A stretch of DNA of 64,000 nt from Porphyromonas sp. (lineage in GTDB: Bacteria > Bacteroidota > Bacteroidia > Bacteroidales > Porphyromonadaceae). The stretch covers positions 62,001-126,000 of the forward strand of contig JALFBN010000011.1 in assembly GCA_022772085.1 (NCBI GenBank). The letters are read 5' to 3'. Made by a program: the position numbers and the translations under genes. Positions within the stretch are counted from its first letter, which is position 1, and every line of letters starts with the position of its first letter. A model generated the notes under the pieces. That model was given only the letters and a program-made list of their open reading frames with translations, had not been told where the DNA came from and did not search any database. Positions 1-64,000 of the stretch are shown here, piece after piece.

Positions 1-773
1 GAGAGCAATTCGATATTCATGGAGGGGGGATGGACCTTGTCTTTCCACATCATGAATGTGAAATTGCTCAGGCGGAGGCTTCCATGGGGCATGAACTCGT
101 CCGTTATTGGATGCACAATAACATGATCACCATTGAGGGCAAGAAGATGGGCAAGAGTTACGGCAATTTCATCACTCTTGACCAATTCTTTGGAGGGAGT
201 CATCCCAAACTGACTGAAGCCTACTCCCCCATGACGATTCGTTTCTTCATCCTCGGAGCACATTACAGAGGAACGGTGGATTTTAGCAATGAAGCACTAC
301 AAGCGGCTCGCAAAGGGCTGACACGTCTCCTTGACGCTTATACACTCTTAGGGAAATTGACAGCTGGCACGACAAGCACTTTCGATCCCAAAGAGATCGA
401 AAGGGCCGCACGGGAGGCGATGAACGACGATCTAAACACCCCGATCGTTATTGCAACCCTCTTCGAGGCAGCCACCAGGATAAACCGACTTCGTAACGGA
501 GAGGACTCCCTCTCCGAGACGGATCTCGAGGAGCTCAAACGCATCTTCCACCTCTATCTGTTCGACATACTCGGGCTTCAAGACGAGAGAGAGTCGGGAT
601 CTAATGGGAGTGAAGCCTACAAGGGAGCCGTCGATCTCTTGATGGATATCCGCAAGACTGCCAAAGATAATAAGGACTGGGCAACCTCAGACAAGATACG
701 AGATCGCCTTGCAGAGCTTGGTTTTATCGTAAAAGATACCAAGCAAGGTGCGGAGTGGACCCTTGGAGAGTAA
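1..773 (+). CDS. cysS: Cysteinyl-tRNA synthetase, C-terminal part (5' end outside window)
   Basis: Charges tRNA-Cys with cysteine in the cytoplasm. The frame is open from base 3, and an in-frame ATG at 30 is internal. The visible start reads [20 protein letters not shown], the conserved zinc and active-site segment of class I CysRS. The signature loop follows as [10 protein letters not shown] (a KMGKS version of KMSKS), then a helical anticodon-binding region to the stop at 771-773. About 257 residues are present, roughly half of a normal ~490-residue enzyme. The next gene starts 7 bases after the stop and its ribosome-binding sequence overlaps the stop region, so the two are probably co-transcribed. 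The identification is secure; only the N-terminal HIGH half is missing, because of the window edge. Confidence 0.96.
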
Positions 774-780
774 AGGAGAC

Positions 781-1821
781 ATGGAAGAGCTTCTTCTCTC
801 TCTCCTCGTACCGGTGTATAACCGCCCCGATGAAGTCAAAGAACTACTCGCTTCTCTCGTGGGGCAAGCCCCCTTCTGCTACGAACTGATCCTTGTGGAA
901 GATGGCTCTACAATGCCTTGCCAAGAGGTGGTTGCTAAGTACGAAGGGGCTTTTCCAATCCAATACATAACAATCCCCAATGGGGGGCCATCCAATGCTC
1001 GCAACGTAGGGAGTACGTATGCCCACGGTCGTTATTTAGTGATTTTGGACTCTGATGTGGAACTTCCCTCGGGTTACATTCGTCATGTAACGGAGGCGAT
1101 TCAACGATACGAAGCCGAAGGAACTCCGCTAGATGCCTTTGGAGGACCGGATGCTGCGGATGAGCATTTTACCAATGTACAGAAAGCGATCAATTACTCG
1201 ATGACCAGCTTCCTCACTACGGGGGGGATCCGAGGAGGGAAGCGTCGCATAAGTCACTACTTTCCTCGAAGCTTCAATATGGGATGCCGTCGCCTGCTCT
1301 ACAAAGAAATGGGGGGCTTTGATGCTCAAATGCGTTTTGGTGAAGATTTGGACTTTAGTATGCGACTCTACGAACGTGGAGCGCATATCGTACTGCTAGA
1401 AGAGGCACAAGTCTATCACAAGAGACGTGTAGACTTCCACAAGTTTTTCCGACAAGTTTTTAATAGCGGCATTGCTCGCATACATCTCAGTAGGCGTCAC
1501 CCGGGGAGTCTGAAGCTCATCCATCTACTGCCCTCCATCGCCACGGTAGGCATTGTAGGACTCTTAACCTTGGGTATCATACTCTTGCCCTTTCTCGGGT
1601 GGTTGGCCCTAATGGCATGGCTGCCGGTGGTACTCTTAGCACTGCTCTTCTTTGTAGATGCTTGGAGCAAAACACATTCTTTTTACATTGCACTCCTCTC
1701 CATCAGAGCCTCTTTCACACAAGTTATCGGATATGGTACCGGACTTCTCGTAGCCTCTTGGCGGTGTCTTGTACTTCACCAACCTGAATTTTCCGCATTC
1801 AAGCAAAATTTCTATAAGTAA
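781..1821 (+). CDS. Family 2 glycosyltransferase with C-terminal membrane anchor
   Basis: Predicted inverting GT-A glycosyltransferase of 346 residues that transfers a sugar from a nucleotide donor, probably for surface polysaccharide or glycolipid. The N-terminus (LLVPVYNRPDEVKELL) is the typical GT2 nucleotide-binding start. VEDGS follows, then the metal-binding DxD-like VILDSDVELP near residue 90, and an acidic GEDLDFSMRL motif in the acceptor region. Two hydrophobic segments near residues 260-310 suggest membrane attachment. The ATG at 781 was chosen over an upstream GTG at 748 because AAAGGAGAC sits directly before it and the extra residues would only overlap cysS. The gene ends one base before the next start. 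The substrate cannot be read from sequence. Confidence 0.85.
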   Translation: MEELLLSLLVPVYNRPDEVKELLASLVGQAPFCYELILVEDGSTMPCQEVVAKYEGAFPIQYITIPNGGPSNARNVGSTYAHGRYLVILDSDVELPSGYIRHVTEAIQRYEAEGTPLDAFGGPDAADEHFTNVQKAINYSMTSFLTTGGIRGGKRRISHYFPRSFNMGCRRLLYKEMGGFDAQMRFGEDLDFSMRLYERGAHIVLLEEAQVYHKRRVDFHKFFRQVFNSGIARIHLSRRHPGSLKLIHLLPSIATVGIVGLLTLGIILLPFLGWLALMAWLPVVLLALLFFVDAWSKTHSFYIALLSIRASFTQVIGYGTGLLVASWRCLVLHQPEFSAFKQNFYK

Positions 1822-1822
1822 A

Positions 1823-4369
1823 ATGGCCTATACATTATCGGACAGACTTCGTAAAATCATACCCTACGTAGGTATAATTTTCTTTTTTGCTCTCATTACA
1901 TTCATCTACTTTGCCCCTGCCAACCTGGAGGGGAGAGTTCTTTTCCAACAGGATATTGCAGGAGCTTCGGGTACAGCTCAAGACGTACGGGATTTTGAAG
2001 CCGCCACAGGAGAGCACTCCTACTGGACCAACAGCCTTTTCGGAGGGATGCCTATGTACCAAATATCGCCCTCCTACCCCTCGACACGTCCCTGGATGCA
2101 GATCGAAAAAGTGTATGGACTACGAGCAATCTTGGGAAGCCTCGGATGGCTTCTTTTCGCCCTGATGGTCGGATTTTTCATCTTCCTAAAATCACTCAAA
2201 ATACGCAACCTCTTAGCAGCCCTTGGTGGTATTATGTGGGCCTTTTCCAGCTATTTTGTCATACTCATTGCTGCAGGACATATTTGGAAACTAACCGCCT
2301 TGGCTTATATACCACCCACCATCGCCGGGTTAATTTGGATTTATCGAGGTAGATGGCTCTCGGGAGGAGTTACAATGGCATTCTTCACAGCGATGCAAAT
2401 CCTTGCCAACCATGTACAGATGACCTACTACTTCTTATTCGTAATGGTGGCCCTTGTGATTGCATGGGGTGTGGAGGCTGTACGCAAAAGGGAGATCGCA
2501 CGATTTGCAAAATCTACGGGAGTAGCCATCCTTGCAGGCCTTATCGGGATTACCATCAATGCAACCAATCTATACCACACGTATAGGTATGCCAAACAAA
2601 CCATGCGTGGGGGTAGCGAACTAACCCTACCTGATCCCACAGCACCTGAGGGAACACTCTTGCAAGCCAATCCCGAGGGTTTAGAGCGTGACTACATCAC
2701 CCAATGGAGCTATGGTATCGGAGAAACGATGAGTCTGCTCATCCCCAATGTACGAGGTGGAGCTTCAGAACCCATCGGGAGCAAGCCCGATAGACTACTA
2801 CATACTGACCCCATGTATCAAGAGGCGATCGCCGGAGTTCCTTCCTATTGGGGGGAGCAACCCTTTACCTCTGGACCTGTTTATGTAGGAGCTTTTGTGA
2901 TCTGCCTTTTCCTCCTCGGGTGTTTTATTGTCAAAGGTCCTGTAAAATGGGCTCTTGTCTCGATGACTATCCTATCAATCCTGCTCTCATGGGGTAAAAA
3001 CTTCATGGGGCTGACCGACCTTTTTATCGACTACGTTCCCCTATACAACAACTTCCGTGCCGTATCTTCGATCCTCGTTATCGCTGAATTTACAATACCG
3101 GCACTAGCGGTTCTTGCCCTTGTAGAGGTGATGCGCAATCCACGAGAAGTTATCGGCAACCGCTGGGCTCTAGGGTTTTCTCTCGGGTTACCGATTCTTC
3201 TTTGCCTCCTCTATGCCCTAGTCCCCAACCTCTTTTTTAATTTCCTTACTCATGCTGAGCACGAACAACTATCCGCTCTCATCCTGCAAAAACCCGAGTA
3301 TGTTGGAGTACGAGATGCCCTTGTATCGGTTCGTAGCTCAATGCTTCGAGCCGATGCCTGGAGGTCCCTTCTTTTTATCGTGCTCTCCACGGGAACTCTT
3401 TTTGTTTGCTACAAAGGCAAACTCAAAAGCCTGCCCGCATTAGCTCTGCTTGGACTATTTACTCTCATAGATCTGTGGATGGTCGATAAGCGCTACCTCA
3501 ACGATGGTATGTTTCGTCCTCAGAGGGAGGTGACAGCGATGGCTTCTCCCAAAACCGATGTAGACGAAAAGATTTTGCAAGACAAGACCTTAGGATTCCG
3601 CGTTTGGAACCAATCGGTCAATACCTTCAACGATGCCACAACAAGCCGTTGGCACAAAAGTATCGGAGGGTATCACGCCGCCAAATTACAACGTTACCAA
3701 GATATTATTACCCATCAGCTGACTCCAATACGGAGTGGTGAGTTCGATGCCTCTATGATCAATCAAGGGGTTATCAATATGCTTAACACGCGCTACATAA
3801 TCATGCCTAGTTCATCGGGGCAACCCCAAGCGGTTATGAACCCGAATGCCTACGGAGCGGCTTGGTTCGTTTCTACTCTCCATGTTGTGGATGATGCCAA
3901 CGGAGAGATGCAAGCCCTGCGCAAAGTGGATCTACGGACCACTGCAATCCTCGACAAACAATTCGCCTCAGGGGATCTCCCCATAGGAGAAAATGCAACA
4001 GACAGCACCGCCACAATCACCGTAATAAAACACACGCCCAAGGAGATCGTGTACCAAACGGAAAATAAAGAGAAGGCGGTGGCTGTTTTCTCTGAAATCT
4101 ATTATCCCGAAGGCTGGCGAGCTACCATTGATAATCAAGAGGTTCCCATTCTCAGAGCCAATTACATACTCCGTGCCCTCAATGTACCTCAGGGGAAGCA
4201 TACAATCCGCTTCGCATTCGAACCTCAGAGTATCCGTACTTCAGAGACTTTAGCTTGGACAGCCGGCATATTGCTTCTTGTCCTCATAATTGTAACGTTC
4301 GTTTCTCCATTGCTGCCTCGACGCTCCACCAGACAATCAGACTCTACAACATCATCTCCTCTCAATTAA
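1823..4369 (+). CDS. YfhO-like polytopic membrane protein
   Basis: Integral membrane protein of 848 residues with about a dozen hydrophobic helices, beginning with IIPYVGIIFFFALITFIYF. The N-terminal two thirds look like a GT-C-fold, YfhO-type glycosyltransferase-like protein. The last ~270 residues form a soluble domain rich in beta pattern (for example KEKAVAVFSEIYYPEGW and QGKHTIRFAFEP), ending with one more helix and a Ser/Thr-rich tail. YfhO proteins in other bacteria are linked to glycosylation of envelope polymers, and the glycosyltransferase immediately upstream agrees with that. The ATG at 1823 lies one base after the upstream stop; the longer frame from a TTG at 1769 is rejected because it overlaps that gene. 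Family call is by overall architecture. Confidence 0.75.
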   Translation: MAYTLSDRLRKIIPYVGIIFFFALITFIYFAPANLEGRVLFQQDIAGASGTAQDVRDFEAATGEHSYWTNSLFGGMPMYQISPSYPSTRPWMQIEKVYGLRAILGSLGWLLFALMVGFFIFLKSLKIRNLLAALGGIMWAFSSYFVILIAAGHIWKLTALAYIPPTIAGLIWIYRGRWLSGGVTMAFFTAMQILANHVQMTYYFLFVMVALVIAWGVEAVRKREIARFAKSTGVAILAGLIGITINATNLYHTYRYAKQTMRGGSELTLPDPTAPEGTLLQANPEGLERDYITQWSYGIGETMSLLIPNVRGGASEPIGSKPDRLLHTDPMYQEAIAGVPSYWGEQPFTSGPVYVGAFVICLFLLGCFIVKGPVKWALVSMTILSILLSWGKNFMGLTDLFIDYVPLYNNFRAVSSILVIAEFTIPALAVLALVEVMRNPREVIGNRWALGFSLGLPILLCLLYALVPNLFFNFLTHAEHEQLSALILQKPEYVGVRDALVSVRSSMLRADAWRSLLFIVLSTGTLFVCYKGKLKSLPALALLGLFTLIDLWMVDKRYLNDGMFRPQREVTAMASPKTDVDEKILQDKTLGFRVWNQSVNTFNDATTSRWHKSIGGYHAAKLQRYQDIITHQLTPIRSGEFDASMINQGVINMLNTRYIIMPSSSGQPQAVMNPNAYGAAWFVSTLHVVDDANGEMQALRKVDLRTTAILDKQFASGDLPIGENATDSTATITVIKHTPKEIVYQTENKEKAVAVFSEIYYPEGWRATIDNQEVPILRANYILRALNVPQGKHTIRFAFEPQSIRTSETLAWTAGILLLVLIIVTFVSPLLPRRSTRQSDSTTSSPLN

Positions 4370-4379
4370 CAGAACTATT

Positions 4380-6068
4380 ATGATACGTTTCCAACAACCA
4401 TTTTTGCACATTGCTTTAGGAGTTGCCTCTACCCTTGTCATCTCCTCATGCGCAGCCAAACTCAAACCTCTCACGGTCGATCACATTACGGCTAACCCCG
4501 AGATGCTCGAATTGGTCGGAACAGAGGTACCTACCACTCTCACCGTGCAGATCCCCGCAGAATGGATGCACAGAAAGGCGCAAGTGAACTTCGTACCCGT
4601 CCTCCGCTACAAAGGGGGAGAATCATGGGGAACGACACACGCCATTCAGGGTGAAGAGGTCCTTGATAATCACCAAATAATCCCCTACAAAGAGGGAGGA
4701 GTTGCTGAATTCTCCACCCGATTTACTTACGATCCTCGTATGCAGGAGAGCGATCTCTTCCTCACATTCCGTGCAACGGTAAACGGAAAACAGGTAGAAC
4801 TCCCGTCCGTCAAGGTGGGACAAGGAGTACTTACAACGGCTGCACTGGCCAACCTCTCGGGCTCCTCTCCTGTAATGGCAACAGACGCTTTCCAACGCAT
4901 CATCCAAGATCGTTATAATGCGGATATTCACTTCCTTATACAGCAGGCACAAGTGCGCACTTCAGAGATCAAGAAGCAAGAAATGGCCGACCTGAAGGAT
5001 GTGATCGAGAATGCCGACGAAGCTCCCAATCAGCATGTAAAGGTGGAGATACAAGCCTATGCCTCGCCCGATGGTGGAGTAGCTCTCAATGAAAAGCTAT
5101 CAGCACAGCGTGAGAAAAACACCTCCGAAGCTCTTCGTCGTGCTCTCGCTCGAGATATTCAAATCTCAGCACATTACACAGCTGAGGACTGGGAGGGATT
5201 CCGCATGTTCGTGGAACAAAGTGATATTCAAGATAAAGATCTGATCCTAAGGGTTCTCTCCATGTATACCGATCCCGAGGAGCGTGAGCGTGAGATCCGT
5301 AATATCAGTGTTGTGTTCGAACAATTGGCTCAGGATATTTTACCCAAACTGCGTCGCTCTCGTGTATCTGCGCTAGTAGAGACCATAGGGAAAAGTGATT
5401 TGGAGATCACCGAAATCGCCCAACAAGCTCCTCAGAAGCTGACCATCGAAGAGCTGTTGTATGCTGCAGCCATTGCAAAAAAAAATATGGATAAGGCTCA
5501 ACTCTACCGCCGGGCTACCGAGCTTTACCCTCAAGATGCCCGCGCCTACAACAATGTGGCAGCCCTTCTCATGGCTGAGGGGAAATATAATGAAGCCAAG
5601 CCATGGCTTGAAAAGAGTCGATCGGTAGCAGACAATCCCGAGGCTCGACTCAATACGGCCCTCCTTGCACTTGAAGAGGGGGATATTTCTTTGGCTGAGG
5701 AACTTATCGGTCAATCGCTCCAAAGTGGCAATAACGAGGTACTTGCCCTACTCTACCTCAAGCAAGGCAAATACCATCAAGCCGTAGAAGCCTTTGGAGA
5801 GACGAAGAGTAACAATGCCGCCCTCGCCCAACTGCTGACAAAACAATACGACAGAGCGATGGAAACACTCAACGAGGTTGTCCTAACCAATGCAACAACC
5901 GATTACCTCAAAGCGATCGTTGCCATGCGGATGCATGACGCCCAAAGTGCGATCAACTTCCTCAATGAAGCATTTCGTAGAAACCCTGCCCTACGTACCC
6001 AAGCAGCTGTAGACAAAGAGTTTACAACTCTACTCAACAATGAACATTTCAAGCAGCTGATTCGATGA
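4380..6068 (+). CDS. Lipoprotein with OmpA-like and TPR regions
   Basis: Predicted exported lipoprotein of 562 residues. A signal peptide ends in a lipobox (VISSC, Cys24). Residues ~30-170 are an uncharacterised beta-rich region. Residues ~180-270 contain VEIQAYASPDGG followed by NEKLSAQREKNTSEALRRAL, which matches the OmpA C-terminal peptidoglycan-binding pattern. From ~360 onward there are tetratricopeptide-type helices (DARAYNNVAALLMAEGKYNEA, then more degenerate units). This suggests an envelope scaffold attached to the outer membrane and contacting peptidoglycan. It starts 10 bases after the YfhO-like gene and its stop overlaps the next start by 4 bases (ATGA), so it is inside an operon. 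The exact role is unknown. Confidence 0.75.
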   Translation: MIRFQQPFLHIALGVASTLVISSCAAKLKPLTVDHITANPEMLELVGTEVPTTLTVQIPAEWMHRKAQVNFVPVLRYKGGESWGTTHAIQGEEVLDNHQIIPYKEGGVAEFSTRFTYDPRMQESDLFLTFRATVNGKQVELPSVKVGQGVLTTAALANLSGSSPVMATDAFQRIIQDRYNADIHFLIQQAQVRTSEIKKQEMADLKDVIENADEAPNQHVKVEIQAYASPDGGVALNEKLSAQREKNTSEALRRALARDIQISAHYTAEDWEGFRMFVEQSDIQDKDLILRVLSMYTDPEEREREIRNISVVFEQLAQDILPKLRRSRVSALVETIGKSDLEITEIAQQAPQKLTIEELLYAAAIAKKNMDKAQLYRRATELYPQDARAYNNVAALLMAEGKYNEAKPWLEKSRSVADNPEARLNTALLALEEGDISLAEELIGQSLQSGNNEVLALLYLKQGKYHQAVEAFGETKSNNAALAQLLTKQYDRAMETLNEVVLTNATTDYLKAIVAMRMHDAQSAINFLNEAFRRNPALRTQAAVDKEFTTLLNNEHFKQLIR

Positions 6069-6622
6069 ACCGTATCACCCTTGTAGTCATAGATCCCCAA
6101 ATAGATTTTGTCTCCGGATCGCTTGCCGTCAGTGGAGCATCTGAAGCCATGACCTATTTGGGGGAATGGGGCATCCAACACCTAGGAGAGCTTGAGCATA
6201 TCGTCTTTACGAGCGATCAACATCCGTTCGATCATTGTAGTTTCAAGGCTCAAGGCGGCATTTGGCCTCCCCACTGTATACGTTACACCTCGGGGGCTGC
6301 AATCACCCCCGAACTACTCCCCTTCGTAAACGAAGCCTACCAACGCCACGTTCCTTTTACGATGGTCGAAAAGGCCACCACTCCCGAACGAGATAGTTAT
6401 AGCGCATTCCCCGAGTCCGTTCCCCCTGCTATCGAAAGGGCACAAGAAATTGTCCTTGCCGGTATCGCAGGGGATTATTGTGTTTTACAGAGTTTGCAAG
6501 ATCTCATTCGTCACGGTTATACTTCACGTATTACACTTCTCTCCGCTGGTATCGCGCATATTGACGACGGCACCACCCTACGGCAATTCATTGCCACACA
6601 ACCTCGACTCCGTACTTGTTAG
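6065..6622 (+). CDS. pncA: Nicotinamidase (isochorismatase-fold)
   Basis: Hydrolyses nicotinamide to nicotinate and ammonia for NAD salvage. The 185-residue length suits the family. Catalytic residues are visible: Asp10 in VVIDPQIDFVSGSL, a Lys in the VEKATTPERDSYSAF segment, and Cys139 in GIAGDYCV. The metal site is SDQHPFDHCSF, and the following GGIWPPHC is the usual nicotinamidase segment. The start codon overlaps the previous stop (ATGA), implying translational coupling. A different isochorismatase-family amidase is possible, but the metal-site motif favours nicotinamidase. Confidence 0.9.
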   Translation: MNRITLVVIDPQIDFVSGSLAVSGASEAMTYLGEWGIQHLGELEHIVFTSDQHPFDHCSFKAQGGIWPPHCIRYTSGAAITPELLPFVNEAYQRHVPFTMVEKATTPERDSYSAFPESVPPAIERAQEIVLAGIAGDYCVLQSLQDLIRHGYTSRITLLSAGIAHIDDGTTLRQFIATQPRLRTC

Positions 6623-6637
6623 ATCTCCATAAAAATC

Positions 6638-7483
6638 ATGCGACAGACTATTTATCGAGTAGATGCTATGGATTGCCCCTGTGAGGAGCAGTTAATCCGC
6701 ATGAAACTGGCCGGTATAGAGGGAATCCACTTGATGCAATTTGATCTTGAGAAGCGAGAGGTAACCCTCTACCACGAAACCGAAGAGGGGCGTATCACCA
6801 CAGCACTGGATACCCTCCGGCTGGGGAGTCATCTCCTATCTTCGACAGAATCAACCACCATACCTAACACCATGGTCCCCCATGAGGCTGCTTGTAGTTG
6901 CTCTTGTGTGGAGGGGAATGAAACGGAGGAAAAAACGGAACGAAGAGCTCTTTGGTTCGTTCTGATCATTAACTTCGGGTGCTTCCTTCTCGAAAGCATT
7001 ACGGGATATATCGGAGAATCCATGGGCTTGCTGGCTGATGGTATGGATATGCTTGCCGATAGCTTTGTCTACACGCTAGCCCTTCTCGCCGTGGGAACAT
7101 CCGCACAAAGGCAAAGGCGGGTAGCAGGTATTGCCGGAGGCATACAACTCATACTGGCCCTTTGGGGGATCTATGAAGTTACCATGCGAGTTATCCATTT
7201 TAGTGGAATCCCCTCTATGTGGCTGATGATTGGCATTTCACTCATAGCTCTCACGGGCAATACGGTTTCACTCCTCATCCTAAATCATTCTAATCGCAAG
7301 GGTGCTCATATGGAAGCCTCTCGGATCTTTACCTCTGCCGACATACTTGTGAATATCGGTGTCATAGCCTCTGCCGTATGCGTTACTCTCACGCACTCTC
7401 CCTACCCTGATCTGATTATCGGGATACTCATATTCTTACTTGTGCTACGCTCAGCATGGCGCATCTTCCGTCTTGCTTGTTAG
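6638..7483 (+). CDS. Cation diffusion facilitator with N-terminal HMA-like domain
   Basis: Predicted metal efflux transporter of 281 residues. Residues 1-75 form a ferredoxin-like heavy-metal-associated domain. Its metal-site position reads MDCPCEE, so two cysteines are one residue apart rather than in the usual CxxC. A linker carries another cluster, CSCSC, near residue 86. Residues ~100-280 are the CDF transporter with about six helices and the metal-site motif GLLADGMDMLADS (D-x3-D on helix 2). The usual cytoplasmic C-terminal CDF domain is absent, and the N-terminal HMA domain may replace it as metal sensor. It follows pncA by 15 bases. The transported metal is not evident. Confidence 0.85.
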   Translation: MRQTIYRVDAMDCPCEEQLIRMKLAGIEGIHLMQFDLEKREVTLYHETEEGRITTALDTLRLGSHLLSSTESTTIPNTMVPHEAACSCSCVEGNETEEKTERRALWFVLIINFGCFLLESITGYIGESMGLLADGMDMLADSFVYTLALLAVGTSAQRQRRVAGIAGGIQLILALWGIYEVTMRVIHFSGIPSMWLMIGISLIALTGNTVSLLILNHSNRKGAHMEASRIFTSADILVNIGVIASAVCVTLTHSPYPDLIIGILIFLLVLRSAWRIFRLAC

Positions 7484-7526
7484 AACCGTTGGGAAAGAAC
7501 AAGAAATATCTAAAGGATAACAAACA

Positions 7527-9572
7527 ATGAAAGCCTCTTCAACAGCCCAAACAATCTTAGATCAACTCTTTGTAAACCCCTCAACACCCTATGGAGCCTT
7601 CCCCTTTGATCGGATTAAGGATGAGCACTTTGCTCCCGCATTTCGGGAAGCTATTGCACAGTATCGTGCTGAGCTAGACGCCATTATAAGTAATCCCGAA
7701 CCTCCCACATTTACCAATACAATTGTTGCTTTGGAGGAGATGGGCAAGACACTAGAGGCTGTGGAAGGTGTCTTTTTTAATCTCCTACACGCCCACGCCA
7801 ATGAAAAAATGATGGCCCTTGCGGAGGAGCTTTCGCCTGAACTTACGGCTCTAGGCAATGATACAAGCCTCTCTCCCGAGCTATTTGAACGCATTCGTAT
7901 TGTCTACGATCAGCGAGAATCTCTCAATTTGGACGAGGCGGACCTCCGTCTTTTGGAGAATTGTTATGATGGATTTACCCGACAAGGGGCTCTACTGGAT
8001 CCTGACAAAAAGGCTATCCTACGCACCCTACGAGAGGAATTAAGTCTCGCCACACTCACCTTTGGCAACCATGTTATCAAGGAGGAAAATGCCTTTTCTC
8101 TCTATGTCGACGAGACAAAAGCCGTTGCCCCTCTTCCCCAATCCATACAGGAGCAAACCGCCTCAGCAGCATTGGACAAAGGGTATCAAGGGGGATACCT
8201 CTTCGACTTATCCTTCCCCTGCTATACGGCGATCATGAAATACTGCCCCGACCCCAAGATTCGGGAACAGATGTACCGAGCAAAAGCCACACTCTGCTGT
8301 CATGGAGGGGATACGGATAACCAAGTTCTTACCCAACGCATTGTCAATCATCGCTTACAGATCGCCCAGCTCCTCGGATACAAAAGCTATGCAGACTATG
8401 CCTTGGAGAAGCGAATGCTCAATACCCCCGAGCAGGTGATGCAACTCCTTACGGACCTACGAGAGGCCTACAAACCTACGGGAATCAAGGAGATGGAGAC
8501 AATCGCCCGGCTCAAAGGCGCACCTCTGGATCCGTGGGATACCATGTACTATATCGAACAGTATCGGGAGCAACATTATGCCATTAAGCAAGAGGAACTT
8601 CGTCCCTATTTTCCACTAAATCGTGTGATCGAGGGCGTTTTGGGGCTTGCCTCTCGCCTATATGACATCTCATTTACCCCGGCTCCGGAACTCCCCGTCT
8701 ACCACTCCGATGTACGCCCCTATCGCGTGCAAGACAATAAAACGGAGCAACTTCTCGGGCTTTTGTATCTGGACTTCTTCCCCCGTGAAGGCAAGAGAAG
8801 TGGAGCTTGGATGAACAACCTCAAGGAGCAACGAGGCAACCAACGCCCTCACATCCTGCTGGTGATGAACTTTACCCAAGCCACTAAGGATCTTCCCTCG
8901 CTCCTATCGCCCAATGAGGTCAATACCTTCCTGCATGAGTTTGGTCACGGTCTACACGGACTCCTCACGCAGAGCAAATACAGCTCTCTCAGTGGGACAA
9001 ACGTTACCCGTGACTTTGTTGAGCTACCCAGCCAACTGATGGAGAACTGGCTTTCACAGCCTGATTTTGTAAAAACTTTTGCCCTGCACTTTCAAAACCA
9101 CAGGCCTATAGATGAAAAACTACTGGGCAAGATGATTGCAGCCGAAGAGTATCCTGCAGGATACAATACCCTACGCCAACTTTCGTTTGGCTACCTCGAC
9201 ATGGCCTATCATACACTAGGAACTCCCTTACCCGAGGGGAGCGACTTGGAGCAATTTGAGCGAGATGCTACGGCTTCAGTACGCATTGTGCCTCCGGCTC
9301 CCAAGGGTTGTATGGGTTCGACCTCCTTCGGACATCTCTTCTCCGGAGGATACGCCGCAGGATACTATGGCTACAAGTGGAGCGAGGTACTCGATGCCGA
9401 TGCCTTCTCCCTATTCCAAGAAAAGGGAATATTTAACTCGGAGGTCGCTCAATCGTTCCGCACCCATATTTTGGAAAAAGGCGATCTCCGAGACGCCATG
9501 GATCTCTATGTGGCCTTCCGTGGGCGCAAGCCTGAGATCACGGCACTCCTCAAACGCGATCATATCCTATAA
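7527..9572 (+). CDS. dcp: M3 family peptidyl-dipeptidase (Dcp type)
   Basis: Zinc metallopeptidase of 681 residues that removes C-terminal dipeptides from short peptides. The zinc-binding signature FLHEFGHGLHGLL is present at about residues 470-480, and the downstream Glu ligand region (FVELPSQLMENW) follows. The N-terminal FPFDRIKDEHFAPAFREAI is typical of the Dcp/oligopeptidase A group. The C-terminal SFGHLFSGGYAAGYYGYKWS, which holds substrate-binding His and Tyr residues, is also intact. No clear signal peptide is seen, so it is probably cytoplasmic. It fits an organism that lives on peptides. Separation of Dcp from oligopeptidase A rests on overall resemblance. Confidence 0.9.
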   Translation: MKASSTAQTILDQLFVNPSTPYGAFPFDRIKDEHFAPAFREAIAQYRAELDAIISNPEPPTFTNTIVALEEMGKTLEAVEGVFFNLLHAHANEKMMALAEELSPELTALGNDTSLSPELFERIRIVYDQRESLNLDEADLRLLENCYDGFTRQGALLDPDKKAILRTLREELSLATLTFGNHVIKEENAFSLYVDETKAVAPLPQSIQEQTASAALDKGYQGGYLFDLSFPCYTAIMKYCPDPKIREQMYRAKATLCCHGGDTDNQVLTQRIVNHRLQIAQLLGYKSYADYALEKRMLNTPEQVMQLLTDLREAYKPTGIKEMETIARLKGAPLDPWDTMYYIEQYREQHYAIKQEELRPYFPLNRVIEGVLGLASRLYDISFTPAPELPVYHSDVRPYRVQDNKTEQLLGLLYLDFFPREGKRSGAWMNNLKEQRGNQRPHILLVMNFTQATKDLPSLLSPNEVNTFLHEFGHGLHGLLTQSKYSSLSGTNVTRDFVELPSQLMENWLSQPDFVKTFALHFQNHRPIDEKLLGKMIAAEEYPAGYNTLRQLSFGYLDMAYHTLGTPLPEGSDLEQFERDATASVRIVPPAPKGCMGSTSFGHLFSGGYAAGYYGYKWSEVLDADAFSLFQEKGIFNSEVAQSFRTHILEKGDLRDAMDLYVAFRGRKPEITALLKRDHIL

Positions 9573-9602
9573 AGCAAATTAAAAACTAAACGCTGTCAGA
9601 TT

Positions 9603-11060
9603 ATGAAAAAACACCTGATCTATTTGCAAGTCCTGATCTCCCTTCTATGGGGGATTCAAATACTCTCAGCCCAAGAAAAACCCGTAACCATTACGCTCCT
9701 CTCCGTGAATGATATGCATGCAAGCCTCGATCGTTTCCCTCGGTTTGCATTCATGGTGGACAGTTTGCGCTCCATCTATCCCGACCTCCTGCTCATATCT
9801 GCCGGAGACAACCAAACGGGAAATCCGATCAATGACCAATTCACCCCCAAAGGCATTCCCATGATCGAACTGATGAATGCCGTCGGATTCGATTACTCCA
9901 CAGTAGGGAATCATGAGTTCGACACCCGTCCACACGGCTTTGCACTCCTCACGCAAGAGGCGCACTTCCCCTTCATCTGTGCCAACGTGCAGGTAGAGCC
10001 TCACCTCGGGATACGCATACTCCCCTCAACGGTGCACACCTTCTATCCACAAGGAGTACGTATAGCCCTACTCGGTGCCGTACAACTCGAAGCCGATGGC
10101 AAGCCTGCAACCCATCCCGATTGGCTTAATGGCATTCAGTTTGAAGAGGGGCGCAACGTACTCCCTCGCTACAAGGAGATGAGCGATAAGTGCGACGCAA
10201 CGATTCTCATCAGCCACTTGGGATTTGAGGAAGATCGTGTCATAGCGGAACAGAACCCTTGGATCGACCTCATCATCGGGGGACATTCGCATACCTATCT
10301 ACCTACCCCGATAGAAGTAGGTAGCGTATCAATCTCACAGAGTGGATCCAAACTGCAATATCTCAATATGATGCAACTGACCCTAAAGCAGGGGCAAGTG
10401 ATTCGCAAGGAAGCGCATTCGCTACCCATCGACCCCAAAGCCGGAGCTGAGAGTAAAGAGGTACGCACACTTGTAAATCAGTTTAATAACAATCCTCAGT
10501 TTTCGGAAGTTATCGGAGTTGCTCTTGATCACTTCACCTCATACGACCAACTTGGTTACTTTATGGTAGATGCCTACCGTGCCGTCTCGGGGAGCGACAT
10601 TGCCGTACAAAACAACGGAGGAGTTCGTATATCCAACCTCTTACAAGGCGATATTACACGTCGGGACATCTTCACACTCGATCCCTTCGGCAACGAACTG
10701 ATGGTCGTAGAGCTCTCCCTTGATGAACTTAAAGCTCTGCTCCTTGCAGGGACGGTACGAGAGGAAGATCACAAACCACTTCTGCTATCAGGGGCAACAG
10801 CCTACTACACCTTCACTCCCGACAAAGTGTGTACTAAGGTCGAGCTACGAGATAGCAAGGGTAAGCCACTGAGCCCCAAGCGTCGTTACAAAGTGGCTTA
10901 CAACTCCTACATCAATGCGGCCTACCCTTACGAACATGAGCAAGCTGCAGTAGGGCTCGGCTACAATACGGCAGAGGCGATCATGCAACACGTTATACAA
11001 CTGAAAAATGTCCCCTCTTACCAAGCAGTAGCTCCTCGCAATCACATCAAACTAAAGTAA
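9603..11060 (+). CDS. Secreted 5'-nucleotidase / 2',3'-cyclic phosphodiesterase-type enzyme
   Basis: Metallophosphoesterase of 485 residues with an N-terminal signal peptide ending near LSAQ. Calcineurin-like motifs are in order: the first metal motif as SVNDMHAS, SAGDNQTGN, VGNHEFD, and GGHSHTYLP. The C-terminal half (~300-480) contains VQNNGGVR and the 5'-nucleotidase C-terminal substrate-binding domain. Members of this UshA-like family remove phosphate from nucleotides outside the cytoplasm for uptake. It lies 30 bases after dcp in the same direction. In the first motif Asn replaces the Asp of the usual D-x-H pattern (NDMH), which is common in this family. Confidence 0.88.
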   Translation: MKKHLIYLQVLISLLWGIQILSAQEKPVTITLLSVNDMHASLDRFPRFAFMVDSLRSIYPDLLLISAGDNQTGNPINDQFTPKGIPMIELMNAVGFDYSTVGNHEFDTRPHGFALLTQEAHFPFICANVQVEPHLGIRILPSTVHTFYPQGVRIALLGAVQLEADGKPATHPDWLNGIQFEEGRNVLPRYKEMSDKCDATILISHLGFEEDRVIAEQNPWIDLIIGGHSHTYLPTPIEVGSVSISQSGSKLQYLNMMQLTLKQGQVIRKEAHSLPIDPKAGAESKEVRTLVNQFNNNPQFSEVIGVALDHFTSYDQLGYFMVDAYRAVSGSDIAVQNNGGVRISNLLQGDITRRDIFTLDPFGNELMVVELSLDELKALLLAGTVREEDHKPLLLSGATAYYTFTPDKVCTKVELRDSKGKPLSPKRRYKVAYNSYINAAYPYEHEQAAVGLGYNTAEAIMQHVIQLKNVPSYQAVAPRNHIKLK

Positions 11061-11202
11061 GATACAGAAAACTGATTTGCCGAAGAAACAGGGTAGAGAG
11101 AGAGTGTGTGTAGGCCTCCCACGCGTACCCATGCTCTCTATCACGCATAACGGCATGATAAAAAAACGTAGTTTAACTCTCAAACCTAGAAAAGAAACCG
11201 GT

Positions 11203-13314
11203 ATGAAACGATTTATCCTCTGTATGGGCTGCATCGGTATGTTCGCGCTCCCCATGCACCTTGTGGCACAGCAAGACAGTACAGAACTAGCCACCCCCAA
11301 CAAAGAACTCGAAACCGTGGTAGTCAAAGCCGATCCCGTGCGGACAAAAAGTGATCGTGTCGCTTTCTCGATCCCAGAAGTGGCACGGAAGAAAGCCGCC
11401 AACGCCATGGATCTTCTCACGATCTTGCCGGGTATGGCGATGAATCCCGAGACCCACAAACCCGAAATGATCAATGGTGAAAGCTACCTCGTACTGATCA
11501 ATGGTGTGCAATCGGATGTAAGCATCTTACGCACCATGCCTGCCGAAGAGATCAAGCGTTTAGAGATCCCCGACGTGGTACCCATGCGTTATCGAGCGTA
11601 TGATAAAGTGATCAATGTACTCACCTATGGTAGCTTCCGTGGTGGGAGTCTTGCCGGAGATCTTGCCCAAAGTGTATCACCCATGCTGGGGATGAGCGAC
11701 GTATGGTTGCAAGGTGCTGCCTTTGGTAAGAAGGATATGTTCGCAGCAAACTATTACTACTCCAGACGAGAATATAAAGAACGTATCACGGATAAGGAGC
11801 AACGCTTCACCCTACCCGGTCTCGGAGAGATCTCCCGCGAAAGCCATCTCAAGGATGCTTTCGGTTACCAAATACACCAACCCACACTAACCTATCAACG
11901 GCAGGAGGCGGGCAACTATACCCTGCAATTGGTTTCAAGAACCGCCTTCGTACCCTACCACAGTGCAGGTAGCGGATCAATAAATCAGAATGGCGTAGAC
12001 CTTGCCATGCAGAATAGTAGCCACTCCAAAGAGGTCAAAACATCTGCTGATTTACTCTTCACGAAAGAACTTGATCCCAAAAATTCGCTCTCATTTAATG
12101 CTGTATGGACAGGTATCTTCACCGATCGGACAGATACCAATCACGAGGAGAGGGTCGATAACGGCACGGTCGTATTCAGTGACAAAGTGGTACAAGATCT
12201 CAAGAAAAACTCATTGATCCTGCAAACGGACTACGAACACTCCTTCGAGATTCCTGCTCAGCTCTCACTCGGATACCGCTACCACGGGGCAAAATTGAAC
12301 TCCATCGTAACCAACTCTTTCTTCGAGAATAAACCGAATCTGACAACGCAAAACAATCATTCGCTTTACGGAGACTTTGTCTATCAACTCGGACAATTAA
12401 ACCTCTCCCTCAGAGGGAACTTGGATTACCTACACAGCAATTATTATGGTACTCGTCAGTCAACCTTGACTCCCGAAGTGTACCTCAACGCCAAGTATAT
12501 GATAGACAAACACCATGCCCTCCGCCTGCGCACCAGTTATACCTATTACGAGGCTTCACTAAGTTCGCACGCTGAAAATATGCGTTATCTCGAGCAACAC
12601 ATTCTCTATCGTGGGAATCCCAATCTCAAACCCACTCGTAGTCTTGGAGCTCGGATCACTTACACGCTTACCTATCCACGCCTATATCTCGAATTATCTC
12701 CCATCATCCATTGCAACTGGGGAGACAAATACGATGACTACTTTCTGGAAAAAGATCCCAAATCAGGACGCGAATATCTTGTCTCCACTCCCGTGAATGC
12801 ACGCTATCGCAGGGGCTATGGCACAAGTTACAATCTCCAATACACCCCATGGATGAGCGACAACAGTAGTTTGGTATTCAAAGTGTCAGGTGAGGCTTAC
12901 AACGTGCGTATTGATCGGGGTGATGACCTCGAAGCCATCCAAAAGTGGCTTACTCCTATCCACTACACGGTGCAGCTCAATTATGGGAAATGGTGTATTT
13001 TCTACAGAGGCAACCTCTTGAGAAACAATATCAATGGCTTGGTAGTTAGTACAAATGAGAATCAGTCAGATCTAGGGCTACGCTACAAAAAAGGCGCTTG
13101 GAGCTTTGGGGCGGACTGTCTTTGGTTCTTGACCGAATGCGAATACCTCTCGCACTCTGTACCTCAAAGCCTCGTACAGAGCACAAGCCGCTGTCATATC
13201 CGCGACGACCGCTCAGTGATCCGCCTCAGCGTAGCATTTGACTTCTCTTGGGGTAAGAGCCGTAAAGTTTCAACCAAGCAGCTCAACCAAGATAACGACT
13301 CGGGGGCATTCTAA
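11203..13314 (+). CDS. Outer-membrane beta-barrel protein, TonB-dependent receptor-like
   Basis: Predicted 703-residue outer-membrane protein. The ATG at 11203 precedes a clear signal peptide (MKRFILCMGCIGMFALP) ending near VAQQ; the longer frame from 11077 has no such start. Residues ~25-130 resemble a TonB receptor plug (ELETVVVKADPVRTKSDRV, then a LLTILPGM segment). The remainder has alternating aromatic strands typical of a barrel and ends in VAFDFSWGKS plus a short tail. No N-terminal carboxypeptidase-like domain is present. The 142-base gap from the previous gene suggests separate expression, but no consensus -7 box was seen. The ligand is unknown. Confidence 0.75.
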   Translation: MKRFILCMGCIGMFALPMHLVAQQDSTELATPNKELETVVVKADPVRTKSDRVAFSIPEVARKKAANAMDLLTILPGMAMNPETHKPEMINGESYLVLINGVQSDVSILRTMPAEEIKRLEIPDVVPMRYRAYDKVINVLTYGSFRGGSLAGDLAQSVSPMLGMSDVWLQGAAFGKKDMFAANYYYSRREYKERITDKEQRFTLPGLGEISRESHLKDAFGYQIHQPTLTYQRQEAGNYTLQLVSRTAFVPYHSAGSGSINQNGVDLAMQNSSHSKEVKTSADLLFTKELDPKNSLSFNAVWTGIFTDRTDTNHEERVDNGTVVFSDKVVQDLKKNSLILQTDYEHSFEIPAQLSLGYRYHGAKLNSIVTNSFFENKPNLTTQNNHSLYGDFVYQLGQLNLSLRGNLDYLHSNYYGTRQSTLTPEVYLNAKYMIDKHHALRLRTSYTYYEASLSSHAENMRYLEQHILYRGNPNLKPTRSLGARITYTLTYPRLYLELSPIIHCNWGDKYDDYFLEKDPKSGREYLVSTPVNARYRRGYGTSYNLQYTPWMSDNSSLVFKVSGEAYNVRIDRGDDLEAIQKWLTPIHYTVQLNYGKWCIFYRGNLLRNNINGLVVSTNENQSDLGLRYKKGAWSFGADCLWFLTECEYLSHSVPQSLVQSTSRCHIRDDRSVIRLSVAFDFSWGKSRKVSTKQLNQDNDSGAF

Positions 13315-13348
13315 AAAAGAGGGAGATAAACAGCTCCTCCAAACAATG

Positions 13349-13388
13349 AAAAAAGCCAATCCTGCGATGCCGTAGGATTGGCTTTTTT
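13349..13388. terminator. Bidirectional intrinsic terminator
   Basis: A perfect 15-bp inverted repeat (AAAAAAGCCAATCCT and its complement) surrounds a 10-base loop. It gives a hairpin followed by a U run on either strand. It sits between two convergent genes ending at 13314 (+) and 13445 (-), so it can end both transcripts. Confidence 0.92.
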
Positions 13389-13444
13389 CTATTGCTCAAA
13401 GATCCTAAAGAGAACTAGAATCCGAGAGTTTCGAGTATTCTCTT

Positions 13445-16195
13445 TTAGGGAATAAGCACCTTAATTGCCTTGGTTCCAATCTGCAACAAATAGGCACCTC
13501 GGGTCACATCAAAGGTTCGTATCGCGGCATCCGTCTCCGAGCAAGCCACCATCTTACCATCTATTGTGTAGAGCGTAGCACCTACTTGAGCATACTCAGG
13601 AGCCAGCACGAGCGTAAGTAGCCCCTCTTGGATATAATAGTTAAATCCACGACCTGGTTCAATCTCCTCTACACTATTGGCACATCCACTACCATCACCC
13701 ATGGCAGCGGGCTTCCATCGCTTTGCCGTAGCAATGGAGGTATCAGAGGTCTCAGCTTGGTTCTTACGATCAGCTTTTACCCCCTTATTAAAAAGGGTTG
13801 ATATCGCATCATCAGCTGCCGTACCATTCCATTGCGGGAGCGATCTATACAAATCGTTGAGGGCACAGGCAGAGAGATTATTGTCACCACAATCGACATA
13901 CACCAACTGCTCCATTTGGGGAGAGAGGATGAGTTCTTTAAGTTTATTGTCACCCACGTACAGGCGGCGCAATTTGAGGTTCTTGGAGAGATCGACCTTT
14001 TCGAGTTGAGCATTTTCGGCTGTTAATACTTCAAGAGCATTCAAGCCCTTTGTCTCGATTTCCTTGATCATATTGCCCGAGATACGTAACTCTCGGAGAG
14101 CCTTAGCGCCTGCAAGGTCCAGCGAAGAGATCTTATTGTTTTGGAGATCAAGCACAAGGAGCTGAGAGAGGTTGTCCAGCGTAATACCGGAGAGGCTCAT
14201 ATTCTTGGCATCGATATGCTGGAGGCGATCCAAACCCTGAAGCTGAAGTGCTTTGAGTTGATTGGAATAGATCAAGAGCTTGCGAAGAGCTTTATTTTGC
14301 GAGAGATCAATGGTTTCGATTTGATTCATCGCAAGATTCAAATCTTCCAATTGGGTATTTTTAGAGAGATTGATCCCTACAAGTTCATTATTATAGAGAT
14401 CCAATTCTTTTAGTTCTTGGGCACTCTCTAGATCCACTTGAGTCAATTGGAGGTCAGAGGCGATGAGTTTTTCAACACTCCCTCGAATCTGAATTTGCTT
14501 ACCTGCAGTTGTGCCTGACACATAACTTACAAGGTCTTCTTGAGTCGTTACGCTATACTCTTGCCACTCACCATTGCCCCAATTGACTTCAATGGTCCCT
14601 TCCGAATCTTCGGCACTGCGCCGCATAGGTAGGTCTACATTAGAAGCCAAAGGCAGGTTGGTCGTAAGAGTAATCACTTCGCTTGTAATAGGTTTGAAGG
14701 TAACAGTGATAGTCGAGGGGACCTCTTTGGCTACAAACCCCAACCCTTGGAGTGGTAAGGTGATGGGACTTTGGTTATTGTCCACATCGGTATAGGTGAT
14801 ACCTGCAATTTTATATCCTTCGTGAGGTTTTACATGAAGGCGCAAAACGGCTCCCGTGGGGACTTTTGATCCGGAAACAAAGGGCTTCCCCTCAAGCGTT
14901 GCAGAGGCCTCTCCATGCTCTCCGACGATGAGCGTGACCGCAACATCGGAGCAGGATGCTTGCGTTTGCACCTTTGTAAGATCCACGTCGGTAGTCCACT
15001 TCTTATCGGTGATCAGCGCGGCATTGGCATAGACCCAAGGGGTATTTTCGAGCCACAAATTGATGCTATATGAAGCACTATACAAGCCCGGAAGTTGTTC
15101 AATGATCCGATTAAGGGCGCAAGCCGAGAGACGTGTACTGCGCAAGTCGAGCTTTTGCAATTGGTTGTTTTGGGAGAGGTCAATACCTGCGATGGAGGTT
15201 TTGTCGATAAACAATTGGCGCAAAGAGGCAAGGTGCGACACATCGAGATCAAAGATTTCACTATTCTCTCCAACATGTACTTCAGACAGTTTTGTTTGGT
15301 TAGAGAGGTCTACGTTTCGAAGGTTATTGGCTGCCAAATTGAGACGAAGAAGCCCTTTCTGCTCAGAAAGAGAGATCTTAGAGAGTTGGTTATGCTCAAG
15401 GTACAGCTCTAGAAGTTCCTTATTATTTTGGAGGTTGATACCCTTGATGTAGTTGTTGTTTAGGATCAACTTCTCGAGCTTTACAAGAGGAGAAACATCA
15501 ATGGACTGGAATCCGTTATAGCCTAATGCCAGAGAGGTCAAATTTGGGAAACTCCGAAGATCAATCTCCAATAGGGCGTTATTCATCAAAGAGAGCTTCT
15601 TAAGAACGGGCAGATCTTGGAGTGCCACTTTAGGAAGTTCGTTTTTATCTGCCGTAATCTCGACCAACTTTGGACAATTGCCGACTGAGAGGGTCACAAG
15701 CTGACATCCCGTTGCAGTGACGCGTTCCAGGGTCTTTTGTCCCGAGATCTCCAATTGAGTTAAGGTAGTGTTGTTGCTCAAATCGAGATTTTGAAGCGCA
15801 GGGAATTGCTTAAGGTCAATGGAGGTTAATTGATTGTAACGCGCTTCGAGTTGCGTGAGCTGACTCTGCCCCACCGCTTCGACGGCGATAATGCCGTTAT
15901 TCTTATCCTTATCTCCCGAAAGATCGGCGTAGGAAAGCGGTGCCATGATCTTGATATACTTCCCCTTGGCATTACCACTAACAACAATGTTGCTACTCCA
16001 AGGTTGCCCCTCAATCTCCTGTTGCTTCCCGTCTCCCCAGTCTACGAGGATTTTCTTTCCATCGTCGGCACGACGAAAAAGAGCCGTAAAGGTAGTAGCA
16101 CCCTCTGCTCTCAAGATTTTGACAAAAGCCTCTTGGGCAAAAGAGGGGAGCATCCCCGCAAGGAGTAATCCCCAACAAAGTAATAGTTTTTTCAT
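13445..16195 (-). CDS. Secreted leucine-rich repeat protein with T9SS sorting domain
   Basis: Surface or secreted protein of 916 residues. The start at 16195 gives a signal peptide (MKKLLLCWGLLLAGMLPSFA); the frame extends 23 codons further upstream without a better start. There are two copies of a module: a beta domain containing a WGDG-type motif (VDWGDGKQQEIEG near residue 60, VNWGNGEWQEYS near 545) followed by LRR units of about 21 residues (LxxLDLSxNxL). A spacer with VTLIVGEHGEASATLEGKP separates the modules. The C-terminal ~70 residues (ATLYTIDGKMVACSE, then VTRGAYLLQIGTKAIKVLIP) match the T9SS type A sorting domain. Such proteins commonly act in adhesion; the partner is unknown. Confidence 0.85.
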   Translation of the reverse strand: MKKLLLCWGLLLAGMLPSFAQEAFVKILRAEGATTFTALFRRADDGKKILVDWGDGKQQEIEGQPWSSNIVVSGNAKGKYIKIMAPLSYADLSGDKDKNNGIIAVEAVGQSQLTQLEARYNQLTSIDLKQFPALQNLDLSNNTTLTQLEISGQKTLERVTATGCQLVTLSVGNCPKLVEITADKNELPKVALQDLPVLKKLSLMNNALLEIDLRSFPNLTSLALGYNGFQSIDVSPLVKLEKLILNNNYIKGINLQNNKELLELYLEHNQLSKISLSEQKGLLRLNLAANNLRNVDLSNQTKLSEVHVGENSEIFDLDVSHLASLRQLFIDKTSIAGIDLSQNNQLQKLDLRSTRLSACALNRIIEQLPGLYSASYSINLWLENTPWVYANAALITDKKWTTDVDLTKVQTQASCSDVAVTLIVGEHGEASATLEGKPFVSGSKVPTGAVLRLHVKPHEGYKIAGITYTDVDNNQSPITLPLQGLGFVAKEVPSTITVTFKPITSEVITLTTNLPLASNVDLPMRRSAEDSEGTIEVNWGNGEWQEYSVTTQEDLVSYVSGTTAGKQIQIRGSVEKLIASDLQLTQVDLESAQELKELDLYNNELVGINLSKNTQLEDLNLAMNQIETIDLSQNKALRKLLIYSNQLKALQLQGLDRLQHIDAKNMSLSGITLDNLSQLLVLDLQNNKISSLDLAGAKALRELRISGNMIKEIETKGLNALEVLTAENAQLEKVDLSKNLKLRRLYVGDNKLKELILSPQMEQLVYVDCGDNNLSACALNDLYRSLPQWNGTAADDAISTLFNKGVKADRKNQAETSDTSIATAKRWKPAAMGDGSGCANSVEEIEPGRGFNYYIQEGLLTLVLAPEYAQVGATLYTIDGKMVACSETDAAIRTFDVTRGAYLLQIGTKAIKVLIP

Positions 16196-16300
16196 ATATC
16201 TATAAATCATACCTAGAGCCCCTTGCTCTAGAAGCCCGAAAGGTACAAAATCTTCATCATTCACTATTCTATCAGGAGAATCACAAATAAAACGAGCTTT

Positions 16301-17533
16301 TTAGTCTTCCGTGTATATTATCTGACCGGAGCCATAATCAAATTCTATAGCACCCTTTCGGAAAAGATCTACGCCCACTCTGCCATCCAATTCCACAAAA
16401 CCACTAAACATACGCTCCGAAGTGCAACTTAATTGATTGAAGAGAAAGCTCTTATCGCCCAATGCAAACTTTTGGTTCTTTATCTTTTGGGCACGCTTCT
16501 TGGAGACAGAGTGTACTCCCAAACTGATCTGTGCTTGGGTCGATATAGCTTGTTGATTTATTTTGCTCAGACTTTTCGAGAAGAGTTCGGTCCGCATGGC
16601 ACCCGTATCAAAATGCAAATAGAAATAGACCCCTTGCTCATTTTGTAGAGTAACGAAGGGGTGAGTCAGGGCTTCCAAATTGCCTGGAGTATTTGCCGTT
16701 TTTCGTGACGGAGAGAGCCTTAAATAATGATTTTTCCAACTGATTTTGACACACAATTTTTGCAAAATATCCCATCCTATAATACCATCAATCCTGTAGA
16801 CTGTCAACCCGCCTAACTTCATCGATAGATTCTTAGAGATCAAAATCGGCTGATTCTTCAGCGATAAAATCCCTAAACTCAAATCCTCAATGTATCCGAG
16901 TTCAGAGCTTTCGGATTTATTATTGCTATCCAACATCGGCATTTCTACTCCAATTCGTTTTACTTTACATTCACCTGCAACAGCTTCCGAAATAATAGAA
17001 TGAGTACATCCTGTATCCACGAGCATCTTTTTGATTTTGCCATTTACCATGACTTCTATTTCGGGACTTCCTCCATAATTGAATGAAGCAGGGAGCGTGC
17101 TCTCACCTTCGGCAAAGATCATTTCTCCGGCGGGAATTTGCAAATACCCATTCGCCACAGATGCATATCGTTCTTGCCCAAACGCCTCTGCCCACTCTGC
17201 GCATTGCCGAAACATCGCATGATGAAAACAATATGGCAATACCACCGAATGTATATAGTTGTTCTGTTCATTTTTTACTTCCTGAAACAAAGCTACCGAT
17301 GAGGTCACATCCCTCTCAATCAAGAATTGGAATGCTCGAACAGCTTTTTTCTCTTCCTCTTGATCGGTCAAAGAGCAAGCCGCTTCAAAATTGAGATCGT
17401 TGACCGCTTTACCATAATCCGAATAAGTAATCGGGGCACGACTCCGAACGGCTGAAGTAGAAACGCTGATCTTAGGGGCAGAGCAAGCCGAAAGAATACA
17501 TAATGTAAGGATAAAAATCGATCTTTTTCTCAT
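16301..17533 (-). CDS. Lipoprotein with two retropepsin-like aspartyl protease motifs
   Basis: Predicted 410-residue lipoprotein: signal peptide MRKRSIFILTLCILSAC with the lipobox ILSAC. Residues ~30-150 are helical and unassigned. Residues ~155-285 form a clan AA protease lobe with MLVDTGCTHSII (Asp173) and a later IDGIIGWDIL, the usual hydrophobic-hydrophobic-glycine motif. A second lobe has YLHFDTGAMRTELF (Asp309) and ends with GRVGVDLF. Two DTG lobes in one chain could form one active site, as in pepsin. The start at 17533 was preferred to one 14 codons upstream because it gives the signal peptide directly. A short hydrophobic ORF and a -7 box lie just upstream on the same strand. Protease activity is inferred. 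Confidence 0.75.
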   Translation of the reverse strand: MRKRSIFILTLCILSACSAPKISVSTSAVRSRAPITYSDYGKAVNDLNFEAACSLTDQEEEKKAVRAFQFLIERDVTSSVALFQEVKNEQNNYIHSVVLPYCFHHAMFRQCAEWAEAFGQERYASVANGYLQIPAGEMIFAEGESTLPASFNYGGSPEIEVMVNGKIKKMLVDTGCTHSIISEAVAGECKVKRIGVEMPMLDSNNKSESSELGYIEDLSLGILSLKNQPILISKNLSMKLGGLTVYRIDGIIGWDILQKLCVKISWKNHYLRLSPSRKTANTPGNLEALTHPFVTLQNEQGVYFYLHFDTGAMRTELFSKSLSKINQQAISTQAQISLGVHSVSKKRAQKIKNQKFALGDKSFLFNQLSCTSERMFSGFVELDGRVGVDLFRKGAIEFDYGSGQIIYTED

Positions 17534-17578
17534 AGGTTGGTAATAGAAGTGAAATATACCGATTCTGACGACCAATAG

Positions 17579-17662
17579 CTAGTTCAGCAGCATGTAGCCA
17601 ATCGTCAGCTTCATGAGTTCCAGCAAAAACAGAACGAAAACGATGCGCAGTTTGTCTTTCAT
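17579..17662 (-). CDS. 27-residue hydrophobic leader ORF
   Basis: A complete short frame from ATG (17662) to TAG (17579), beginning MKDKLRIVFVLFLLEL and continuing hydrophobic to a terminal LLN. It has a basic N-terminus and one predicted membrane-spanning stretch. It begins about 20 bases after the transcript start expected from the -7 box at 17688-17695 and ends 45 bases before the lipoprotein protease start. It could be a small membrane protein or a leader controlling the downstream gene. Too short for standard gene calling; support is position and composition only. Confidence 0.45.
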   Translation of the reverse strand: MKDKLRIVFVLFLLELMKLTIGYMLLN

Positions 17663-17687
17663 TTAAGCGTATCTTTTTGTTGCAGCG

Positions 17688-17695
17688 CAAATATA
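17688..17695 (-). promoter_or_regulatory. Bacteroidota -7 box (TATATTTG) for leader ORF and lipoprotein protease
   Basis: On the minus strand the sequence reads TATATTTGC, matching the TAnnTTTG consensus of the primary sigma factor in this phylum. A well-placed -33 TTTG is not obvious. It precedes the leader ORF by about 25 bases. Confidence 0.5.
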
Positions 17696-17725
17696 CTCAA
17701 TTTATTGCAATACCGAGCGACCACA

Positions 17726-17761
17726 AAAAGATACCGAGCGGAATATTGCTCGGCATCTTTT
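17726..17761. terminator. Hairpin with A/T flanks, possible terminator
   Basis: AAAAGATACCGAGC pairs with GCTCGGCATCTTTT (14 positions, one mismatch) around an 8-base loop. It is symmetrical enough to work on either strand. It lies between the T9SS gene ending at 18001 and the promoter at 17695, so it could insulate the two minus-strand units. The rest of the 467-base gap between genes 16301-17533 and 18001-19512 holds the leader ORF, its -7 box and the terminator at 17939-17975. Confidence 0.6.
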
Positions 17762-17938
17762 GGGCAATCTGAGAGCTACTTTATATTCGTGTGATTATGG
17801 ACAACTATTGGCAGAAGTCAATCATGCTATTTTCAGCTTTAGAGAGGGCCTTTATGGTCTCTGCCCAATAGGTCTTTTCTCTCAGGACAAGGCTTCGCAT
17901 ACACCACCCAACGGCACCCTTCCTACAAATTTCCGTAC

Positions 17939-17975
17939 AAAAAAGAGGCACCCCGACTCTGCATCAGGATGCCTC
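17939..17975 (-). terminator. Intrinsic terminator of the LRR gene at 18001-19512
   Basis: On the minus strand GAGGCATCC pairs with GGGTGCCTC (one G-T pair) and is followed directly by a run of six T. It begins 26 bases after the stop codon of the LRR gene. Confidence 0.8.
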
Positions 17976-18000
17976 AAAAGAATATGGGGAATCAGTTGTT

Positions 18001-19512
18001 TTAGCGTATGAACTTACACAATAGTTGCTTTCCGTCAGCCGTGCGAGCAATAGCAATGTAGCCCACACCCGACTGTAACATAGAGTTAATCGTACTCAGT
18101 TGGTGACTTGTAGCCAAAAGCAATCCGGATAAATCGTACAGAGCAATCTCCACAATGTCTGTTTCGCTTACGAGCTCACGGCTCTCACTACTAAAGTAGA
18201 AAAGATCGCCTCCATGGCGCACCTCATCCAAGGATGTTTGCACAACAATCTCGTTCTTTCCATCAGAAAGTCCGTTCTTATTATCATACACTTTCCAATA
18301 TTTGGCATTGAATGCTCGAACGACATCATCTGTAATTTTGTTCTTCTCGCCTCCCTCTCTCTTGCTCTTCGAGTCGATAATATAGATGGCATTCGGTTCC
18401 TTATCCGTACCACTGGGAAGGGTCTTAACAGCTACTTGGAATACCGATTCGGGGAATTCGTTTTCGTAGGTATAAATCAACTTAAGCAAAGGACACTTTG
18501 CAACACTTAACCCGCTGAGACGATTGCCATGAACACTAAGCATACGGAGGTCCGGCAAACTACCTAATGTCACACTCGTCAACTGATTATCCGAAAGATT
18601 CAAATTATTGAGCTTCTGATGATCTCCAATTGAGAACTTGGATAGCCTATTATTATTGAGATAACAAGTTTGGAGCTTCGGATATAGTTTTTCCGAAATG
18701 GTCATCTCCTCCAATTTATTGTGATGCGCAGATAGATAGTCTATGTCGTAGACACTCTCACCTTCCTTGTACTCCGCCATCTTCAGAGTGCTTATCTCGT
18801 TATTGAAAAACCAAAGCCATTGAAGTTTTTTATTCTGCGTTACATCCAACTCTTTCAGTTGATTGTGGTTGCAAAAGAGGTTTTCCAGTTTTGGATTTTT
18901 CGTCACATCCAACTTGCTGATCTCGTTGTGACAGCAATCGAGATAGTCCAAATTGGTATGTACCATCACATCAATTGCAGTCAGTTTATTGCGCCCCACA
19001 TCCAAATGTTTGAGTTGGGCTCCAAGGTGAGCAACTTGAATATCCGAAAGCTTATTCTTTGCCAGATTGATGTGCATAAGCTTCGTATTTTTCGAGAGAT
19101 CAATAGATTCAAGTTGGTTATCTTCACAATCCAAATAAGCCAATGAGGGATGTTTGCTTGCATCAATCTTGACAATCTCATTTGCTTCGCACTTAAATGC
19201 AGAGAGATTTCCATAAATACGAATCGTTTTTTGGACCACTTCATGCTTGGTTTGATCCTTGGATTTCATACCCCAAAGACTCACTTCCTCACCGGCTTCG
19301 TACTTTTGATTATTATTCCAATCAACCCATGCATTGCCACGATCCATCGATGCAGCATTGAGATTCAGCTTCCATTCTCCCCCTGTCGCATTTGGATTGC
19401 GCGTTATTTCGATCGAGGGTAGATCTGTGGTGCGTTGTGCATTTGATTGATGAGTTGCCACTGCTGTTGCACCTAAAGAGAGGCACAAAGCAAAAAGTAA
19501 TTTTCTGTTCAT
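18001..19512 (-). CDS. Secreted leucine-rich repeat protein with T9SS-type C-terminus
   Basis: Protein of 503 residues with signal peptide MNRKLLFALCLSLGATAVA. Residues ~30-100 are a beta domain with a VDWNNNQKYEAGEEVSLWG segment. Residues ~105-345 are about eleven LRR units of ~21 residues (for example LAYLDCEDNQLESIDLSKN). The last ~75 residues (EIALYDLSGLLLATSHQ and GVGYIAIARTADGKQLLCK) follow the pattern of a T9SS sorting domain, though less typically than its neighbour at 13.4-16.2 kb. The Cys-containing units (LDC, LFC) resemble InlJ-type repeats, which in Porphyromonas gingivalis are linked with biofilm formation. It ends at its own terminator. Function as adhesin is inferred. Confidence 0.82.
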   Translation of the reverse strand: MNRKLLFALCLSLGATAVATHQSNAQRTTDLPSIEITRNPNATGGEWKLNLNAASMDRGNAWVDWNNNQKYEAGEEVSLWGMKSKDQTKHEVVQKTIRIYGNLSAFKCEANEIVKIDASKHPSLAYLDCEDNQLESIDLSKNTKLMHINLAKNKLSDIQVAHLGAQLKHLDVGRNKLTAIDVMVHTNLDYLDCCHNEISKLDVTKNPKLENLFCNHNQLKELDVTQNKKLQWLWFFNNEISTLKMAEYKEGESVYDIDYLSAHHNKLEEMTISEKLYPKLQTCYLNNNRLSKFSIGDHQKLNNLNLSDNQLTSVTLGSLPDLRMLSVHGNRLSGLSVAKCPLLKLIYTYENEFPESVFQVAVKTLPSGTDKEPNAIYIIDSKSKREGGEKNKITDDVVRAFNAKYWKVYDNKNGLSDGKNEIVVQTSLDEVRHGGDLFYFSSESRELVSETDIVEIALYDLSGLLLATSHQLSTINSMLQSGVGYIAIARTADGKQLLCKFIR

Positions 19513-19581
19513 AATACGATCTTCTCTATGTGAATTATCTCATTAACTTACATTATACCTATCCATTCCATGCAACGAGTC

Positions 19582-19645
19582 AAAAAAGCCGCCTTTATTA
19601 AATATAGGAGCCTATCCCATTGTACTATACAATAAAGGCCTTTTC
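19582..19645 (-). terminator. Possible terminator downstream of the DUF4954 gene
   Basis: On the minus strand AAAAGGCC-TTTATT and AATAAAGGCGGCTTTTTT form the two arms of a long hairpin ending in a T run. It lies 115 bases past the stop at 19760. The loop is long (about 30 bases), so efficiency is uncertain. The rest of the 247-base gap from 19513 shows nothing else clear. Confidence 0.45.
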
Positions 19646-19759
19646 AGACTCATTAGGTCTTGTAATAAATACATTCGCAGAGCGAAGATACACAAAAATA
19701 AAGATCTATTCCACTTTAAGAGACGCAAAGTGGCGATGATTGATTAAGTTTAGAAGTTT

Positions 19760-21736
19760 TCAAAATCTACGCAAAGAATCCGGAAGTTGACGTGCTCTCT
19801 TGATATGCTCTTCAAAGGAATTTTTAAGTTTCCCCACAAAGTCCTGCTCTACAAGATGCCCTCTAATAACTTTGAAATCAGCTTGACATGGAAATGCCTC
19901 CTCGGCTGTGGGAAGAAGACCGAAGCCGACATTTGCACGAGAGGCAAGCAGCTCTTTTTTCCCATCAGAGGCGATCTTTTTTTGAAGTAGCAGTTCACAT
20001 TGGGGGATCTCCTCGAGAAGGTGTAAAAGGCTCTGCTCCAGATCGTCAGATAATAGTGCACGCAACAACTGCAAAACCCAATCGAACTCCTCCTCCGGCA
20101 TGAGGGCAAGAGACTGCAGTTCTTGCTGGATCTCGTGAGTTGTAAGAGACCGATTCTGAATCATATTACACCAATTGAGGTAAGAAGATTCAGCTAGAGG
20201 GAATCCCATGAGGTCGAGGAAGCGGGAGGGTGTGGCTCCCTTCTCCTTTCGCGCTAAGAGATCAAGTAAATCCTCCCAACAGAGATTTTTTTGTTGTGAT
20301 AGCACTCGACCGATATAGGCATACAGCAATGCTTGATAGAGACCTAACCCATGAGCAATATCTTCAGGTGATACGGTGCAGCCACCCATGAGGTGATGAT
20401 AAGATTTCCCTCGGCTCGCCAGCTCTTGAGCTTGGGATAAAAGATGCCATCCTTGCCACACAGAGTACATAACTGCAGGCTGCCACAACGAATAGGAAAC
20501 GGCATCTTCGGGCATGGTCGCGGTACGATTATCTCGCTGTGGCCACTTCTCCAAATCTCGCCATGTACCCACATGTCCGATTGTTACTGCAGGTTGCATC
20601 TCCATCTCCCCCCCATTGCTATTCAAGAGAGAAAAAGGAAATGATTGCGTTGCGGGGTGTCGATAAAGCCGCCCTACCACCTTACTAAAAGCTCCGATGT
20701 GGGCAGGCCACAAGACATAGGAATCGCTAGAGCACTTCACTCCTCGCTCCAAAACCCCATAATGAATGGGTCCCAAACGATAATGGTGATTGCTTTGGTT
20801 GGTACCACTCCCCGCATTGAAAAAAGAGAAAGCTCCGCCAATGAGCAACGTAGAACGATGCATCGTCACCGTATGAGGACCAAGGAATGAGGCTGCAACT
20901 TCTCCATTGCTAAGGATACAATTAGCGAAGATCAAAGAGTCGTGAGCCGAGAAACCACCATCAATTCGACATCCTTCTCCCACGTAACAATGGTGCAGAG
21001 AGCAATCCTCTAATAGGGTGTCATGTGAGACAATAACACCATCAGCCTTAATACTGCCCTGCAAATGTACTTTTGATTGGAGGTACATGTCGCTCAATGA
21101 AGAGGCCCCTTCTATCATACAAGCATCCTCTAAAACAACATTGGTAAGCCTTCCCGAACGTGCTATAAAACAGCGTTTCCCGATGAAAGAATGCCCCAAA
21201 GAAGTTCTTTTTTTGAAGTCCACAAGCGATCGTTCGATCGCCTCATTCCATGCCCTTTGAAGCCCTTGATCGGCCTTCCCAAACACAACACAATAGGCAG
21301 CAGCAGCCGAAAGACTTCGATCAATGCGAATGCTTCGGCCTCCGGTCTCGTCAAGCACAGATACGGTAGTGCCCAATCCGCAAGTAGCCCCTTCGCTGAA
21401 CGTGAGCGAAAAGAGGTCACTAATGATTGTACCCTCCCCAATATGGTAGTGACTAATGGCATTGCCGATGTGAGCAATATAAACGTTATCCTCTATGATG
21501 CAATGGTCTATTGTCGCATGGTATATCCCCGTAGGACGGGATTGGAATTGCGATAATGCTCGAGTCTCCCCTCGTGTAGACCCCAAAATACACTCTCCAC
21601 GAAAGGTAACTCGCTCATAAGAACAGGGAGTAAAATCGTCGGATACAAGTATTTTGCTCCAGTCGGTAGCACTGCAGTGATTGGCCTGAAGACTGATAAT
21701 CTCGTCGGAGGTGAGATGTCGTAAATCGGTGAGCAT
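19760..21736 (-). CDS. DUF4954 family left-handed beta-helix protein
   Basis: Protein of 658 residues. The central part (~70-330) has hexapeptide-type repeats of the left-handed beta-helix (for example CIIEDNVYIAHIGNAI and GEGCRIDGGF), the fold of sugar-nucleotide acyltransferases and pyrophosphorylases. The C-terminal ~250 residues are helical. Architecture and length fit DUF4954, a family widespread in Bacteroidota with no established reaction. No signal peptide is seen, so it is probably cytoplasmic. It starts 26 bases after the end of miaA on the same strand, so the two are likely co-transcribed. A role in sugar-nucleotide metabolism is only a guess from the fold. Confidence 0.75.
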   Translation of the reverse strand: MLTDLRHLTSDEIISLQANHCSATDWSKILVSDDFTPCSYERVTFRGECILGSTRGETRALSQFQSRPTGIYHATIDHCIIEDNVYIAHIGNAISHYHIGEGTIISDLFSLTFSEGATCGLGTTVSVLDETGGRSIRIDRSLSAAAAYCVVFGKADQGLQRAWNEAIERSLVDFKKRTSLGHSFIGKRCFIARSGRLTNVVLEDACMIEGASSLSDMYLQSKVHLQGSIKADGVIVSHDTLLEDCSLHHCYVGEGCRIDGGFSAHDSLIFANCILSNGEVAASFLGPHTVTMHRSTLLIGGAFSFFNAGSGTNQSNHHYRLGPIHYGVLERGVKCSSDSYVLWPAHIGAFSKVVGRLYRHPATQSFPFSLLNSNGGEMEMQPAVTIGHVGTWRDLEKWPQRDNRTATMPEDAVSYSLWQPAVMYSVWQGWHLLSQAQELASRGKSYHHLMGGCTVSPEDIAHGLGLYQALLYAYIGRVLSQQKNLCWEDLLDLLARKEKGATPSRFLDLMGFPLAESSYLNWCNMIQNRSLTTHEIQQELQSLALMPEEEFDWVLQLLRALLSDDLEQSLLHLLEEIPQCELLLQKKIASDGKKELLASRANVGFGLLPTAEEAFPCQADFKVIRGHLVEQDFVGKLKNSFEEHIKRARQLPDSLRRF

Positions 21737-21762
21737 CGTTCGGGAATGTCGGAACTATATTA

Positions 21763-22725
21763 TTAAAATGAGGGATGTAACGGATGTTGCTCCAGATAAA
21801 GAAGAATCTCCTGGTGCAAAGCCTCTAGAGGTTGTGTACCGTCAAGATAGTGTACCGAATAGCCTCGACGCTCCATCCCTCGAAACCAAGTCATCTGCCT
21901 CTTGGCGAATTGACGGATGGCAATTTCGAGCTGTGTCTCCATTTCCCCTCGTTGGAGTTCTCCTAGAAGGTAGCGAGTTATAAATCGGTATTCCAAGCCG
22001 TACTGAATCAATCGATTAGGATCAACACCTGACCGGATTAGCCCCTCGACCTCTTCGATCATACCCGAATTGAGCCGAGCACGAAGTCGAACGCCAATAC
22101 GTTGGATGCGTTCGTCTCTAGGGAGTTGGATGCAAAAAAGAACATAGGGAGCAAGAGAAACTTCCCGCTCTTCGGGGCGAACCGACTGCTTCCAAGGGTC
22201 TTTTTCGGGATGGCATGCGTAATAAGAGGCGATCTCAATGGCCCGAATCGTACGACGGATCGAACCTATATCCGTACGAGGCTTACCGCCGTACCGTCTT
22301 AAGATCTCCTTTAAGTCGTCATGGGAGAGTTGGGCAAGATCCTTTCGTAGAGTCTCATTTTGTGGAGCCTCTGAGAGATCTTTGCCTCGAAGAGCCGTCT
22401 CAATGTACAGACCCGTTCCACCAACGAGTATCGGTGTATTCCCTCGCTCTACAATAGCACTGTGGGCAGAGCGAAAAGCCGTATGCCAATGAAAAAGGTC
22501 ATACACCTCTCCCGGATTGGCAATATCAATGAGATGATAGGGGATTTGTGTACCATTGGATCGCACGTACTCCGCCAAATCTTTGCCCGTCCCGATGTCC
22601 ATACGACGATAAACCTGACGACTATCAGCGCTCAAGATTTCACCGGAGAGTGTCTCGGCAAGGAGCACACCCAATGCGGTTTTACCTGATGCGGTAGGCC
22701 CCGCTATCGTAATAATCTGTGACAT
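21763..22725 (-). CDS. miaA: tRNA dimethylallyltransferase
   Basis: Transfers the dimethylallyl group from DMAPP to A37 of tRNAs reading U-starting codons. The 320-residue protein begins with the P-loop ITIAGPTASGKTALG, then SADSRQVYRRMDIGTGK (catalytic Asp and substrate contact), then ILVGGTGLYIETAL, all diagnostic. Length is normal. The gene is followed by DUF4954 at 26 bases, and guaB ends 164 bases upstream. Confidence 0.96.
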   Translation of the reverse strand: MSQIITIAGPTASGKTALGVLLAETLSGEILSADSRQVYRRMDIGTGKDLAEYVRSNGTQIPYHLIDIANPGEVYDLFHWHTAFRSAHSAIVERGNTPILVGGTGLYIETALRGKDLSEAPQNETLRKDLAQLSHDDLKEILRRYGGKPRTDIGSIRRTIRAIEIASYYACHPEKDPWKQSVRPEEREVSLAPYVLFCIQLPRDERIQRIGVRLRARLNSGMIEEVEGLIRSGVDPNRLIQYGLEYRFITRYLLGELQRGEMETQLEIAIRQFAKRQMTWFRGMERRGYSVHYLDGTQPLEALHQEILLYLEQHPLHPSF

Positions 22726-22889
22726 AAAGGGACTGATGAGAATACTTTTAGTACGAAAAGAGAGAGGACGAGAGCACCAAGGGATTTAATACTCTCCCTC
22801 TCTCATACTTGTTGTCTCTATTGGATCTTCAAACTAGAGGGGTTACAAAAATCTTTGTTGTAGACAATTGGAATCAAAATGCCATTCCA

Positions 22890-24386
22890 CTACTCTTTGA
22901 GGATAACATCGTGCGCCCCTCCCTCCACGATAGAGGTAGAGGACACAAGTGTGATCTTGGCATTCTTACGCAGATCCTCTAGATTGGGCGTACCGCAGCT
23001 ACTCATGGTTGCTTTGATCTTCATCAAAGTTTGATCCAAGTTGCCTTTCATCGGACCGGCATAGGGCACGTAGCTATCTACCCCCTCCTCAAATTTCATC
23101 TCCTCTTTGACATTACCACCTGTGTCGTAGCGTTGCCAGTTTTGAGCTCGATTCGACCCCTCACCCCAATACTCCTTAACGATATTGGCACCAATCTTGA
23201 GTTTGCGTGTAGGCGATTCGTCAAAACGAGCGAAGTAGCGTCCCATCATCAGGAAGTCCGCACCCATAGCTAAGGCTAGTACCATGTGATAATCGTGTAC
23301 AATACCGCCATCGCTACAAATAGGAATATAAATCCCTGTCTCCTCAAAATACTTATCACGTTCTCGAGCAACCTCAATAACGGCTGTTGCTTGCCCCCGC
23401 CCGATTCCTTTTTGCTCACGAGTAATACAGATGGAACCACCTCCAATCCCGACCTTTACAAAGTCAGCACCTGCATCTACGAGGTAGCGAAATCCTTCTC
23501 CATCAACCACATTACCTGCACCAACTACGACACTATCGCCATACTCTTTGCGGATCCATTTAAGCGTATCGGCTTGCCACACGGAATATCCGTCCGAAGA
23601 GTCGATACAGAGAGCATCGGCACCGGCAGCAATGAGGGCTGGTACGCGCTCCTTATAATCCCGTGAGTTGATCCCGGCTCCGACGAGAAGGGTTTTATCC
23701 TCAGGATGAGAAAGTTCCAAGGGATTCTCCTTATGACTATCGTAATCTTTACGGAAAACGAAATAGAGCAGATTACCCTGTTCATCAAGAATGGGCAATG
23801 TATTGAGTTTGTATTTCCAGATAAGATCGTTGCATTCGCTCAATGTCATGCCCTTTGCTCCCACATGAAGCTTCTCGATAGGGGTCATAAAATCACTGAT
23901 CTTACGACTAAGGCTATCGGTACTGAGTCGATAATCCCTACCCGTGACAATACCCAAGAGACGACCGTGAGGGCTTCCATCATGGGTGATCCCGATCGTA
24001 GAGTGTCCTGTCTTGCGGGTCAGAGCCACTACATCTGCCAAGGTCTGATCGGGATTAAGGTTGGCATCACTCGTTACGAAGCCCGCTTTGAACTTCTTCA
24101 CACGTCGCACCATCTCGGCTTCTTCCTCGATCGTTTGCGAACCATAGATAAAGGAAAGTCCTCCGTTACGAGCCAATTCGATCGCCAATGTATCATTGGA
24201 AACTGACTGCATGATGGCCGAAACAAAAGGGATATTGAGCCTAATGCGAGGCGTCTCTCCTCTTTTGAATCGAGAGAGCGGCGTTTGCAATGCGATTTTG
24301 TCGGGGGTACTCTCAGGTGTTGTCAATCCGGGAACCAAAAGGTACTCACCAAAGGTGTGTGATATTTCTTCAAGGAAAATAGCCAT
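22890..24386 (-). CDS. guaB: IMP dehydrogenase, Tritrichomonas-like type
   Basis: Oxidises IMP to XMP with NAD, the committed step to GMP. It is 498 residues long from the ATG at 24386; an alternative start 5 codons upstream is less typical. A CBS pair occupies ~100-220. The catalytic loop reads [18 protein letters not shown] with Cys320, where most bacterial enzymes have SICTTR followed by a different loop. The flap reads NWQRYDTGG with Arg419-Tyr420. The end is [18 protein letters not shown]. These segments and the total length closely match the well-studied Tritrichomonas foetus enzyme (503 residues, Cys319, Arg418-Tyr419) as recalled. The function is secure; the subtype is compared from memory. 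Confidence 0.95.
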
Positions 24387-24485
24387 ACTATACAGCAACA
24401 ATCTTGTATTTTTTCTCTCTATTACAACCTTCCTTTTACGCTAATCTTGGAACAAGAAAAGGGAAAAAGGGTTGTTATTTATCTC

Positions 24486-24959
24486 TTAGCGAATACGTTC
24501 GCTTATGCGCACCAATATCTCGTCTTTGCGGATACCGCGGAATGCGAGATATAGGAAGATAAGCGTAATGATGGGGAGCCCCAAGGCAAACTTAATACTA
24601 AAGTCGGCATCAAGAGCAGCCTTGAATTGCCACGAACGAACGGCAAAATCCAAGATGTACCCCACCGTGATAAGCATATTAAAGACACACAGACGCATCT
24701 GCAACTTCCGTTTTTTGAAAAGAAAGATACACGCAAAAGAGATGAGCGTAATCAGTGCATCCAGGACAAAAAGATCCCACGTGATGTGTCCACTTCCAAT
24801 GGAGCCATCTGTGGCATTCTTGAGCCAAAGGGTGTACATTTCAAAGTTCTCGGGACCCATCATACCATGGGTGGAGAGCAGGGCAAGGGGTAAAAAGAGG
24901 GTTAGCGTCATAGCTATCCCGGCCAAAAGTAACCAAAGGGTTTGTATTCTTTGCCACAT
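24486..24959 (-). CDS. DUF4293 family membrane protein
   Basis: Four-helix integral membrane protein of 157 residues, beginning MWQRIQTLWLLLAGIAM, the characteristic start of DUF4293. Helices lie at about 8-28, 60-80, 88-108 and 120-142. The start at 24959 is chosen over one 17 codons upstream because the family begins with MWQRIQT. It is the last gene of the bamD / omega-like / DUF4293 cluster, an arrangement familiar in Bacteroidales. Its function is not known. Confidence 0.82.
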   Translation of the reverse strand: MWQRIQTLWLLLAGIAMTLTLFLPLALLSTHGMMGPENFEMYTLWLKNATDGSIGSGHITWDLFVLDALITLISFACIFLFKKRKLQMRLCVFNMLITVGYILDFAVRSWQFKAALDADFSIKFALGLPIITLIFLYLAFRGIRKDEILVRISERIR

Positions 24960-25172
24960 ATAAAAATAGTTCTCTTCAGGGTAAAATAAGGGCATCTTGG
25001 AGTAAAGCATCCCCCACTCTTTCTAGAGCAGAGAGAAAATACCACCATCAGGATTCGTAAAAAAGAGAGGCGCATATCCACACAATCCCTCCCTTACAAA
25101 AGAGATGTTCTAAAAGAGCACCCCTTATCCCTTGTGGGTATTCCTCCACACCAAATCTACCCTATGGAAGAT

Positions 25173-25505
25173 TTAGTTTTTACGATCTTTTTGAAGATGG
25201 AAGTGCAACTCTCCATTGTTATACTCCTCAGTAGCAACAAGAGTTGCCTTAGGAAGACGCTCATAACAACGGGACACCTCGATTTGTTCGGCATTCTCAT
25301 ATACCTCCTCGATGGTATCGGAAGCACCTTTACTTACCTCTTCGAGTTTGGCCTTGAGTTCATTTTGTTGCTCACTTGCTATCTGGTTGGCTCTCTTAGC
25401 GATAACCATAACTGTTTCATAAAGATTGCCCGTTTGCTCTGCCATTTGGGCTGTAGAGCGTGTGATAGCTTCGTTGGGGATCGATGTCTTTTTCTTACTT
25501 TCCAT
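25173..25505 (-). CDS. rpoZ: Omega / Rpb6-like RNA polymerase subunit (Bacteroidota type)
   Basis: A 110-residue acidic protein. The segment NLYETVMVIAKRANQIASE, near residues 27-45, has the conserved helix with V-x-x-AKRA-x-Q that contacts the beta-prime subunit in omega/Rpb6 proteins. Its place directly downstream of bamD and upstream of DUF4293 is the usual one in Bacteroidales, where this gene is annotated as an omega-like subunit. The 40-base gap from bamD carries overlapping AT palindromes (ATCTATATAGAT and AGATATATATCT, 25513-25532), perhaps a local RNA structure. Direct evidence for polymerase association is not visible in the sequence. Confidence 0.75.
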   Translation of the reverse strand: MESKKKTSIPNEAITRSTAQMAEQTGNLYETVMVIAKRANQIASEQQNELKAKLEEVSKGASDTIEEVYENAEQIEVSRCYERLPKATLVATEEYNNGELHFHLQKDRKN

Positions 25506-25545
25506 TGTTGCGATCTATATAGATATATATCTGATTCGTTTCGTA

Positions 25546-26376
25546 TTAAATATCTTGAGCCAATCGAGGCTGGATATTTTTGTATATTTTGTCCGCCTCT
25601 TTGACGTATTTCCCTTGAGGATATTCGTTGATGTAGCTGAAGTAACGATCGATCACATTTCTGTATCGCTCTTGTTGCTTTGATTCCACACTGTTTATCG
25701 CCTCCTCATACGTAGCGCGCAAAATGAGAATGTAGAATGCCTCACGATGCTTGCTATAAGGATAATCTTTGAGTGCATTCGTTGCAGTAACAATGGCACT
25801 TTGGTAATTATTGCCAAGGTACATACCCATATCGTAATATAGAGTAGCACTTTTCAGCTCCTTTTCAGCCATCTTATCTTGTAGATCAAAGAGCATACGC
25901 TCGGCATCTTTGCGGTAGTCGCTTACGGGATAGAGCTCAATAAAGGTTTGTAGCTCTTGTATAGCGGCATAGGTGATCTTCTGATCAAGTTGCGCCTCGG
26001 GAGATGAGATGTAGAGAGCTTCGCCTGCACGGAATCGGCTCTCCTCCACCTTAGCCCCTTTGGGATAACTCGTATAGTAACGACGAAAACTCTCAGCGGC
26101 GATGTCACCATGCTCTAGAGCGAGCTCACACGTACCCAACATGTAGAGTGCTTGGGCCCCATCGCTCGTTCCATCGTAGGCAGGCACTACATCAACGAGG
26201 AGTTCGGAGGCCTTGCTCCACTTCTTTTGATTAAAATACTTCTTGGCATAATCATACTTGAGTGACGTATCGTTACTCTTTTGGATTCGAGCCATTTCTC
26301 CACAGCTACTTACTAGAAAGGGTAGGATCAGTAAGTATCCGATGGTGATCAACTTTGCCATGCCATTTTTTGCCAT
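25546..26376 (-). CDS. bamD: Outer membrane assembly lipoprotein BamD
   Basis: Lipoprotein of about 276 residues in the BAM complex that inserts beta-barrel proteins into the outer membrane. A signal peptide ends in the lipobox FLVSSCGE. TPR-like helices follow (YDYAKKYFNQKKWSKASELL, then AQALYMLGTCELALEHGDIA, ESFRRYYTSYP), as in BamD/YfiO. The start is either 26376 or 26361 (MAKNGMAKL, either Met). The longer frame to 26475 has no signal-like character and would reach past the -7 box region, so it is rejected. It heads the operon with the omega-like and DUF4293 genes. Confidence 0.9.
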   Translation of the reverse strand: MAKNGMAKLITIGYLLILPFLVSSCGEMARIQKSNDTSLKYDYAKKYFNQKKWSKASELLVDVVPAYDGTSDGAQALYMLGTCELALEHGDIAAESFRRYYTSYPKGAKVEESRFRAGEALYISSPEAQLDQKITYAAIQELQTFIELYPVSDYRKDAERMLFDLQDKMAEKELKSATLYYDMGMYLGNNYQSAIVTATNALKDYPYSKHREAFYILILRATYEEAINSVESKQQERYRNVIDRYFSYINEYPQGKYVKEADKIYKNIQPRLAQDI

Positions 26377-26498
26377 ACACGCTATGCGATTAGAGGGGTC
26401 TCCCTTTATGTTGTCTACTATGTCACTGGGAGGGGGCGAATTGTTCCTTCCCTCCATTTTTATATGAGATACCAAAACTATACGAGTATCTCAATGTG

Positions 26499-26506
26499 CA
26501 AAGGTA
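26499..26506 (-). promoter_or_regulatory. -7 box (TACCTTTG) of the bamD operon
   Basis: The minus strand reads TACCTTTGC, a perfect match to the Bacteroidota -7 consensus, 123 bases before the chosen bamD start. Transcription from here gives a leader of about 115 bases. Confidence 0.65.
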
Positions 26507-26578
26507 CTATTTTATTGTGGTACTTGATATGCCCTTAGGATGCAGATCTCGTTAATTGTGAGAGAGTACAAAGTCGTT

Positions 26579-26648
26579 CCGTGAAACACAAAAAAAAATT
26601 CTGCTCTCCGGTTTTTAAAGTTCCGAGCTGGACTTTTTTGTTTCACGG
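26579..26648. repeat. 70-bp imperfect palindrome with 9-bp perfect ends
   Basis: CCGTGAAAC at 26579-26587 is repeated inverted at 26640-26648, with A-rich and T-rich tracts just inside each arm. It contains the terminator of the candidate small RNA. It could equally be a small non-autonomous mobile element; no target duplication was recognised. Confidence 0.5.
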
Positions 26649-26739
26649 GCAGAGTGCCTCAAAATGTAGGCCTATACCTTTTGGGTTGAGGATTGAGCAT
26701 CTATTTTTTCTATCCGATAGAGCCTTCTCCCAGTATAGG
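26589..26739 (-). ncRNA. Candidate small RNA, about 150 nt, rod-like fold
   Basis: No credible coding frame exists here. On the minus strand a TATATTTG box (26744-26751), with TTTG 21 bases ahead, predicts a start near 26739. About 150 bases on there is a hairpin followed by nine T (26589-26597). Near the 5' end GCTCTATCGG can pair with CCGGAGAGC next to the 3' end, closing the molecule. Inside, CCTCAA/TTGAGG and a near-palindrome around TAGGCCTA form further stems. This rod shape and size recall 6S RNA, but no family is identified. The rest of the gap from 26377 to 26997 holds only the promoters listed separately. Confidence 0.4.
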
Positions 26740-26743
26740 ACGT

Positions 26744-26751
26744 CAAATATA
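26744..26751 (-). promoter_or_regulatory. -7 box (TATATTTG) of the candidate small RNA
   Basis: TATATTTG on the minus strand is preceded by TTTG with a 21-base spacer, a fair -33/-7 pair. The only downstream unit before the terminator run is the candidate RNA. Confidence 0.5.
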
Positions 26752-26921
26752 CGGTCCTCTGCAATCTTTTTTCAAAGGTTGTTACCCCAAATAAATATCG
26801 GGCAAAATCCTATCCATTGTGCTCTATAAATCAACGAAAAAGCAATCAAGACTCCATTGCTCTACCGAAATCGTTTGGAAGAAAATTTGCGCTACCACCG
26901 CAAACTTTTTTTGCAAGAGTA

Positions 26922-26951
26922 TTGTTTGTGTCAATTTTATTTGTACCTTTG
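26922..26951 (+). promoter_or_regulatory. Promoter of tRNA-Phe
   Basis: TTG at 26922-26924 and TACCTTTG at 26944-26951 are separated by 19 bases, the standard spacing of Bacteroidota promoters. The mature tRNA begins 46 bases after the -7 box. Confidence 0.75.
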
Positions 26952-26997
26952 CATCGGTTTTGAGAAGGATGCCTAGTGCAACGATCAAAATTGGGAT

Positions 26998-27070
26998 GGT
27001 GCCATAGCTCAGTTGGTAGAGCAAAGGACTGAAAATCCTTGTGTCCCCGGTTCGATTCCTGGTGGCACCA
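26998..27070 (+). tRNA. tRNA-Phe (GAA)
   Basis: The 73-nt gene folds as a cloverleaf. The 7-bp acceptor stem is GGTGCCA/TGGCACC, with the usual D arm (GCTCAGTTGGTAGAGC), anticodon loop CTGAAAA giving GAA, T arm with GGTTCGATTCC, and discriminator A at 27070. CCA is not encoded. An integrase fragment lies just downstream, so this gene was probably the attachment site of a mobile element. Confidence 0.96.
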
Positions 27071-27094
27071 CTTTGAAGAAAAGAAAAACGACGT

Positions 27095-27135
27095 AAACTC
27101 CTGATTTCTAAACGAAGTCGGGAGTTTTTATTTTT
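27095..27135 (+). terminator. Terminator after tRNA-Phe
   Basis: AAACTCCTGA pairs with TCGGGAGTTT (one G-T pair) around a 13-base loop and is followed by TTATTTTT. It lies 25 bases after the tRNA. Confidence 0.75.
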
Positions 27136-27173
27136 CCCACTTACGCAAAATATAGCAGAATATTACCGGTTTT

Positions 27174-27240
27174 GGTGGAGCAAAAACAGCAGAATGAAAT
27201 CTCCACCGAAAAAGTTTCTTTACCACTGATATGCAGTGAT
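27174..27240. repeat. Short inverted repeats at the island edge
   Basis: GGTGGAG (27174-27180) and CTCCACC (27201-27207) form one hairpin. CACTG and CAGTG around ATATG (27226-27240) form a second. They lie between tRNA-Phe and the integrase stub, where att or recombinase-binding sequences of integrative elements usually occur. That role is inferred. Confidence 0.35.
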
Positions 27241-27300
27241 TTGCGTATCGAGAACTCGTGAGTGATTTCCGAATTTTGTATCAACTAAAAACGTATCGAA

Positions 27301-27600
27301 ATGAGAAGGATTTCATTCAATGTGCTCTTCTTTATCAAGAAGACGAAACTGCTCAAAAACGGAGAAGCCTCGGTTTGCATGAGAATTACCGTTGATGGAC
27401 AACGTGTCGAAACTAATATTCGAAAAAGTGTCGATCCGAGTTCTTGGAACCAAGCCAAAGAGTGTGTACGTGGTAAAAGTCGTAAAGCCAACGAACTGAA
27501 TAGCTACATAGAAGAAGCAAAAATCAAGTTACACTCTATCTTTACCGAGTTAGAAGAACAAGGGAGCACAATAACCGCTCGTATTCTTCAAGAAAAATAA
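27301..27600 (+). pseudogene. Truncated tyrosine recombinase (integrase), N-terminal arm-binding domain only
   Basis: A 99-codon frame, MRRISFNVLFFIKKTKLL, then VCMRITVDGQRVETN and SSWNQAKECVRGKSRKAN. This is the arm-type DNA-binding domain of Bacteroides-type integrases, which normally run to about 400 residues. A TAA ends the frame just after this domain. The SAM-like core-binding and catalytic domains (R-H-R-Y) are absent downstream, so it cannot be an active recombinase. Its position 230 bases after tRNA-Phe marks the end of a former integrative element. Confidence 0.8.
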
Positions 27601-27690
27601 AGTAGGGATAAATCATTATTTTTGGGTATTGCCTATACAAGGAGATGTTAAGACCTTTGCGAGCAAGAATGGGACAATATATATTGACCT

Positions 27691-27889
27691 ATGCAAACGC
27701 CAAAGGATCATACACGTAAGCCATTGCTGAAAATAGCTCGAGAAGCCTTTCTTCGGGAAGGATTCAAGGCTGTGTCTGTGCGTGAAATCTCCCAACGGTC
27801 TGGCATTGGGTTGGGCAATATGTACAACTATTCTTATCCCTGCAGAAAACAATTCAGAAATGCAAACAAAAGTCAAACGCAATTTTTAA
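27691..27889 (+). pseudogene. Broken TetR-family regulator
   Basis: The frame starts MQTPKDHTRKPLLKIAREAF and runs through FKAVSVREISQRSGIGLGNM, a normal TetR helix-turn-helix, up to YNYS. The expected ligand-binding domain is missing. The last bases read better in another frame (ENNSEMQTKVKRNF then TAA at 27887-27889), suggesting an internal deletion with frameshift that joined the helix-turn-helix to the gene's end. It could still yield a short DNA-binding peptide of about 70 residues ending at 27903. It lies directly upstream of the six-helix membrane protein gene, which it may once have regulated. Confidence 0.65.
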
Positions 27890-27899
27890 GAAGAAAAGT

Positions 27900-28544
27900 A
27901 TGAACAAAAATCTCAAACTGACCGGATATGCCGGAATCGTAGGAAGCCTGCTGATGTACATAGGGGATATGCTACTATATTTCACGACTCGCCCCATCAC
28001 AGATTTGGAAAGTGAGCTGTTACCTTCGATGGGTACGGTGCCCTTGTGGCGTCTTATAGCAGGCGGATTATTAGGCCCTTTGGCTACCATTCTGATCATC
28101 ATTGGATTTTATCATTTGTTTCTCAGGACCAAGAAGACACGGAAGAAGACAGCCTTTTGGATGCATGTGTTCTTCTCCGTGAGTATGATTTTCGGGGGAG
28201 CTTACCATGCTTTTTTTCCGGCTTTCGGCATTGTTGCCTCTCAAGGACATCCTGAGATCATTGGCAACCTACTCTCCTATACTCGCTTATTGGGTGGGCT
28301 TACGTTCTATCTGATGGGAATAGGCTGCTTGCTATTCTGTGTACTGATACTGCAAAAGCAGACCTCATACCCTCGTTGGGTAGTGATCGTAACACCATTG
28401 GTTACTATTTGGGGCAATTTCCTTTGGCAAATGTTACCACAACCCTATCTTTTGTTGATAGCGGGAGGATGGAACAATTTGATCTGCACCTTGATTTTCG
28501 CAGTATCGCTTTTGACATTGAATAAGCATAAGGAAAAAGAATAA
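27900..28544 (+). CDS. Six-helix membrane protein of unknown function (DUF6796-like)
   Basis: An intact 214-residue frame with about six transmembrane helices, beginning MNKNLKLTGYAGIVGSLLMY and ending in a charged KHKEKE tail. Conserved-looking features include FGGAYHAFFPAFG and a W-rich segment near residue 175. The assignment to DUF6796 is tentative and from memory. It sits in the decayed island, directly after the broken tetR; pairs of TetR regulators with such membrane proteins are common. No substrate can be suggested. Confidence 0.55.
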   Translation: MNKNLKLTGYAGIVGSLLMYIGDMLLYFTTRPITDLESELLPSMGTVPLWRLIAGGLLGPLATILIIIGFYHLFLRTKKTRKKTAFWMHVFFSVSMIFGGAYHAFFPAFGIVASQGHPEIIGNLLSYTRLLGGLTFYLMGIGCLLFCVLILQKQTSYPRWVVIVTPLVTIWGNFLWQMLPQPYLLLIAGGWNNLICTLIFAVSLLTLNKHKEKE

Positions 28545-28729
28545 TCACAGTCATATTTTGAGGAAAAACAATGGCCCGAGTAAATGACAGCAGTTGAGAA
28601 GCTTCATAGCCACAATGAACGGAATCGTTTGAATAAAACGACCGAGATCGTTCCGGTGGAATTGTCCGAATCATTCCGATAGAGCGACAAAAAAGAATCC
28701 AAAGCATAAACCTCAAACAAGAAAGCAAC

Positions 28730-28996
28730 GTGCTACTATACAACGTAAAGAAAGAAGTAACGCGCATAGGGAAACACAAAGGCAAAACGATATATTATGC
28801 CACCTTCGTTGCGCAAGATAAGGTTCCTACTCGTCAGGGAGGAGTTCGTGTCATCAATGCCATAACCCTGAGCCGTTCCGATGTGCATGACACCATCACC
28901 TCGGCAGAGACCGTGCGTAAAGAGGAAGCGAGACGGTTGTACCGAACCCTATACCCGAAGCGTGCGATACCAGACTTTAATATCCAATCCAGGTAA
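28730..28996 (+). pseudogene. Degenerate HU-like DNA-binding protein fragment
   Basis: The frame from a GTG at 28730 reads LLYNVKKEVTRIGKHKGKT, then YYATFVAQDKVPTRQ and NAITLSRSDVHDTIT. This matches the N-terminal pattern of Bacteroidota HU-like proteins. After AETVRKEE it departs from the family (RRLYRTLYPKRAIPDF) and stops at 88 residues, without the DNA-binding beta arms expected near residues 60-120. No ATG start is present. Small deletions and frameshifts are the likely cause. The 185 bases upstream from 28545 contain no other recognisable gene. Confidence 0.5.
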
Positions 28997-29003
28997 AGAA
29001 ACA

Positions 29004-31346
29004 ATGAAACAGAAAGTACTCTATCTTTTCTTATCACTAATGCTCATGAGCCTTAGTGTCTCCGCTCAAACAGGGGGAGGACGGATTGCGGGCATAGTTA
29101 TCGACGATTCAGGCGAAGAACCGCTACCCGGTGCAACCATCTTTATAGAGGAACTGAAAAAGGGCGTTGCAGCAAATGGGCATGGGGAGTTCTCTTTTTC
29201 TGACATCCCCCCTGCCACCTATACGCTTACCGTGAAATTTATGGGTTACCACGCGCAAACCAGTAAGATCACAGTAGGTAAGGAGAGAGGCAAGAAAATC
29301 ATCATCCGCATGAAAGCCCAATCCCAATCGCTTGAAGAGGTTATTGTGATGGGCAAGAGCGAAGCCCGTAAGATACGGGAGCAGGCCATGCCTATATCCG
29401 TAATCAGCATGAGTCAGATACAAGGAACGGTCAACAATGTGCAGGATGTTCTGGCAAAGACTGCCGGTATCACCGTGCGGACGATGGGTGGTGTGGGCAG
29501 TGCTTCTCGTATTTCGGTACGTGGGTTGGAAGGAAAACGTATTGGACTTTTCATTGACGGGCATCCGATGAACGATAATTCCGATTTTATCGACATCAAT
29601 GATATTCCGGTGGAAATGATTGATCGCATTGAGATATATAAAGGTGTTGTTCCCGCCAAGTTCGGAGGATCTGCCGTGGGAGGAGCCGTAAACATTGTCG
29701 TCAAAGAGTATCCTCCCAAGTATTTGGACGTGAATTATTCTTATGGAAGTTTCAATACCCACAAAGCATCTGTGGTGAGCAAGATGAACATTGCTCCAAA
29801 AGGTATCGAGTTCGGGTTAGGAGGTTTTTATAACCATTCCGACAATAACTACAAGATGAAGTCTCCCTTCCAGGAGGGGCTTACGATAACCCGAGATCAC
29901 GACAAGTTTAAGAAGACGGTTATCGGCGGCAGCTTTAAGGCTCGGAAGTGGTGGTTTGATTTGGTGGAATTTGAACCTGTCTTCATACATACCTATAAGG
30001 ATATACAGGGGATAGAGTCAAATATTCAGTATGCCCACAGCCATTCCAACGCTTTTATTTTCGCCAATAAGATGGAGAAGGACAACTTTCTCTTGGAAGG
30101 GCTGGACTTGGATTGGCAACTGGGATATATTTACACCAACTATAATTTTGCCGATACCGCCTCTCATCGCACACATTGGGACGGAACGCATTATCCGGCG
30201 GCTTCCAAATTTGGTGGCGAAATCGGCAAATGGGCTTCATTATTGACGAATGATAAGCATCAATTACAGCACAAATTGAATCTCAACTATCTTGTCAATG
30301 AAAACCATTCGGTCAACTTTAACTCTTTGCTGAAATATGCCCGTGCCAACCCCAGGGATGTAATAAAGGACAAGGTCATTGGCTACCGTACTGAATTTCC
30401 AAGCAATATGCTCAGCTGGGTGGCGGGATTGAACTACGACTATCGCTCTTCAGACGATAAGTTCCTCAATTCTGTCAATATCAAGTATTACCACTATTTG
30501 ATGAAAACGCGGATGGCAAGTATTCTTACAAATTCAGCGGAAGATATAGATACTCGCAAGAATGATTTCGGCATCAGCAATGCGCTTCGTTACCGTATCA
30601 CTCCCACCCTGATGGCAAAAGCGTCACTCGGGTATGATGTAAGGCTTCCATCGGAAGAAGAACTGCTGGGCGATGGATATGTAATAGCTCCTGCGGGCAA
30701 TTTGATTCCTGAACGCAACACAAGTGTAAACGTGGGAATGATGTTTGACCTGACAGGAAAGTCTCCCAGCAACATGCAAGTAGAAGTAAATGGTTTTTAC
30801 ATGTATCTACAGGACATGATTCGCTTTACGGGAGGCTTCTTGCAATCGCAGTATCAAAATTTTGGCGAGATGAGGACTCTTGGTGTGGAAGCAGAGGTGA
30901 AAGCCGATGTCACACGTTGGCTCTATGGTTACGTAAACGCGACCTATCAAGACCTGCGAGATATGCGTAAGTATGAACAAAACACCACTGTTGTCAATCC
31001 GACAAAGGGCAGCCGTATGCCCAATATACCTTATCTGATGGCAAATGCAGGACTAGAGTTTCACAAAGAGAATCTATTCGGAGGGAAAGGGATGAACACG
31101 CGCATATTTACCGATGCTTCATTCGTGGAGGAATACCTTTATGACTTCGAACAAAGCCAATTCCAGCAGCATCGCATACCTCGAACCTTCTCATGCAGTA
31201 TGGGCTTTGAGCAGAGTTTTGGAAATGGACGCTACTTCATTATGGGGAGAATAAACAACCTGACCGATGCGCAAATGATCAGTGAATTCAATCGCCCCTT
31301 ACCGGGACGTAGTTTCTCTATCAGATTCAGGTACGTACTCAAGTAA
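29004..31346 (+). CDS. TonB-dependent receptor, XusA-like
   Basis: Outer-membrane receptor of 780 residues. The ATG at 29004 gives a signal peptide (MKQKVLYLFLSLMLMSLSVS). Residues ~25-110 are a carboxypeptidase-regulatory-like domain (GIVIDDSGEEPLPGATIFI). The plug follows (LEEVIVMGKSEARKIREQ, then AGITVRTMGGVGSASRISVRG), and the remainder is a 22-strand-type barrel ending ...RSFSIRFRYVLK with a terminal aromatic-rich strand. It is followed 35 bases later by a DUF4374 lipoprotein. The same pair in Bacteroides thetaiotaomicron (XusA-XusB) takes up foreign siderophores. A siderophore or haem ligand is therefore inferred, not shown. Confidence 0.85.
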   Translation: MKQKVLYLFLSLMLMSLSVSAQTGGGRIAGIVIDDSGEEPLPGATIFIEELKKGVAANGHGEFSFSDIPPATYTLTVKFMGYHAQTSKITVGKERGKKIIIRMKAQSQSLEEVIVMGKSEARKIREQAMPISVISMSQIQGTVNNVQDVLAKTAGITVRTMGGVGSASRISVRGLEGKRIGLFIDGHPMNDNSDFIDINDIPVEMIDRIEIYKGVVPAKFGGSAVGGAVNIVVKEYPPKYLDVNYSYGSFNTHKASVVSKMNIAPKGIEFGLGGFYNHSDNNYKMKSPFQEGLTITRDHDKFKKTVIGGSFKARKWWFDLVEFEPVFIHTYKDIQGIESNIQYAHSHSNAFIFANKMEKDNFLLEGLDLDWQLGYIYTNYNFADTASHRTHWDGTHYPAASKFGGEIGKWASLLTNDKHQLQHKLNLNYLVNENHSVNFNSLLKYARANPRDVIKDKVIGYRTEFPSNMLSWVAGLNYDYRSSDDKFLNSVNIKYYHYLMKTRMASILTNSAEDIDTRKNDFGISNALRYRITPTLMAKASLGYDVRLPSEEELLGDGYVIAPAGNLIPERNTSVNVGMMFDLTGKSPSNMQVEVNGFYMYLQDMIRFTGGFLQSQYQNFGEMRTLGVEAEVKADVTRWLYGYVNATYQDLRDMRKYEQNTTVVNPTKGSRMPNIPYLMANAGLEFHKENLFGGKGMNTRIFTDASFVEEYLYDFEQSQFQQHRIPRTFSCSMGFEQSFGNGRYFIMGRINNLTDAQMISEFNRPLPGRSFSIRFRYVLK

Positions 31347-31381
31347 TCAATCATCTAATAATCAACTAAACAAAAAAAGCA

Positions 31382-32623
31382 ATGAAACAAAAATTGTCTT
31401 TCGCAGTAACCATTCTTGCTGCACTGAGTCTCAGCTCATGTGACAAGAATAGCCCTGATATTCCCATAACAGCAGGAGGAAAGGGAAATGTACTACTTCT
31501 GACAGCTTTGCCCAATGCTACGGGCATGGATGGAACTGTCTATATGCAACTCATTGACGAGCCCAAGTTAGGCACGACGACGGCTGTTGACAATAAGAAT
31601 GGCATAAACGTCCCCTTTGGAAGTTCTTACCCCATGGTAATAGGTGATGAGGTCTATGTCTTCCCAAGCTATCACAAGACTATGGACAAAAATGAACTGA
31701 TCAAGTATCGCCGCATAAACGAGGGTTTACAGAAAGTAGGCAGTATGCCATTGCCTGCCAATAACGGCGCCAATAGTCTCGTCAAGCTGTCTTCGACAAA
31801 GGCGTATCTATCACTTTCCGGATTGGGGATGATCTACATTTTCAATCCCGAAACGATGCAGAAGACAGGAGAGATAGACTTGACATCTTTGGGCATACAA
31901 GACAATAATCCCGACATAGGAATTATGATTGAACGTGACGGGTACGTATTCGCAGGCTTAAGTCAGATGGTGGGGGGCTGGACAAGCCCTGAAAATTACA
32001 AACAAGCAGACGTAGCCGTTATTGACACGAAGACGGACAAGCTGGTCAAGATGATTTCGGAGAAAATCGGAGGGTTCTCCCAGGCCACACGTCCTATCGA
32101 TCCGAAATCTTTATTCATGGACGAAAAAGGGGACATATACATCTCCTGTCTAGGCAATTTCGGAATGGTAGCAGGGCATAAGGCTGGTATACTGCGAATC
32201 AAAAAGGGTGAAACGGATTTCGACCCCGCATATCATTGGACAATAACCGGAGCAATGATCGAAGGAGAAGAGAAAACGGCCGGATTTGCGGCTTCTATCT
32301 GTTATGTAGCCAATGGCAAGGCCTACGGATACATTGATGTTCCGGGTTATTACAAGCCCGGAGAAACCGGGCATGCCGCTATAGCGAGCAGAGCCGTTGT
32401 CTTTGATCTATACAATCAGAAGATGAGCAAAATCGAAGGATTGGAATTGTCCAACGGTTATGGTGTATTAGTCTCTAAGTATAAGGATGGGTTGGCTATC
32501 TGCAATGCTTCAGCAACCACCAAAGGCATCTATTATCTCAATCCTCGAACATCTGAGGTTAATCCAACTCCTATGATAACTACTGTAGGAAACCCCATGG
32601 CAATAGAATGGCTCGGCAACTAA
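31382..32623 (+). CDS. DUF4374 lipoprotein, XusB-like
   Basis: Predicted surface lipoprotein of 413 residues. The signal peptide ends in the lipobox LSLSSCDKN. The mature part is a beta-propeller-like chain with recurrent strand patterns (LSSTKAYLSLSGLGMIYIFN, GYVFAGLSQMVGG, GDIYISCLGNFG). DUF4374 proteins pair with TonB receptors; XusB of B. thetaiotaomicron, a propeller of this type, captures enterobactin-type siderophores at the cell surface. The third gene of that locus, the PepSY membrane protein XusC, is absent here. The gene ends before a strong terminator. Confidence 0.8.
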   Translation: MKQKLSFAVTILAALSLSSCDKNSPDIPITAGGKGNVLLLTALPNATGMDGTVYMQLIDEPKLGTTTAVDNKNGINVPFGSSYPMVIGDEVYVFPSYHKTMDKNELIKYRRINEGLQKVGSMPLPANNGANSLVKLSSTKAYLSLSGLGMIYIFNPETMQKTGEIDLTSLGIQDNNPDIGIMIERDGYVFAGLSQMVGGWTSPENYKQADVAVIDTKTDKLVKMISEKIGGFSQATRPIDPKSLFMDEKGDIYISCLGNFGMVAGHKAGILRIKKGETDFDPAYHWTITGAMIEGEEKTAGFAASICYVANGKAYGYIDVPGYYKPGETGHAAIASRAVVFDLYNQKMSKIEGLELSNGYGVLVSKYKDGLAICNASATTKGIYYLNPRTSEVNPTPMITTVGNPMAIEWLGN

Positions 32624-32641
32624 ACCATAGCCTATAAATCA

Positions 32642-32651
32642 GGGGGGGGGG
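32642..32651 (+). repeat. Homopolymeric G tract (10 G)
   Basis: Ten consecutive G, 19 bases after the stop of the DUF4374 gene. The last three G form the base of the terminator stem. Such tracts are prone to slippage, but no coding frame or promoter would obviously change here. Confidence 0.9.
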
Positions 32652-32697
32652 TAAAGATGGAAGTAGACATCCCTGCTTTCTCTTTGCCCTCTTTTTT
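32649..32697 (+). terminator. Terminator of the receptor/DUF4374 operon
   Basis: GGGTAAAGA pairs with TCTTTGCCC (one G-T pair). The inner GGAAGTAG/CTGCTTTC extends the stem, and TCTTTTTT follows. Confidence 0.75.
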
Positions 32698-32709
32698 ATC
32701 CTCTTGTTC

Positions 32710-32746
32710 AAAAAGAAAACAGCAGATTGGTATAGTTAGATGCTGT
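32710..32746 (-). terminator. Possible terminator of the aroK transcript
   Basis: On the minus strand ACAGCA and TGCTGT form a 6-bp stem around a 16-base loop, followed by TTTCTTTTT. It lies 176 bases beyond the aroK stop. In the bases between (32747-32921) only very short frames are seen, such as a 27-codon one starting at 32831 (MKKHQYRKSHITTTQ), of unknown meaning. Confidence 0.5.
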
Positions 32747-32921
32747 AATTCCCTATCATATGCCTAGCGACATGGAACCGACAGTCAAACAAAATGAGCA
32801 GTTTAAGGTCAAGAGCAAAAAAATAAGATCATGAAAAAACATCAATACAGAAAGTCTCATATAACAACAACACAAAGAAAAGATTTCACAAAGTTTTGGG
32901 CAACTTCTCTCTAGAAATAGG

Positions 32922-33461
32922 CTACGTGAGGAGCAGTGTGGCGATTTGCTCCGCAACCCGCTCTTCGTCGTTAAGTGTGTACACCTCATCGCAAGGGATG
33001 ATATACTGCGCCTGCTCGTAGATAGGTGCACGCAATGCCATCGCTCGAGTAACATGCTCCCGAAGGGCCTCTCCTGTAAGTTCCCGAACCGAGGGGCGCG
33101 TCCGCTTACAGAGTTCGATGCGATCTACCAGATTTGAGATCGGCAACTTAAGGTACACTGTCGTGCCACACTGATTCATCAAGTCCATGTTATTGTGATG
33201 GCAAGGCAATCCACCACCCGTGGCAATCACGGCATTAGGATAACCCGACAGCTCCTCGATCACCATCGTCTCCCGACGACGAAAGGGTTCCTCCCCTTCC
33301 GATACAAAGATGTCAGCAACACTTTTGCGGAATCGTCGCTCAATAAATATATCCGTATCAAGGAACTCTCGCCCCATCCGACGAGCCAGCTTACGCCCTA
33401 CGGTACTCTTGCCCGAGGCCATATACCCCACAAGAAATACCGGTGTGTCCTGTTCTATCAT
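32922..33461 (-). CDS. aroK: Shikimate kinase
   Basis: Phosphorylates shikimate in the chorismate pathway. The 179-residue protein carries the P-loop FLVGYMASGKSTVG, the shikimate-binding DTDIFIERR, and the conserved ATGGGLPC. The LID-type region contains RTRPSVRE. Its start lies 3 bases after the stop of the upstream HD gene, so the two form an operon. Confidence 0.95.
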   Translation of the reverse strand: MIEQDTPVFLVGYMASGKSTVGRKLARRMGREFLDTDIFIERRFRKSVADIFVSEGEEPFRRRETMVIEELSGYPNAVIATGGGLPCHHNNMDLMNQCGTTVYLKLPISNLVDRIELCKRTRPSVRELTGEALREHVTRAMALRAPIYEQAQYIIPCDEVYTLNDEERVAEQIATLLLT

Positions 33462-33464
33462 ATA

Positions 33465-35600
33465 TCACTTGGATTCGGGCTGCTCTTCGCTCGATGCGGA
33501 GAGGATCGGTTCTTTTTTCAGCTTAGGATAGGCAATACGAGAGTGATTCATCGTCAAGAGCTTGGCAACAAAGGTTTCTTTTATCGTGGTAATCTCACGG
33601 AAAGTGAGTGGTGTATTGTCCAATAACTTATCGGCAACAATACCATCCACAATACGTTCCACCAAATTTTTGATCGACTCCTCGGTGTACTCTTTGAGGC
33701 TACGGCTACTCGCCTCTACCGCATCGGCAAGCATCAGAATCCCCGTTTCACGACTAAAGGGATTGGGACCGGGATAGGTAAAGGGCGCAGGGTCGACATA
33801 CTCACCGGCATGCTCGTTGCAAGCCATTGTGTAAAAATACTTGGTACAACCCTTACCATGATGAGTACGGATGAAGTCAATAACCTGAGGGGGAAGCTTA
33901 TACTTCTGAGCCAGTGCCACTCCACCCGTTATATGTTTGATGATGATGGAGGCGCTCTCCTCGTAGGTCATTTCGTCATGCGGATTGCGACCACCTTGGT
34001 TATTTTCGGTAAAGAAAGGAGCATTGAGCATCTTACCAATATCATGATAGAGAGCTCCCGTGCGTGTCAGCTGCACATCGGCATCAATGCTTTGTGCAGC
34101 ATCCGTAGCGAGTATAGAGACCTGCATCGAGTGCTGAAAAGTGCCGGGGGCATGCTCCGATAGTTGACGCAAGAGCGGTCTATTGATGTCGCTTAGTTCC
34201 ACAAGGCTGATGTTACTAATGTACCCAAAGAGCTTTTCCATCGGATAGACCAACACATAGGCAAACATGAGGAAGACCATGTTAATCGCAAAACCAAGCG
34301 TATGCATCGCATCCGCATTCTCCAAAGCTCCATTACGCATCAGAGAGAGAGCTATGGAGAGGATCGAGTAGGACAAAAAAGCAAAAAAGGTTGTTCTAAT
34401 TAACTGCGAACGTGAAGTCAGATTTTTCAAGCTAAAAATAACGACCATCCCCGATACCATCTGCAACACGATGAACTCGAGTGGCATCGTAACAAAGAGA
34501 GCTGACAAGAGTACCGTGATCGTATGCGAGAAGTAGGCTGTACGCGAATCAAAGAAAATACGAACAAGTAGGGGTAATATCAGATAGGGGATAATGTAAA
34601 CATCAAAATGGAAGAGCGAAACCGCCAGCTCCGTCACAAAGACAAAGAAGAGAATGCTCAAAGCAATAAAAATGGTGTTCTTAAGTTGATGAAAGATGGA
34701 GGGCCGGAAAACGATCCAATAGAACCAAAGCCCCATCAAAAGGACGACAACAATGAGGAGTATCCCTCCAATGCGACCAATGTACGTGCTATCCGTCTCG
34801 GACTTATCCTCATACATTTTTTTGTAGCTTGCTAAAATGTTGAAGGTCGCATCATCTATAATATCGCCTTTATCCACGATGCGCCGACCGGCTACTACGA
34901 CCCCCGTAGAGTTAGGAATCTTCTGTTGCTCTTCCCGCACTACGTTGCTCCTCGTAGCAACATCCTCCGAAATGTTGGATTTGAGGTAGTTTTCAAAATT
35001 GACATGGCGCAATACATCGGGATTGTATCCGGCCTCCGCAGCTCGATACAAAGCCTGCTGATAGGCATCCTTTACGGTCAAGAAAAGAGTAATCGGATGT
35101 TTTTTGCTTTCATTTTGCTCGTAGAGGAGATTCACCTCATAGATAGGATGCCCCTCCTCCTCATCTTCCTCTTCCCGTTGGTTGGCGAGGAGTAGTTTTT
35201 GATTGAGAGCATCATCGATAATCCCATGCTCGTAGGTCTCCTCAAGGTAATTGCGAATCCAGATATCATACCCAGCGGTGAGCTGTCCCTGCCACCGCTG
35301 TACGCAGTCGTTATTCCAATGGTTGATCTTTTCTTTAGCTACCGAGGGGTCTATTTTGTAGTAGGGCAAGATATTTTTTTCCACACTATCTCGCTCTGCT
35401 TTGAGTAGCTCTTGAGGTTTGAGGATAGTGATGTCATAAGGGGCGATCAGCAACTCGTATGGCCACACTTGCCCCCGCTCAAAGTTGTACATGAACTTGT
35501 GCTCTCGGGGAGAGAAAAGGAGTATTACAAAAGCCACCGCCATCAGGACCAATAGGGATTGCGTCTGTAAACTCAGGTGCTTAGGCATCGTTATCTTCAT
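33465..35600 (-). CDS. 7TM-HD family phosphodiesterase (PgpH/YqfF-like)
   Basis: Membrane protein of 711 residues. The first helix (QSLLVLMAVAFVILLFS) is followed by an extracytoplasmic domain (~35-275) and then about seven helices (~285-470). The cytoplasmic HD domain carries TRTGALYHDIGKML, HDEMTY and FIRTHHG, the metal-binding His and Asp residues. This architecture is that of PgpH, which hydrolyses cyclic di-AMP in Firmicutes, so control of a cyclic dinucleotide is inferred. The start at 35600 was preferred over an upstream Met at 35624 because it lies at a reasonable distance from the -7 box at 35646-35653. aroK follows 3 bases later. Confidence 0.85.
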   Translation of the reverse strand: MKITMPKHLSLQTQSLLVLMAVAFVILLFSPREHKFMYNFERGQVWPYELLIAPYDITILKPQELLKAERDSVEKNILPYYKIDPSVAKEKINHWNNDCVQRWQGQLTAGYDIWIRNYLEETYEHGIIDDALNQKLLLANQREEEDEEEGHPIYEVNLLYEQNESKKHPITLFLTVKDAYQQALYRAAEAGYNPDVLRHVNFENYLKSNISEDVATRSNVVREEQQKIPNSTGVVVAGRRIVDKGDIIDDATFNILASYKKMYEDKSETDSTYIGRIGGILLIVVVLLMGLWFYWIVFRPSIFHQLKNTIFIALSILFFVFVTELAVSLFHFDVYIIPYLILPLLVRIFFDSRTAYFSHTITVLLSALFVTMPLEFIVLQMVSGMVVIFSLKNLTSRSQLIRTTFFAFLSYSILSIALSLMRNGALENADAMHTLGFAINMVFLMFAYVLVYPMEKLFGYISNISLVELSDINRPLLRQLSEHAPGTFQHSMQVSILATDAAQSIDADVQLTRTGALYHDIGKMLNAPFFTENNQGGRNPHDEMTYEESASIIIKHITGGVALAQKYKLPPQVIDFIRTHHGKGCTKYFYTMACNEHAGEYVDPAPFTYPGPNPFSRETGILMLADAVEASSRSLKEYTEESIKNLVERIVDGIVADKLLDNTPLTFREITTIKETFVAKLLTMNHSRIAYPKLKKEPILSASSEEQPESK

Positions 35601-35645
35601 ATTGTCAAATCGAATTAGCCCCATATTTAGGGCATGAAAACATTA

Positions 35646-35653
35646 CAAAGATA
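35646..35653 (-). promoter_or_regulatory. -7 box (TATCTTTG) of the HD-aroK operon
   Basis: The minus strand reads TATCTTTG, a perfect consensus match 46 bases before the HD gene start. It is only 11 bases from the divergent -7 box of valS, so the two core promoters overlap back to back. Confidence 0.7.
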
Positions 35654-35664
35654 GGGGTTTTTCC

Positions 35665-35672
35665 TACCTTTG
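35665..35672 (+). promoter_or_regulatory. -7 box (TACCTTTG) of valS
   Basis: TACCTTTGC matches the Bacteroidota consensus 54 bases before the valS ATG. The overlap with the opposite promoter at 35646-35653 means RNA polymerase can probably serve only one at a time. Confidence 0.7.
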
Positions 35673-35725
35673 CGGTAGAATAGATAGCCAATCCGACTAT
35701 CTGACCCATTCTTACAGTATAGAAA

Positions 35726-38347
35726 ATGAACAACGACACCGTATATAACCCCTCCGAGATCGAGAGTAAATGGTATCAGTATTGGTTGGAGCAAAAACAT
35801 TTTGCCTCCACCCCCGATGAGCGTGAACCCTACACTGTGGTAATTCCACCTCCTAACGTAACGGGGGTATTGCACATGGGACATATGCTTAACAACACTA
35901 TTCAGGACATTTTGGTGCGTCGGGCTCGTTTGCAGGGGTATAACGCTTGTTGGGTACCCGGTACGGATCACGCATCTATTGCCACAGAAGCCAAAGTGGT
36001 AGCTCGTCTAGCCGAACAGGGCATCGACAAACGCTCCCTCTCGCGTGAGAAGTTTTTGGAATATGCTTGGGAGTGGACACACGAGCATGGAGGGATTATC
36101 CTAGAGCAACTCAAGCGATTGGGTGCCTCTTGCGATTGGGACAGAACTGCCTTTACCCTTGACGAGAAGCGTTCCGAATCGGTTATCAAAGTTTTTTGCG
36201 ACCTCTTTGAGAGTGGATTGATCTATCGTGGAGTGCGCATCGTGAATTGGGATCCCAAAGCCCAAACCGCTCTATCGGACGAAGAGGTTATTTACAAAGA
36301 GGAGCACAGTAAGCTCTACTACCTTAAATATAACATAGAGGGAAGTGATGACTATTTGACCATTGCCACCACACGCCCCGAAACCATTATGGGAGATACC
36401 GCTGTGTGCGTTCACCCCGAAGACCCACGCTATCAGCAATACATCGGGCAACACGCCATCGTACCCCTCGTGGGTCGATCAATCCCCATTATTGCGGACG
36501 AATATGTGGATCGTGAGTTCGGTACAGGGTGCCTTAAAGTGACTCCTGCACACGACGTAAATGACTACAACCTCGGTCAGAAGCACAATTTGGAGTCAAT
36601 TGATATATTCAATGACAATGGTACGCTTAACGAAAAGGGTGCTCCCTACACAGGGATGGATCGCTTCGACGTACGTCACCGGATTGCTAAAGACCTACAA
36701 AGAGCCGGATTACTGATCAAAGAGGAGGATTACACCAATAAGGTGGGTTGTAGCGAACGGACGCAAGTCCCCATCGAACCTAAGCTCTCGATGCAGTGGT
36801 TCCTCAAGATGGAAGAGCTTGCCAAGCCTGCCCTCGAAGCTGTTGAAGCGGACGAGGTACGCCTGATCCCCTCCAAATTCAAAAATGTGTACCGCCACTG
36901 GATGGAAAATGTAAAGGACTGGTGCATCAGTCGCCAATTGTGGTGGGGACATCGTATCCCTGCCTACTATCTCCCTCAAGGTGGATTTGTAGTAGCCCCC
37001 TCTCGAGAGGAGGCACTCGAGAAGGCACGCATCGAAACACAAAACCCCGACCTCTCGCTAGAAGATCTCAGAGAAGAAGAGGATTGCCTGGACACGTGGT
37101 TCTCCTCTTGGTTATGGCCCATCACGGTTTTCGGAGCTATTGATGATAAAGAAAACGCCGATCTGAATTATTATTACCCCACCGCCACCCTCGTGACAGG
37201 TCCCGATATCCTTTTCTTTTGGGTAGCTCGTATGATCATAGCAGGATACCGTTACCAAGGCAAACGCCCCTTCCGTGATGTTTACCTTACGGGGATCGTG
37301 CGTGATGCCCTTGGGCGCAAAATGTCCAAGACGCTAGGCAACTCCCCAAACCCTCTAGACCTTATTGATAAATATGGTGCTGATGGCGTGCGTGTGGGCA
37401 TGATGATGGCGACCTCCGCTGGTAACGATCTCCTATATGACGAGAGCCTACTGGAGCAGGGACGTAACTTTTGCAACAAGATTTGGAATAGTTACCGACT
37501 GATCTCCAACTGGCAAACAGACACCACGCAAGAGACAAGCCCCTCGAATCGTCTGGCAATCGAGTGGTTCCGCCACCGCTTGGCAGAGACTCTGGCAGAG
37601 ATTGACGACCTGATGAGTAAGTACCGCATCAGCGAGGCAATGACCGTAGCCTATAAACTTTTCAAAGATGACTTCTCGGCCTTCTATCTCGAAGCCATCA
37701 AGCCTCCCTTTGGCACACCTATCGATGGAGCAACTCTCGAAGCCACACGCCGCTATTTGGAGATCCTACTCCAAACGCTCCACCCCTTCATGCCCTTCAT
37801 CACCGAAGAGCTTTGGCAAGATATGGCTCCGCGACAAAAGGGAGAGACCATTATGTACACCCGTTGCGCACCCTTGGGTACACCTGAAACAGAGCTCCTC
37901 TCGGGGATCTCAGCCACTCGAGATCTCATCACGCAGGTGCGCAATGTACGTACAACTCACAACATTCCTCGTTCTGAAGAACTCACTCTACAATGTGGTC
38001 AAGGGCACTTTGCCATAGCGGACTGCCTCGTCCAAAAACTCGCCGGAGTACGTTGCGAGGCTCTCGTATCGGCAGAGAGTGGATCTTCTTCCGCCACCTT
38101 CATCATAGGGACAACCTCTTACGCCATCCCCATTGACAACTATATAGACAAGGGAGCTCTCCGAGAAAAATTGGAAGCAGACCTCAAACATCAGCAAGGA
38201 TTCTTGGCAGGCGTACGCAAAAAGCTCTCCAATGAGCGTTTTGTCGCCAGTGCCCCCGAGGCGGTAGTAGCCCTTGAACGCAAAAAAGAAGCCGATGCCC
38301 TAGCTCGTATTGCAGCCCTAGAGACACAACTGAAGAATCTTGCATAA
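35726..38347 (+). CDS. valS: Valyl-tRNA synthetase
   Basis: Charges tRNA-Val. The 873-residue class I enzyme has the HIGH motif as HMGH in [15 protein letters not shown], the editing domain (~190-330) with [20 protein letters not shown], the tryptophan-containing [10 protein letters not shown], and the signature KMSKT in [18 protein letters not shown]. The C-terminal coiled-coil arm that identifies ValRS is present ([19 protein letters not shown]). Length is normal. Confidence 0.97.
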
Positions 38348-38403
38348 TCAGAGGGGTTGTATACGATCCACACCAGAGATAAGTAGCGTTTAGATATGAT
38401 ATT

Positions 38404-38859
38404 ATGACTTTAGAGAAAACTTCGCTCCTACTGGAAAAGACCTTCCAACGGGTTATTGACCACTGTCGTGAGCAGACGAAGGTCTATTACGACCTTTTTG
38501 TTACGATGGATTATACCGAAGGACGCATCACAATTATGGACGAAGACGATAACATCCTAGCAGAAGAGATGCTGTTTGACTATGCTCAAGGAGAGGGAGA
38601 GAAGACGAATAAAATCCAATGTTCTCGTGATGAACTCAAACAATTACTCCGAAGTGTTGTCGAACGTCTCCGCATGGAGGGAGCCTTTGAGGATGTCTTT
38701 GGCGAGCCCTTCTCCATATCCTACCTTGCTAATAACGAAGAAGATACTAATGAAGAGTTACTATTCTTACATGACGATGTAACCTTGCTAGACTCTCCTT
38801 TGATGGAGCATTTGGATGAGGATCTCGATAATTTTTTCCGATCCTTGCTTGGGAAATAG
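38404..38859 (+). CDS. Acidic hypothetical protein
   Basis: A 151-residue protein with no family I recognise. It is very acidic, with a mixed alpha/beta look: helical start (LEKTSLLLEKTFQRVIDHC), strands (YDLFVTMDYTEGRITIMDE), a helix (ELKQLLRSVVERLRM) and an acidic tail (EHLDEDLDNFFRSLL). No signal peptide or membrane helix is seen. It follows valS by 56 bases and precedes tRNA-Thr, and codon use is like its neighbours, so it is probably a real gene. Confidence 0.7.
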   Translation: MTLEKTSLLLEKTFQRVIDHCREQTKVYYDLFVTMDYTEGRITIMDEDDNILAEEMLFDYAQGEGEKTNKIQCSRDELKQLLRSVVERLRMEGAFEDVFGEPFSISYLANNEEDTNEELLFLHDDVTLLDSPLMEHLDEDLDNFFRSLLGK

Positions 38860-38878
38860 GATTTAATTACTACCTTTG
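38849..38878 (+). promoter_or_regulatory. Promoter of tRNA-Thr
   Basis: TTG at 38849-38851 and TACCTTTG at 38871-38878 are 19 bases apart, as in the tRNA-Phe promoter. It overlaps the end of the preceding coding region. The tRNA begins 69 bases later. Confidence 0.7.
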
Positions 38879-38947
38879 CACTGCATTTTCCGAAGGGGGA
38901 GTGAGAAGTAGAGGCTTCAAACTCTGAAAAAGGAGAGATGCAAAGTT

Positions 38948-39020
38948 GCCGAAATAGCTCAGTTGGTAGAGCAACTCATTCGTAATGAGTAGGTCGCCGG
39001 TTCGAGTCCGGCTTTCGGCT
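38948..39020 (+). tRNA. tRNA-Thr (CGT)
   Basis: The 73-nt cloverleaf has acceptor stem GCCGAAA/TTTCGGC, anticodon stem ACTCA/TGAGT with loop TTCGTAA giving CGT, and T arm containing GGTTCGAGTCC. The discriminator is T at 39020 and CCA is not encoded. Confidence 0.95.
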
Positions 39021-39044
39021 CTTAGAGTGATAAGGATAGAGAAA

Positions 39045-39083
39045 CCCTCTTTGGATCCAAATTGGATCCGAAGGGGGATTTTT
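39045..39083 (+). terminator. Terminator after tRNA-Thr
   Basis: CCCTCTTTGGATCC pairs with GGATCCGAAGGGGG with G-T pairs only, around the loop AAATT, and ATTTTT follows. Confidence 0.85.
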
Positions 39084-39128
39084 GTTATTGTCACTCTGCT
39101 TAAAAGATGTAGGAATAGAGGTATTCAC

Positions 39129-39136
39129 TATCTTTG
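39129..39136 (+). promoter_or_regulatory. -7 box (TATCTTTG) of phosphoglucomutase
   Basis: TATCTTTGC matches the consensus and lies 69 bases before the ATG at 39206. Confidence 0.6.
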
Positions 39137-39205
39137 CGGTAGCTTCGTACTTTACGTACAAAGGAAGTAAAACGCAATAGGTTATCAAGGAGTAATAGAA
39201 CCCTT

Positions 39206-40954
39206 ATGGACAATAAAGAACTGATTTTAGAAGTAACCAAGAAAGCCCAAAAGTGGCTCTCGCCTGAATACGATGAAGCAACACAACAGGAGGTCCAAGC
39301 GATGCTTCAAGCTGAAGATCCTGCCGCCCTTATAGATGCCTTTTATAAAGATCTCGAATTCGGCACAGGAGGCTTACGCGGGGTTATGGGTGCAGGAACC
39401 AACCGCATGAACCGATATACCGTGGCTATGGCGACGCAAGGGCTTGCCAACTATCTAAATAAAGCCTTCGCCGGACAAAAGGAGATTTCCGTGGTTATAG
39501 GACATGATTGCCGCAACAATAGTCGCTACTTCTGCGAGATCGCGGCTGCCGTATTCTCCGCCAACAACATAAAGGTCTACCTCTTTGAATCGCTCCGTCC
39601 CACTCCTGAGATCTCATTTGCGATCCGTCATTTGGGATGTCAAAGCGGAGTGATGGTAACCGCTTCGCACAATCCTAAGATTTACAATGGTTATAAAGCC
39701 TACTGGAGTGACGGGGCGCAGATGATCGCTCCACATGACGTCAATACGATAGAGGAAGTCAGTCGCATTCGCTCCATCAGCGAAGTAAAACAGGAGGCAC
39801 GTCTCGAATTGATTCAAGAGATCGGTGAAGAGATCGACCGTGTATTCATCGAAGCGGTTAAAGGTCTATCACTAGCTCCTGACTCCGTGGCTCGGCATCA
39901 CGATATGCCCATCGTCTACACGCCCATTCACGGCACCGGACGTTACATGGTACCTAACGCATTGGCTGCTTTTGGATTCGACAACATCATACACGTACCC
40001 GAACAGGATGTAATCAGTGGAGACTTTCCCACGGTAGAATCTCCCAATCCCGAAGAGCCCAAAGCTCTCACACTTGCAATAGCTCGTGCCGAAGAGACAG
40101 GAGCAAACCTCGTCTTGGCCTCCGATCCCGATGGGGATCGTATCGGGGTGGCTGTACGTGGAAAGGATGGATCTATGCACCTCGTCAATGGCAATCAGAT
40201 CTGTACCCTACTGACCTATTACTCTATCGTTCGTCGCAAAGAACTCGGAGATCTCCGAACTGATGACTACGTCATCAAAACCATTGTAACGACGGACTTG
40301 ATCAAATTCATCGCGCAACAAGAGGGGGTTAAGCTCTACGACTGCTACACAGGATTCAAATGGATTGCTAATATAATCCGTGAAAACGAGGGAAAATGTC
40401 GCTATATCGGTGGAGGTGAAGAGAGTTACGGCTACTTGTGGGAAGAGTTCATCCGAGATAAAAGTTCCGTATCGGCCTGTGCCATCTTTGCCGAAATGAC
40501 TGCTTGGGCTTTAGACAAGGGCTGGAGCATTGATGATCTCTTAACCCATATATATACGACCTACGGATATTTTGCCGACAAAGGACACTACATTGTGCGT
40601 CAAGGCAAAACAGGTGCTGAGGAGATTCTCGACATGATGGTCAATTACAGAAACAATCCACTCCAAACTCTGGCAGGGAGTCCCATTGTAGAGGTACTTG
40701 ACTACGATAAGTTAGAGGGGTACAATGTGAAGACGGGCGAGACCTATCCCCTTTCGATGCCTACAACAAGTAACGTCCTTCAATATATCGCTGCCGACGG
40801 ATCCAAGCTATCCATCCGTCCTTCGGGTACAGAGCCTAAGATTAAGTACTACATAGGGATTCGTGAGATTATGGCAACCAATGCCGAACTTCCGCTAGCG
40901 GAACAACGAGCTCAGAATCGTATTGCAGAACTATTCCAGCAACTCGGTATCTAA
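39206..40954 (+). CDS. Phospho-sugar mutase (phosphoglucomutase/phosphomannomutase)
   Basis: Interconverts hexose 1- and 6-phosphates for glycan and glycolytic metabolism. The 582 residues carry all four family motifs: phosphoserine loop TASHNPKIYNGYKAY, metal loop ASDPDGDRIG, sugar loop GGGEESYG and phosphate loop RPSGTEPKIKYY. Length fits the long PgcA-type group. Substrate preference for glucose or mannose cannot be decided from sequence. The next gene begins 7 bases after the stop. Confidence 0.93.
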   Translation: MDNKELILEVTKKAQKWLSPEYDEATQQEVQAMLQAEDPAALIDAFYKDLEFGTGGLRGVMGAGTNRMNRYTVAMATQGLANYLNKAFAGQKEISVVIGHDCRNNSRYFCEIAAAVFSANNIKVYLFESLRPTPEISFAIRHLGCQSGVMVTASHNPKIYNGYKAYWSDGAQMIAPHDVNTIEEVSRIRSISEVKQEARLELIQEIGEEIDRVFIEAVKGLSLAPDSVARHHDMPIVYTPIHGTGRYMVPNALAAFGFDNIIHVPEQDVISGDFPTVESPNPEEPKALTLAIARAEETGANLVLASDPDGDRIGVAVRGKDGSMHLVNGNQICTLLTYYSIVRRKELGDLRTDDYVIKTIVTTDLIKFIAQQEGVKLYDCYTGFKWIANIIRENEGKCRYIGGGEESYGYLWEEFIRDKSSVSACAIFAEMTAWALDKGWSIDDLLTHIYTTYGYFADKGHYIVRQGKTGAEEILDMMVNYRNNPLQTLAGSPIVEVLDYDKLEGYNVKTGETYPLSMPTTSNVLQYIAADGSKLSIRPSGTEPKIKYYIGIREIMATNAELPLAEQRAQNRIAELFQQLGI

Positions 40955-40961
40955 GATCACT

Positions 40962-42170
40962 ATGAGTCCTATGCCCATGCTCCCCTCCTCTCTTAATCGC
41001 ATACTTCGATGGATGGAACAGACCGTTCACACGATAGCTGTCTTCGGTCGTAAGATTGGGACTGCAATACGTACAAAAGCCAATGCCTTGCACGTACCAA
41101 AAGCGAACAGCACCTCCAACAAAAAAGATTATAGGTGGAGAGCATGGGGTGAGGCTCTAAAGCATTTTGGGAAAAGCCTCCTTGATCTCTATCTTCGTCT
41201 AGAACAAGAATTCATCAAATTGTGCACCTCCGTCGGAAAATTTGTTGCCCTGAAGTTTCCAAAGTTTGGCGGAGTACAAAAACAAATGCAGGGCATCTGC
41301 CGTCCGCTTGCACCCTATAAGAGAATTATCGGACGTTCTCTCTTTTGGGGATCGATCCTCATCTTACTGATCATCCTCGTTGCAACATGTAGCCGAAGTT
41401 GCCATACAAGTACGAAAAGTAATGCTATCGACCCACATACCAATACAACAAGTATCGACTACACCTACGACTTCACCCTAGGCTATGCACAAGCCTTTCC
41501 CGATGAAAACCCGGCACATCTCGATGCCGCTCAACGACTAGGTATAACCCCTATTTCCGACTCGGCCTCCCGAGCAGAAGCACTCAGCCGTATGGTAGAA
41601 CTCGTTACCAATAATTATTACAAGGTGGATTCCCTAGAACACTCCATCCCTTACCTTGTGCCCGAAGCCCGCGATTTTGTCAATGACCTCGGAACGGATT
41701 TTGCCGAAACGCTTAAAAGCAAACACCTCCCCCCACACAAATTCATCGTAACCAGTGTGACCCGAACTCTAGAGCAAACGGCGAATCTGAATAAGAAAAA
41801 CCGCAACTCTAAGGAGGAGAGCGCACACTGCTATGGCACAACAATAGACATTAGTTGGAAACGATTTGACCCCATTGCTCCCCAAGCAAAAAAGCTAAAA
41901 GAGGGATCTAACATCATGCTCCCCGAAGGAATCAGTAGTGAAACAAAAGGAGAAAACTCCTTTGACGAACAACTAAAAACAGCCCTAGCCTCCGTCCTCC
42001 ATCAGTATCGCATATCAGGACGATGCCTCGTAAAATACGAACGTAAGCAAGCCTGTTTTCATATTACAATAGATCGCCGTCGCCCCTCTTTGAGCGACTT
42101 TGCAAAAGATCTATCCCGCTTCATCCTTCCCACTTCCGATACAACTCAACAAGGATTGCTAGAAAAATAA
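40962..42170 (+). CDS. DUF5715 protein, M15 peptidase-like, membrane anchored
   Basis: A 402-residue protein starting at ATG 40962. The first ~120 residues are basic and probably cytoplasmic. One helix (SLFWGSILILLIILVAT) follows, then an extracytoplasmic domain. That domain contains ESAHCYGTTIDISW, which fits the SxHxxGxxxD zinc motif of VanY-type D-Ala-D-Ala carboxypeptidases, and a later His in ACFHITIDRR in the place of the second motif. This suggests a peptidoglycan-trimming enzyme. The long N-terminal cytoplasmic part is unusual for the family. It is likely co-transcribed with the mutase. Activity is inferred from motif alignment by eye. Confidence 0.7.
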   Translation: MSPMPMLPSSLNRILRWMEQTVHTIAVFGRKIGTAIRTKANALHVPKANSTSNKKDYRWRAWGEALKHFGKSLLDLYLRLEQEFIKLCTSVGKFVALKFPKFGGVQKQMQGICRPLAPYKRIIGRSLFWGSILILLIILVATCSRSCHTSTKSNAIDPHTNTTSIDYTYDFTLGYAQAFPDENPAHLDAAQRLGITPISDSASRAEALSRMVELVTNNYYKVDSLEHSIPYLVPEARDFVNDLGTDFAETLKSKHLPPHKFIVTSVTRTLEQTANLNKKNRNSKEESAHCYGTTIDISWKRFDPIAPQAKKLKEGSNIMLPEGISSETKGENSFDEQLKTALASVLHQYRISGRCLVKYERKQACFHITIDRRRPSLSDFAKDLSRFILPTSDTTQQGLLEK

Positions 42171-42217
42171 AATTAGGTTCCCCCACACACAAGGAGGCAT
42201 GAAAGAAAAAGACAAAT

Positions 42218-43525
42218 ATGTCACAGATATCTGACCTTTCGGAATTTGAATCTTTACTTTCTTTGTGCGAGGAATACGAATTTGAGAATAAAAAGGAGAC
42301 AGAATCTTACCTATACCTAGCCGATGAAGTGGGCAAGTTGATTTCAGAGTCAGAAAATAAGCCTCTATATGATATAAATCTTCTTGATCTCTTCAATGTA
42401 ACAGAACCAATGACAAGCACGATAATCTCACTGATATTGAAGTATAAAATATCAGGAGATTATGTGCTGTGTAGATCCTTTATCAAAACATTTTTAGAAC
42501 CACGAGAGTTTCGGATGGAGTGGTTCGAGACTCCTCTGATTACAGCAGAAAAAGACAGATTGGACGTCTGTATCCAAGAGCCCGATAAGTATGCAATTAT
42601 AATAGAGAATAAACTTAAAGGGGCAGAATTCCAACGAAATCAAATAGCCCGATATATTGAGAAAATGAGAAAAAAGGGATACAATGATGATCGGATTTTC
42701 ATCATTGTATTACCTGATCGTATTGATCAGCAATTATTTAACCACATAAATAAATCAGTGTGGTATCTTCCAAATGATTGGCTATCTCCGAATCAAGAAA
42801 GAGCATGTGCATACGACAAATTGAGTTGCAAATGTGACTTAGATCTTCCATTCGAGTTTTGCAACGGATGCGAAAAAGATCTGCTTGAAAAGTTTGAACA
42901 TCGAACGGACATACTGGATTTGAATTTTATTGAATGGCTTGAGGATAAGTGTATTCCGAAAATTCCAAAAAGAGAAATAGTATTGAGATCTGCAGTAGAG
43001 CAATTTGTAGACTTTCTGAAAGGGATATTCAATAAAAGATTAAATGACAAAATGATTATGGAGTTAGAACAGTTTTTGCGCAAGAAACTCCTTTGCGAGC
43101 AGAAAGAGCCATTAGAGCAATGGAACCTTATAAAGAGTAAAAAGAAAGAGATTGGAGATTTATTGACCGGCTTAACGGGGCTTCAATCTTCAGTTGGTAA
43201 AGATTTAGTAGACAAGTGGAAAGAACAACTTACAGGCAAATGGCATAACCTGAGATTTAAAGAGAAAGGGACTTTTTATATTGAGATTCTTGGCATAAAA
43301 TGTGGATGTTGGTGTGACAATGAGCAGGGACCATACTGGGGATTTCAATGCGAGAATCCTAACGAAGAGCAAAAAGAATTTGTTGAAAAGATCTTAGAGA
43401 GGGTAGATGTTGATTCCTCAAAAAGCACAAACACATGGATAGCTTGGGATTACACCTTAAAAGGCGCTGAACTCTGTGAAACATTTTATCAAGCCGCAAA
43501 AGACTTGAATTACTTACCAGACTAA
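42218..43525 (+). CDS. PD-(D/E)XK nuclease superfamily protein, possible defence gene
   Basis: A 435-residue cytoplasmic protein. Asp116 in DRLDVCIQ and Glu130-x-Lys132 in YAIIIENKLKG form a PD-(D/E)XK catalytic core, followed by QIARYIEKM, the helix usual in this superfamily. A cysteine group (SCKCDLDLPFEFCNGC) near residues 205-220 may bind zinc. The C-terminal ~180 residues are unassigned and contain KCGCWC. Codon use is more AT-rich than the flanking genes, and the downstream intergenic region looks unrelated, both signs of acquisition. Proteins of this kind are often found in phage-defence contexts, but no partner gene is next to it. Substrate unknown. Confidence 0.7.
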   Translation: MSQISDLSEFESLLSLCEEYEFENKKETESYLYLADEVGKLISESENKPLYDINLLDLFNVTEPMTSTIISLILKYKISGDYVLCRSFIKTFLEPREFRMEWFETPLITAEKDRLDVCIQEPDKYAIIIENKLKGAEFQRNQIARYIEKMRKKGYNDDRIFIIVLPDRIDQQLFNHINKSVWYLPNDWLSPNQERACAYDKLSCKCDLDLPFEFCNGCEKDLLEKFEHRTDILDLNFIEWLEDKCIPKIPKREIVLRSAVEQFVDFLKGIFNKRLNDKMIMELEQFLRKKLLCEQKEPLEQWNLIKSKKKEIGDLLTGLTGLQSSVGKDLVDKWKEQLTGKWHNLRFKEKGTFYIEILGIKCGCWCDNEQGPYWGFQCENPNEEQKEFVEKILERVDVDSSKSTNTWIAWDYTLKGAELCETFYQAAKDLNYLPD

Positions 43526-43716
43526 ATACACCTACTCTCCTTTTGTGCAGATTCCAGTGCCAAGTGTAATGCAGAGGAAAACAAAATCCACCACAGAAGA
43601 ATCTCTGAGGCCAATCTCTTTTTCGGACGCTCCTTCCCAAAATTGAATTGGTATTGCTATTTCTTATACATGGAATATACACAAAGGTGAAAGGAGCAGC
43701 ATATCATTTTATTGTG

Positions 43717-43724
43717 TACCTTTG
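43717..43724 (+). promoter_or_regulatory. -7 box (TACCTTTG) of the thiamine operon
   Basis: TACCTTTGC is a perfect consensus match 58 bases before the riboswitch aptamer. No clear -33 element is placed. The bases from 43526 to 43716 show nothing else recognisable. Confidence 0.65.
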
Positions 43725-43781
43725 CCCAAGATGAGCGACACAAGCCTGTACATAGGTCAAAGTGAAGCTCGCGAAAATACT

Positions 43782-43894
43782 CTTCTGGGGGTGCCAAAAG
43801 GTGAAGTAGACTGTCGCATAGATTCTATTTACCACAACATGGCTGAGATGATACCCTGAACCTGATCCAGGTAATGCTGGCGTAGGCAAAGAAG
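43782..43894 (+). promoter_or_regulatory. TPP riboswitch (thi box)
   Basis: The conserved core is present: GGGGTGCC at the 5' side, CTGAGATGATACCC, CTGATCCAGGTAATGCTGG and GGCAAAGAAG at the 3' side. CTTC at 43782-43785 pairs with GAAG at 43891-43894 to close P1. The P3 arm is enlarged by about 40 bases. It lies 141 bases before thiS and should lower expression of the whole operon when thiamine diphosphate is plentiful. A palindrome CCCTAG-TC-CTAGGG (43980-43993) in the remaining leader may belong to the expression platform; no clear terminator is seen, so control of translation is possible. Confidence 0.93.
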
Positions 43895-44035
43895 CATTCA
43901 TCGTAGATAAAAACCTAAGAGCAAGACAGGACTTTTTCTAGTAGTCAAGCTTCATTAGGTGCATATATCTCTCCATCGCCCCTAGTCCTAGGGTATTATT
44001 CGCACAAAGAAGACGAATGACTAAAGAGAGAGGTT

Positions 44036-44236
44036 ATGCAAATCAAACTCAACGGACATACAAAAACCATCGAAGAGGGGACTACCCTACTTGACTTCAT
44101 GACCACACTTGGACATACCAAGGGATACGTTGCTGTGGCGATCGATCAAGTTGTGATAAAGCGAGAGCTATGGGAAGACACTCCCCTCAAAGAGGGCAAT
44201 ACAATCCTAATCATCGGAGCAGTCAAGGGTGGATGA
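44036..44236 (+). CDS. thiS: Sulfur carrier protein ThiS
   Basis: A 66-residue ubiquitin-like protein ending in Gly-Gly (IIGAVKGG), whose C-terminus becomes a thiocarboxylate and donates sulfur for the thiazole ring. It is the first gene behind the TPP riboswitch. The sequence EEGTTLLDFMTTLG and VAIDQVVIKRELW fits the family. thiC follows after 88 bases. Confidence 0.95.
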   Translation: MQIKLNGHTKTIEEGTTLLDFMTTLGHTKGYVAVAIDQVVIKRELWEDTPLKEGNTILIIGAVKGG

Positions 44237-44318
44237 ATCAAAATCATTCCAAATTATACCGACCAAAGTCTCCCTAATAGCAAGAAATAGAATCATAAAC
44301 CCTCATAGAAAATCATAA

Positions 44319-46103
<1,785 letters not shown>

Positions 46104-46123
46104 TACTCTAAAAGAGGGATCAC

Positions 46124-48100
46124 ATGCTTCTTGTCATCACTCCACCCGATGCCACCCCCCAAGTAGTGCAACGTTACAACACACTGCTTGGGTTGGGGGC
46201 ATCCAAATTGCTGCTGCGTCTACCCGAAGCCGATGAGGTGCGTTATGAGGAATGTATCCGTAGCATAAGTCCTCGCTACCGCCATCGTGTTATTTTGGCG
46301 GACTTCTACCACCTTGTACCCAAGGCCGGATTAGGAGGGATTCACCTCAAAGCGGAACGTCGTCCTGATTGGGCTACTTGGCAACAGATCGCTCAAACGG
46401 ACTTTATCACGACTTCAGTACATAGTTTGGAGGAGTTAGAGCATTTGGAGTTCTCCCCCTCAATGGCACTGCTCAGCCCCGTATTTGATAGTATCTCCAA
46501 ATCGGGATACCAAGCGGCGATAGACCTAAAGCATTGCAGAGAGAGATTACCTCAAATACCCTTTCCGGTACTTGCTTTAGGAGGAGTAACACCTGATAAG
46601 ATTCAGATCTGCCGAGATCATGGATTTTCCGGAGGAGCTGTTTTGGGCTATCTAGCGGAGGATATAAATGCTTTGCGAGAACGCTTTTGTGCCTACCCTC
46701 GCCCCGAAGTGCTGACTATTGCGGGACATGACCCCTCCTCTGGCGCAGGACTTACAGCAGACATTCGAGCCATAGAACAGACCGAGAGTTATCCACTATC
46801 GGTCATTAGCTGTACAACAATCCAAAATGAGGGGGAATTTGTCAAAAGTCTTGCGGTAGAAACTCAGCCCTATCTCGCACAAATCCTCAAAACACACACG
46901 CCCCTTGTTGCTAAAATTGGACTCACAACGTCACTTTCCGAGGTTCGTGATCTGATGCTTCAACTGCATCGCGCCGGTGTTGCAACCATCATATGGGATC
47001 CGATCCTGCAACCTTCATACAGTACGAAACCCATTCTCGAACAGGTAGACCCTACAATCCTCGCCGAATGCCTTACCCTCTGCTCTCTTCTTACACCCAA
47101 TATCCCCGAAGCGAAGACTCTATTCGGCACATTGGAGAGAAAAACGTTGCAAGATATAGCTGATCAATTTGGGGTATCGATCCTACTCAAAGGAGGACAT
47201 GCAACCAAAAGCGAATACGCCTCAGACCTCCTCCTACAACCCCACAAGGAGCCAATTCAAACTCACGTCCCCCGAACTCCTTATGACAAACATGGTACAG
47301 GTTGCATTCTCTCCGCTACGATCAGTAGCTACCTGGCACACGGCTACTCCATCCGAGAGTCATGTCGGCTTGCCCAATGGCATGTCGATCAATTAAGACG
47401 TTCCAACTCAAGCAAACTAGGCTACCTAAACACCCCAATAGTATCCCTCAAGGAGGAAAAGCTGCTTCGGGGAAAACTCCAATTCATAACCAACAGTCTC
47501 GATTCCTCCGAAATCTTAAAGCAATGTCAGGCAGCCCTCCAAGGTGGGCTCCGTTGGATTCAACTTCGTATGAAAGAGGCTTCTACCGATGAACGTACAG
47601 CCGTGGCTCGCTCCATCCGCAAGCTGATGCAAGACTACCCATCGAGTATTTTGATTATTGACGATGACGTCGAGGCGGTACTACGTGCCGATGCAGATGG
47701 CGTACACGTGGGATTGAATGATCTCCCTCCAGCCCAAGTACGTGCTCTTTTAGGAAATGAAAAAATAATCGGAGCGACCTGCAACACAATGCAAGATATT
47801 GCATTACGTGCTCTGCAAGGGGTTGATTACATTGGCGTGGGCCCCTATCGCAATACCACAACCAAGAAACTACTGAGTCCCCTACTTGGAGAGAAGGGAA
47901 TGTCTCGTCTCGTCCAATTCAATCGCTCACTACCGGAACCTCTTCCAATGGTGGGCATCGGAGGTATCGAATCGGACGATCTCCCCTCACTCGCCTCGAT
48001 AGGACTTTACGGAGTAGCCCTATCGGGCGTAATCAATCAAGCCGATAATCCCCAAGCCGAGAGTTCCCGACTTGTTAAACTAATCAATCAACACTTCTAA
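46124..48100 (+). CDS. thiDE: Three-domain thiamine protein: ThiE-like/TenI - ThiD - ThiE
   Basis: A 658-residue fusion. Residues ~1-195 are a ThiE/TenI-type barrel (GGIHLKAERRPD, ALLSPVFDSISKSGY, VLALGGVTPDKI) with LLLRLPEA in place of the pyrimidine-binding QxRxK strand, so it is likely not a synthase. It may act as a thiazole tautomerase like TenI. Residues ~198-440 are HMP-phosphate kinase ThiD (TIAGHDPSSGAGLTADI, VAKIGL, LLTPNIPEA, HGTGCILSATI). Residues ~450-658 are thiamine phosphate synthase ThiE with intact motifs WIQLRMKEA, DGVHVGLNDL, IGVGPYRNTTTKK and MVGIGGI. It starts 20 bases after thiC. It would combine late pyrimidine steps and ring coupling in one chain. Confidence 0.92.
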   Translation: MLLVITPPDATPQVVQRYNTLLGLGASKLLLRLPEADEVRYEECIRSISPRYRHRVILADFYHLVPKAGLGGIHLKAERRPDWATWQQIAQTDFITTSVHSLEELEHLEFSPSMALLSPVFDSISKSGYQAAIDLKHCRERLPQIPFPVLALGGVTPDKIQICRDHGFSGGAVLGYLAEDINALRERFCAYPRPEVLTIAGHDPSSGAGLTADIRAIEQTESYPLSVISCTTIQNEGEFVKSLAVETQPYLAQILKTHTPLVAKIGLTTSLSEVRDLMLQLHRAGVATIIWDPILQPSYSTKPILEQVDPTILAECLTLCSLLTPNIPEAKTLFGTLERKTLQDIADQFGVSILLKGGHATKSEYASDLLLQPHKEPIQTHVPRTPYDKHGTGCILSATISSYLAHGYSIRESCRLAQWHVDQLRRSNSSKLGYLNTPIVSLKEEKLLRGKLQFITNSLDSSEILKQCQAALQGGLRWIQLRMKEASTDERTAVARSIRKLMQDYPSSILIIDDDVEAVLRADADGVHVGLNDLPPAQVRALLGNEKIIGATCNTMQDIALRALQGVDYIGVGPYRNTTTKKLLSPLLGEKGMSRLVQFNRSLPEPLPMVGIGGIESDDLPSLASIGLYGVALSGVINQADNPQAESSRLVKLINQHF

Positions 48101-48118
48101 AACTCGTATCTATTAAAA

Positions 48119-48889
48119 ATGGAACAACTAACCATTGCAGGACAATCCTTTGGCTCTCGCCTTTTCCTGGGTACAGGTAAATTTGCTTCTAACACCTTGA
48201 TGCAGCAAGCCATCATCGCATCGGGAAGCGAACTCGTTACCGTGGCCCTCAAACGAGTAGAAACCCACAGCGACCACGATGACCTGGTGGAAGCCATACA
48301 ACAACCCCACATTCGATTGATGCCCAATACCTCGGGTACGCACAATGCTGAGGAGGCCATCTTTGCGGCTCGCCTTGCTCGAGAAGCCTTTGGCTCCAAT
48401 TTCGTAAAAATAGAAGTACATCCCGATCCCAAATATCTCTTACCCGATCCATTTGAGACACTCAAAGCAACAGAAGTTCTGGCGAAAGAGGGATTTTACG
48501 TTATGCCTTATATCCAAGCGGATCCCATCCTATGCAAACATCTCGAAGATGCGGGAGCCGCTGCCGTCATGCCCTTAGGAGCTCCCATTGGAACCAATAA
48601 GGGTCTTCTAACAAGGGACTTCTTACGCATTATCATAGAGCAAAGTTGCATCCCCGTTGTAGTAGATGCGGGCATCGGCGCACCCTCTCATGCCGCAGAA
48701 GCTATGGAGATGGGTGCCGATGCAGTACTAGTCAATACAGCCATTGCAGCGGCAGGAGATCCCGTGGCAATGGCTTTGGCATTCAAAGAAGCTGTGATAG
48801 CCGGACGAAGAGCTTTCGAAGCCGGACTTCCCGCCATTACTCAAAGTGCCTCTGCCACCTCACCCGTAGACAGCTACTTCAACCTATAA
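48119..48889 (+). CDS. thiG: Thiazole synthase ThiG
   Basis: Forms the thiazole phosphate from 1-deoxyxylulose 5-phosphate, ThiS thiocarboxylate and dehydroglycine. The 256-residue barrel has RLFLGTGKF, the Lys of [16 protein letters not shown] that forms the imine, and [20 protein letters not shown] with [10 protein letters not shown]. It lies 18 bases after the fusion gene. Confidence 0.97.
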
Positions 48890-48914
48890 ATACTCAGGAG
48901 AGGAGAGAGAAAGA

Positions 48915-50021
48915 ATGACTTATTACGATGAATTAGTAAAACATAATTGGGCTGAAGAGGAGGCCTCCATTTATGCAAAAACCGAATCGGACGTCTTGCG
49001 TGCTTTGGGAAAGGATCGCTGCAACCTCGAAGATTTCAAAGCTCTAATCTCGCCTGCCGCCGAACCTTACCTCCGACAGATGGCACAACGTGCCGAGCAA
49101 CTCACCCTCAAACGCTTCGGTCGTACCATACAGATGTACGTCCCCCTTTACGTATCGAACTATTGTGCCAACCACTGCATCTACTGTGGATTTAACTGCC
49201 ACAATCAGATCCATCGCGTCAAACTCAACGTAGAAGAGATTATGAAGGAGATTGCCGTACTCAAGGACTGGGGATTCCGCCATCTTCTACTCGTATCGGG
49301 AGAAGCACCAAAACTCACGGGTATAGACTACTATGAAGAGGTCGTTAGGGCTGTTCGTCCTCATTTTGCTCAAGTATCTCTAGAGGTACAACCCCTCAAA
49401 ACAGAAGAATATGCGCGTCTTGTAAAGGCAGGGATCAGCTATGTATGCGTCTATCAAGAGACCTACAACGAGCAGGCTTATCCTGAGTTTCACCCCCAAG
49501 GATTGAAGGCAAACTTTCGTTACCGCCTCGAAACTCCCGACCGTTGTGGCGAAGCAGGTGTTCGTAAAATCGGTATTGGAGCTTTGCTGGGACTGCAAAA
49601 CTGGAGGACAGACTCTTTCTTTACCGCTCTACATCTACAATACCTCGAGAAGAACTACTGGCGCACCCGCTACTCGATCTCCCTACCACGACTTCGCCCA
49701 CACGTAGGATCGTTTATGCCCAACGATCCCATCAATGACAAACAGATGGCACAACTGATCTGCGCCTATCGACTATTTGATCCCGAAGTAGACATATCAC
49801 TTTCCACAAGAGAAAGTGCTGCATTCCGAGATATGGCCATGCACATCGGAGCCACCACCATGAGTGCGGCTTCAAGTACCGAGCCGGGAGGATATGCCAC
49901 ACCTCGTACCGAACTCGAGCAATTTGTCATCAACGATGGCAGATCAGTCGAAGAGATGGCTGAAGCAATTCGCCGGCAAGGTTATGAACCCGTATGGAAA
50001 GATTGGGACGAATGGATGTAA
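48915..50021 (+). CDS. thiH: 2-iminoacetate synthase ThiH
   Basis: Radical SAM enzyme that cleaves tyrosine to dehydroglycine and p-cresol for the thiazole ring. The 368 residues include the cluster motif CANHCIYC (C-x3-C-x2-C) near residue 90, VSGEAPKLTG, and the C-terminal SLSTRESAAFRD typical of ThiH. Using ThiH rather than the oxygen-dependent ThiO fits an anaerobe. Its last 10 bases overlap the thiF start. Confidence 0.96.
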   Translation: MTYYDELVKHNWAEEEASIYAKTESDVLRALGKDRCNLEDFKALISPAAEPYLRQMAQRAEQLTLKRFGRTIQMYVPLYVSNYCANHCIYCGFNCHNQIHRVKLNVEEIMKEIAVLKDWGFRHLLLVSGEAPKLTGIDYYEEVVRAVRPHFAQVSLEVQPLKTEEYARLVKAGISYVCVYQETYNEQAYPEFHPQGLKANFRYRLETPDRCGEAGVRKIGIGALLGLQNWRTDSFFTALHLQYLEKNYWRTRYSISLPRLRPHVGSFMPNDPINDKQMAQLICAYRLFDPEVDISLSTRESAAFRDMAMHIGATTMSAASSTEPGGYATPRTELEQFVINDGRSVEEMAEAIRRQGYEPVWKDWDEWM

Positions 50022-50722
50022 ATCAAGATCTTCGGATACGTTATTCACGACAGAGCCTACTCCCCGAAATTGGTCTTGAGGGGCAGGCTCTGCTTGCTTC
50101 CAAGCGGGTACTCGTCGTGGGAGCAGGAGGCTTAGGATCCCCTCTTCTCTATTACCTCGTTGCCGCAGGGATCGGACATATCGGGATCGTGGAGGGAGAC
50201 ACGGTCAATTTGAGTAATCTGCAACGGCAAATTTTATATACCGAAGCGGATCTGGATAAACCCAAAGCAGATTGTGCCCATAGGCGTCTATCCTCACTCA
50301 ATAGCCACTGCGACATCCGAGTTTACCCCTATTTTTTTACTTCAGACAACGCCCTCACCATCACCTCCAACTACGATCTGATCGTGGATGGATGCGACAA
50401 TAATCGGACACGCTACCTCATGGATAATACAGCTCGCACCCTAGGTATTCCCTATCTCTATGGAGCTGTATCGCATTTTATCGGTCAATGTTCACTATTT
50501 CATTACCAAGGATCCGGCGGATATAGCGATCTTTTTTCTTCTCTTGACGAAGAGTCCGACCGAGAGATAATCCCCGTGTTGGGAGCCATGCCGGGAATCC
50601 TTGGATCTATTATGGCTCTGGAAACCCTCAAAACCCTACTTGGCATCGGGACAAGTCTTGCGGGGAAACTACTCCGCATCGATGCACTCAGCCTCGACAT
50701 TCAACTTCTGGACCTTCAGTAA
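50012..50722 (+). CDS. thiF: ThiF-type adenylyltransferase
   Basis: Activates the ThiS C-terminus by adenylation. The 236 residues contain RYSRQSLLPEIG, the nucleotide loop VLVVGAGGLGSPLLYYL, the Arg finger in NLSNLQRQILY, and DLIVDGCDNNRTRYLMD. The two CxxC zinc pairs of E. coli ThiF and MoeB are missing: where CxxC is expected the sequence reads GGYSDLFSSLDEE. The start at 50012 was chosen over 49994 because it directly precedes the conserved RYSRQ region with the usual spacing. It overlaps thiH by 10 bases. Confidence 0.9.
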   Translation: MDVNQDLRIRYSRQSLLPEIGLEGQALLASKRVLVVGAGGLGSPLLYYLVAAGIGHIGIVEGDTVNLSNLQRQILYTEADLDKPKADCAHRRLSSLNSHCDIRVYPYFFTSDNALTITSNYDLIVDGCDNNRTRYLMDNTARTLGIPYLYGAVSHFIGQCSLFHYQGSGGYSDLFSSLDEESDREIIPVLGAMPGILGSIMALETLKTLLGIGTSLAGKLLRIDALSLDIQLLDLQ

Positions 50723-50729
50723 AATCGTT

Positions 50730-51575
50730 ATGAACCTGCTCATTCCAAATCGATTCATCGGATATTACCTGCTTCTTGCTCTGCTACTACCCCTATCAGC
50801 CCAAGCTCAACGTGGACAGGAACATACTGAAAATGGCATCACAACCCTACTAGAGATCCCCGCTCTATCTCAAAGCAGCGACTGCTACTTCATCACCCAC
50901 CACGTCCAAGGCTCGGTCAATTATTCCGTAGAATACGATACCCGTTTACACGTACCACGCTGGGTCGCCTTTACCTTCGACAATAAAAATTGCGAGAAAC
51001 AAAAAGGGGGCAAACGTACCGAAGCATGGGGATGGAATCCCTTTATTCCAACTCAATTTGAGACGGATCGCTCTTGGTTCAAAGGCTATTCTCGAGGGCA
51101 CCTTGTCGCATCCAACGACCGCCAACAGTCGATTGCTGCCAACAAACAGACCTTTTATTACACAAACATGGTACCGCAATACGCCAAGCACAATACGGGG
51201 GTATGGAAACGTCTCGAGGGTGTAGTACAAAAATGGGGACGCAACAAAAAGATGCGAGACATGCTCTACGTGGCTAAAGGAGTAACACTCGCGCCACAGC
51301 ATATCATAGGCTATACAAAAAAAGGAATTGCCGTGCCGCGCTATTTTTGGATGGCACTTGTTCTGCAAAAAGGAACGGAATACTACGGATTAGCGTTCCT
51401 ATCGGAACACAATGAAGCCCCTTTTGAGGGACGACTAGGCAAGCTCACGCTATCGATAGATGAGCTCGAGCAATTCCTTGATCTGGATCTATTTCCCAAC
51501 TTCCCCGACAAAGTAGAGCAGGCTTTTGAACGGCAGAATCCTCTCAAACACACGCACATTTGGTTAAAAATATAA
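50730..51575 (+). CDS. Secreted DNA/RNA non-specific endonuclease
   Basis: A 281-residue nuclease with a signal peptide (IGYYLLLALLLPLSAQAQ). The catalytic motif is YSRGHLVASNDR, an S-R-G-H form of the DRGH motif in the Serratia nuclease family. The metal-binding Asn is in TFYYTNMVPQYAKHNTGVW. It probably degrades nucleic acids outside the inner membrane for nutrition or for escape from neutrophil DNA traps. It starts 7 bases after thiF with no terminator between, so it should be transcribed with the thiamine operon and be subject to the riboswitch if that acts on transcription. The terminator follows at 51613. Confidence 0.88.
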   Translation: MNLLIPNRFIGYYLLLALLLPLSAQAQRGQEHTENGITTLLEIPALSQSSDCYFITHHVQGSVNYSVEYDTRLHVPRWVAFTFDNKNCEKQKGGKRTEAWGWNPFIPTQFETDRSWFKGYSRGHLVASNDRQQSIAANKQTFYYTNMVPQYAKHNTGVWKRLEGVVQKWGRNKKMRDMLYVAKGVTLAPQHIIGYTKKGIAVPRYFWMALVLQKGTEYYGLAFLSEHNEAPFEGRLGKLTLSIDELEQFLDLDLFPNFPDKVEQAFERQNPLKHTHIWLKI

Positions 51576-51612
51576 CTTCCTCTATTACAGCCTCTTTTCC
51601 TACAACTCCATC

Positions 51613-51661
51613 AAAAAAGGTTTCTGCTCAGGAGAAAAAACTCTTTGGCAGAGCCTTTTTT
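51613..51661 (+). terminator. Terminator of the thiamine-nuclease operon
   Basis: AAAAAAGG pairs with CCTTTTTT, and CTGC with GCAG across a small internal loop. The hairpin starts 37 bases after the nuclease stop. The remaining bases to 51794 contain no clear consensus promoter. Confidence 0.75.
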
Positions 51662-51794
51662 AACATTTAATCTTTTCCTAGCAATCGCCACCCCTCCGAA
51701 ACTGCCAATAGAACGAGAGACAAATCGTTACATGTATTTCAATCTTTATACCGATCTTTGCCGACAGAAACAAATAAACATATAACAACCAATT

Positions 51795-52346
51795 ATGATG
51801 AAAAGGAGAATCGTATTTTTTCGGATGAGCTTCCTGCTCTCCCTCGTTTGTGGCATGCTGTTATTGCCAAGTATCACATCTTGTAATAACAGGAACAAAG
51901 AACCTGAAAAACCACAAGTTCAAAATATCGAGCTGACAGGGACAGCTTGGCGTGGCACAGTAGCCACAAAAGATGCTAAAGGGAATCTTATAAAAACCCA
52001 AGTCAGTGTTTCTTTTTTAAAAGGGAAAGGTGAGTGGCATTTTGACAAGAATCCTACAGCCTTTTTCAAAGCGTGGTGGAGGCCATCATATGATGATATG
52101 AATGACTGGAGGTATTCTGCCTTTTCCTATGAGAGAGATGCTCTTACTCTTGTGTCTATGTCTCGATTTGAACTTCCATTTAAATTATTTCAAGGTTCTT
52201 GGATCATAACGAAGCTGACAGATGATGAACTGAATCTTTTTGTAAATCCGGAAACAGAGTCACGAACTATTTGGCTAAATCTCAATAGGATGAATCCCAA
52301 TCCCACTAAAAATAAAACATTGATCTATGCGAAAAAGAATCATTGA
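51795..52346 (+). CDS. Small lipoprotein of unknown family, partner of MACPF protein
   Basis: Predicted lipoprotein of 183 residues: signal peptide MMKRRIVFFRMSFLLSLVC ending in lipobox SITSCNN. The mature part is a small beta-rich domain (TGTAWRGTVATKDAKGN, KTQVSVSFLKGKGEWHF) resembling a lipocalin-like or META-like barrel only in general character. It overlaps the start of the MACPF gene by 20 bases, so the two are translated together. Base composition is AT-richer than the thiamine genes upstream. It could be a partner, chaperone or self-protection factor of the MACPF protein; none of these is shown by the sequence. Confidence 0.65.
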   Translation: MMKRRIVFFRMSFLLSLVCGMLLLPSITSCNNRNKEPEKPQVQNIELTGTAWRGTVATKDAKGNLIKTQVSVSFLKGKGEWHFDKNPTAFFKAWWRPSYDDMNDWRYSAFSYERDALTLVSMSRFELPFKLFQGSWIITKLTDDELNLFVNPETESRTIWLNLNRMNPNPTKNKTLIYAKKNH

Positions 52347-54165
52347 ACACCTGTTATTGCAGTATTTAGGAGCTTTCTTGCTACTCCTAAGCTTGGTTGC
52401 ATGCACCTCTGAACAAGGGCCTAAGAAGAATACGGAAGATCCGAGAGGAGAACTTATCTATGCTCGCTCACAGGAGGCTCCTATCATCTTATGCAAGACT
52501 CCGAAAGAAAACTCTTTACGTTCAGCAATCCCTTATTCTGTTGATCAATATATTGGATTTACATACAATCCTGAACATGGGATCATTGGAGATCAAGAAT
52601 GTTTTAAAAGACAAATCTTTGATATTGACCGTTTTGAAAAAGAGAACCCTCGTGGAGTAGAAATTCTCTCTATGAAGAACACCAAAGCCGATTATAATGT
52701 ATTTGCCAGTAGTGAGTCTCTCATTAAGAACATAGTAGATAAGTACACCTCCACACACAAGGTTGGTTTTGATATTGTATTCTTTAAAATTGGTTATGAG
52801 AAGACTTTCTCAAGAATATTCCATAAGCATGTTGAGTACCAAAAGAACCAAGTCCGTGGAGTGTTGAATGTTCTTTGTCAAGATGCTCGTTATACGCTGG
52901 ATCGCTCCCCTCGTTTAGATAATGTCCTGCGACATAAGTATCTTTCGAAATCTTTTCTAGACAGCCTCTACAATAGACCTTTTGATAAACTATTCTCTAC
53001 AGACGGCATCTATAGTCCTAGTGTCATAACACGTTACATCGCAGGAGGTAAGGCTGATGTTCTTTTTGAAGGTACTTCAAAAAAAAATGTTGAGAGCACA
53101 TCCTTGGAAGAGGATTTGAGGGAGACGATAGAGGCTTCTATTCATGTCTCTGCCAGCGATATAGAGCTGAGTCCCAAACCCGAAACCGAAACGAAATCCT
53201 CATATTTAAGGAACCAAGATGATGACCGTGATGATCATAGGGATGAGGATGAACCGGGAAATTCCTCGTCTTCTAACCAATCAGGGGAAACTAAAAATTT
53301 TAATACTCTAAAGGTATCATACCGAACGATTGGGGGGGGCCATGCAATGGCATTTAGTGCTCCAATGAAATATGGTAATTTAAAGGTGGATCTAACTCCA
53401 TGGGTAAATAGCTTGAATGACAAGTCTACACATGTTCTTATTGACATTCCAGATGGAGGATTTACTCCTATTTCAGAATTTATCCAGGAAGAGAACTTCA
53501 GAAAACGTATCGAATATAAAGCATACAACACGAGCTTCAGCGAGCCTTATATTGAGATTCGCTTGGGAGATAATGATGGGATCTTTCAGTCCTTTTATGA
53601 ACCAACGCCATCATTTCCCTACAAATCTCCACAACCTCTTGATTTGATTTTACATACACGTCATGGTGATGAGATCTCATTGCGACCTATACACGAAAAT
53701 GATAAATCATTTTGGCAAGCACAATATGAAGACGAGTATAATCGTAAAGTGAAAGAGATTGCCGATTATGCACATAGGTACTATAATCTAGACATAAGAA
53801 AAACCTATTATAAGTCCGCAATGCTGAGTGAACGTGTAAAACTAGCATCCAAAGCAAAATTTCCACACACGGGAGAATTGGGAGACAAAATACAAAAATT
53901 CTGTCTTCCGACGACTGTTCATATTGCCTTGTTTGGTCTTAAAGAGGGACAGTTGAAACGCTGCAAGCATCCTTACTACTATGATGAAGCAAAGGGTCTA
54001 TTCATGCAATATCTCTACTTTGTCGAGGGAAACAAGCGTTACGCCTTTGCGATCTACGAGCCCTATATTTTGGATACATATGGTCTTCGCAAACTCTTTG
54101 AAAACGCCAAAGAAGAAGCCCTATCTATACACGACCTGAGGCATTTCAGGATCATTGGTTTGTAA
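52327..54165 (+). CDS. MACPF (perforin-like) lipoprotein
   Basis: A 612-residue predicted lipoprotein with lipobox LSLVACTSE. Residues ~60-370 follow the Bacteroidota MACPF pattern: SVDQYIGFTYNPEHGIIGD, then VEILSMKNTKADYNVFASS, a Lys-rich helix region, and a core with PFDKLFSTDGIYSPSVI followed by TRYIAGGKADVLFEG (residues ~228-248). That segment corresponds to the MACPF signature but lacks the usual YGTH. An acidic low-complexity insert (DDDRDDHRDEDEPGNSSSS, ~298-318) interrupts the domain. The C-terminal ~230 residues are unassigned and may bind a receptor. Bacteroides relatives (BSAP proteins) kill related strains by forming pores. An antagonistic role here is inference. Confidence 0.75.
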   Translation: MRKRIIEHLLLQYLGAFLLLLSLVACTSEQGPKKNTEDPRGELIYARSQEAPIILCKTPKENSLRSAIPYSVDQYIGFTYNPEHGIIGDQECFKRQIFDIDRFEKENPRGVEILSMKNTKADYNVFASSESLIKNIVDKYTSTHKVGFDIVFFKIGYEKTFSRIFHKHVEYQKNQVRGVLNVLCQDARYTLDRSPRLDNVLRHKYLSKSFLDSLYNRPFDKLFSTDGIYSPSVITRYIAGGKADVLFEGTSKKNVESTSLEEDLRETIEASIHVSASDIELSPKPETETKSSYLRNQDDDRDDHRDEDEPGNSSSSNQSGETKNFNTLKVSYRTIGGGHAMAFSAPMKYGNLKVDLTPWVNSLNDKSTHVLIDIPDGGFTPISEFIQEENFRKRIEYKAYNTSFSEPYIEIRLGDNDGIFQSFYEPTPSFPYKSPQPLDLILHTRHGDEISLRPIHENDKSFWQAQYEDEYNRKVKEIADYAHRYYNLDIRKTYYKSAMLSERVKLASKAKFPHTGELGDKIQKFCLPTTVHIALFGLKEGQLKRCKHPYYYDEAKGLFMQYLYFVEGNKRYAFAIYEPYILDTYGLRKLFENAKEEALSIHDLRHFRIIGL

Positions 54166-54219
54166 AAAACAAACACAAGGGAGATGCCCAAAGTCTCTCT
54201 CCATAAAAAATTCACTGAT

Positions 54220-54252
54220 GGGCTGGGAGTTGTTTTGGTACACTCTCAGCCC
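54220..54252. other. Hairpin in the gap after the MACPF gene
   Basis: GGGCTGGGAG and CTCTCAGCCC form a 10-bp stem with one G-T pair around a 13-base loop, followed by TTGAGTTT. It may be a weak terminator for the MACPF pair. Otherwise the 338-base gap from 54166 to 54503 holds only the -7 box listed next; the open frame within it (54184-54408) has no gene-like character. Confidence 0.45.
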
Positions 54253-54389
54253 TTGAGTTTGATACAACCCCTATTTTCGCTTCTTGCTTGGGCAACCTCT
54301 CCCTCCGTTTGCCTCTCCGCTCGCGAGGATCGGGCTTCAGCAAGCCTCGATTTGATTGGGTCCAAATACGTTTTGTCTTGCTTTTGCTG

Positions 54390-54397
54390 TATCTTTG
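54390..54397 (+). promoter_or_regulatory. -7 box (TATCTTTG) of the PASTA-rluD-ddl cluster
   Basis: TATCTTTG matches the consensus, with TTTTG at 54371-54375 as an imperfectly spaced -33 region. The next start is at 54504. Confidence 0.55.
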
Positions 54398-54503
54398 ACG
54401 CCGAATAGATGTGTGTGTGAAACGATCCCACCCCTATAAGCTGCGAAAAAGCAATAACAAGAGAACGTACATACGTCCATACGACGACAATCTAGATTAA
54501 GAT

Positions 54504-55199
54504 ATGAATTGGAAAGATTGGCCCTTTATACGTAAGCACCCGATCCTGAGTTCCCTACTTGCGATGCTCGGCGTATCAGCAGTAATACTCCTTATCGTAT
54601 TCCTATTGATGAGCATCTACACACAGCATGGGGAGGCTGTTACGATTCCCGAACTCAAAGGACTTCCCTATGACGAAGCCGTAGAAAAGCTCGAAGATGC
54701 CGGATTACGCTATGAGGTGATTGACTCCAATTACGTAGAAAACATGAAGCCGGGAACAGTATTTGAGACGATTCCCGAATCAGGTTCTCGCGTCAAACCT
54801 CGTCGCATCATATTCCTAACGATCAATGCCTTTTGTCCTCGCATGATTGCTCTTCCCGAGGTGGAGGGTCAATCGGCTCGCCATGCCAATGCCCTTCTGG
54901 AGGGATTGGGATTTACCAATGTTGGACTCAAGCGTGTTGATGGCCAATATAATGGCTTAGTTGTCGGTATTGCCAATGATAAGGGTGAAAAACTCGCTCC
55001 TGGCTCCAAAGTGCCTCTAAAGGCACATTTGACCCTCCTTGTTACGAGTGATGCTCTCAGCTTTAGTGCAGATAGTTTGGCGATCCAAGAGTCGCTCTTT
55101 GCCCCCACGGTTACGGACTCCACCCAAGCCGAAGCGGAGATCGACACTCGTGATGTAGCTCCCATCGTAGAGAAAGATGAACCCGAAGAATGGTGGTAA
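54504..55199 (+). CDS. PASTA domain protein, membrane anchored
   Basis: A 231-residue protein with one N-terminal helix (ILSSLLAMLGVSAVILLIVFLL) and an extracytoplasmic part with two or more PASTA units: TIPELKGLPYDEAVEKLEDAG, then LPEVEGQSARHANALLEGLG, then a shorter third. PASTA domains bind peptidoglycan fragments or cell-wall enzymes. No kinase or penicillin-binding domain is attached. It is close to ddl (two genes down) and so fits a wall-synthesis cluster. The rluD start lies one base after its stop. Confidence 0.85.
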   Translation: MNWKDWPFIRKHPILSSLLAMLGVSAVILLIVFLLMSIYTQHGEAVTIPELKGLPYDEAVEKLEDAGLRYEVIDSNYVENMKPGTVFETIPESGSRVKPRRIIFLTINAFCPRMIALPEVEGQSARHANALLEGLGFTNVGLKRVDGQYNGLVVGIANDKGEKLAPGSKVPLKAHLTLLVTSDALSFSADSLAIQESLFAPTVTDSTQAEAEIDTRDVAPIVEKDEPEEWW

Positions 55200-55200
55200 G

Positions 55201-56280
55201 ATGGTACTAGGGTGGGATGACGAAGAGTTGGATTTGGATGCTGAACCCCTATCCAATCAAGAAGAAGAGGGAGAAGAGGCACTTCTCTACGAACATTTTC
55301 GGATCATTGTAGATCGGGGACAGACACCCCTGCGCATTGATAAATTCCTGGTTGATAAGCTTGACCACAGTTCTCGGAATCGCATCCAACAGGCCGCGGA
55401 TGCAGGATATCTATTCGTTGGCGAGACTCCAATTAAAAGCAATTATAAGGTACGTCCGGGCGATGTAATTACGCTACGCCTCTCTCGCCCTCCCCATGAG
55501 CGGGGTATCATCGCAGAGAATATCCCATTGGATATTGTTTATGAAGATGAGGTACTCCTTGTGGTCAACAAACCCGCAGGTATGGTGGTACACCCTGGCA
55601 ATGGCAATTATACGGGGACCCTCGTCAATGCCCTAGCCTACTATTTTAGGGACAATCCCAACTACGACCCCAATGATCCTAACGTTGGATTGGTGCACCG
55701 CATAGACAAGGATACCAGTGGCCTGCTTGTAGTGGCCAAGTGCCCCGAAGCCAAAACGGCTCTTGGGAAACAGTTCTTTGAAAAGACCTCTGAGCGGAGC
55801 TATCGCGCACTCGTATGGGGATCATTCAAAGAGAGCGAAGGCTCTATTGAGGGCAACATCGGCAGAGATCCTAAAGATCGGACACGCATGAGTGTATTCC
55901 CTCCCGATAGCGAAGAGGGAAAAAGTGCCATAACGCACTATCGGGTACTGGAGACCTTTGCTTTTGTTTCCCTTATCGAATGTCGCCTCGAAACGGGGCG
56001 AACCCATCAAATACGTGCCCATATGAAGAGCCTCAATCACCCCCTTTTCAGTGATGAAAAGTATGGTGGTAGTGAGATCTTACGGGGGAGGCCTACCAGT
56101 GCCTACCTCTCCTTTGCTCGTCGTATGCTGGAGCTATGCCCTCGACAGGCACTTCACGCACGTACCCTCGGCTTTACTCACCCCATCACGGAGCATTTTA
56201 TGAGCTTTGAAGCCCCGATTCCTCCCGACATGGCACAACTAATTAAAGAATGGAGAGCGTACGCCCTCTCCCTACTATAA
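55201..56280 (+). CDS. rluD: RluD-type pseudouridine synthase
   Basis: Converts uridines in 23S rRNA to pseudouridine. The 359 residues include an S4 RNA-binding domain (~40-100, RIDKFLVDKLDHSSRNRIQQ), the catalytic motif VGLVHRIDKDTSGLLVVAK with the essential Asp, and the C-terminal LETGRTHQIRAHM. An upstream ATG at 55177 is in frame but would overlap the previous gene; the one at 55201, one base after that stop, is preferred. Which uridines are modified cannot be told for certain. Confidence 0.9.
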   Translation: MVLGWDDEELDLDAEPLSNQEEEGEEALLYEHFRIIVDRGQTPLRIDKFLVDKLDHSSRNRIQQAADAGYLFVGETPIKSNYKVRPGDVITLRLSRPPHERGIIAENIPLDIVYEDEVLLVVNKPAGMVVHPGNGNYTGTLVNALAYYFRDNPNYDPNDPNVGLVHRIDKDTSGLLVVAKCPEAKTALGKQFFEKTSERSYRALVWGSFKESEGSIEGNIGRDPKDRTRMSVFPPDSEEGKSAITHYRVLETFAFVSLIECRLETGRTHQIRAHMKSLNHPLFSDEKYGGSEILRGRPTSAYLSFARRMLELCPRQALHARTLGFTHPITEHFMSFEAPIPPDMAQLIKEWRAYALSLL

Positions 56281-56288
56281 GTGTACGA

Positions 56289-57290
56289 ATGAATAGCATG
56301 AATCCCCCCAAACCCCTCATAGCCGTAGTAGCCGGTGGCTATTCCGGTGAGCGAGAAGTATCGCTCCGCAGCGCAGCAACCATCATCAAACATATCGATA
56401 CCACACGATACACTCCCTACCTTGTACGCATCTCAGAGGAGGCTTGGGAGGTGGAAGTCGATGGCTCTTGGCTACCGCTCGATCGCAATCAGTTTGCCTT
56501 TACCCACCACGGGGAGACCCACCGCCTCCGATACGCATTTATCACGATACACGGCACTCCGGGAGAAAATGGGTTACTGCAAGGCTATTTGGATATGCTC
56601 CAAATCCCCTACAATACAGGGGGGGTGCTTTGCGAAGCTCTCACCTTCGACAAATTTACATGCAATCATTACCTCTCCGCTTTCGGCATACGCATTGCCA
56701 CGTCAGAGCGTCTCTATGCCGATATGCCCTATAATGTAGCAGAACTATCCCAGCGCATTCCCCTGCCTGTATTCGTAAAGCCCAATGTTGGAGGCTCAAG
56801 CATTGCCACTACCAAGGTGATCTCAATAGATCAACTAGAGGGAGCAATCCAAAAAGCCTTTGGAGAAGCCCCCGAGGTACTCGTTGAGCAACTTATAGAG
56901 GGCACCGAGGTAACCTCCGGGTGCTACATCACACAGAATACTCCACATCCACTTCCACTTACCGAGGTGGTTGTGAAGAAAGGCGAGTTTTTTGACTTTG
57001 ATGCCAAGTATTACGGCAATAGCGAAGAGATCACACCTGCTCGCATCTCCGAAGAACTTACCCAACAGCTCCAACAGCTTACCTGCAAGATTTCCCATCT
57101 ACTTCACGCTCAAGGGATTATCCGTGTCGACTACATCATAGAACCCGATGGGCAGCCGACCCTCCTAGAGGTCAATACAACCCCAGGCATGACTGAGGCA
57201 AGCTTTATCCCCCAAGAGGTGCATGCTGCAGGGCTCGAACTGACTGCTATTTTTACCGCTATTATTAACGATAAACTACACGCCCTATGA
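56289..57290 (+). CDS. ddl: D-alanine--D-alanine ligase
   Basis: Makes the D-Ala-D-Ala dipeptide for peptidoglycan. The 333-residue ATP-grasp enzyme has AVVAGGYSGEREVSLRSA at the N-terminus (GG-x-S-x-E for the first D-Ala), the ATP-binding VFVKPNVGGSSIATTKV, and the metal site LLEVNTTPGMTEASFIP. It lies 8 bases after rluD and overlaps the acyltransferase by 4 bases. The product is used by MurF, encoded at the end of this window. Vancomycin resistance-type substitutions are not apparent. Confidence 0.95.
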   Translation: MNSMNPPKPLIAVVAGGYSGEREVSLRSAATIIKHIDTTRYTPYLVRISEEAWEVEVDGSWLPLDRNQFAFTHHGETHRLRYAFITIHGTPGENGLLQGYLDMLQIPYNTGGVLCEALTFDKFTCNHYLSAFGIRIATSERLYADMPYNVAELSQRIPLPVFVKPNVGGSSIATTKVISIDQLEGAIQKAFGEAPEVLVEQLIEGTEVTSGCYITQNTPHPLPLTEVVVKKGEFFDFDAKYYGNSEEITPARISEELTQQLQQLTCKISHLLHAQGIIRVDYIIEPDGQPTLLEVNTTPGMTEASFIPQEVHAAGLELTAIFTAIINDKLHAL

Positions 57291-58459
57291 CCTCGCAACC
57301 TGTCCCCAAAGCTCTCTGGAGCGATATCCGCCCTTATCTTGATGATGAAGTACACGAAGCGGTAGAACGCCTCCTCGCTGATCCTGAATTCGTAGGGATC
57401 TTGCAACAAGCCCTTCCCGCTGAAGCCGAACAACTCAAGGTCTACATGATGCAGGCCGACTCTATCAAAAGCATTAAAATAGCCTTCGGCTACCGCATTG
57501 TACGCTACATACTCCAAAAGACCGCTTTCAGCTGTGATCTATCGGGTAGCTCCAACTTAGGTGGTAATGTCCCTGCTACCTATATAAGCAACCATCGGGA
57601 TATCATCCTTGATGCAGGGATCTTGAATGTCCTACTCGCAGATAAAGAGTACAAGATTCCCCGTATTGCCATCGGAGACAATCTATTTGCACGCCCGTGG
57701 ATCAAAGAGATTGTACGACTGATGGATAGTGTGACCGTAAAGAGAGCCGCCTCCCCAAGAGACTTCTTGGCGGCATCTCAGGCTCTCTCTGCCTACGTCC
57801 TACACAGCATTACCCAAGACGAAGCCTCCCTGTGGATCGCCCAACGAGAGGGACGTGCCAAAGACAGTAACGATCGCACCCAAACGGCCCTACTAAAGAT
57901 GCTCACCCTCGCGGGTGAGGGGTCGGTATGGGATCGACTAACAACCCTAAATGTGGTACCCGTGAGCTTCAGCTATGAATACGATCCCTGCGACTACCTC
58001 AAAGCCCTAGAGCTCGTGGCACGCAAACAGTATGGAGAATATCACAAAGCCCCCGGCGAGGACATCCTCAATATGAGAGAAGGACTCTCGGGACAAAAAG
58101 GGCGTATCCACGTAACCATCGGGACACCCCTTGCCGAGCTACTTCATGGCATCACACCCCCCAAGAGTGCCAAAGAGCAGCTGGAAATGGCAGGTAAGAT
58201 CATAGACAGAGAGATCCACAAGCACTACCGACTCTATCCCGGGAATTACATTGCAGACGACCTACTTGGAGCCTCTACCCTACACCACACAGAAGGTCGT
58301 TATAGTGCCAAAGAGCTTGAGACCTTCAAACAATACATCGAGGGGCAACTCAACAAATGCCCTCAGCAATCCGAAGAGGTACGATCGGCGCTCAAGCAAC
58401 AGATCCTGCTGATGTATGCCAATCCGCTACGCAATCACCTCCTATCCATCACCGAATAA
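57287..58459 (+). CDS. Phospholipid/glycerol acyltransferase family protein
   Basis: A 390-residue protein with the PlsC/PlsB acyltransferase motifs: YISNHRDIILDAG (NHxxxxD) near residue 100, and ASLWIAQREGRAKDSND around 185 for motif III. The N-terminal ~80 and C-terminal ~90 residues are helical extensions not found in simple PlsC, closer to the glycerol-3-phosphate acyltransferase class. No clear membrane helix is seen. It overlaps ddl by ATGA, so it belongs to the same operon. The exact acyl acceptor is unknown. Confidence 0.82.
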   Translation: MTSQPVPKALWSDIRPYLDDEVHEAVERLLADPEFVGILQQALPAEAEQLKVYMMQADSIKSIKIAFGYRIVRYILQKTAFSCDLSGSSNLGGNVPATYISNHRDIILDAGILNVLLADKEYKIPRIAIGDNLFARPWIKEIVRLMDSVTVKRAASPRDFLAASQALSAYVLHSITQDEASLWIAQREGRAKDSNDRTQTALLKMLTLAGEGSVWDRLTTLNVVPVSFSYEYDPCDYLKALELVARKQYGEYHKAPGEDILNMREGLSGQKGRIHVTIGTPLAELLHGITPPKSAKEQLEMAGKIIDREIHKHYRLYPGNYIADDLLGASTLHHTEGRYSAKELETFKQYIEGQLNKCPQQSEEVRSALKQQILLMYANPLRNHLLSITE

Positions 58460-58478
58460 ATAAAACGATAAAAATAGC

Positions 58479-58486
58479 TACCTTTG
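58479..58486 (+). promoter_or_regulatory. -7 box (TACCTTTG) of threonine dehydrogenase
   Basis: TACCTTTG matches the consensus and lies 32 bases before the ATG at 58519. Confidence 0.65.
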
Positions 58487-58518
58487 TGGTACATATATAG
58501 TTAATCATTTTAGGAGTA

Positions 58519-59475
58519 ATGAAGAATATACTCATCATCGGCTCAACGGGTCAAATCGGCTCTGAGCTTACAATGAAACTGAGGGAGACGTATCCCTCTG
58601 GAAAGGTAATCGCAGGATACATCCCCGGGGCAGAGCCCAAGGGCATCTTGGCAGAATCGGGTCCTGCCGAGGTTGTGGATATTACCAACGCACAGCAAAT
58701 CGGAGAAGTTGTAGATAAATATCAAGTCGATACCATCTACAACCTTGCCGCACTACTCAGTGCCGTGGCTGAGGCTAAGCCCCAACTTGCTTGGCATATC
58801 GGTCTCGGTGGGCTCTTCAATGTGCTGGAGATCGCTCGTGAGAAGAAGTGTGCCGTATTTACTCCTAGCTCTATCGGTGCTTTCGGTAACGACACCCCAA
58901 AAGACAAGACTCCTCAAGATACCTTACAACGCCCCAAAACCATGTATGGGGTAACCAAGGTTGCAGGTGAGTTGCTCAGTGACTACTACTTCAAACGCTT
59001 CGGTGTGGATACACGCTCGGTGCGCTTCCCCGGCTTGATCTCTAACGTGACCCTGCCCGGTGGTGGCACGACAGACTATGCCGTAGACATCTACTACGCT
59101 GCGGTAAAAGAGGGTAAATTCGTTTGTCCCATCAAGGAAGGTACTTACATGGATATGATGTATATGCCCGATGCCCTTCGTGCTGCTATCGAACTCATGG
59201 AAGCAGATCCCGCTCGTCTCGTACACCGCAACTCATTTAATATTGCATCTATGAGCTTCGAGCCTAGCCAAATTGCAGCTGCCGTAAAACGTCAAATCCC
59301 CAATTTTGAGATGACTTACGATGTGGATCCTCTCCGTCAAGGCATCGCAGAATCTTGGCCGAACTCTCTTGACGATACCTGCGCTCGCCAAGAATGGGAT
59401 TGGTGCCCTCAATACAATATCGACACCATGAGTGAAGATATGATACGCATCCTCAAGGAGCGTTACAATAAGTAA
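58519..59475 (+). CDS. L-threonine 3-dehydrogenase, SDR type
   Basis: Oxidises threonine to 2-amino-3-oxobutyrate with NAD, the first step of threonine breakdown to glycine and acetyl-CoA. The 318-residue extended SDR protein begins ILIIGSTGQIGSELT (GxxGxxG) and carries the catalytic Tyr-Lys in MYGVTKVAGELLSDYY. It also has FTPSSIGAFG and GGTTDYAVDIYYAAV, typical of the epimerase-like TDH of animals and Bacteroidota rather than the zinc-dependent enzyme. The partner 2-amino-3-ketobutyrate ligase gene is not adjacent. Confidence 0.9.
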   Translation: MKNILIIGSTGQIGSELTMKLRETYPSGKVIAGYIPGAEPKGILAESGPAEVVDITNAQQIGEVVDKYQVDTIYNLAALLSAVAEAKPQLAWHIGLGGLFNVLEIAREKKCAVFTPSSIGAFGNDTPKDKTPQDTLQRPKTMYGVTKVAGELLSDYYFKRFGVDTRSVRFPGLISNVTLPGGGTTDYAVDIYYAAVKEGKFVCPIKEGTYMDMMYMPDALRAAIELMEADPARLVHRNSFNIASMSFEPSQIAAAVKRQIPNFEMTYDVDPLRQGIAESWPNSLDDTCARQEWDWCPQYNIDTMSEDMIRILKERYNK

Positions 59476-59486
59476 CCGCCCCTCCC

Positions 59487-59526
59487 AGAGATAGCCTCTT
59501 TTTTGTGAAAGGAGGCTATCTTATTT
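59487..59526 (+). terminator. Terminator after threonine dehydrogenase
   Basis: AGATAGCCTC (59489-59498) pairs perfectly with GAGGCTATCT (59512-59521) and is followed by TATTT. It starts 12 bases after the stop codon. Confidence 0.8.
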
Positions 59527-59567
59527 CCATATTAACTAACACAGATCCGAATAAAACAACTGACTCT

Positions 59568-59730
59568 ACGAACACGCAAACACGTTTACAGAAGTGCGCA
59601 TCCTGGCTTACACTCCTAATACGTAGCCACCACCTTACCTTATCTTCAAGCACAAGAGTCCGTCATCACGCTCAAAACCAGCAAAAAGAAGGTAGAAGAG
59701 ACCTCTCTCTCCTTATCACGGCAACGTTAG
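59568..59730 (+). pseudogene. Collapsed copy of the adjacent LRR/T9SS gene
   Basis: Aligned by eye, this stretch matches the first ~50 codons of the gene at 60029. The start ATG has become ACG (59568). TRLQKCASWLTLLI corresponds to LRLQRFISWFALLI. A one-base insertion shifts frame near 59625, after which AQESVITLKTSKKK matches AQESVITLKTSKQK. The frame then runs directly into CGTTAG, the last Arg codon and stop of the intact gene. An internal deletion therefore removed all repeats and nearly all of the sorting domain. It cannot make a functional protein. Confidence 0.75.
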
Positions 59731-59833
59731 ATATAGACACACGCCGTTTCTAGCTATTAGGCGTTAGTTTCTTAGGAGAGTACCTCGCATAACAGGAGGG
59801 CTTCACCCTGGAGACTAACATCTCGTCGCTCAT
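59725..59833 (+). repeat. Hairpin-forming direct repeat, copy A
   Basis: About 109 bases, starting at the stop region of the pseudogene, repeat at 61595-61705 with roughly 80-85% identity by eye. Both copies hold a nested stem-loop. In copy A the outer arms are GGCGTTAGTTTCTTAGG and CCTGGAGACTAACATC, and the inner arms AGTACCTC and GAGGGCT. The remaining bases of the 553-base gap between 59475 and 60029 hold the pseudogene, terminator and promoter listed here. Confidence 0.75.
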
Positions 59834-59888
59834 TCCAAACTGTACATTCCACAGATAAGTGCACATGTTGCACATGGACTCTAAACGT

Positions 59889-59919
59889 TTGGAGAATGAA
59901 AAAGATTTTGGTACATTTG
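59889..59919 (+). promoter_or_regulatory. Promoter of the LRR/T9SS gene
   Basis: TTG at 59889-59891 and TACATTTG at 59912-59919 are 20 bases apart. The ATG follows about 110 bases later. Confidence 0.6.
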
Positions 59920-60028
59920 CATAGGTAGCGGAAGGATTTTTCCTCCCTACACATCGGCTCTTCTTTCGATATGGAGCATTTTCGACTGATCGATCCGATC
60001 TTTGATTTATGTATAAAAACAAAACCCT

Positions 60029-61600
60029 ATGAAAGTACAATTACGCTTACAAAGATTTATCTCATGGTTCGCTCTTCTCATTCTTGCGACCACCGTTCTC
60101 CCGCAGCTTCACGCCCAAGAATCGGTCATCACCCTAAAGACATCCAAACAAAAAGGAGAATCTATCTCTTTATATATCAAGGCAAATGGCTCTCTGACCA
60201 TTGAGGGAGCAAAAGAGAAAGATCCTGTCGCATGGAAGCGGGTCTTTGAACTTGAATCTGAAGATGGTCAAGTGAGAATAAAGGGAGAAGTAACCGAATT
60301 CCATTGCGATGAAAATTCACTTGTCATGCTGGATGTATCGAAAAGCCCAGCCCTAAAAGAACTATACTGCTCTCAGAACAGCCTCAGCATACTGAATGTA
60401 TTGGAAAATCCAGCATTAAAAGTGCTACACTGCTCTAAAAACAAACTCTCCAAGGTTGATGTATCAAAGAATCCGGCTTTGGAATGGTTGTGGTGTGAAG
60501 GCAATCAGCTTACAGAGTTGAATGTCTTGGCTAATCAAAACTTAGCAAGGCTCGACTGCACGAATAACCAGCTCTCCAAATTGGACGTATCTAAAAATAC
60601 AGCACTGAAAGAGCTATACTGCGCTCAAAATACCTTTACCTCATTGGAGGTATCGAAAAATAGCGCGCTGACCTTTCTGAACTGCGCAGATAATAAACTT
60701 ACAGAGTTGAATGTATCGAAAAACAATGCACTGAAGGAGCTATATTGTTCTCACAACCAACTCTCCTCCTTGGATGTATTTGGGAATCCTGCACTAACGA
60801 AACTCAATTGTACGAGTAACCAACTCACTCGCTTGGATGTATCGAAAAACAGTGCCTTGAAAGAACTGCACTGCTCCTATAACAAACTCTCTACACTAGA
60901 AGTTTCCAAGGGTAATGCCTTAACCTTTTTGGATTGTAAAAACAATCAGCTTACCAATTTGGATGTATCGAAAAATAGTGCACTGAAGGAACTATACTGT
61001 TCTGAAAATAAACTCACCTCGCTGAATGTGATAGAGAACCCTATTTTGGCAAGACTCGATTGCTCCAACAACCAACTTACCGGATTGGATGTATCAAAGG
61101 ATACGGCATTAAAGACATTGTACTGCGTGGGAAATCACATCAAAGGATCAACAATGGATCAGCTCATTGCATCGCTTCCTAATCGCAACCAAGAGATAAA
61201 TAAGGGAAAGTTCTACGCCCTTGACGATCGCATAGATGGAGAACAAAACATTTGCACCACAGTGCAAGTAGCTGCAGCTAAAGAGCGGGGTTGGAACGTA
61301 TTGGCATACAGCAAAGAAAAGGAAAGCTGGGAAGAATACCCCGGTAGTACAGTGACAAATACTCCTCAACTTGATGGTCCTAAGCTTCTAATTTATCCGA
61401 ATCCGGTCAGCGAAGTGGCATATGTCCGTAATGCCCAATCCCATGCTCAAGCGATCCTCTATGGTATGGATGGTACAATCCTCCTCCAGACAAAGACCAA
61501 CGCCCAAGGCGAAGCGGAACTATCCACCGCCTCCCTTCCTATGGGCAATTACCTTCTACGCATAGGATCTTCTCACACAAAGCTCGTTATCAGTCGTTAG
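60029..61600 (+). CDS. Secreted LRR protein (InlJ-like) with T9SS sorting domain
   Basis: A 523-residue secreted protein. The signal peptide ends near LPQLHAQ. Residues ~35-95 are a beta domain. Residues ~100-360 are 13 LRR units of exactly 21 residues with the pattern LDVSKNxALKELYCSxNxLT, arranged as three four-unit blocks plus one. A short linker region (QLIASLPNRNQEINKGKF) follows, and the C-terminal ~75 residues (LLIYPNPVSEVAYVRN and LPMGNYLLRIGSSHTKLVISR) are a clear T9SS type A sorting domain. Each unit carries a Cys at the same place, as in P. gingivalis InlJ. A role in adhesion or biofilm is inferred from those relatives. Confidence 0.88.
   Translation: MKVQLRLQRFISWFALLILATTVLPQLHAQESVITLKTSKQKGESISLYIKANGSLTIEGAKEKDPVAWKRVFELESEDGQVRIKGEVTEFHCDENSLVMLDVSKSPALKELYCSQNSLSILNVLENPALKVLHCSKNKLSKVDVSKNPALEWLWCEGNQLTELNVLANQNLARLDCTNNQLSKLDVSKNTALKELYCAQNTFTSLEVSKNSALTFLNCADNKLTELNVSKNNALKELYCSHNQLSSLDVFGNPALTKLNCTSNQLTRLDVSKNSALKELHCSYNKLSTLEVSKGNALTFLDCKNNQLTNLDVSKNSALKELYCSENKLTSLNVIENPILARLDCSNNQLTGLDVSKDTALKTLYCVGNHIKGSTMDQLIASLPNRNQEINKGKFYALDDRIDGEQNICTTVQVAAAKERGWNVLAYSKEKESWEEYPGSTVTNTPQLDGPKLLIYPNPVSEVAYVRNAQSHAQAILYGMDGTILLQTKTNAQGEAELSTASLPMGNYLLRIGSSHTKLVISR
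60329..61084 (+). repeat. Three tandem 252-bp super-repeats in the LRR gene
   Basis: Equivalent Leu codons at 60329, 60581, 60833 and 61085 are spaced exactly 252 bases. Each block encodes four 21-residue units. Blocks two and three share the same order of unit types (ALKEL, ALTFL, ALKEL, then a divergent one). This suggests growth by duplication of whole blocks. Confidence 0.8.
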
Positions 61601-61705
61601 ATACAGACACACGAAGCTTCTAGCTGTTTATTAGGCGTTAGTTTTTAGGAGAGTACCTCACATAACAAGAGGACTTCCCCTAGAGACTAACGCCTCGTCG
61701 CTCAT
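61595..61705 (+). repeat. Hairpin-forming direct repeat, copy B
   Basis: Second copy of the repeat at 59725-59833, beginning at the stop of the intact LRR gene. Outer arms GGCGTTAGTTTTTAGG and CCTAGAGACTAACGCC pair at 14 of 16 positions; inner arms AGTACCTC and GAGGACT pair with one bulge. The further bases up to 61938 contain two small inverted repeats, GTACCTC/GAGGTAC (near 61769-61790) and GCCTCCT/AGGAGGC (61865-61892), in what is probably the murF leader. Confidence 0.75.
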
Positions 61706-61938
61706 CGTCGAATAACTAACGTCCAAAATTTAATACCAAACAAGTCATCAAAAATATGTACCTTAGTACCTCCGAATAGAGAGGTACAACATAGGGCAAA
61801 TGGGATAGACAACACCTTGCCCCGAGCCTTCTCTAAATGAAGGAAATAGATGAAAGTTACATCCGCCTCCTCCCATTTGCTTAACAGGAGGCTCAAGGTC
61901 AGGATGTGCCATGCTGTATAGAAGAGAATCAAACGCTA

Positions 61939-64000
61939 ATGTACACACTACAAACCATTGCCGATAAACTCCAGATTCTACGGAGTGCCATTCGCAGTAC
62001 GGAACGTATCGAGCACTTCTTAACTGATAGTCGTTCACTCTCTCATCCCGAGAGTTCCCTGTTTTTTGCCATCCGTACAGTCACCGGTGACGGTCATCTT
62101 TATATAGATCAGTTGTACCAGCACGGTGTTCGTAACTTTATCATTAAAGACGACTTTGACAAGTATGCCAAACAATATCCCGAAGCGAGCTTCCTGGAGG
62201 TACGAGATGTAGTACGCTCTCTGCAAAAGGTAGCTTCCGAATGGCGTCAAGAGTTCCAAATTCCTGTCATAGGCATCACCGGAAGCAATGGAAAAACCAT
62301 CGTAAAAGAATTCCTCTATCAACTGCTAGCTGATAGTTATCAGGTGGTACGGTCACCTCGGAGCTACAATTCTCAATTAGGCGTCCCTCTGTCTGTACTT
62401 AAGATGACTAGCGAAGATCAATTAGCGATCTTTGAAGCCGGGATCTCCCAATTGGGAGAAATGTCTCGCATCGAAGAGGTGATCAAGCCAACAATAGGGG
62501 TGATCACCAATATAGGATCTGCCCATCAAGAGAACTTCAGTAGTATTGCACAAAAGGTAGATGAGAAGCTCAAACTTTTTGAAGGATGCGAACATATTGT
62601 CTACAACCTCGATGAACCCGAAATTGTGGCAGGGCTCAAAAGAATGGATTTACTCTCCCGAGCTTCGGGATGGAGTCGAAAAGATCCTAATGCCATGCTT
62701 TTTATTCACGACATCGATACGCAACGGGATTCGACCCTCCTTGAATTCACAACCCAAGGGAGAGCCTATTCTTTGGAGATTCCATTCACGGATCAAGCCT
62801 CTATCGAGGATGTACTCACCTCGATCCTCACCCTCGTACTGATCAATCCAGATCTTTTAGATCGTGCTGATCTGTTTGCTAAGTTAGAACCCGTCGAGAT
62901 GAGACTGGAACTTATTGAGGGATACAGAGATAATCTGATCATCAATGACGTCTACAACAATGATATCAATTCGCTCAAAATCGCTCTTGACTTCCAACAG
63001 CAGCGAGCCAAGGATGCGGACTTGGCACCCGTACTGATTCTTACGGAGATCCAACAAAGTGCCTTAAATCAACGCCCCTTGTACAATCGTGTAGGCGAAC
63101 TCATCAGTAAATACAAGATCCACAAATTCTATGGTATTGGCAGAGACCTTTTCGCGTACCGAGAGTTTTTTCCTACCGAGATTGACGAGAAGAATTTCTT
63201 TCCCAGTGTCGAAGACTTTTTGGATAGCGATATACCACTGCAATTAAGCCACTCCTGCATCCTGATCAAAGGAGCACGATCTTTCCACTGTGAGCGCATC
63301 TCCGACAGACTCTCACGCAAGATCCACGAGACAACGCTTGAGGTGGATCTGGATGCCATTGCACATAACTTGCAATACTACCGATCCAAACTACCGCAAG
63401 ATGTGCGGTGCATAGCGATGGTCAAAGCCCAAGGCTATGGTGTGGGGGCCTACGAAGTAGCAAAAAAATTGGATCAAATGCATATAGGTGCACTTGCCGT
63501 AGCGGTAGCCGACGAGGGACGAGAACTCCGAAGCCAAGGCATCCTCACCCCTATTCTTGTAATGAATCCGGAGCCTGCAGCCTTTGATACCCTTCTGGAG
63601 TGGCACCTAGAACCTGTTATCTTTTCATGGAATCTCCTGCGTGCCTTCACCAACAAAGTGAATAAGCAAGGCTTTGACAATGTCAGTGTGCACCTAGAGA
63701 TTGATACCGGAATGCACCGCTTGGGATTCCGTCCTGAGGAAATCGAAGAAATTGCCCGATTCTTTGCAACGAACCATTGGGTGCGTGCTCGGAGTATCTT
63801 TACCCATCTTGCAGCAGCGGATCTCCCCGAGGAAGATGCCTTTACACTCAATCAGCTAAATACATTCCGTTCGGTAGCCGATCGTTTCTCCGAAATTGCA
63901 GGATACAAACCGCTCTACCATGCCCTCAATACAGCAGGGATTGAGCGATTCACCGAATACGCATTCGACCGAGTGCGGTTAGGCATCGGACTCTACGGCA
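61939..64000 (+). CDS. Bifunctional MurF ligase / alanine racemase (3' end outside window)
   Basis: A frame open from ATG 61939 to the window end (687 codons). Residues ~1-455 are MurF, which adds D-Ala-D-Ala to UDP-MurNAc-tripeptide: IPVIGITGSNGKTIVKEF is the ATP loop, IFEAGISQLGEM and IGVITNIGSAHQENF are further Mur-ligase motifs, and INDVYNNDINSLKIAL is the MurF end region. From ~475 the alanine racemase barrel begins (LEVDLDAIAHNLQYY) with the pyridoxal Lys496 in CIAMVKAQGYG and EIDTGMHRLGF. MurF-Alr fusions are usual in Bacteroidota. With ddl upstream, it supplies and uses D-alanine for the wall. The racemase C-terminus is not visible. Confidence 0.95.
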   Translation, partial: MYTLQTIADKLQILRSAIRSTERIEHFLTDSRSLSHPESSLFFAIRTVTGDGHLYIDQLYQHGVRNFIIKDDFDKYAKQYPEASFLEVRDVVRSLQKVASEWRQEFQIPVIGITGSNGKTIVKEFLYQLLADSYQVVRSPRSYNSQLGVPLSVLKMTSEDQLAIFEAGISQLGEMSRIEEVIKPTIGVITNIGSAHQENFSSIAQKVDEKLKLFEGCEHIVYNLDEPEIVAGLKRMDLLSRASGWSRKDPNAMLFIHDIDTQRDSTLLEFTTQGRAYSLEIPFTDQASIEDVLTSILTLVLINPDLLDRADLFAKLEPVEMRLELIEGYRDNLIINDVYNNDINSLKIALDFQQQRAKDADLAPVLILTEIQQSALNQRPLYNRVGELISKYKIHKFYGIGRDLFAYREFFPTEIDEKNFFPSVEDFLDSDIPLQLSHSCILIKGARSFHCERISDRLSRKIHETTLEVDLDAIAHNLQYYRSKLPQDVRCIAMVKAQGYGVGAYEVAKKLDQMHIGALAVAVADEGRELRSQGILTPILVMNPEPAAFDTLLEWHLEPVIFSWNLLRAFTNKVNKQGFDNVSVHLEIDTGMHRLGFRPEEIEEIARFFATNHWVRARSIFTHLAAADLPEEDAFTLNQLNTFRSVADRFSEIAGYKPLYHALNTAGIERFTEYAFDRVRLGIGLYG

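Follow-up and report, generated by a model that had tools for sequence, protein, structure and literature searches.

Gut Bacteroides kill related bacteria with pore-forming surface proteins. Resistance to the MACPF lipoproteins BSAP-1 and BSAP-2 is brought about by a replaced target, as described in excerpts of PMC4999547. For another Bacteroides MACPF lipoprotein, BT_3439 (PDB 3kk7), a crystal structure has been available since 2010; the accessible part of its description (PMC2954219) gives a MACPF motif, places the membrane hairpin TMH2 at residues 248-304 and names a homologue in Porphyromonas endodontalis. No receptor is known for BT_3439 according to the accessible text of Borgini et al. 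2025 (PMC12853789). CDC-like toxins (CDCL) are accompanied by BcdI, a surface lipoprotein encoded beside them, which blocks pore formation and whose removal renders the producer more sensitive (excerpts of PMC11169675). In NCBIfam (June 2026), three further families are named for a BSAP-5 system, i.e., the 'pore-forming toxin' BSAP5a (NF053771), BSAP5b (NF053772), and the immunity protein BSAP-5i (NF053773). The immunity role of BSAP-5i would follow from its NCBI family name, and no BSAP-5 paper was found in the open-licence literature among the matches listed. Here we compare these systems with a pair of lipoprotein genes in the window, i.e., the whole stretch of 64,000 nucleotides that was analysed, which appears as a stripped-down version of BSAP-5. 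We consider it likely that the pair is a two-gene bacteriocin module, composed of a surface or released MACPF bacteriocin and a membrane-anchored immunity lipoprotein.

Layout and surroundings of the gene pair

Both open reading frames were recovered at the positions given in the initial annotation, including the overlap between them (Table 1), which likely couples translation of the small gene and the toxin gene. The pair is preceded by a gene for a DNA/RNA non-specific endonuclease, with a thiamine operon before that gene, and is followed by a PASTA-domain gene. Its GC content of 0.393, compared to 0.466 for the window and 0.498 for the thiamine operon, agrees with the earlier remark that the two genes are AT-richer than this operon. 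Similarity to four related loci (BLASTN, positions 50701-55000) is confined to the two genes and ends 3 bases past the toxin stop codon. The terminator-like inverted repeat downstream of the toxin gene was recognized by eye and is absent from the repeat search, which had a minimum length of 24. The thiamine operon itself (46124-48100, + strand) encodes a 658-aa fusion with two ThiE-type stretches (best 451-653) and a ThiD-type kinase (196-423).

Table 1 Features of the gene pair, with positions counted in the window and residues in the respective protein
Feature	Position	Strand	Basis and remarks
Small lipoprotein, BSAP-5i-like, probable immunity protein, 183 aa	51795..52346	+	ORF and NCBIfam; Cys30 codon 51882-51884
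BSAP5a-like MACPF lipoprotein, 612 aa	52327..54165	+	ORF, Pfam, PDB and NCBIfam; Cys26 codon 52402-52404
20-base overlap, both reading frames	52327..52346	+	Coordinates
Divergent MACPF motif Y-x10-GG, residues 229-241	53011..53049	+	Motif definition from PMC2954219 (in excerpt)
Acidic low-complexity insert, residues 282-325	53170..53301	+	In the region aligning with the TMH2 membrane hairpin of BT_3439
MACPF_D2-like segment	53647..53814	+	Pfam, 13.2 bits, below cut-off of 24.2
Variable block, residues 511-540	53857..53946	+	20% / 40% identity to the two closest toxins, vs 80-93% in 541-600
MACPF_D3 domain, residues 558-612	53998..54162	+	Pfam, 30.5 bits, cut-off 25
Terminator-like inverted repeat 3' of toxin gene	54220..54252	+	By eye

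Domains and family kinship of the two proteins

The MACPF pattern and the lipobox that had been recognized in the larger product are both borne out. The protein starts with a lipobox-type signal (...SLVAC, residues 22-26, Cys26; by eye), contains the Y-x10-GG motif, and matches a single chain in the PDB, 3kk7, over residues 32-412 (phmmer, E 8.2e-35). Evidence from Pfam profiles was divided, as MACPF_D3 exceeded its cut-off, whereas MACPF_D2 and MACPF itself (18.7 bits, cut-off 21.5) did not; the MACPF assignment thus rests on the solved relative 3kk7. Homology to this structure also speaks for a MACPF fold, while single-sequence AlphaFold2 predictions were uninformative, with a mean pLDDT (42.7 for the small and 33.0 for the large protein) too low for use. 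The C-terminal domain, initially regarded as unassigned, is assigned as MACPF_D2/D3, which constitutes "group 2" of the published BSAPs in the accessible text of PMC12853789. NCBIfam BSAP5a matches the large protein from end to end (profile positions 8-549 of 549, residues 17-612) with 404.3 bits and an E-value of 8.6e-121. The curated cut-off of 500 bits is missed by the window toxin but passed by its close relative in genome G007 (506.2 bits).

The acidic insert noted earlier is real and consists of 12 D/E and 6 K/R among 44 residues. Compared to the toxins of G007 and of contig C16 of the window's own genome, the window toxin is 90-93% identical in residues 361-390, as opposed to 7% in 271-300 and 23% in 301-330, with a further contrast between the variable block and residues 541-600 (Table 1). 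A gap in the partner was counted as a mismatch in these blocks and, therefore, the low identity at 271-330 largely reflects that the insert is missing in the C16 and G007 toxins. Judged from the aligned sequences, the tip of TMH2 and the D2/D3 edge are the fast-varying parts of the toxin and represent candidate sites for contact with a receptor or an immunity protein.

The smaller product is a lipoprotein, as had been stated (...SITSC, Cys30; by eye). It had been thought to match no family, and no Pfam family scored over its cut-off, yet it has a named relative in NCBIfam, BSAP-5i (22.3 bits, E 1e-4), whose cut-off of 150 bits was passed by none of the small proteins scanned (best 128.6 bits). 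The name of this family agrees with the initial guess of an immunity factor. Each of the 13 aligned small proteins, including that of the window, matched BSAP-5i at E up to 1 (best 2.2e-22), and such intermediate sequences support a distant relationship between the small protein and BSAP-5i. As a guard against shared signal peptides, profile tests used the mature parts of the proteins (3 of 16 mature sequences kept some signal residues). A profile of nine small proteins from outside the genus placed all seven genus members (21.7-33.4 bits) above all 66 control lipoprotein ORFs (14.4 bits or less), controls that are not neutral because they derive from the retrieved loci, some of which were retrieved by weak matches to the small-protein family. 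The reverse profile of genus members ranked five of the nine proteins from outside the genus clearly ahead of the controls (34.3 to 16.2 bits) and a sixth level with two controls at 15.3 bits, with the other three ranking among the controls. Aligning the two groups with hhalign gave a probability of 97.5. Against the PDB, the small-protein profile (hmmsearch) produced chance-level matches only (best E 0.53). A lipocalin-like fold, which we considered from a repeated TxW...GxW pattern, is an assumption that we do not claim.

Recurrence of the pair, gene order, and plasmid relatives

Toxin genes were searched by profile and not by linkage, at E < 1e-15, in overlapping genome sets from the genus (26), the order (393), and the family of G306 (101). 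The profile was built from the five genus toxins among the resulting 14, themselves found by the window toxin alone. The 14 BSAP5a-like genes are located in G000 and G542 (two each) and in G007, G010, G008, G295, G306, G517, G534, G500, G530, and G551; weaker matches were dropped, i.e., G022 (118-aa open frame), G045, contig C22 of G517, and a second segment of the G530 gene. Within the genus, the distribution of full-length toxin genes is patchy (4 of 26 genomes). Screening 392 genomes of this order with Pfam MACPF_D3 yielded a single additional match, which was under the cut-off, and scans of viral contigs revealed no relative.

A BSAP-5i-like gene lies near eight of the 14 toxin genes (nine with the doubtful G008), across three families. 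It is directly upstream of the toxin gene at both G000 loci and in G295, G306, G534, and G500, and downstream of it, in two copies, in G517. G007 has two small genes downstream, the first 660 bases off with a 130-aa ORF in between, and a decayed copy upstream. The small lipoprotein directly downstream of the G008 toxin scored only 14.2 bits. No small gene was found in the stretch listed beside the remaining five toxins (G010, G530, G551, and both of G542), one G542 toxin being near a contig end with a frame break near its start. The idea that the small gene accompanies the MACPF gene thus holds as far as both are linked in other genomes, but not as a rule without exceptions. Among small-gene matches of at least 80 bits in the genus, which were found regardless of linkage, four of eight are near a toxin. 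For matches of at least 60 bits in the other family the fraction is five of seven, but all five were already known as toxin neighbours and had gone into the profile, and the two new ones, in G542 and G499, are both orphans. These neighbour counts cover the top 8 of 27 matches in the genus and the top 7 of 34 in the other family, plus the decayed G007 copy. Small genes in genomes without a toxin match (G020, G017, and G499, the last with a weak BSAP5b match of 83.1 bits) are expected of immunity genes, but are also compatible with a general lipoprotein family that serves a different role.

A second complete pair is present in the window's genome on contig C16, where the small gene again precedes the toxin gene, at a distance of 23 bases; identities to the window pair are 57% and 32%. 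The 415-aa ORF beside it (L007 7267-8514) presumably encodes an outer-membrane protein. Contig C1 of the same genome carries an orphan small gene, and on this small contig two adjacent similar genes of 218 and 224 aa (L006 144-1636) appear to be a tandem duplication. The toxin of G007 is nearest to that of C16 (69%). One of its intact small genes is likewise nearest to the C16 gene (52%), and the other is equally near to that of the window and its neighbour (48% each). A 161-base direct repeat (L019 8730-8890 and 10556-10716, 86% alike) starts at the end of the G007 toxin gene and brackets both small genes. From their sequences, the G007 small genes could have been collected as immunity genes to two or more toxin types; plain duplication would fit too. 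In a Mantel test of toxins against small proteins, r was 0.80 for nine pairs (10 of 5000 permutations as high), and outside the genus 0.45 (103 of 5000) or 0.02 (2284 of 5000), depending on which G517 small gene was used. We set co-evolution aside as evidence, since the correlation mostly reflects close kinship. A 31-residue match at one locus, from a scan of genome contigs, was taken as chance.

BSAP5b was detected neither next to the window pair nor in the rest of its genome (99.95% complete) at E up to 0.01, apart from one weak partial match (17.1 bits, profile positions 1-58) to a 412-aa lipoprotein-like ORF. A toxin tree (13 sequences, i.e., the 14 without those of G542, plus one from a plasmid) contains a branch with 99/98 support that sets apart the operons starting with BSAP5b and ending with the small gene (G008, G517, and a Bacteroides plasmid), G008 being a long branch of unsure placement. 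Where the small gene leads and BSAP5b is not alongside, the toxins are on the other side, not as one group; the BSAP5b search covered 1.5-kb flanks in G295, and a BSAP5b of G534 (407 bits) is far from its pair. Something else might fill the place of the BSAP5b not found in the window's genome. The pair could then be part of a two-component toxin like BSAP-5a/5b, in which the small lipoprotein acts as an accessory factor or as the second component, e.g., a docking partner or chaperone, and not as an immunity protein. The small gene comes first and overlaps the toxin gene, and two-component toxins exist in the superfamily (CDCL; excerpts of PMC11169675). This explanation is nonetheless unlikely, because BSAP-5i, the relative of the small protein, coexists with BSAP5b in three-gene operons (G517 and the plasmid), which argues that the small protein does not replace 5b, and because small genes also occur as orphans without a toxin match.

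Twelve plasmid records match the window toxin, 11 of them typed conjugative and one mobilizable. In 11 records from Bacteroides and Phocaeicola the toxin match has the same extent and 23.5% identity to the window toxin. The 43.7-kb conjugative Bacteroides plasmid NZ_CP041231.1 (L123 2231-5714), the record in which gene order was checked, carries a BSAP5b-BSAP5a-small gene operon with BSAP5b (416 bits) and BSAP5a (637 bits) over and the small gene (58.5 bits) under the cut-off. The operon is annotated there merely as hypothetical and MAC/perforin proteins. A related B. fragilis plasmid, CP103278.1 (L125 3016-4234), has a recombinase gene next to a truncated toxin gene, annotated with 248 of 559 residues, but retains an intact and identical small gene (131/131 residues). 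Such a state is expected where retaining the small gene pays off even in the absence of the toxin; it nevertheless represents a single, perhaps recent event. In MT836595.1 (L124 3474-6470), an unverified 'Bacteriophage sp.' record that is probably bacterial DNA, a BSAP5b (476.8 bits) precedes the BSAP5a with the strongest score (740.8 bits; 902 bits to BT_3439), and the two next genes downstream of the toxin, both scanned, are not BSAP-5i. The plasmids also bear on the view that the MACPF protein is no weapon and functions in transport, adhesion, or host interaction, with the small lipoprotein as a structural neighbour. Transport or nutrient uptake was proposed from gene context in the BT_3439 structure paper (PMC2954219, in excerpt), and that BT_3439 has no known receptor (PMC12853789, in excerpt) would agree with it. 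We regard such a function as quite unlikely, as the NCBI curation of the family describes a pore-forming toxin that has an immunity partner, relatives reside on plasmids typed conjugative, and the genes are patchily distributed in the genus.

A putative bacteriocin with its own immunity lipoprotein

A changed receptor as the sole source of protection would leave the small gene incidental. Such a mechanism has been published for BSAP-1 and BSAP-2 and would suit the 415-aa ORF beside the C16 pair if it is an outer-membrane protein, but is hardly probable here, where no outer-membrane receptor or O-antigen gene was seen among the neighbours of the window pair (by eye; two nearest scanned) and where a small gene is repeatedly found near the toxin, in three families.

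As a bacteriocin with an immunity lipoprotein, the module could work as follows. The large gene would give rise to an outer-membrane MACPF lipoprotein that is displayed on the cell or released and binds a receptor on related bacteria via its D2/D3 C-terminal domain. Oligomerisation would follow, and a beta-barrel pore would form from the inserted hairpins TMH1 and TMH2. The small lipoprotein, encoded by the first gene, would bind its own toxin and block pore assembly at the membrane, thereby protecting the producer. Several findings count against the bacteriocin reading. Both proteins miss the NCBIfam equivalog cut-offs (404 of 500 and 22 of 150 bits), 5 of 14 toxin loci are without a small-gene neighbour and G008 is doubtful, the downstream small genes of G007 do not adjoin the toxin gene, the reverse profile separated only 5 of 9 members clearly, the downstream neighbours in L124 are not BSAP-5i, and the G542 and G499 genes are orphans. 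Several Bacteroides MACPF proteins showed no antimicrobial activity when assayed (2016 BSAP paper, PMC4999547, in excerpt), and the window form may be inactive by itself in case BSAP-5 depends on both of its components, a and b. More tentatively, and as a possibility that we would not yet favour, the pair may belong to a one-component branch of BSAP-5, in which the MACPF protein works without BSAP5b, the immunity lipoprotein is the operon leader, and the D2/D3 edge and the acidic TMH2 tip replace 5b.

If this one-component reading is true, the locus represents a BT_3439-type MACPF bacteriocin with toxin-specific immunity, not receptor replacement, in a host that, judged by its gene content, belongs to Porphyromonas; beyond the homologue named in the accessible text of PMC2954219, no such Porphyromonas toxin was found in the literature among the matches listed. 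The linked immunity-like gene would provide a direct handle on BT_3439-type MACPF proteins, which are structurally solved but without a known receptor, and the split between three-gene forms with BSAP5b and two-gene forms without it alongside makes the role of the second component testable. The initial annotation had proposed a different arrangement of MACPF toxin and lipoprotein. This pairing does recur, but is less novel than assumed, as BSAP-5 with its immunity protein is already in NCBIfam and BcdI has been published (PMC11169675, in excerpt). What is new is the two-gene form without BSAP5b, which is present twice in the window's genome, in a system otherwise already half named in the database.

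BSAP-1 and BSAP-2 resemble the window toxin as surface MACPF lipoproteins of Bacteroidales. They differ in their C-terminal domains (PMC12853789, in excerpt) and in resistance via a replaced target, with no small immunity lipoprotein mentioned in the accessible portion of PMC4999547. BT_3439, or Bth-MACPF, shares the MACPF fold with a D2/D3 C-terminal domain and the lipoprotein signal, whereas the window toxin has the acidic insert in the TMH2 region and is 26% identical to a close BT_3439 copy (L124). With BSAP-5, the window pair has in common a toxin homologous from end to end to BSAP5a, a small lipoprotein related to BSAP-5i, and neighbouring genes; in contrast to BSAP-5, the window pair has no BSAP5b found alongside or in its genome, its immunity-like gene is upstream and overlapping instead of downstream, and both proteins are under the curated cut-offs. 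CDCL toxins fall into the wider MACPF/CDC superfamily as well, and their producer is protected by an outer-surface lipoprotein, BcdI, encoded directly upstream of a toxin gene (according to excerpts of PMC11169675). CDCL differs as a two-component CDC-like toxin, and BcdI has 30.4 kDa. By its description, BcdI is the nearest published parallel to the proposed immunity lipoprotein.
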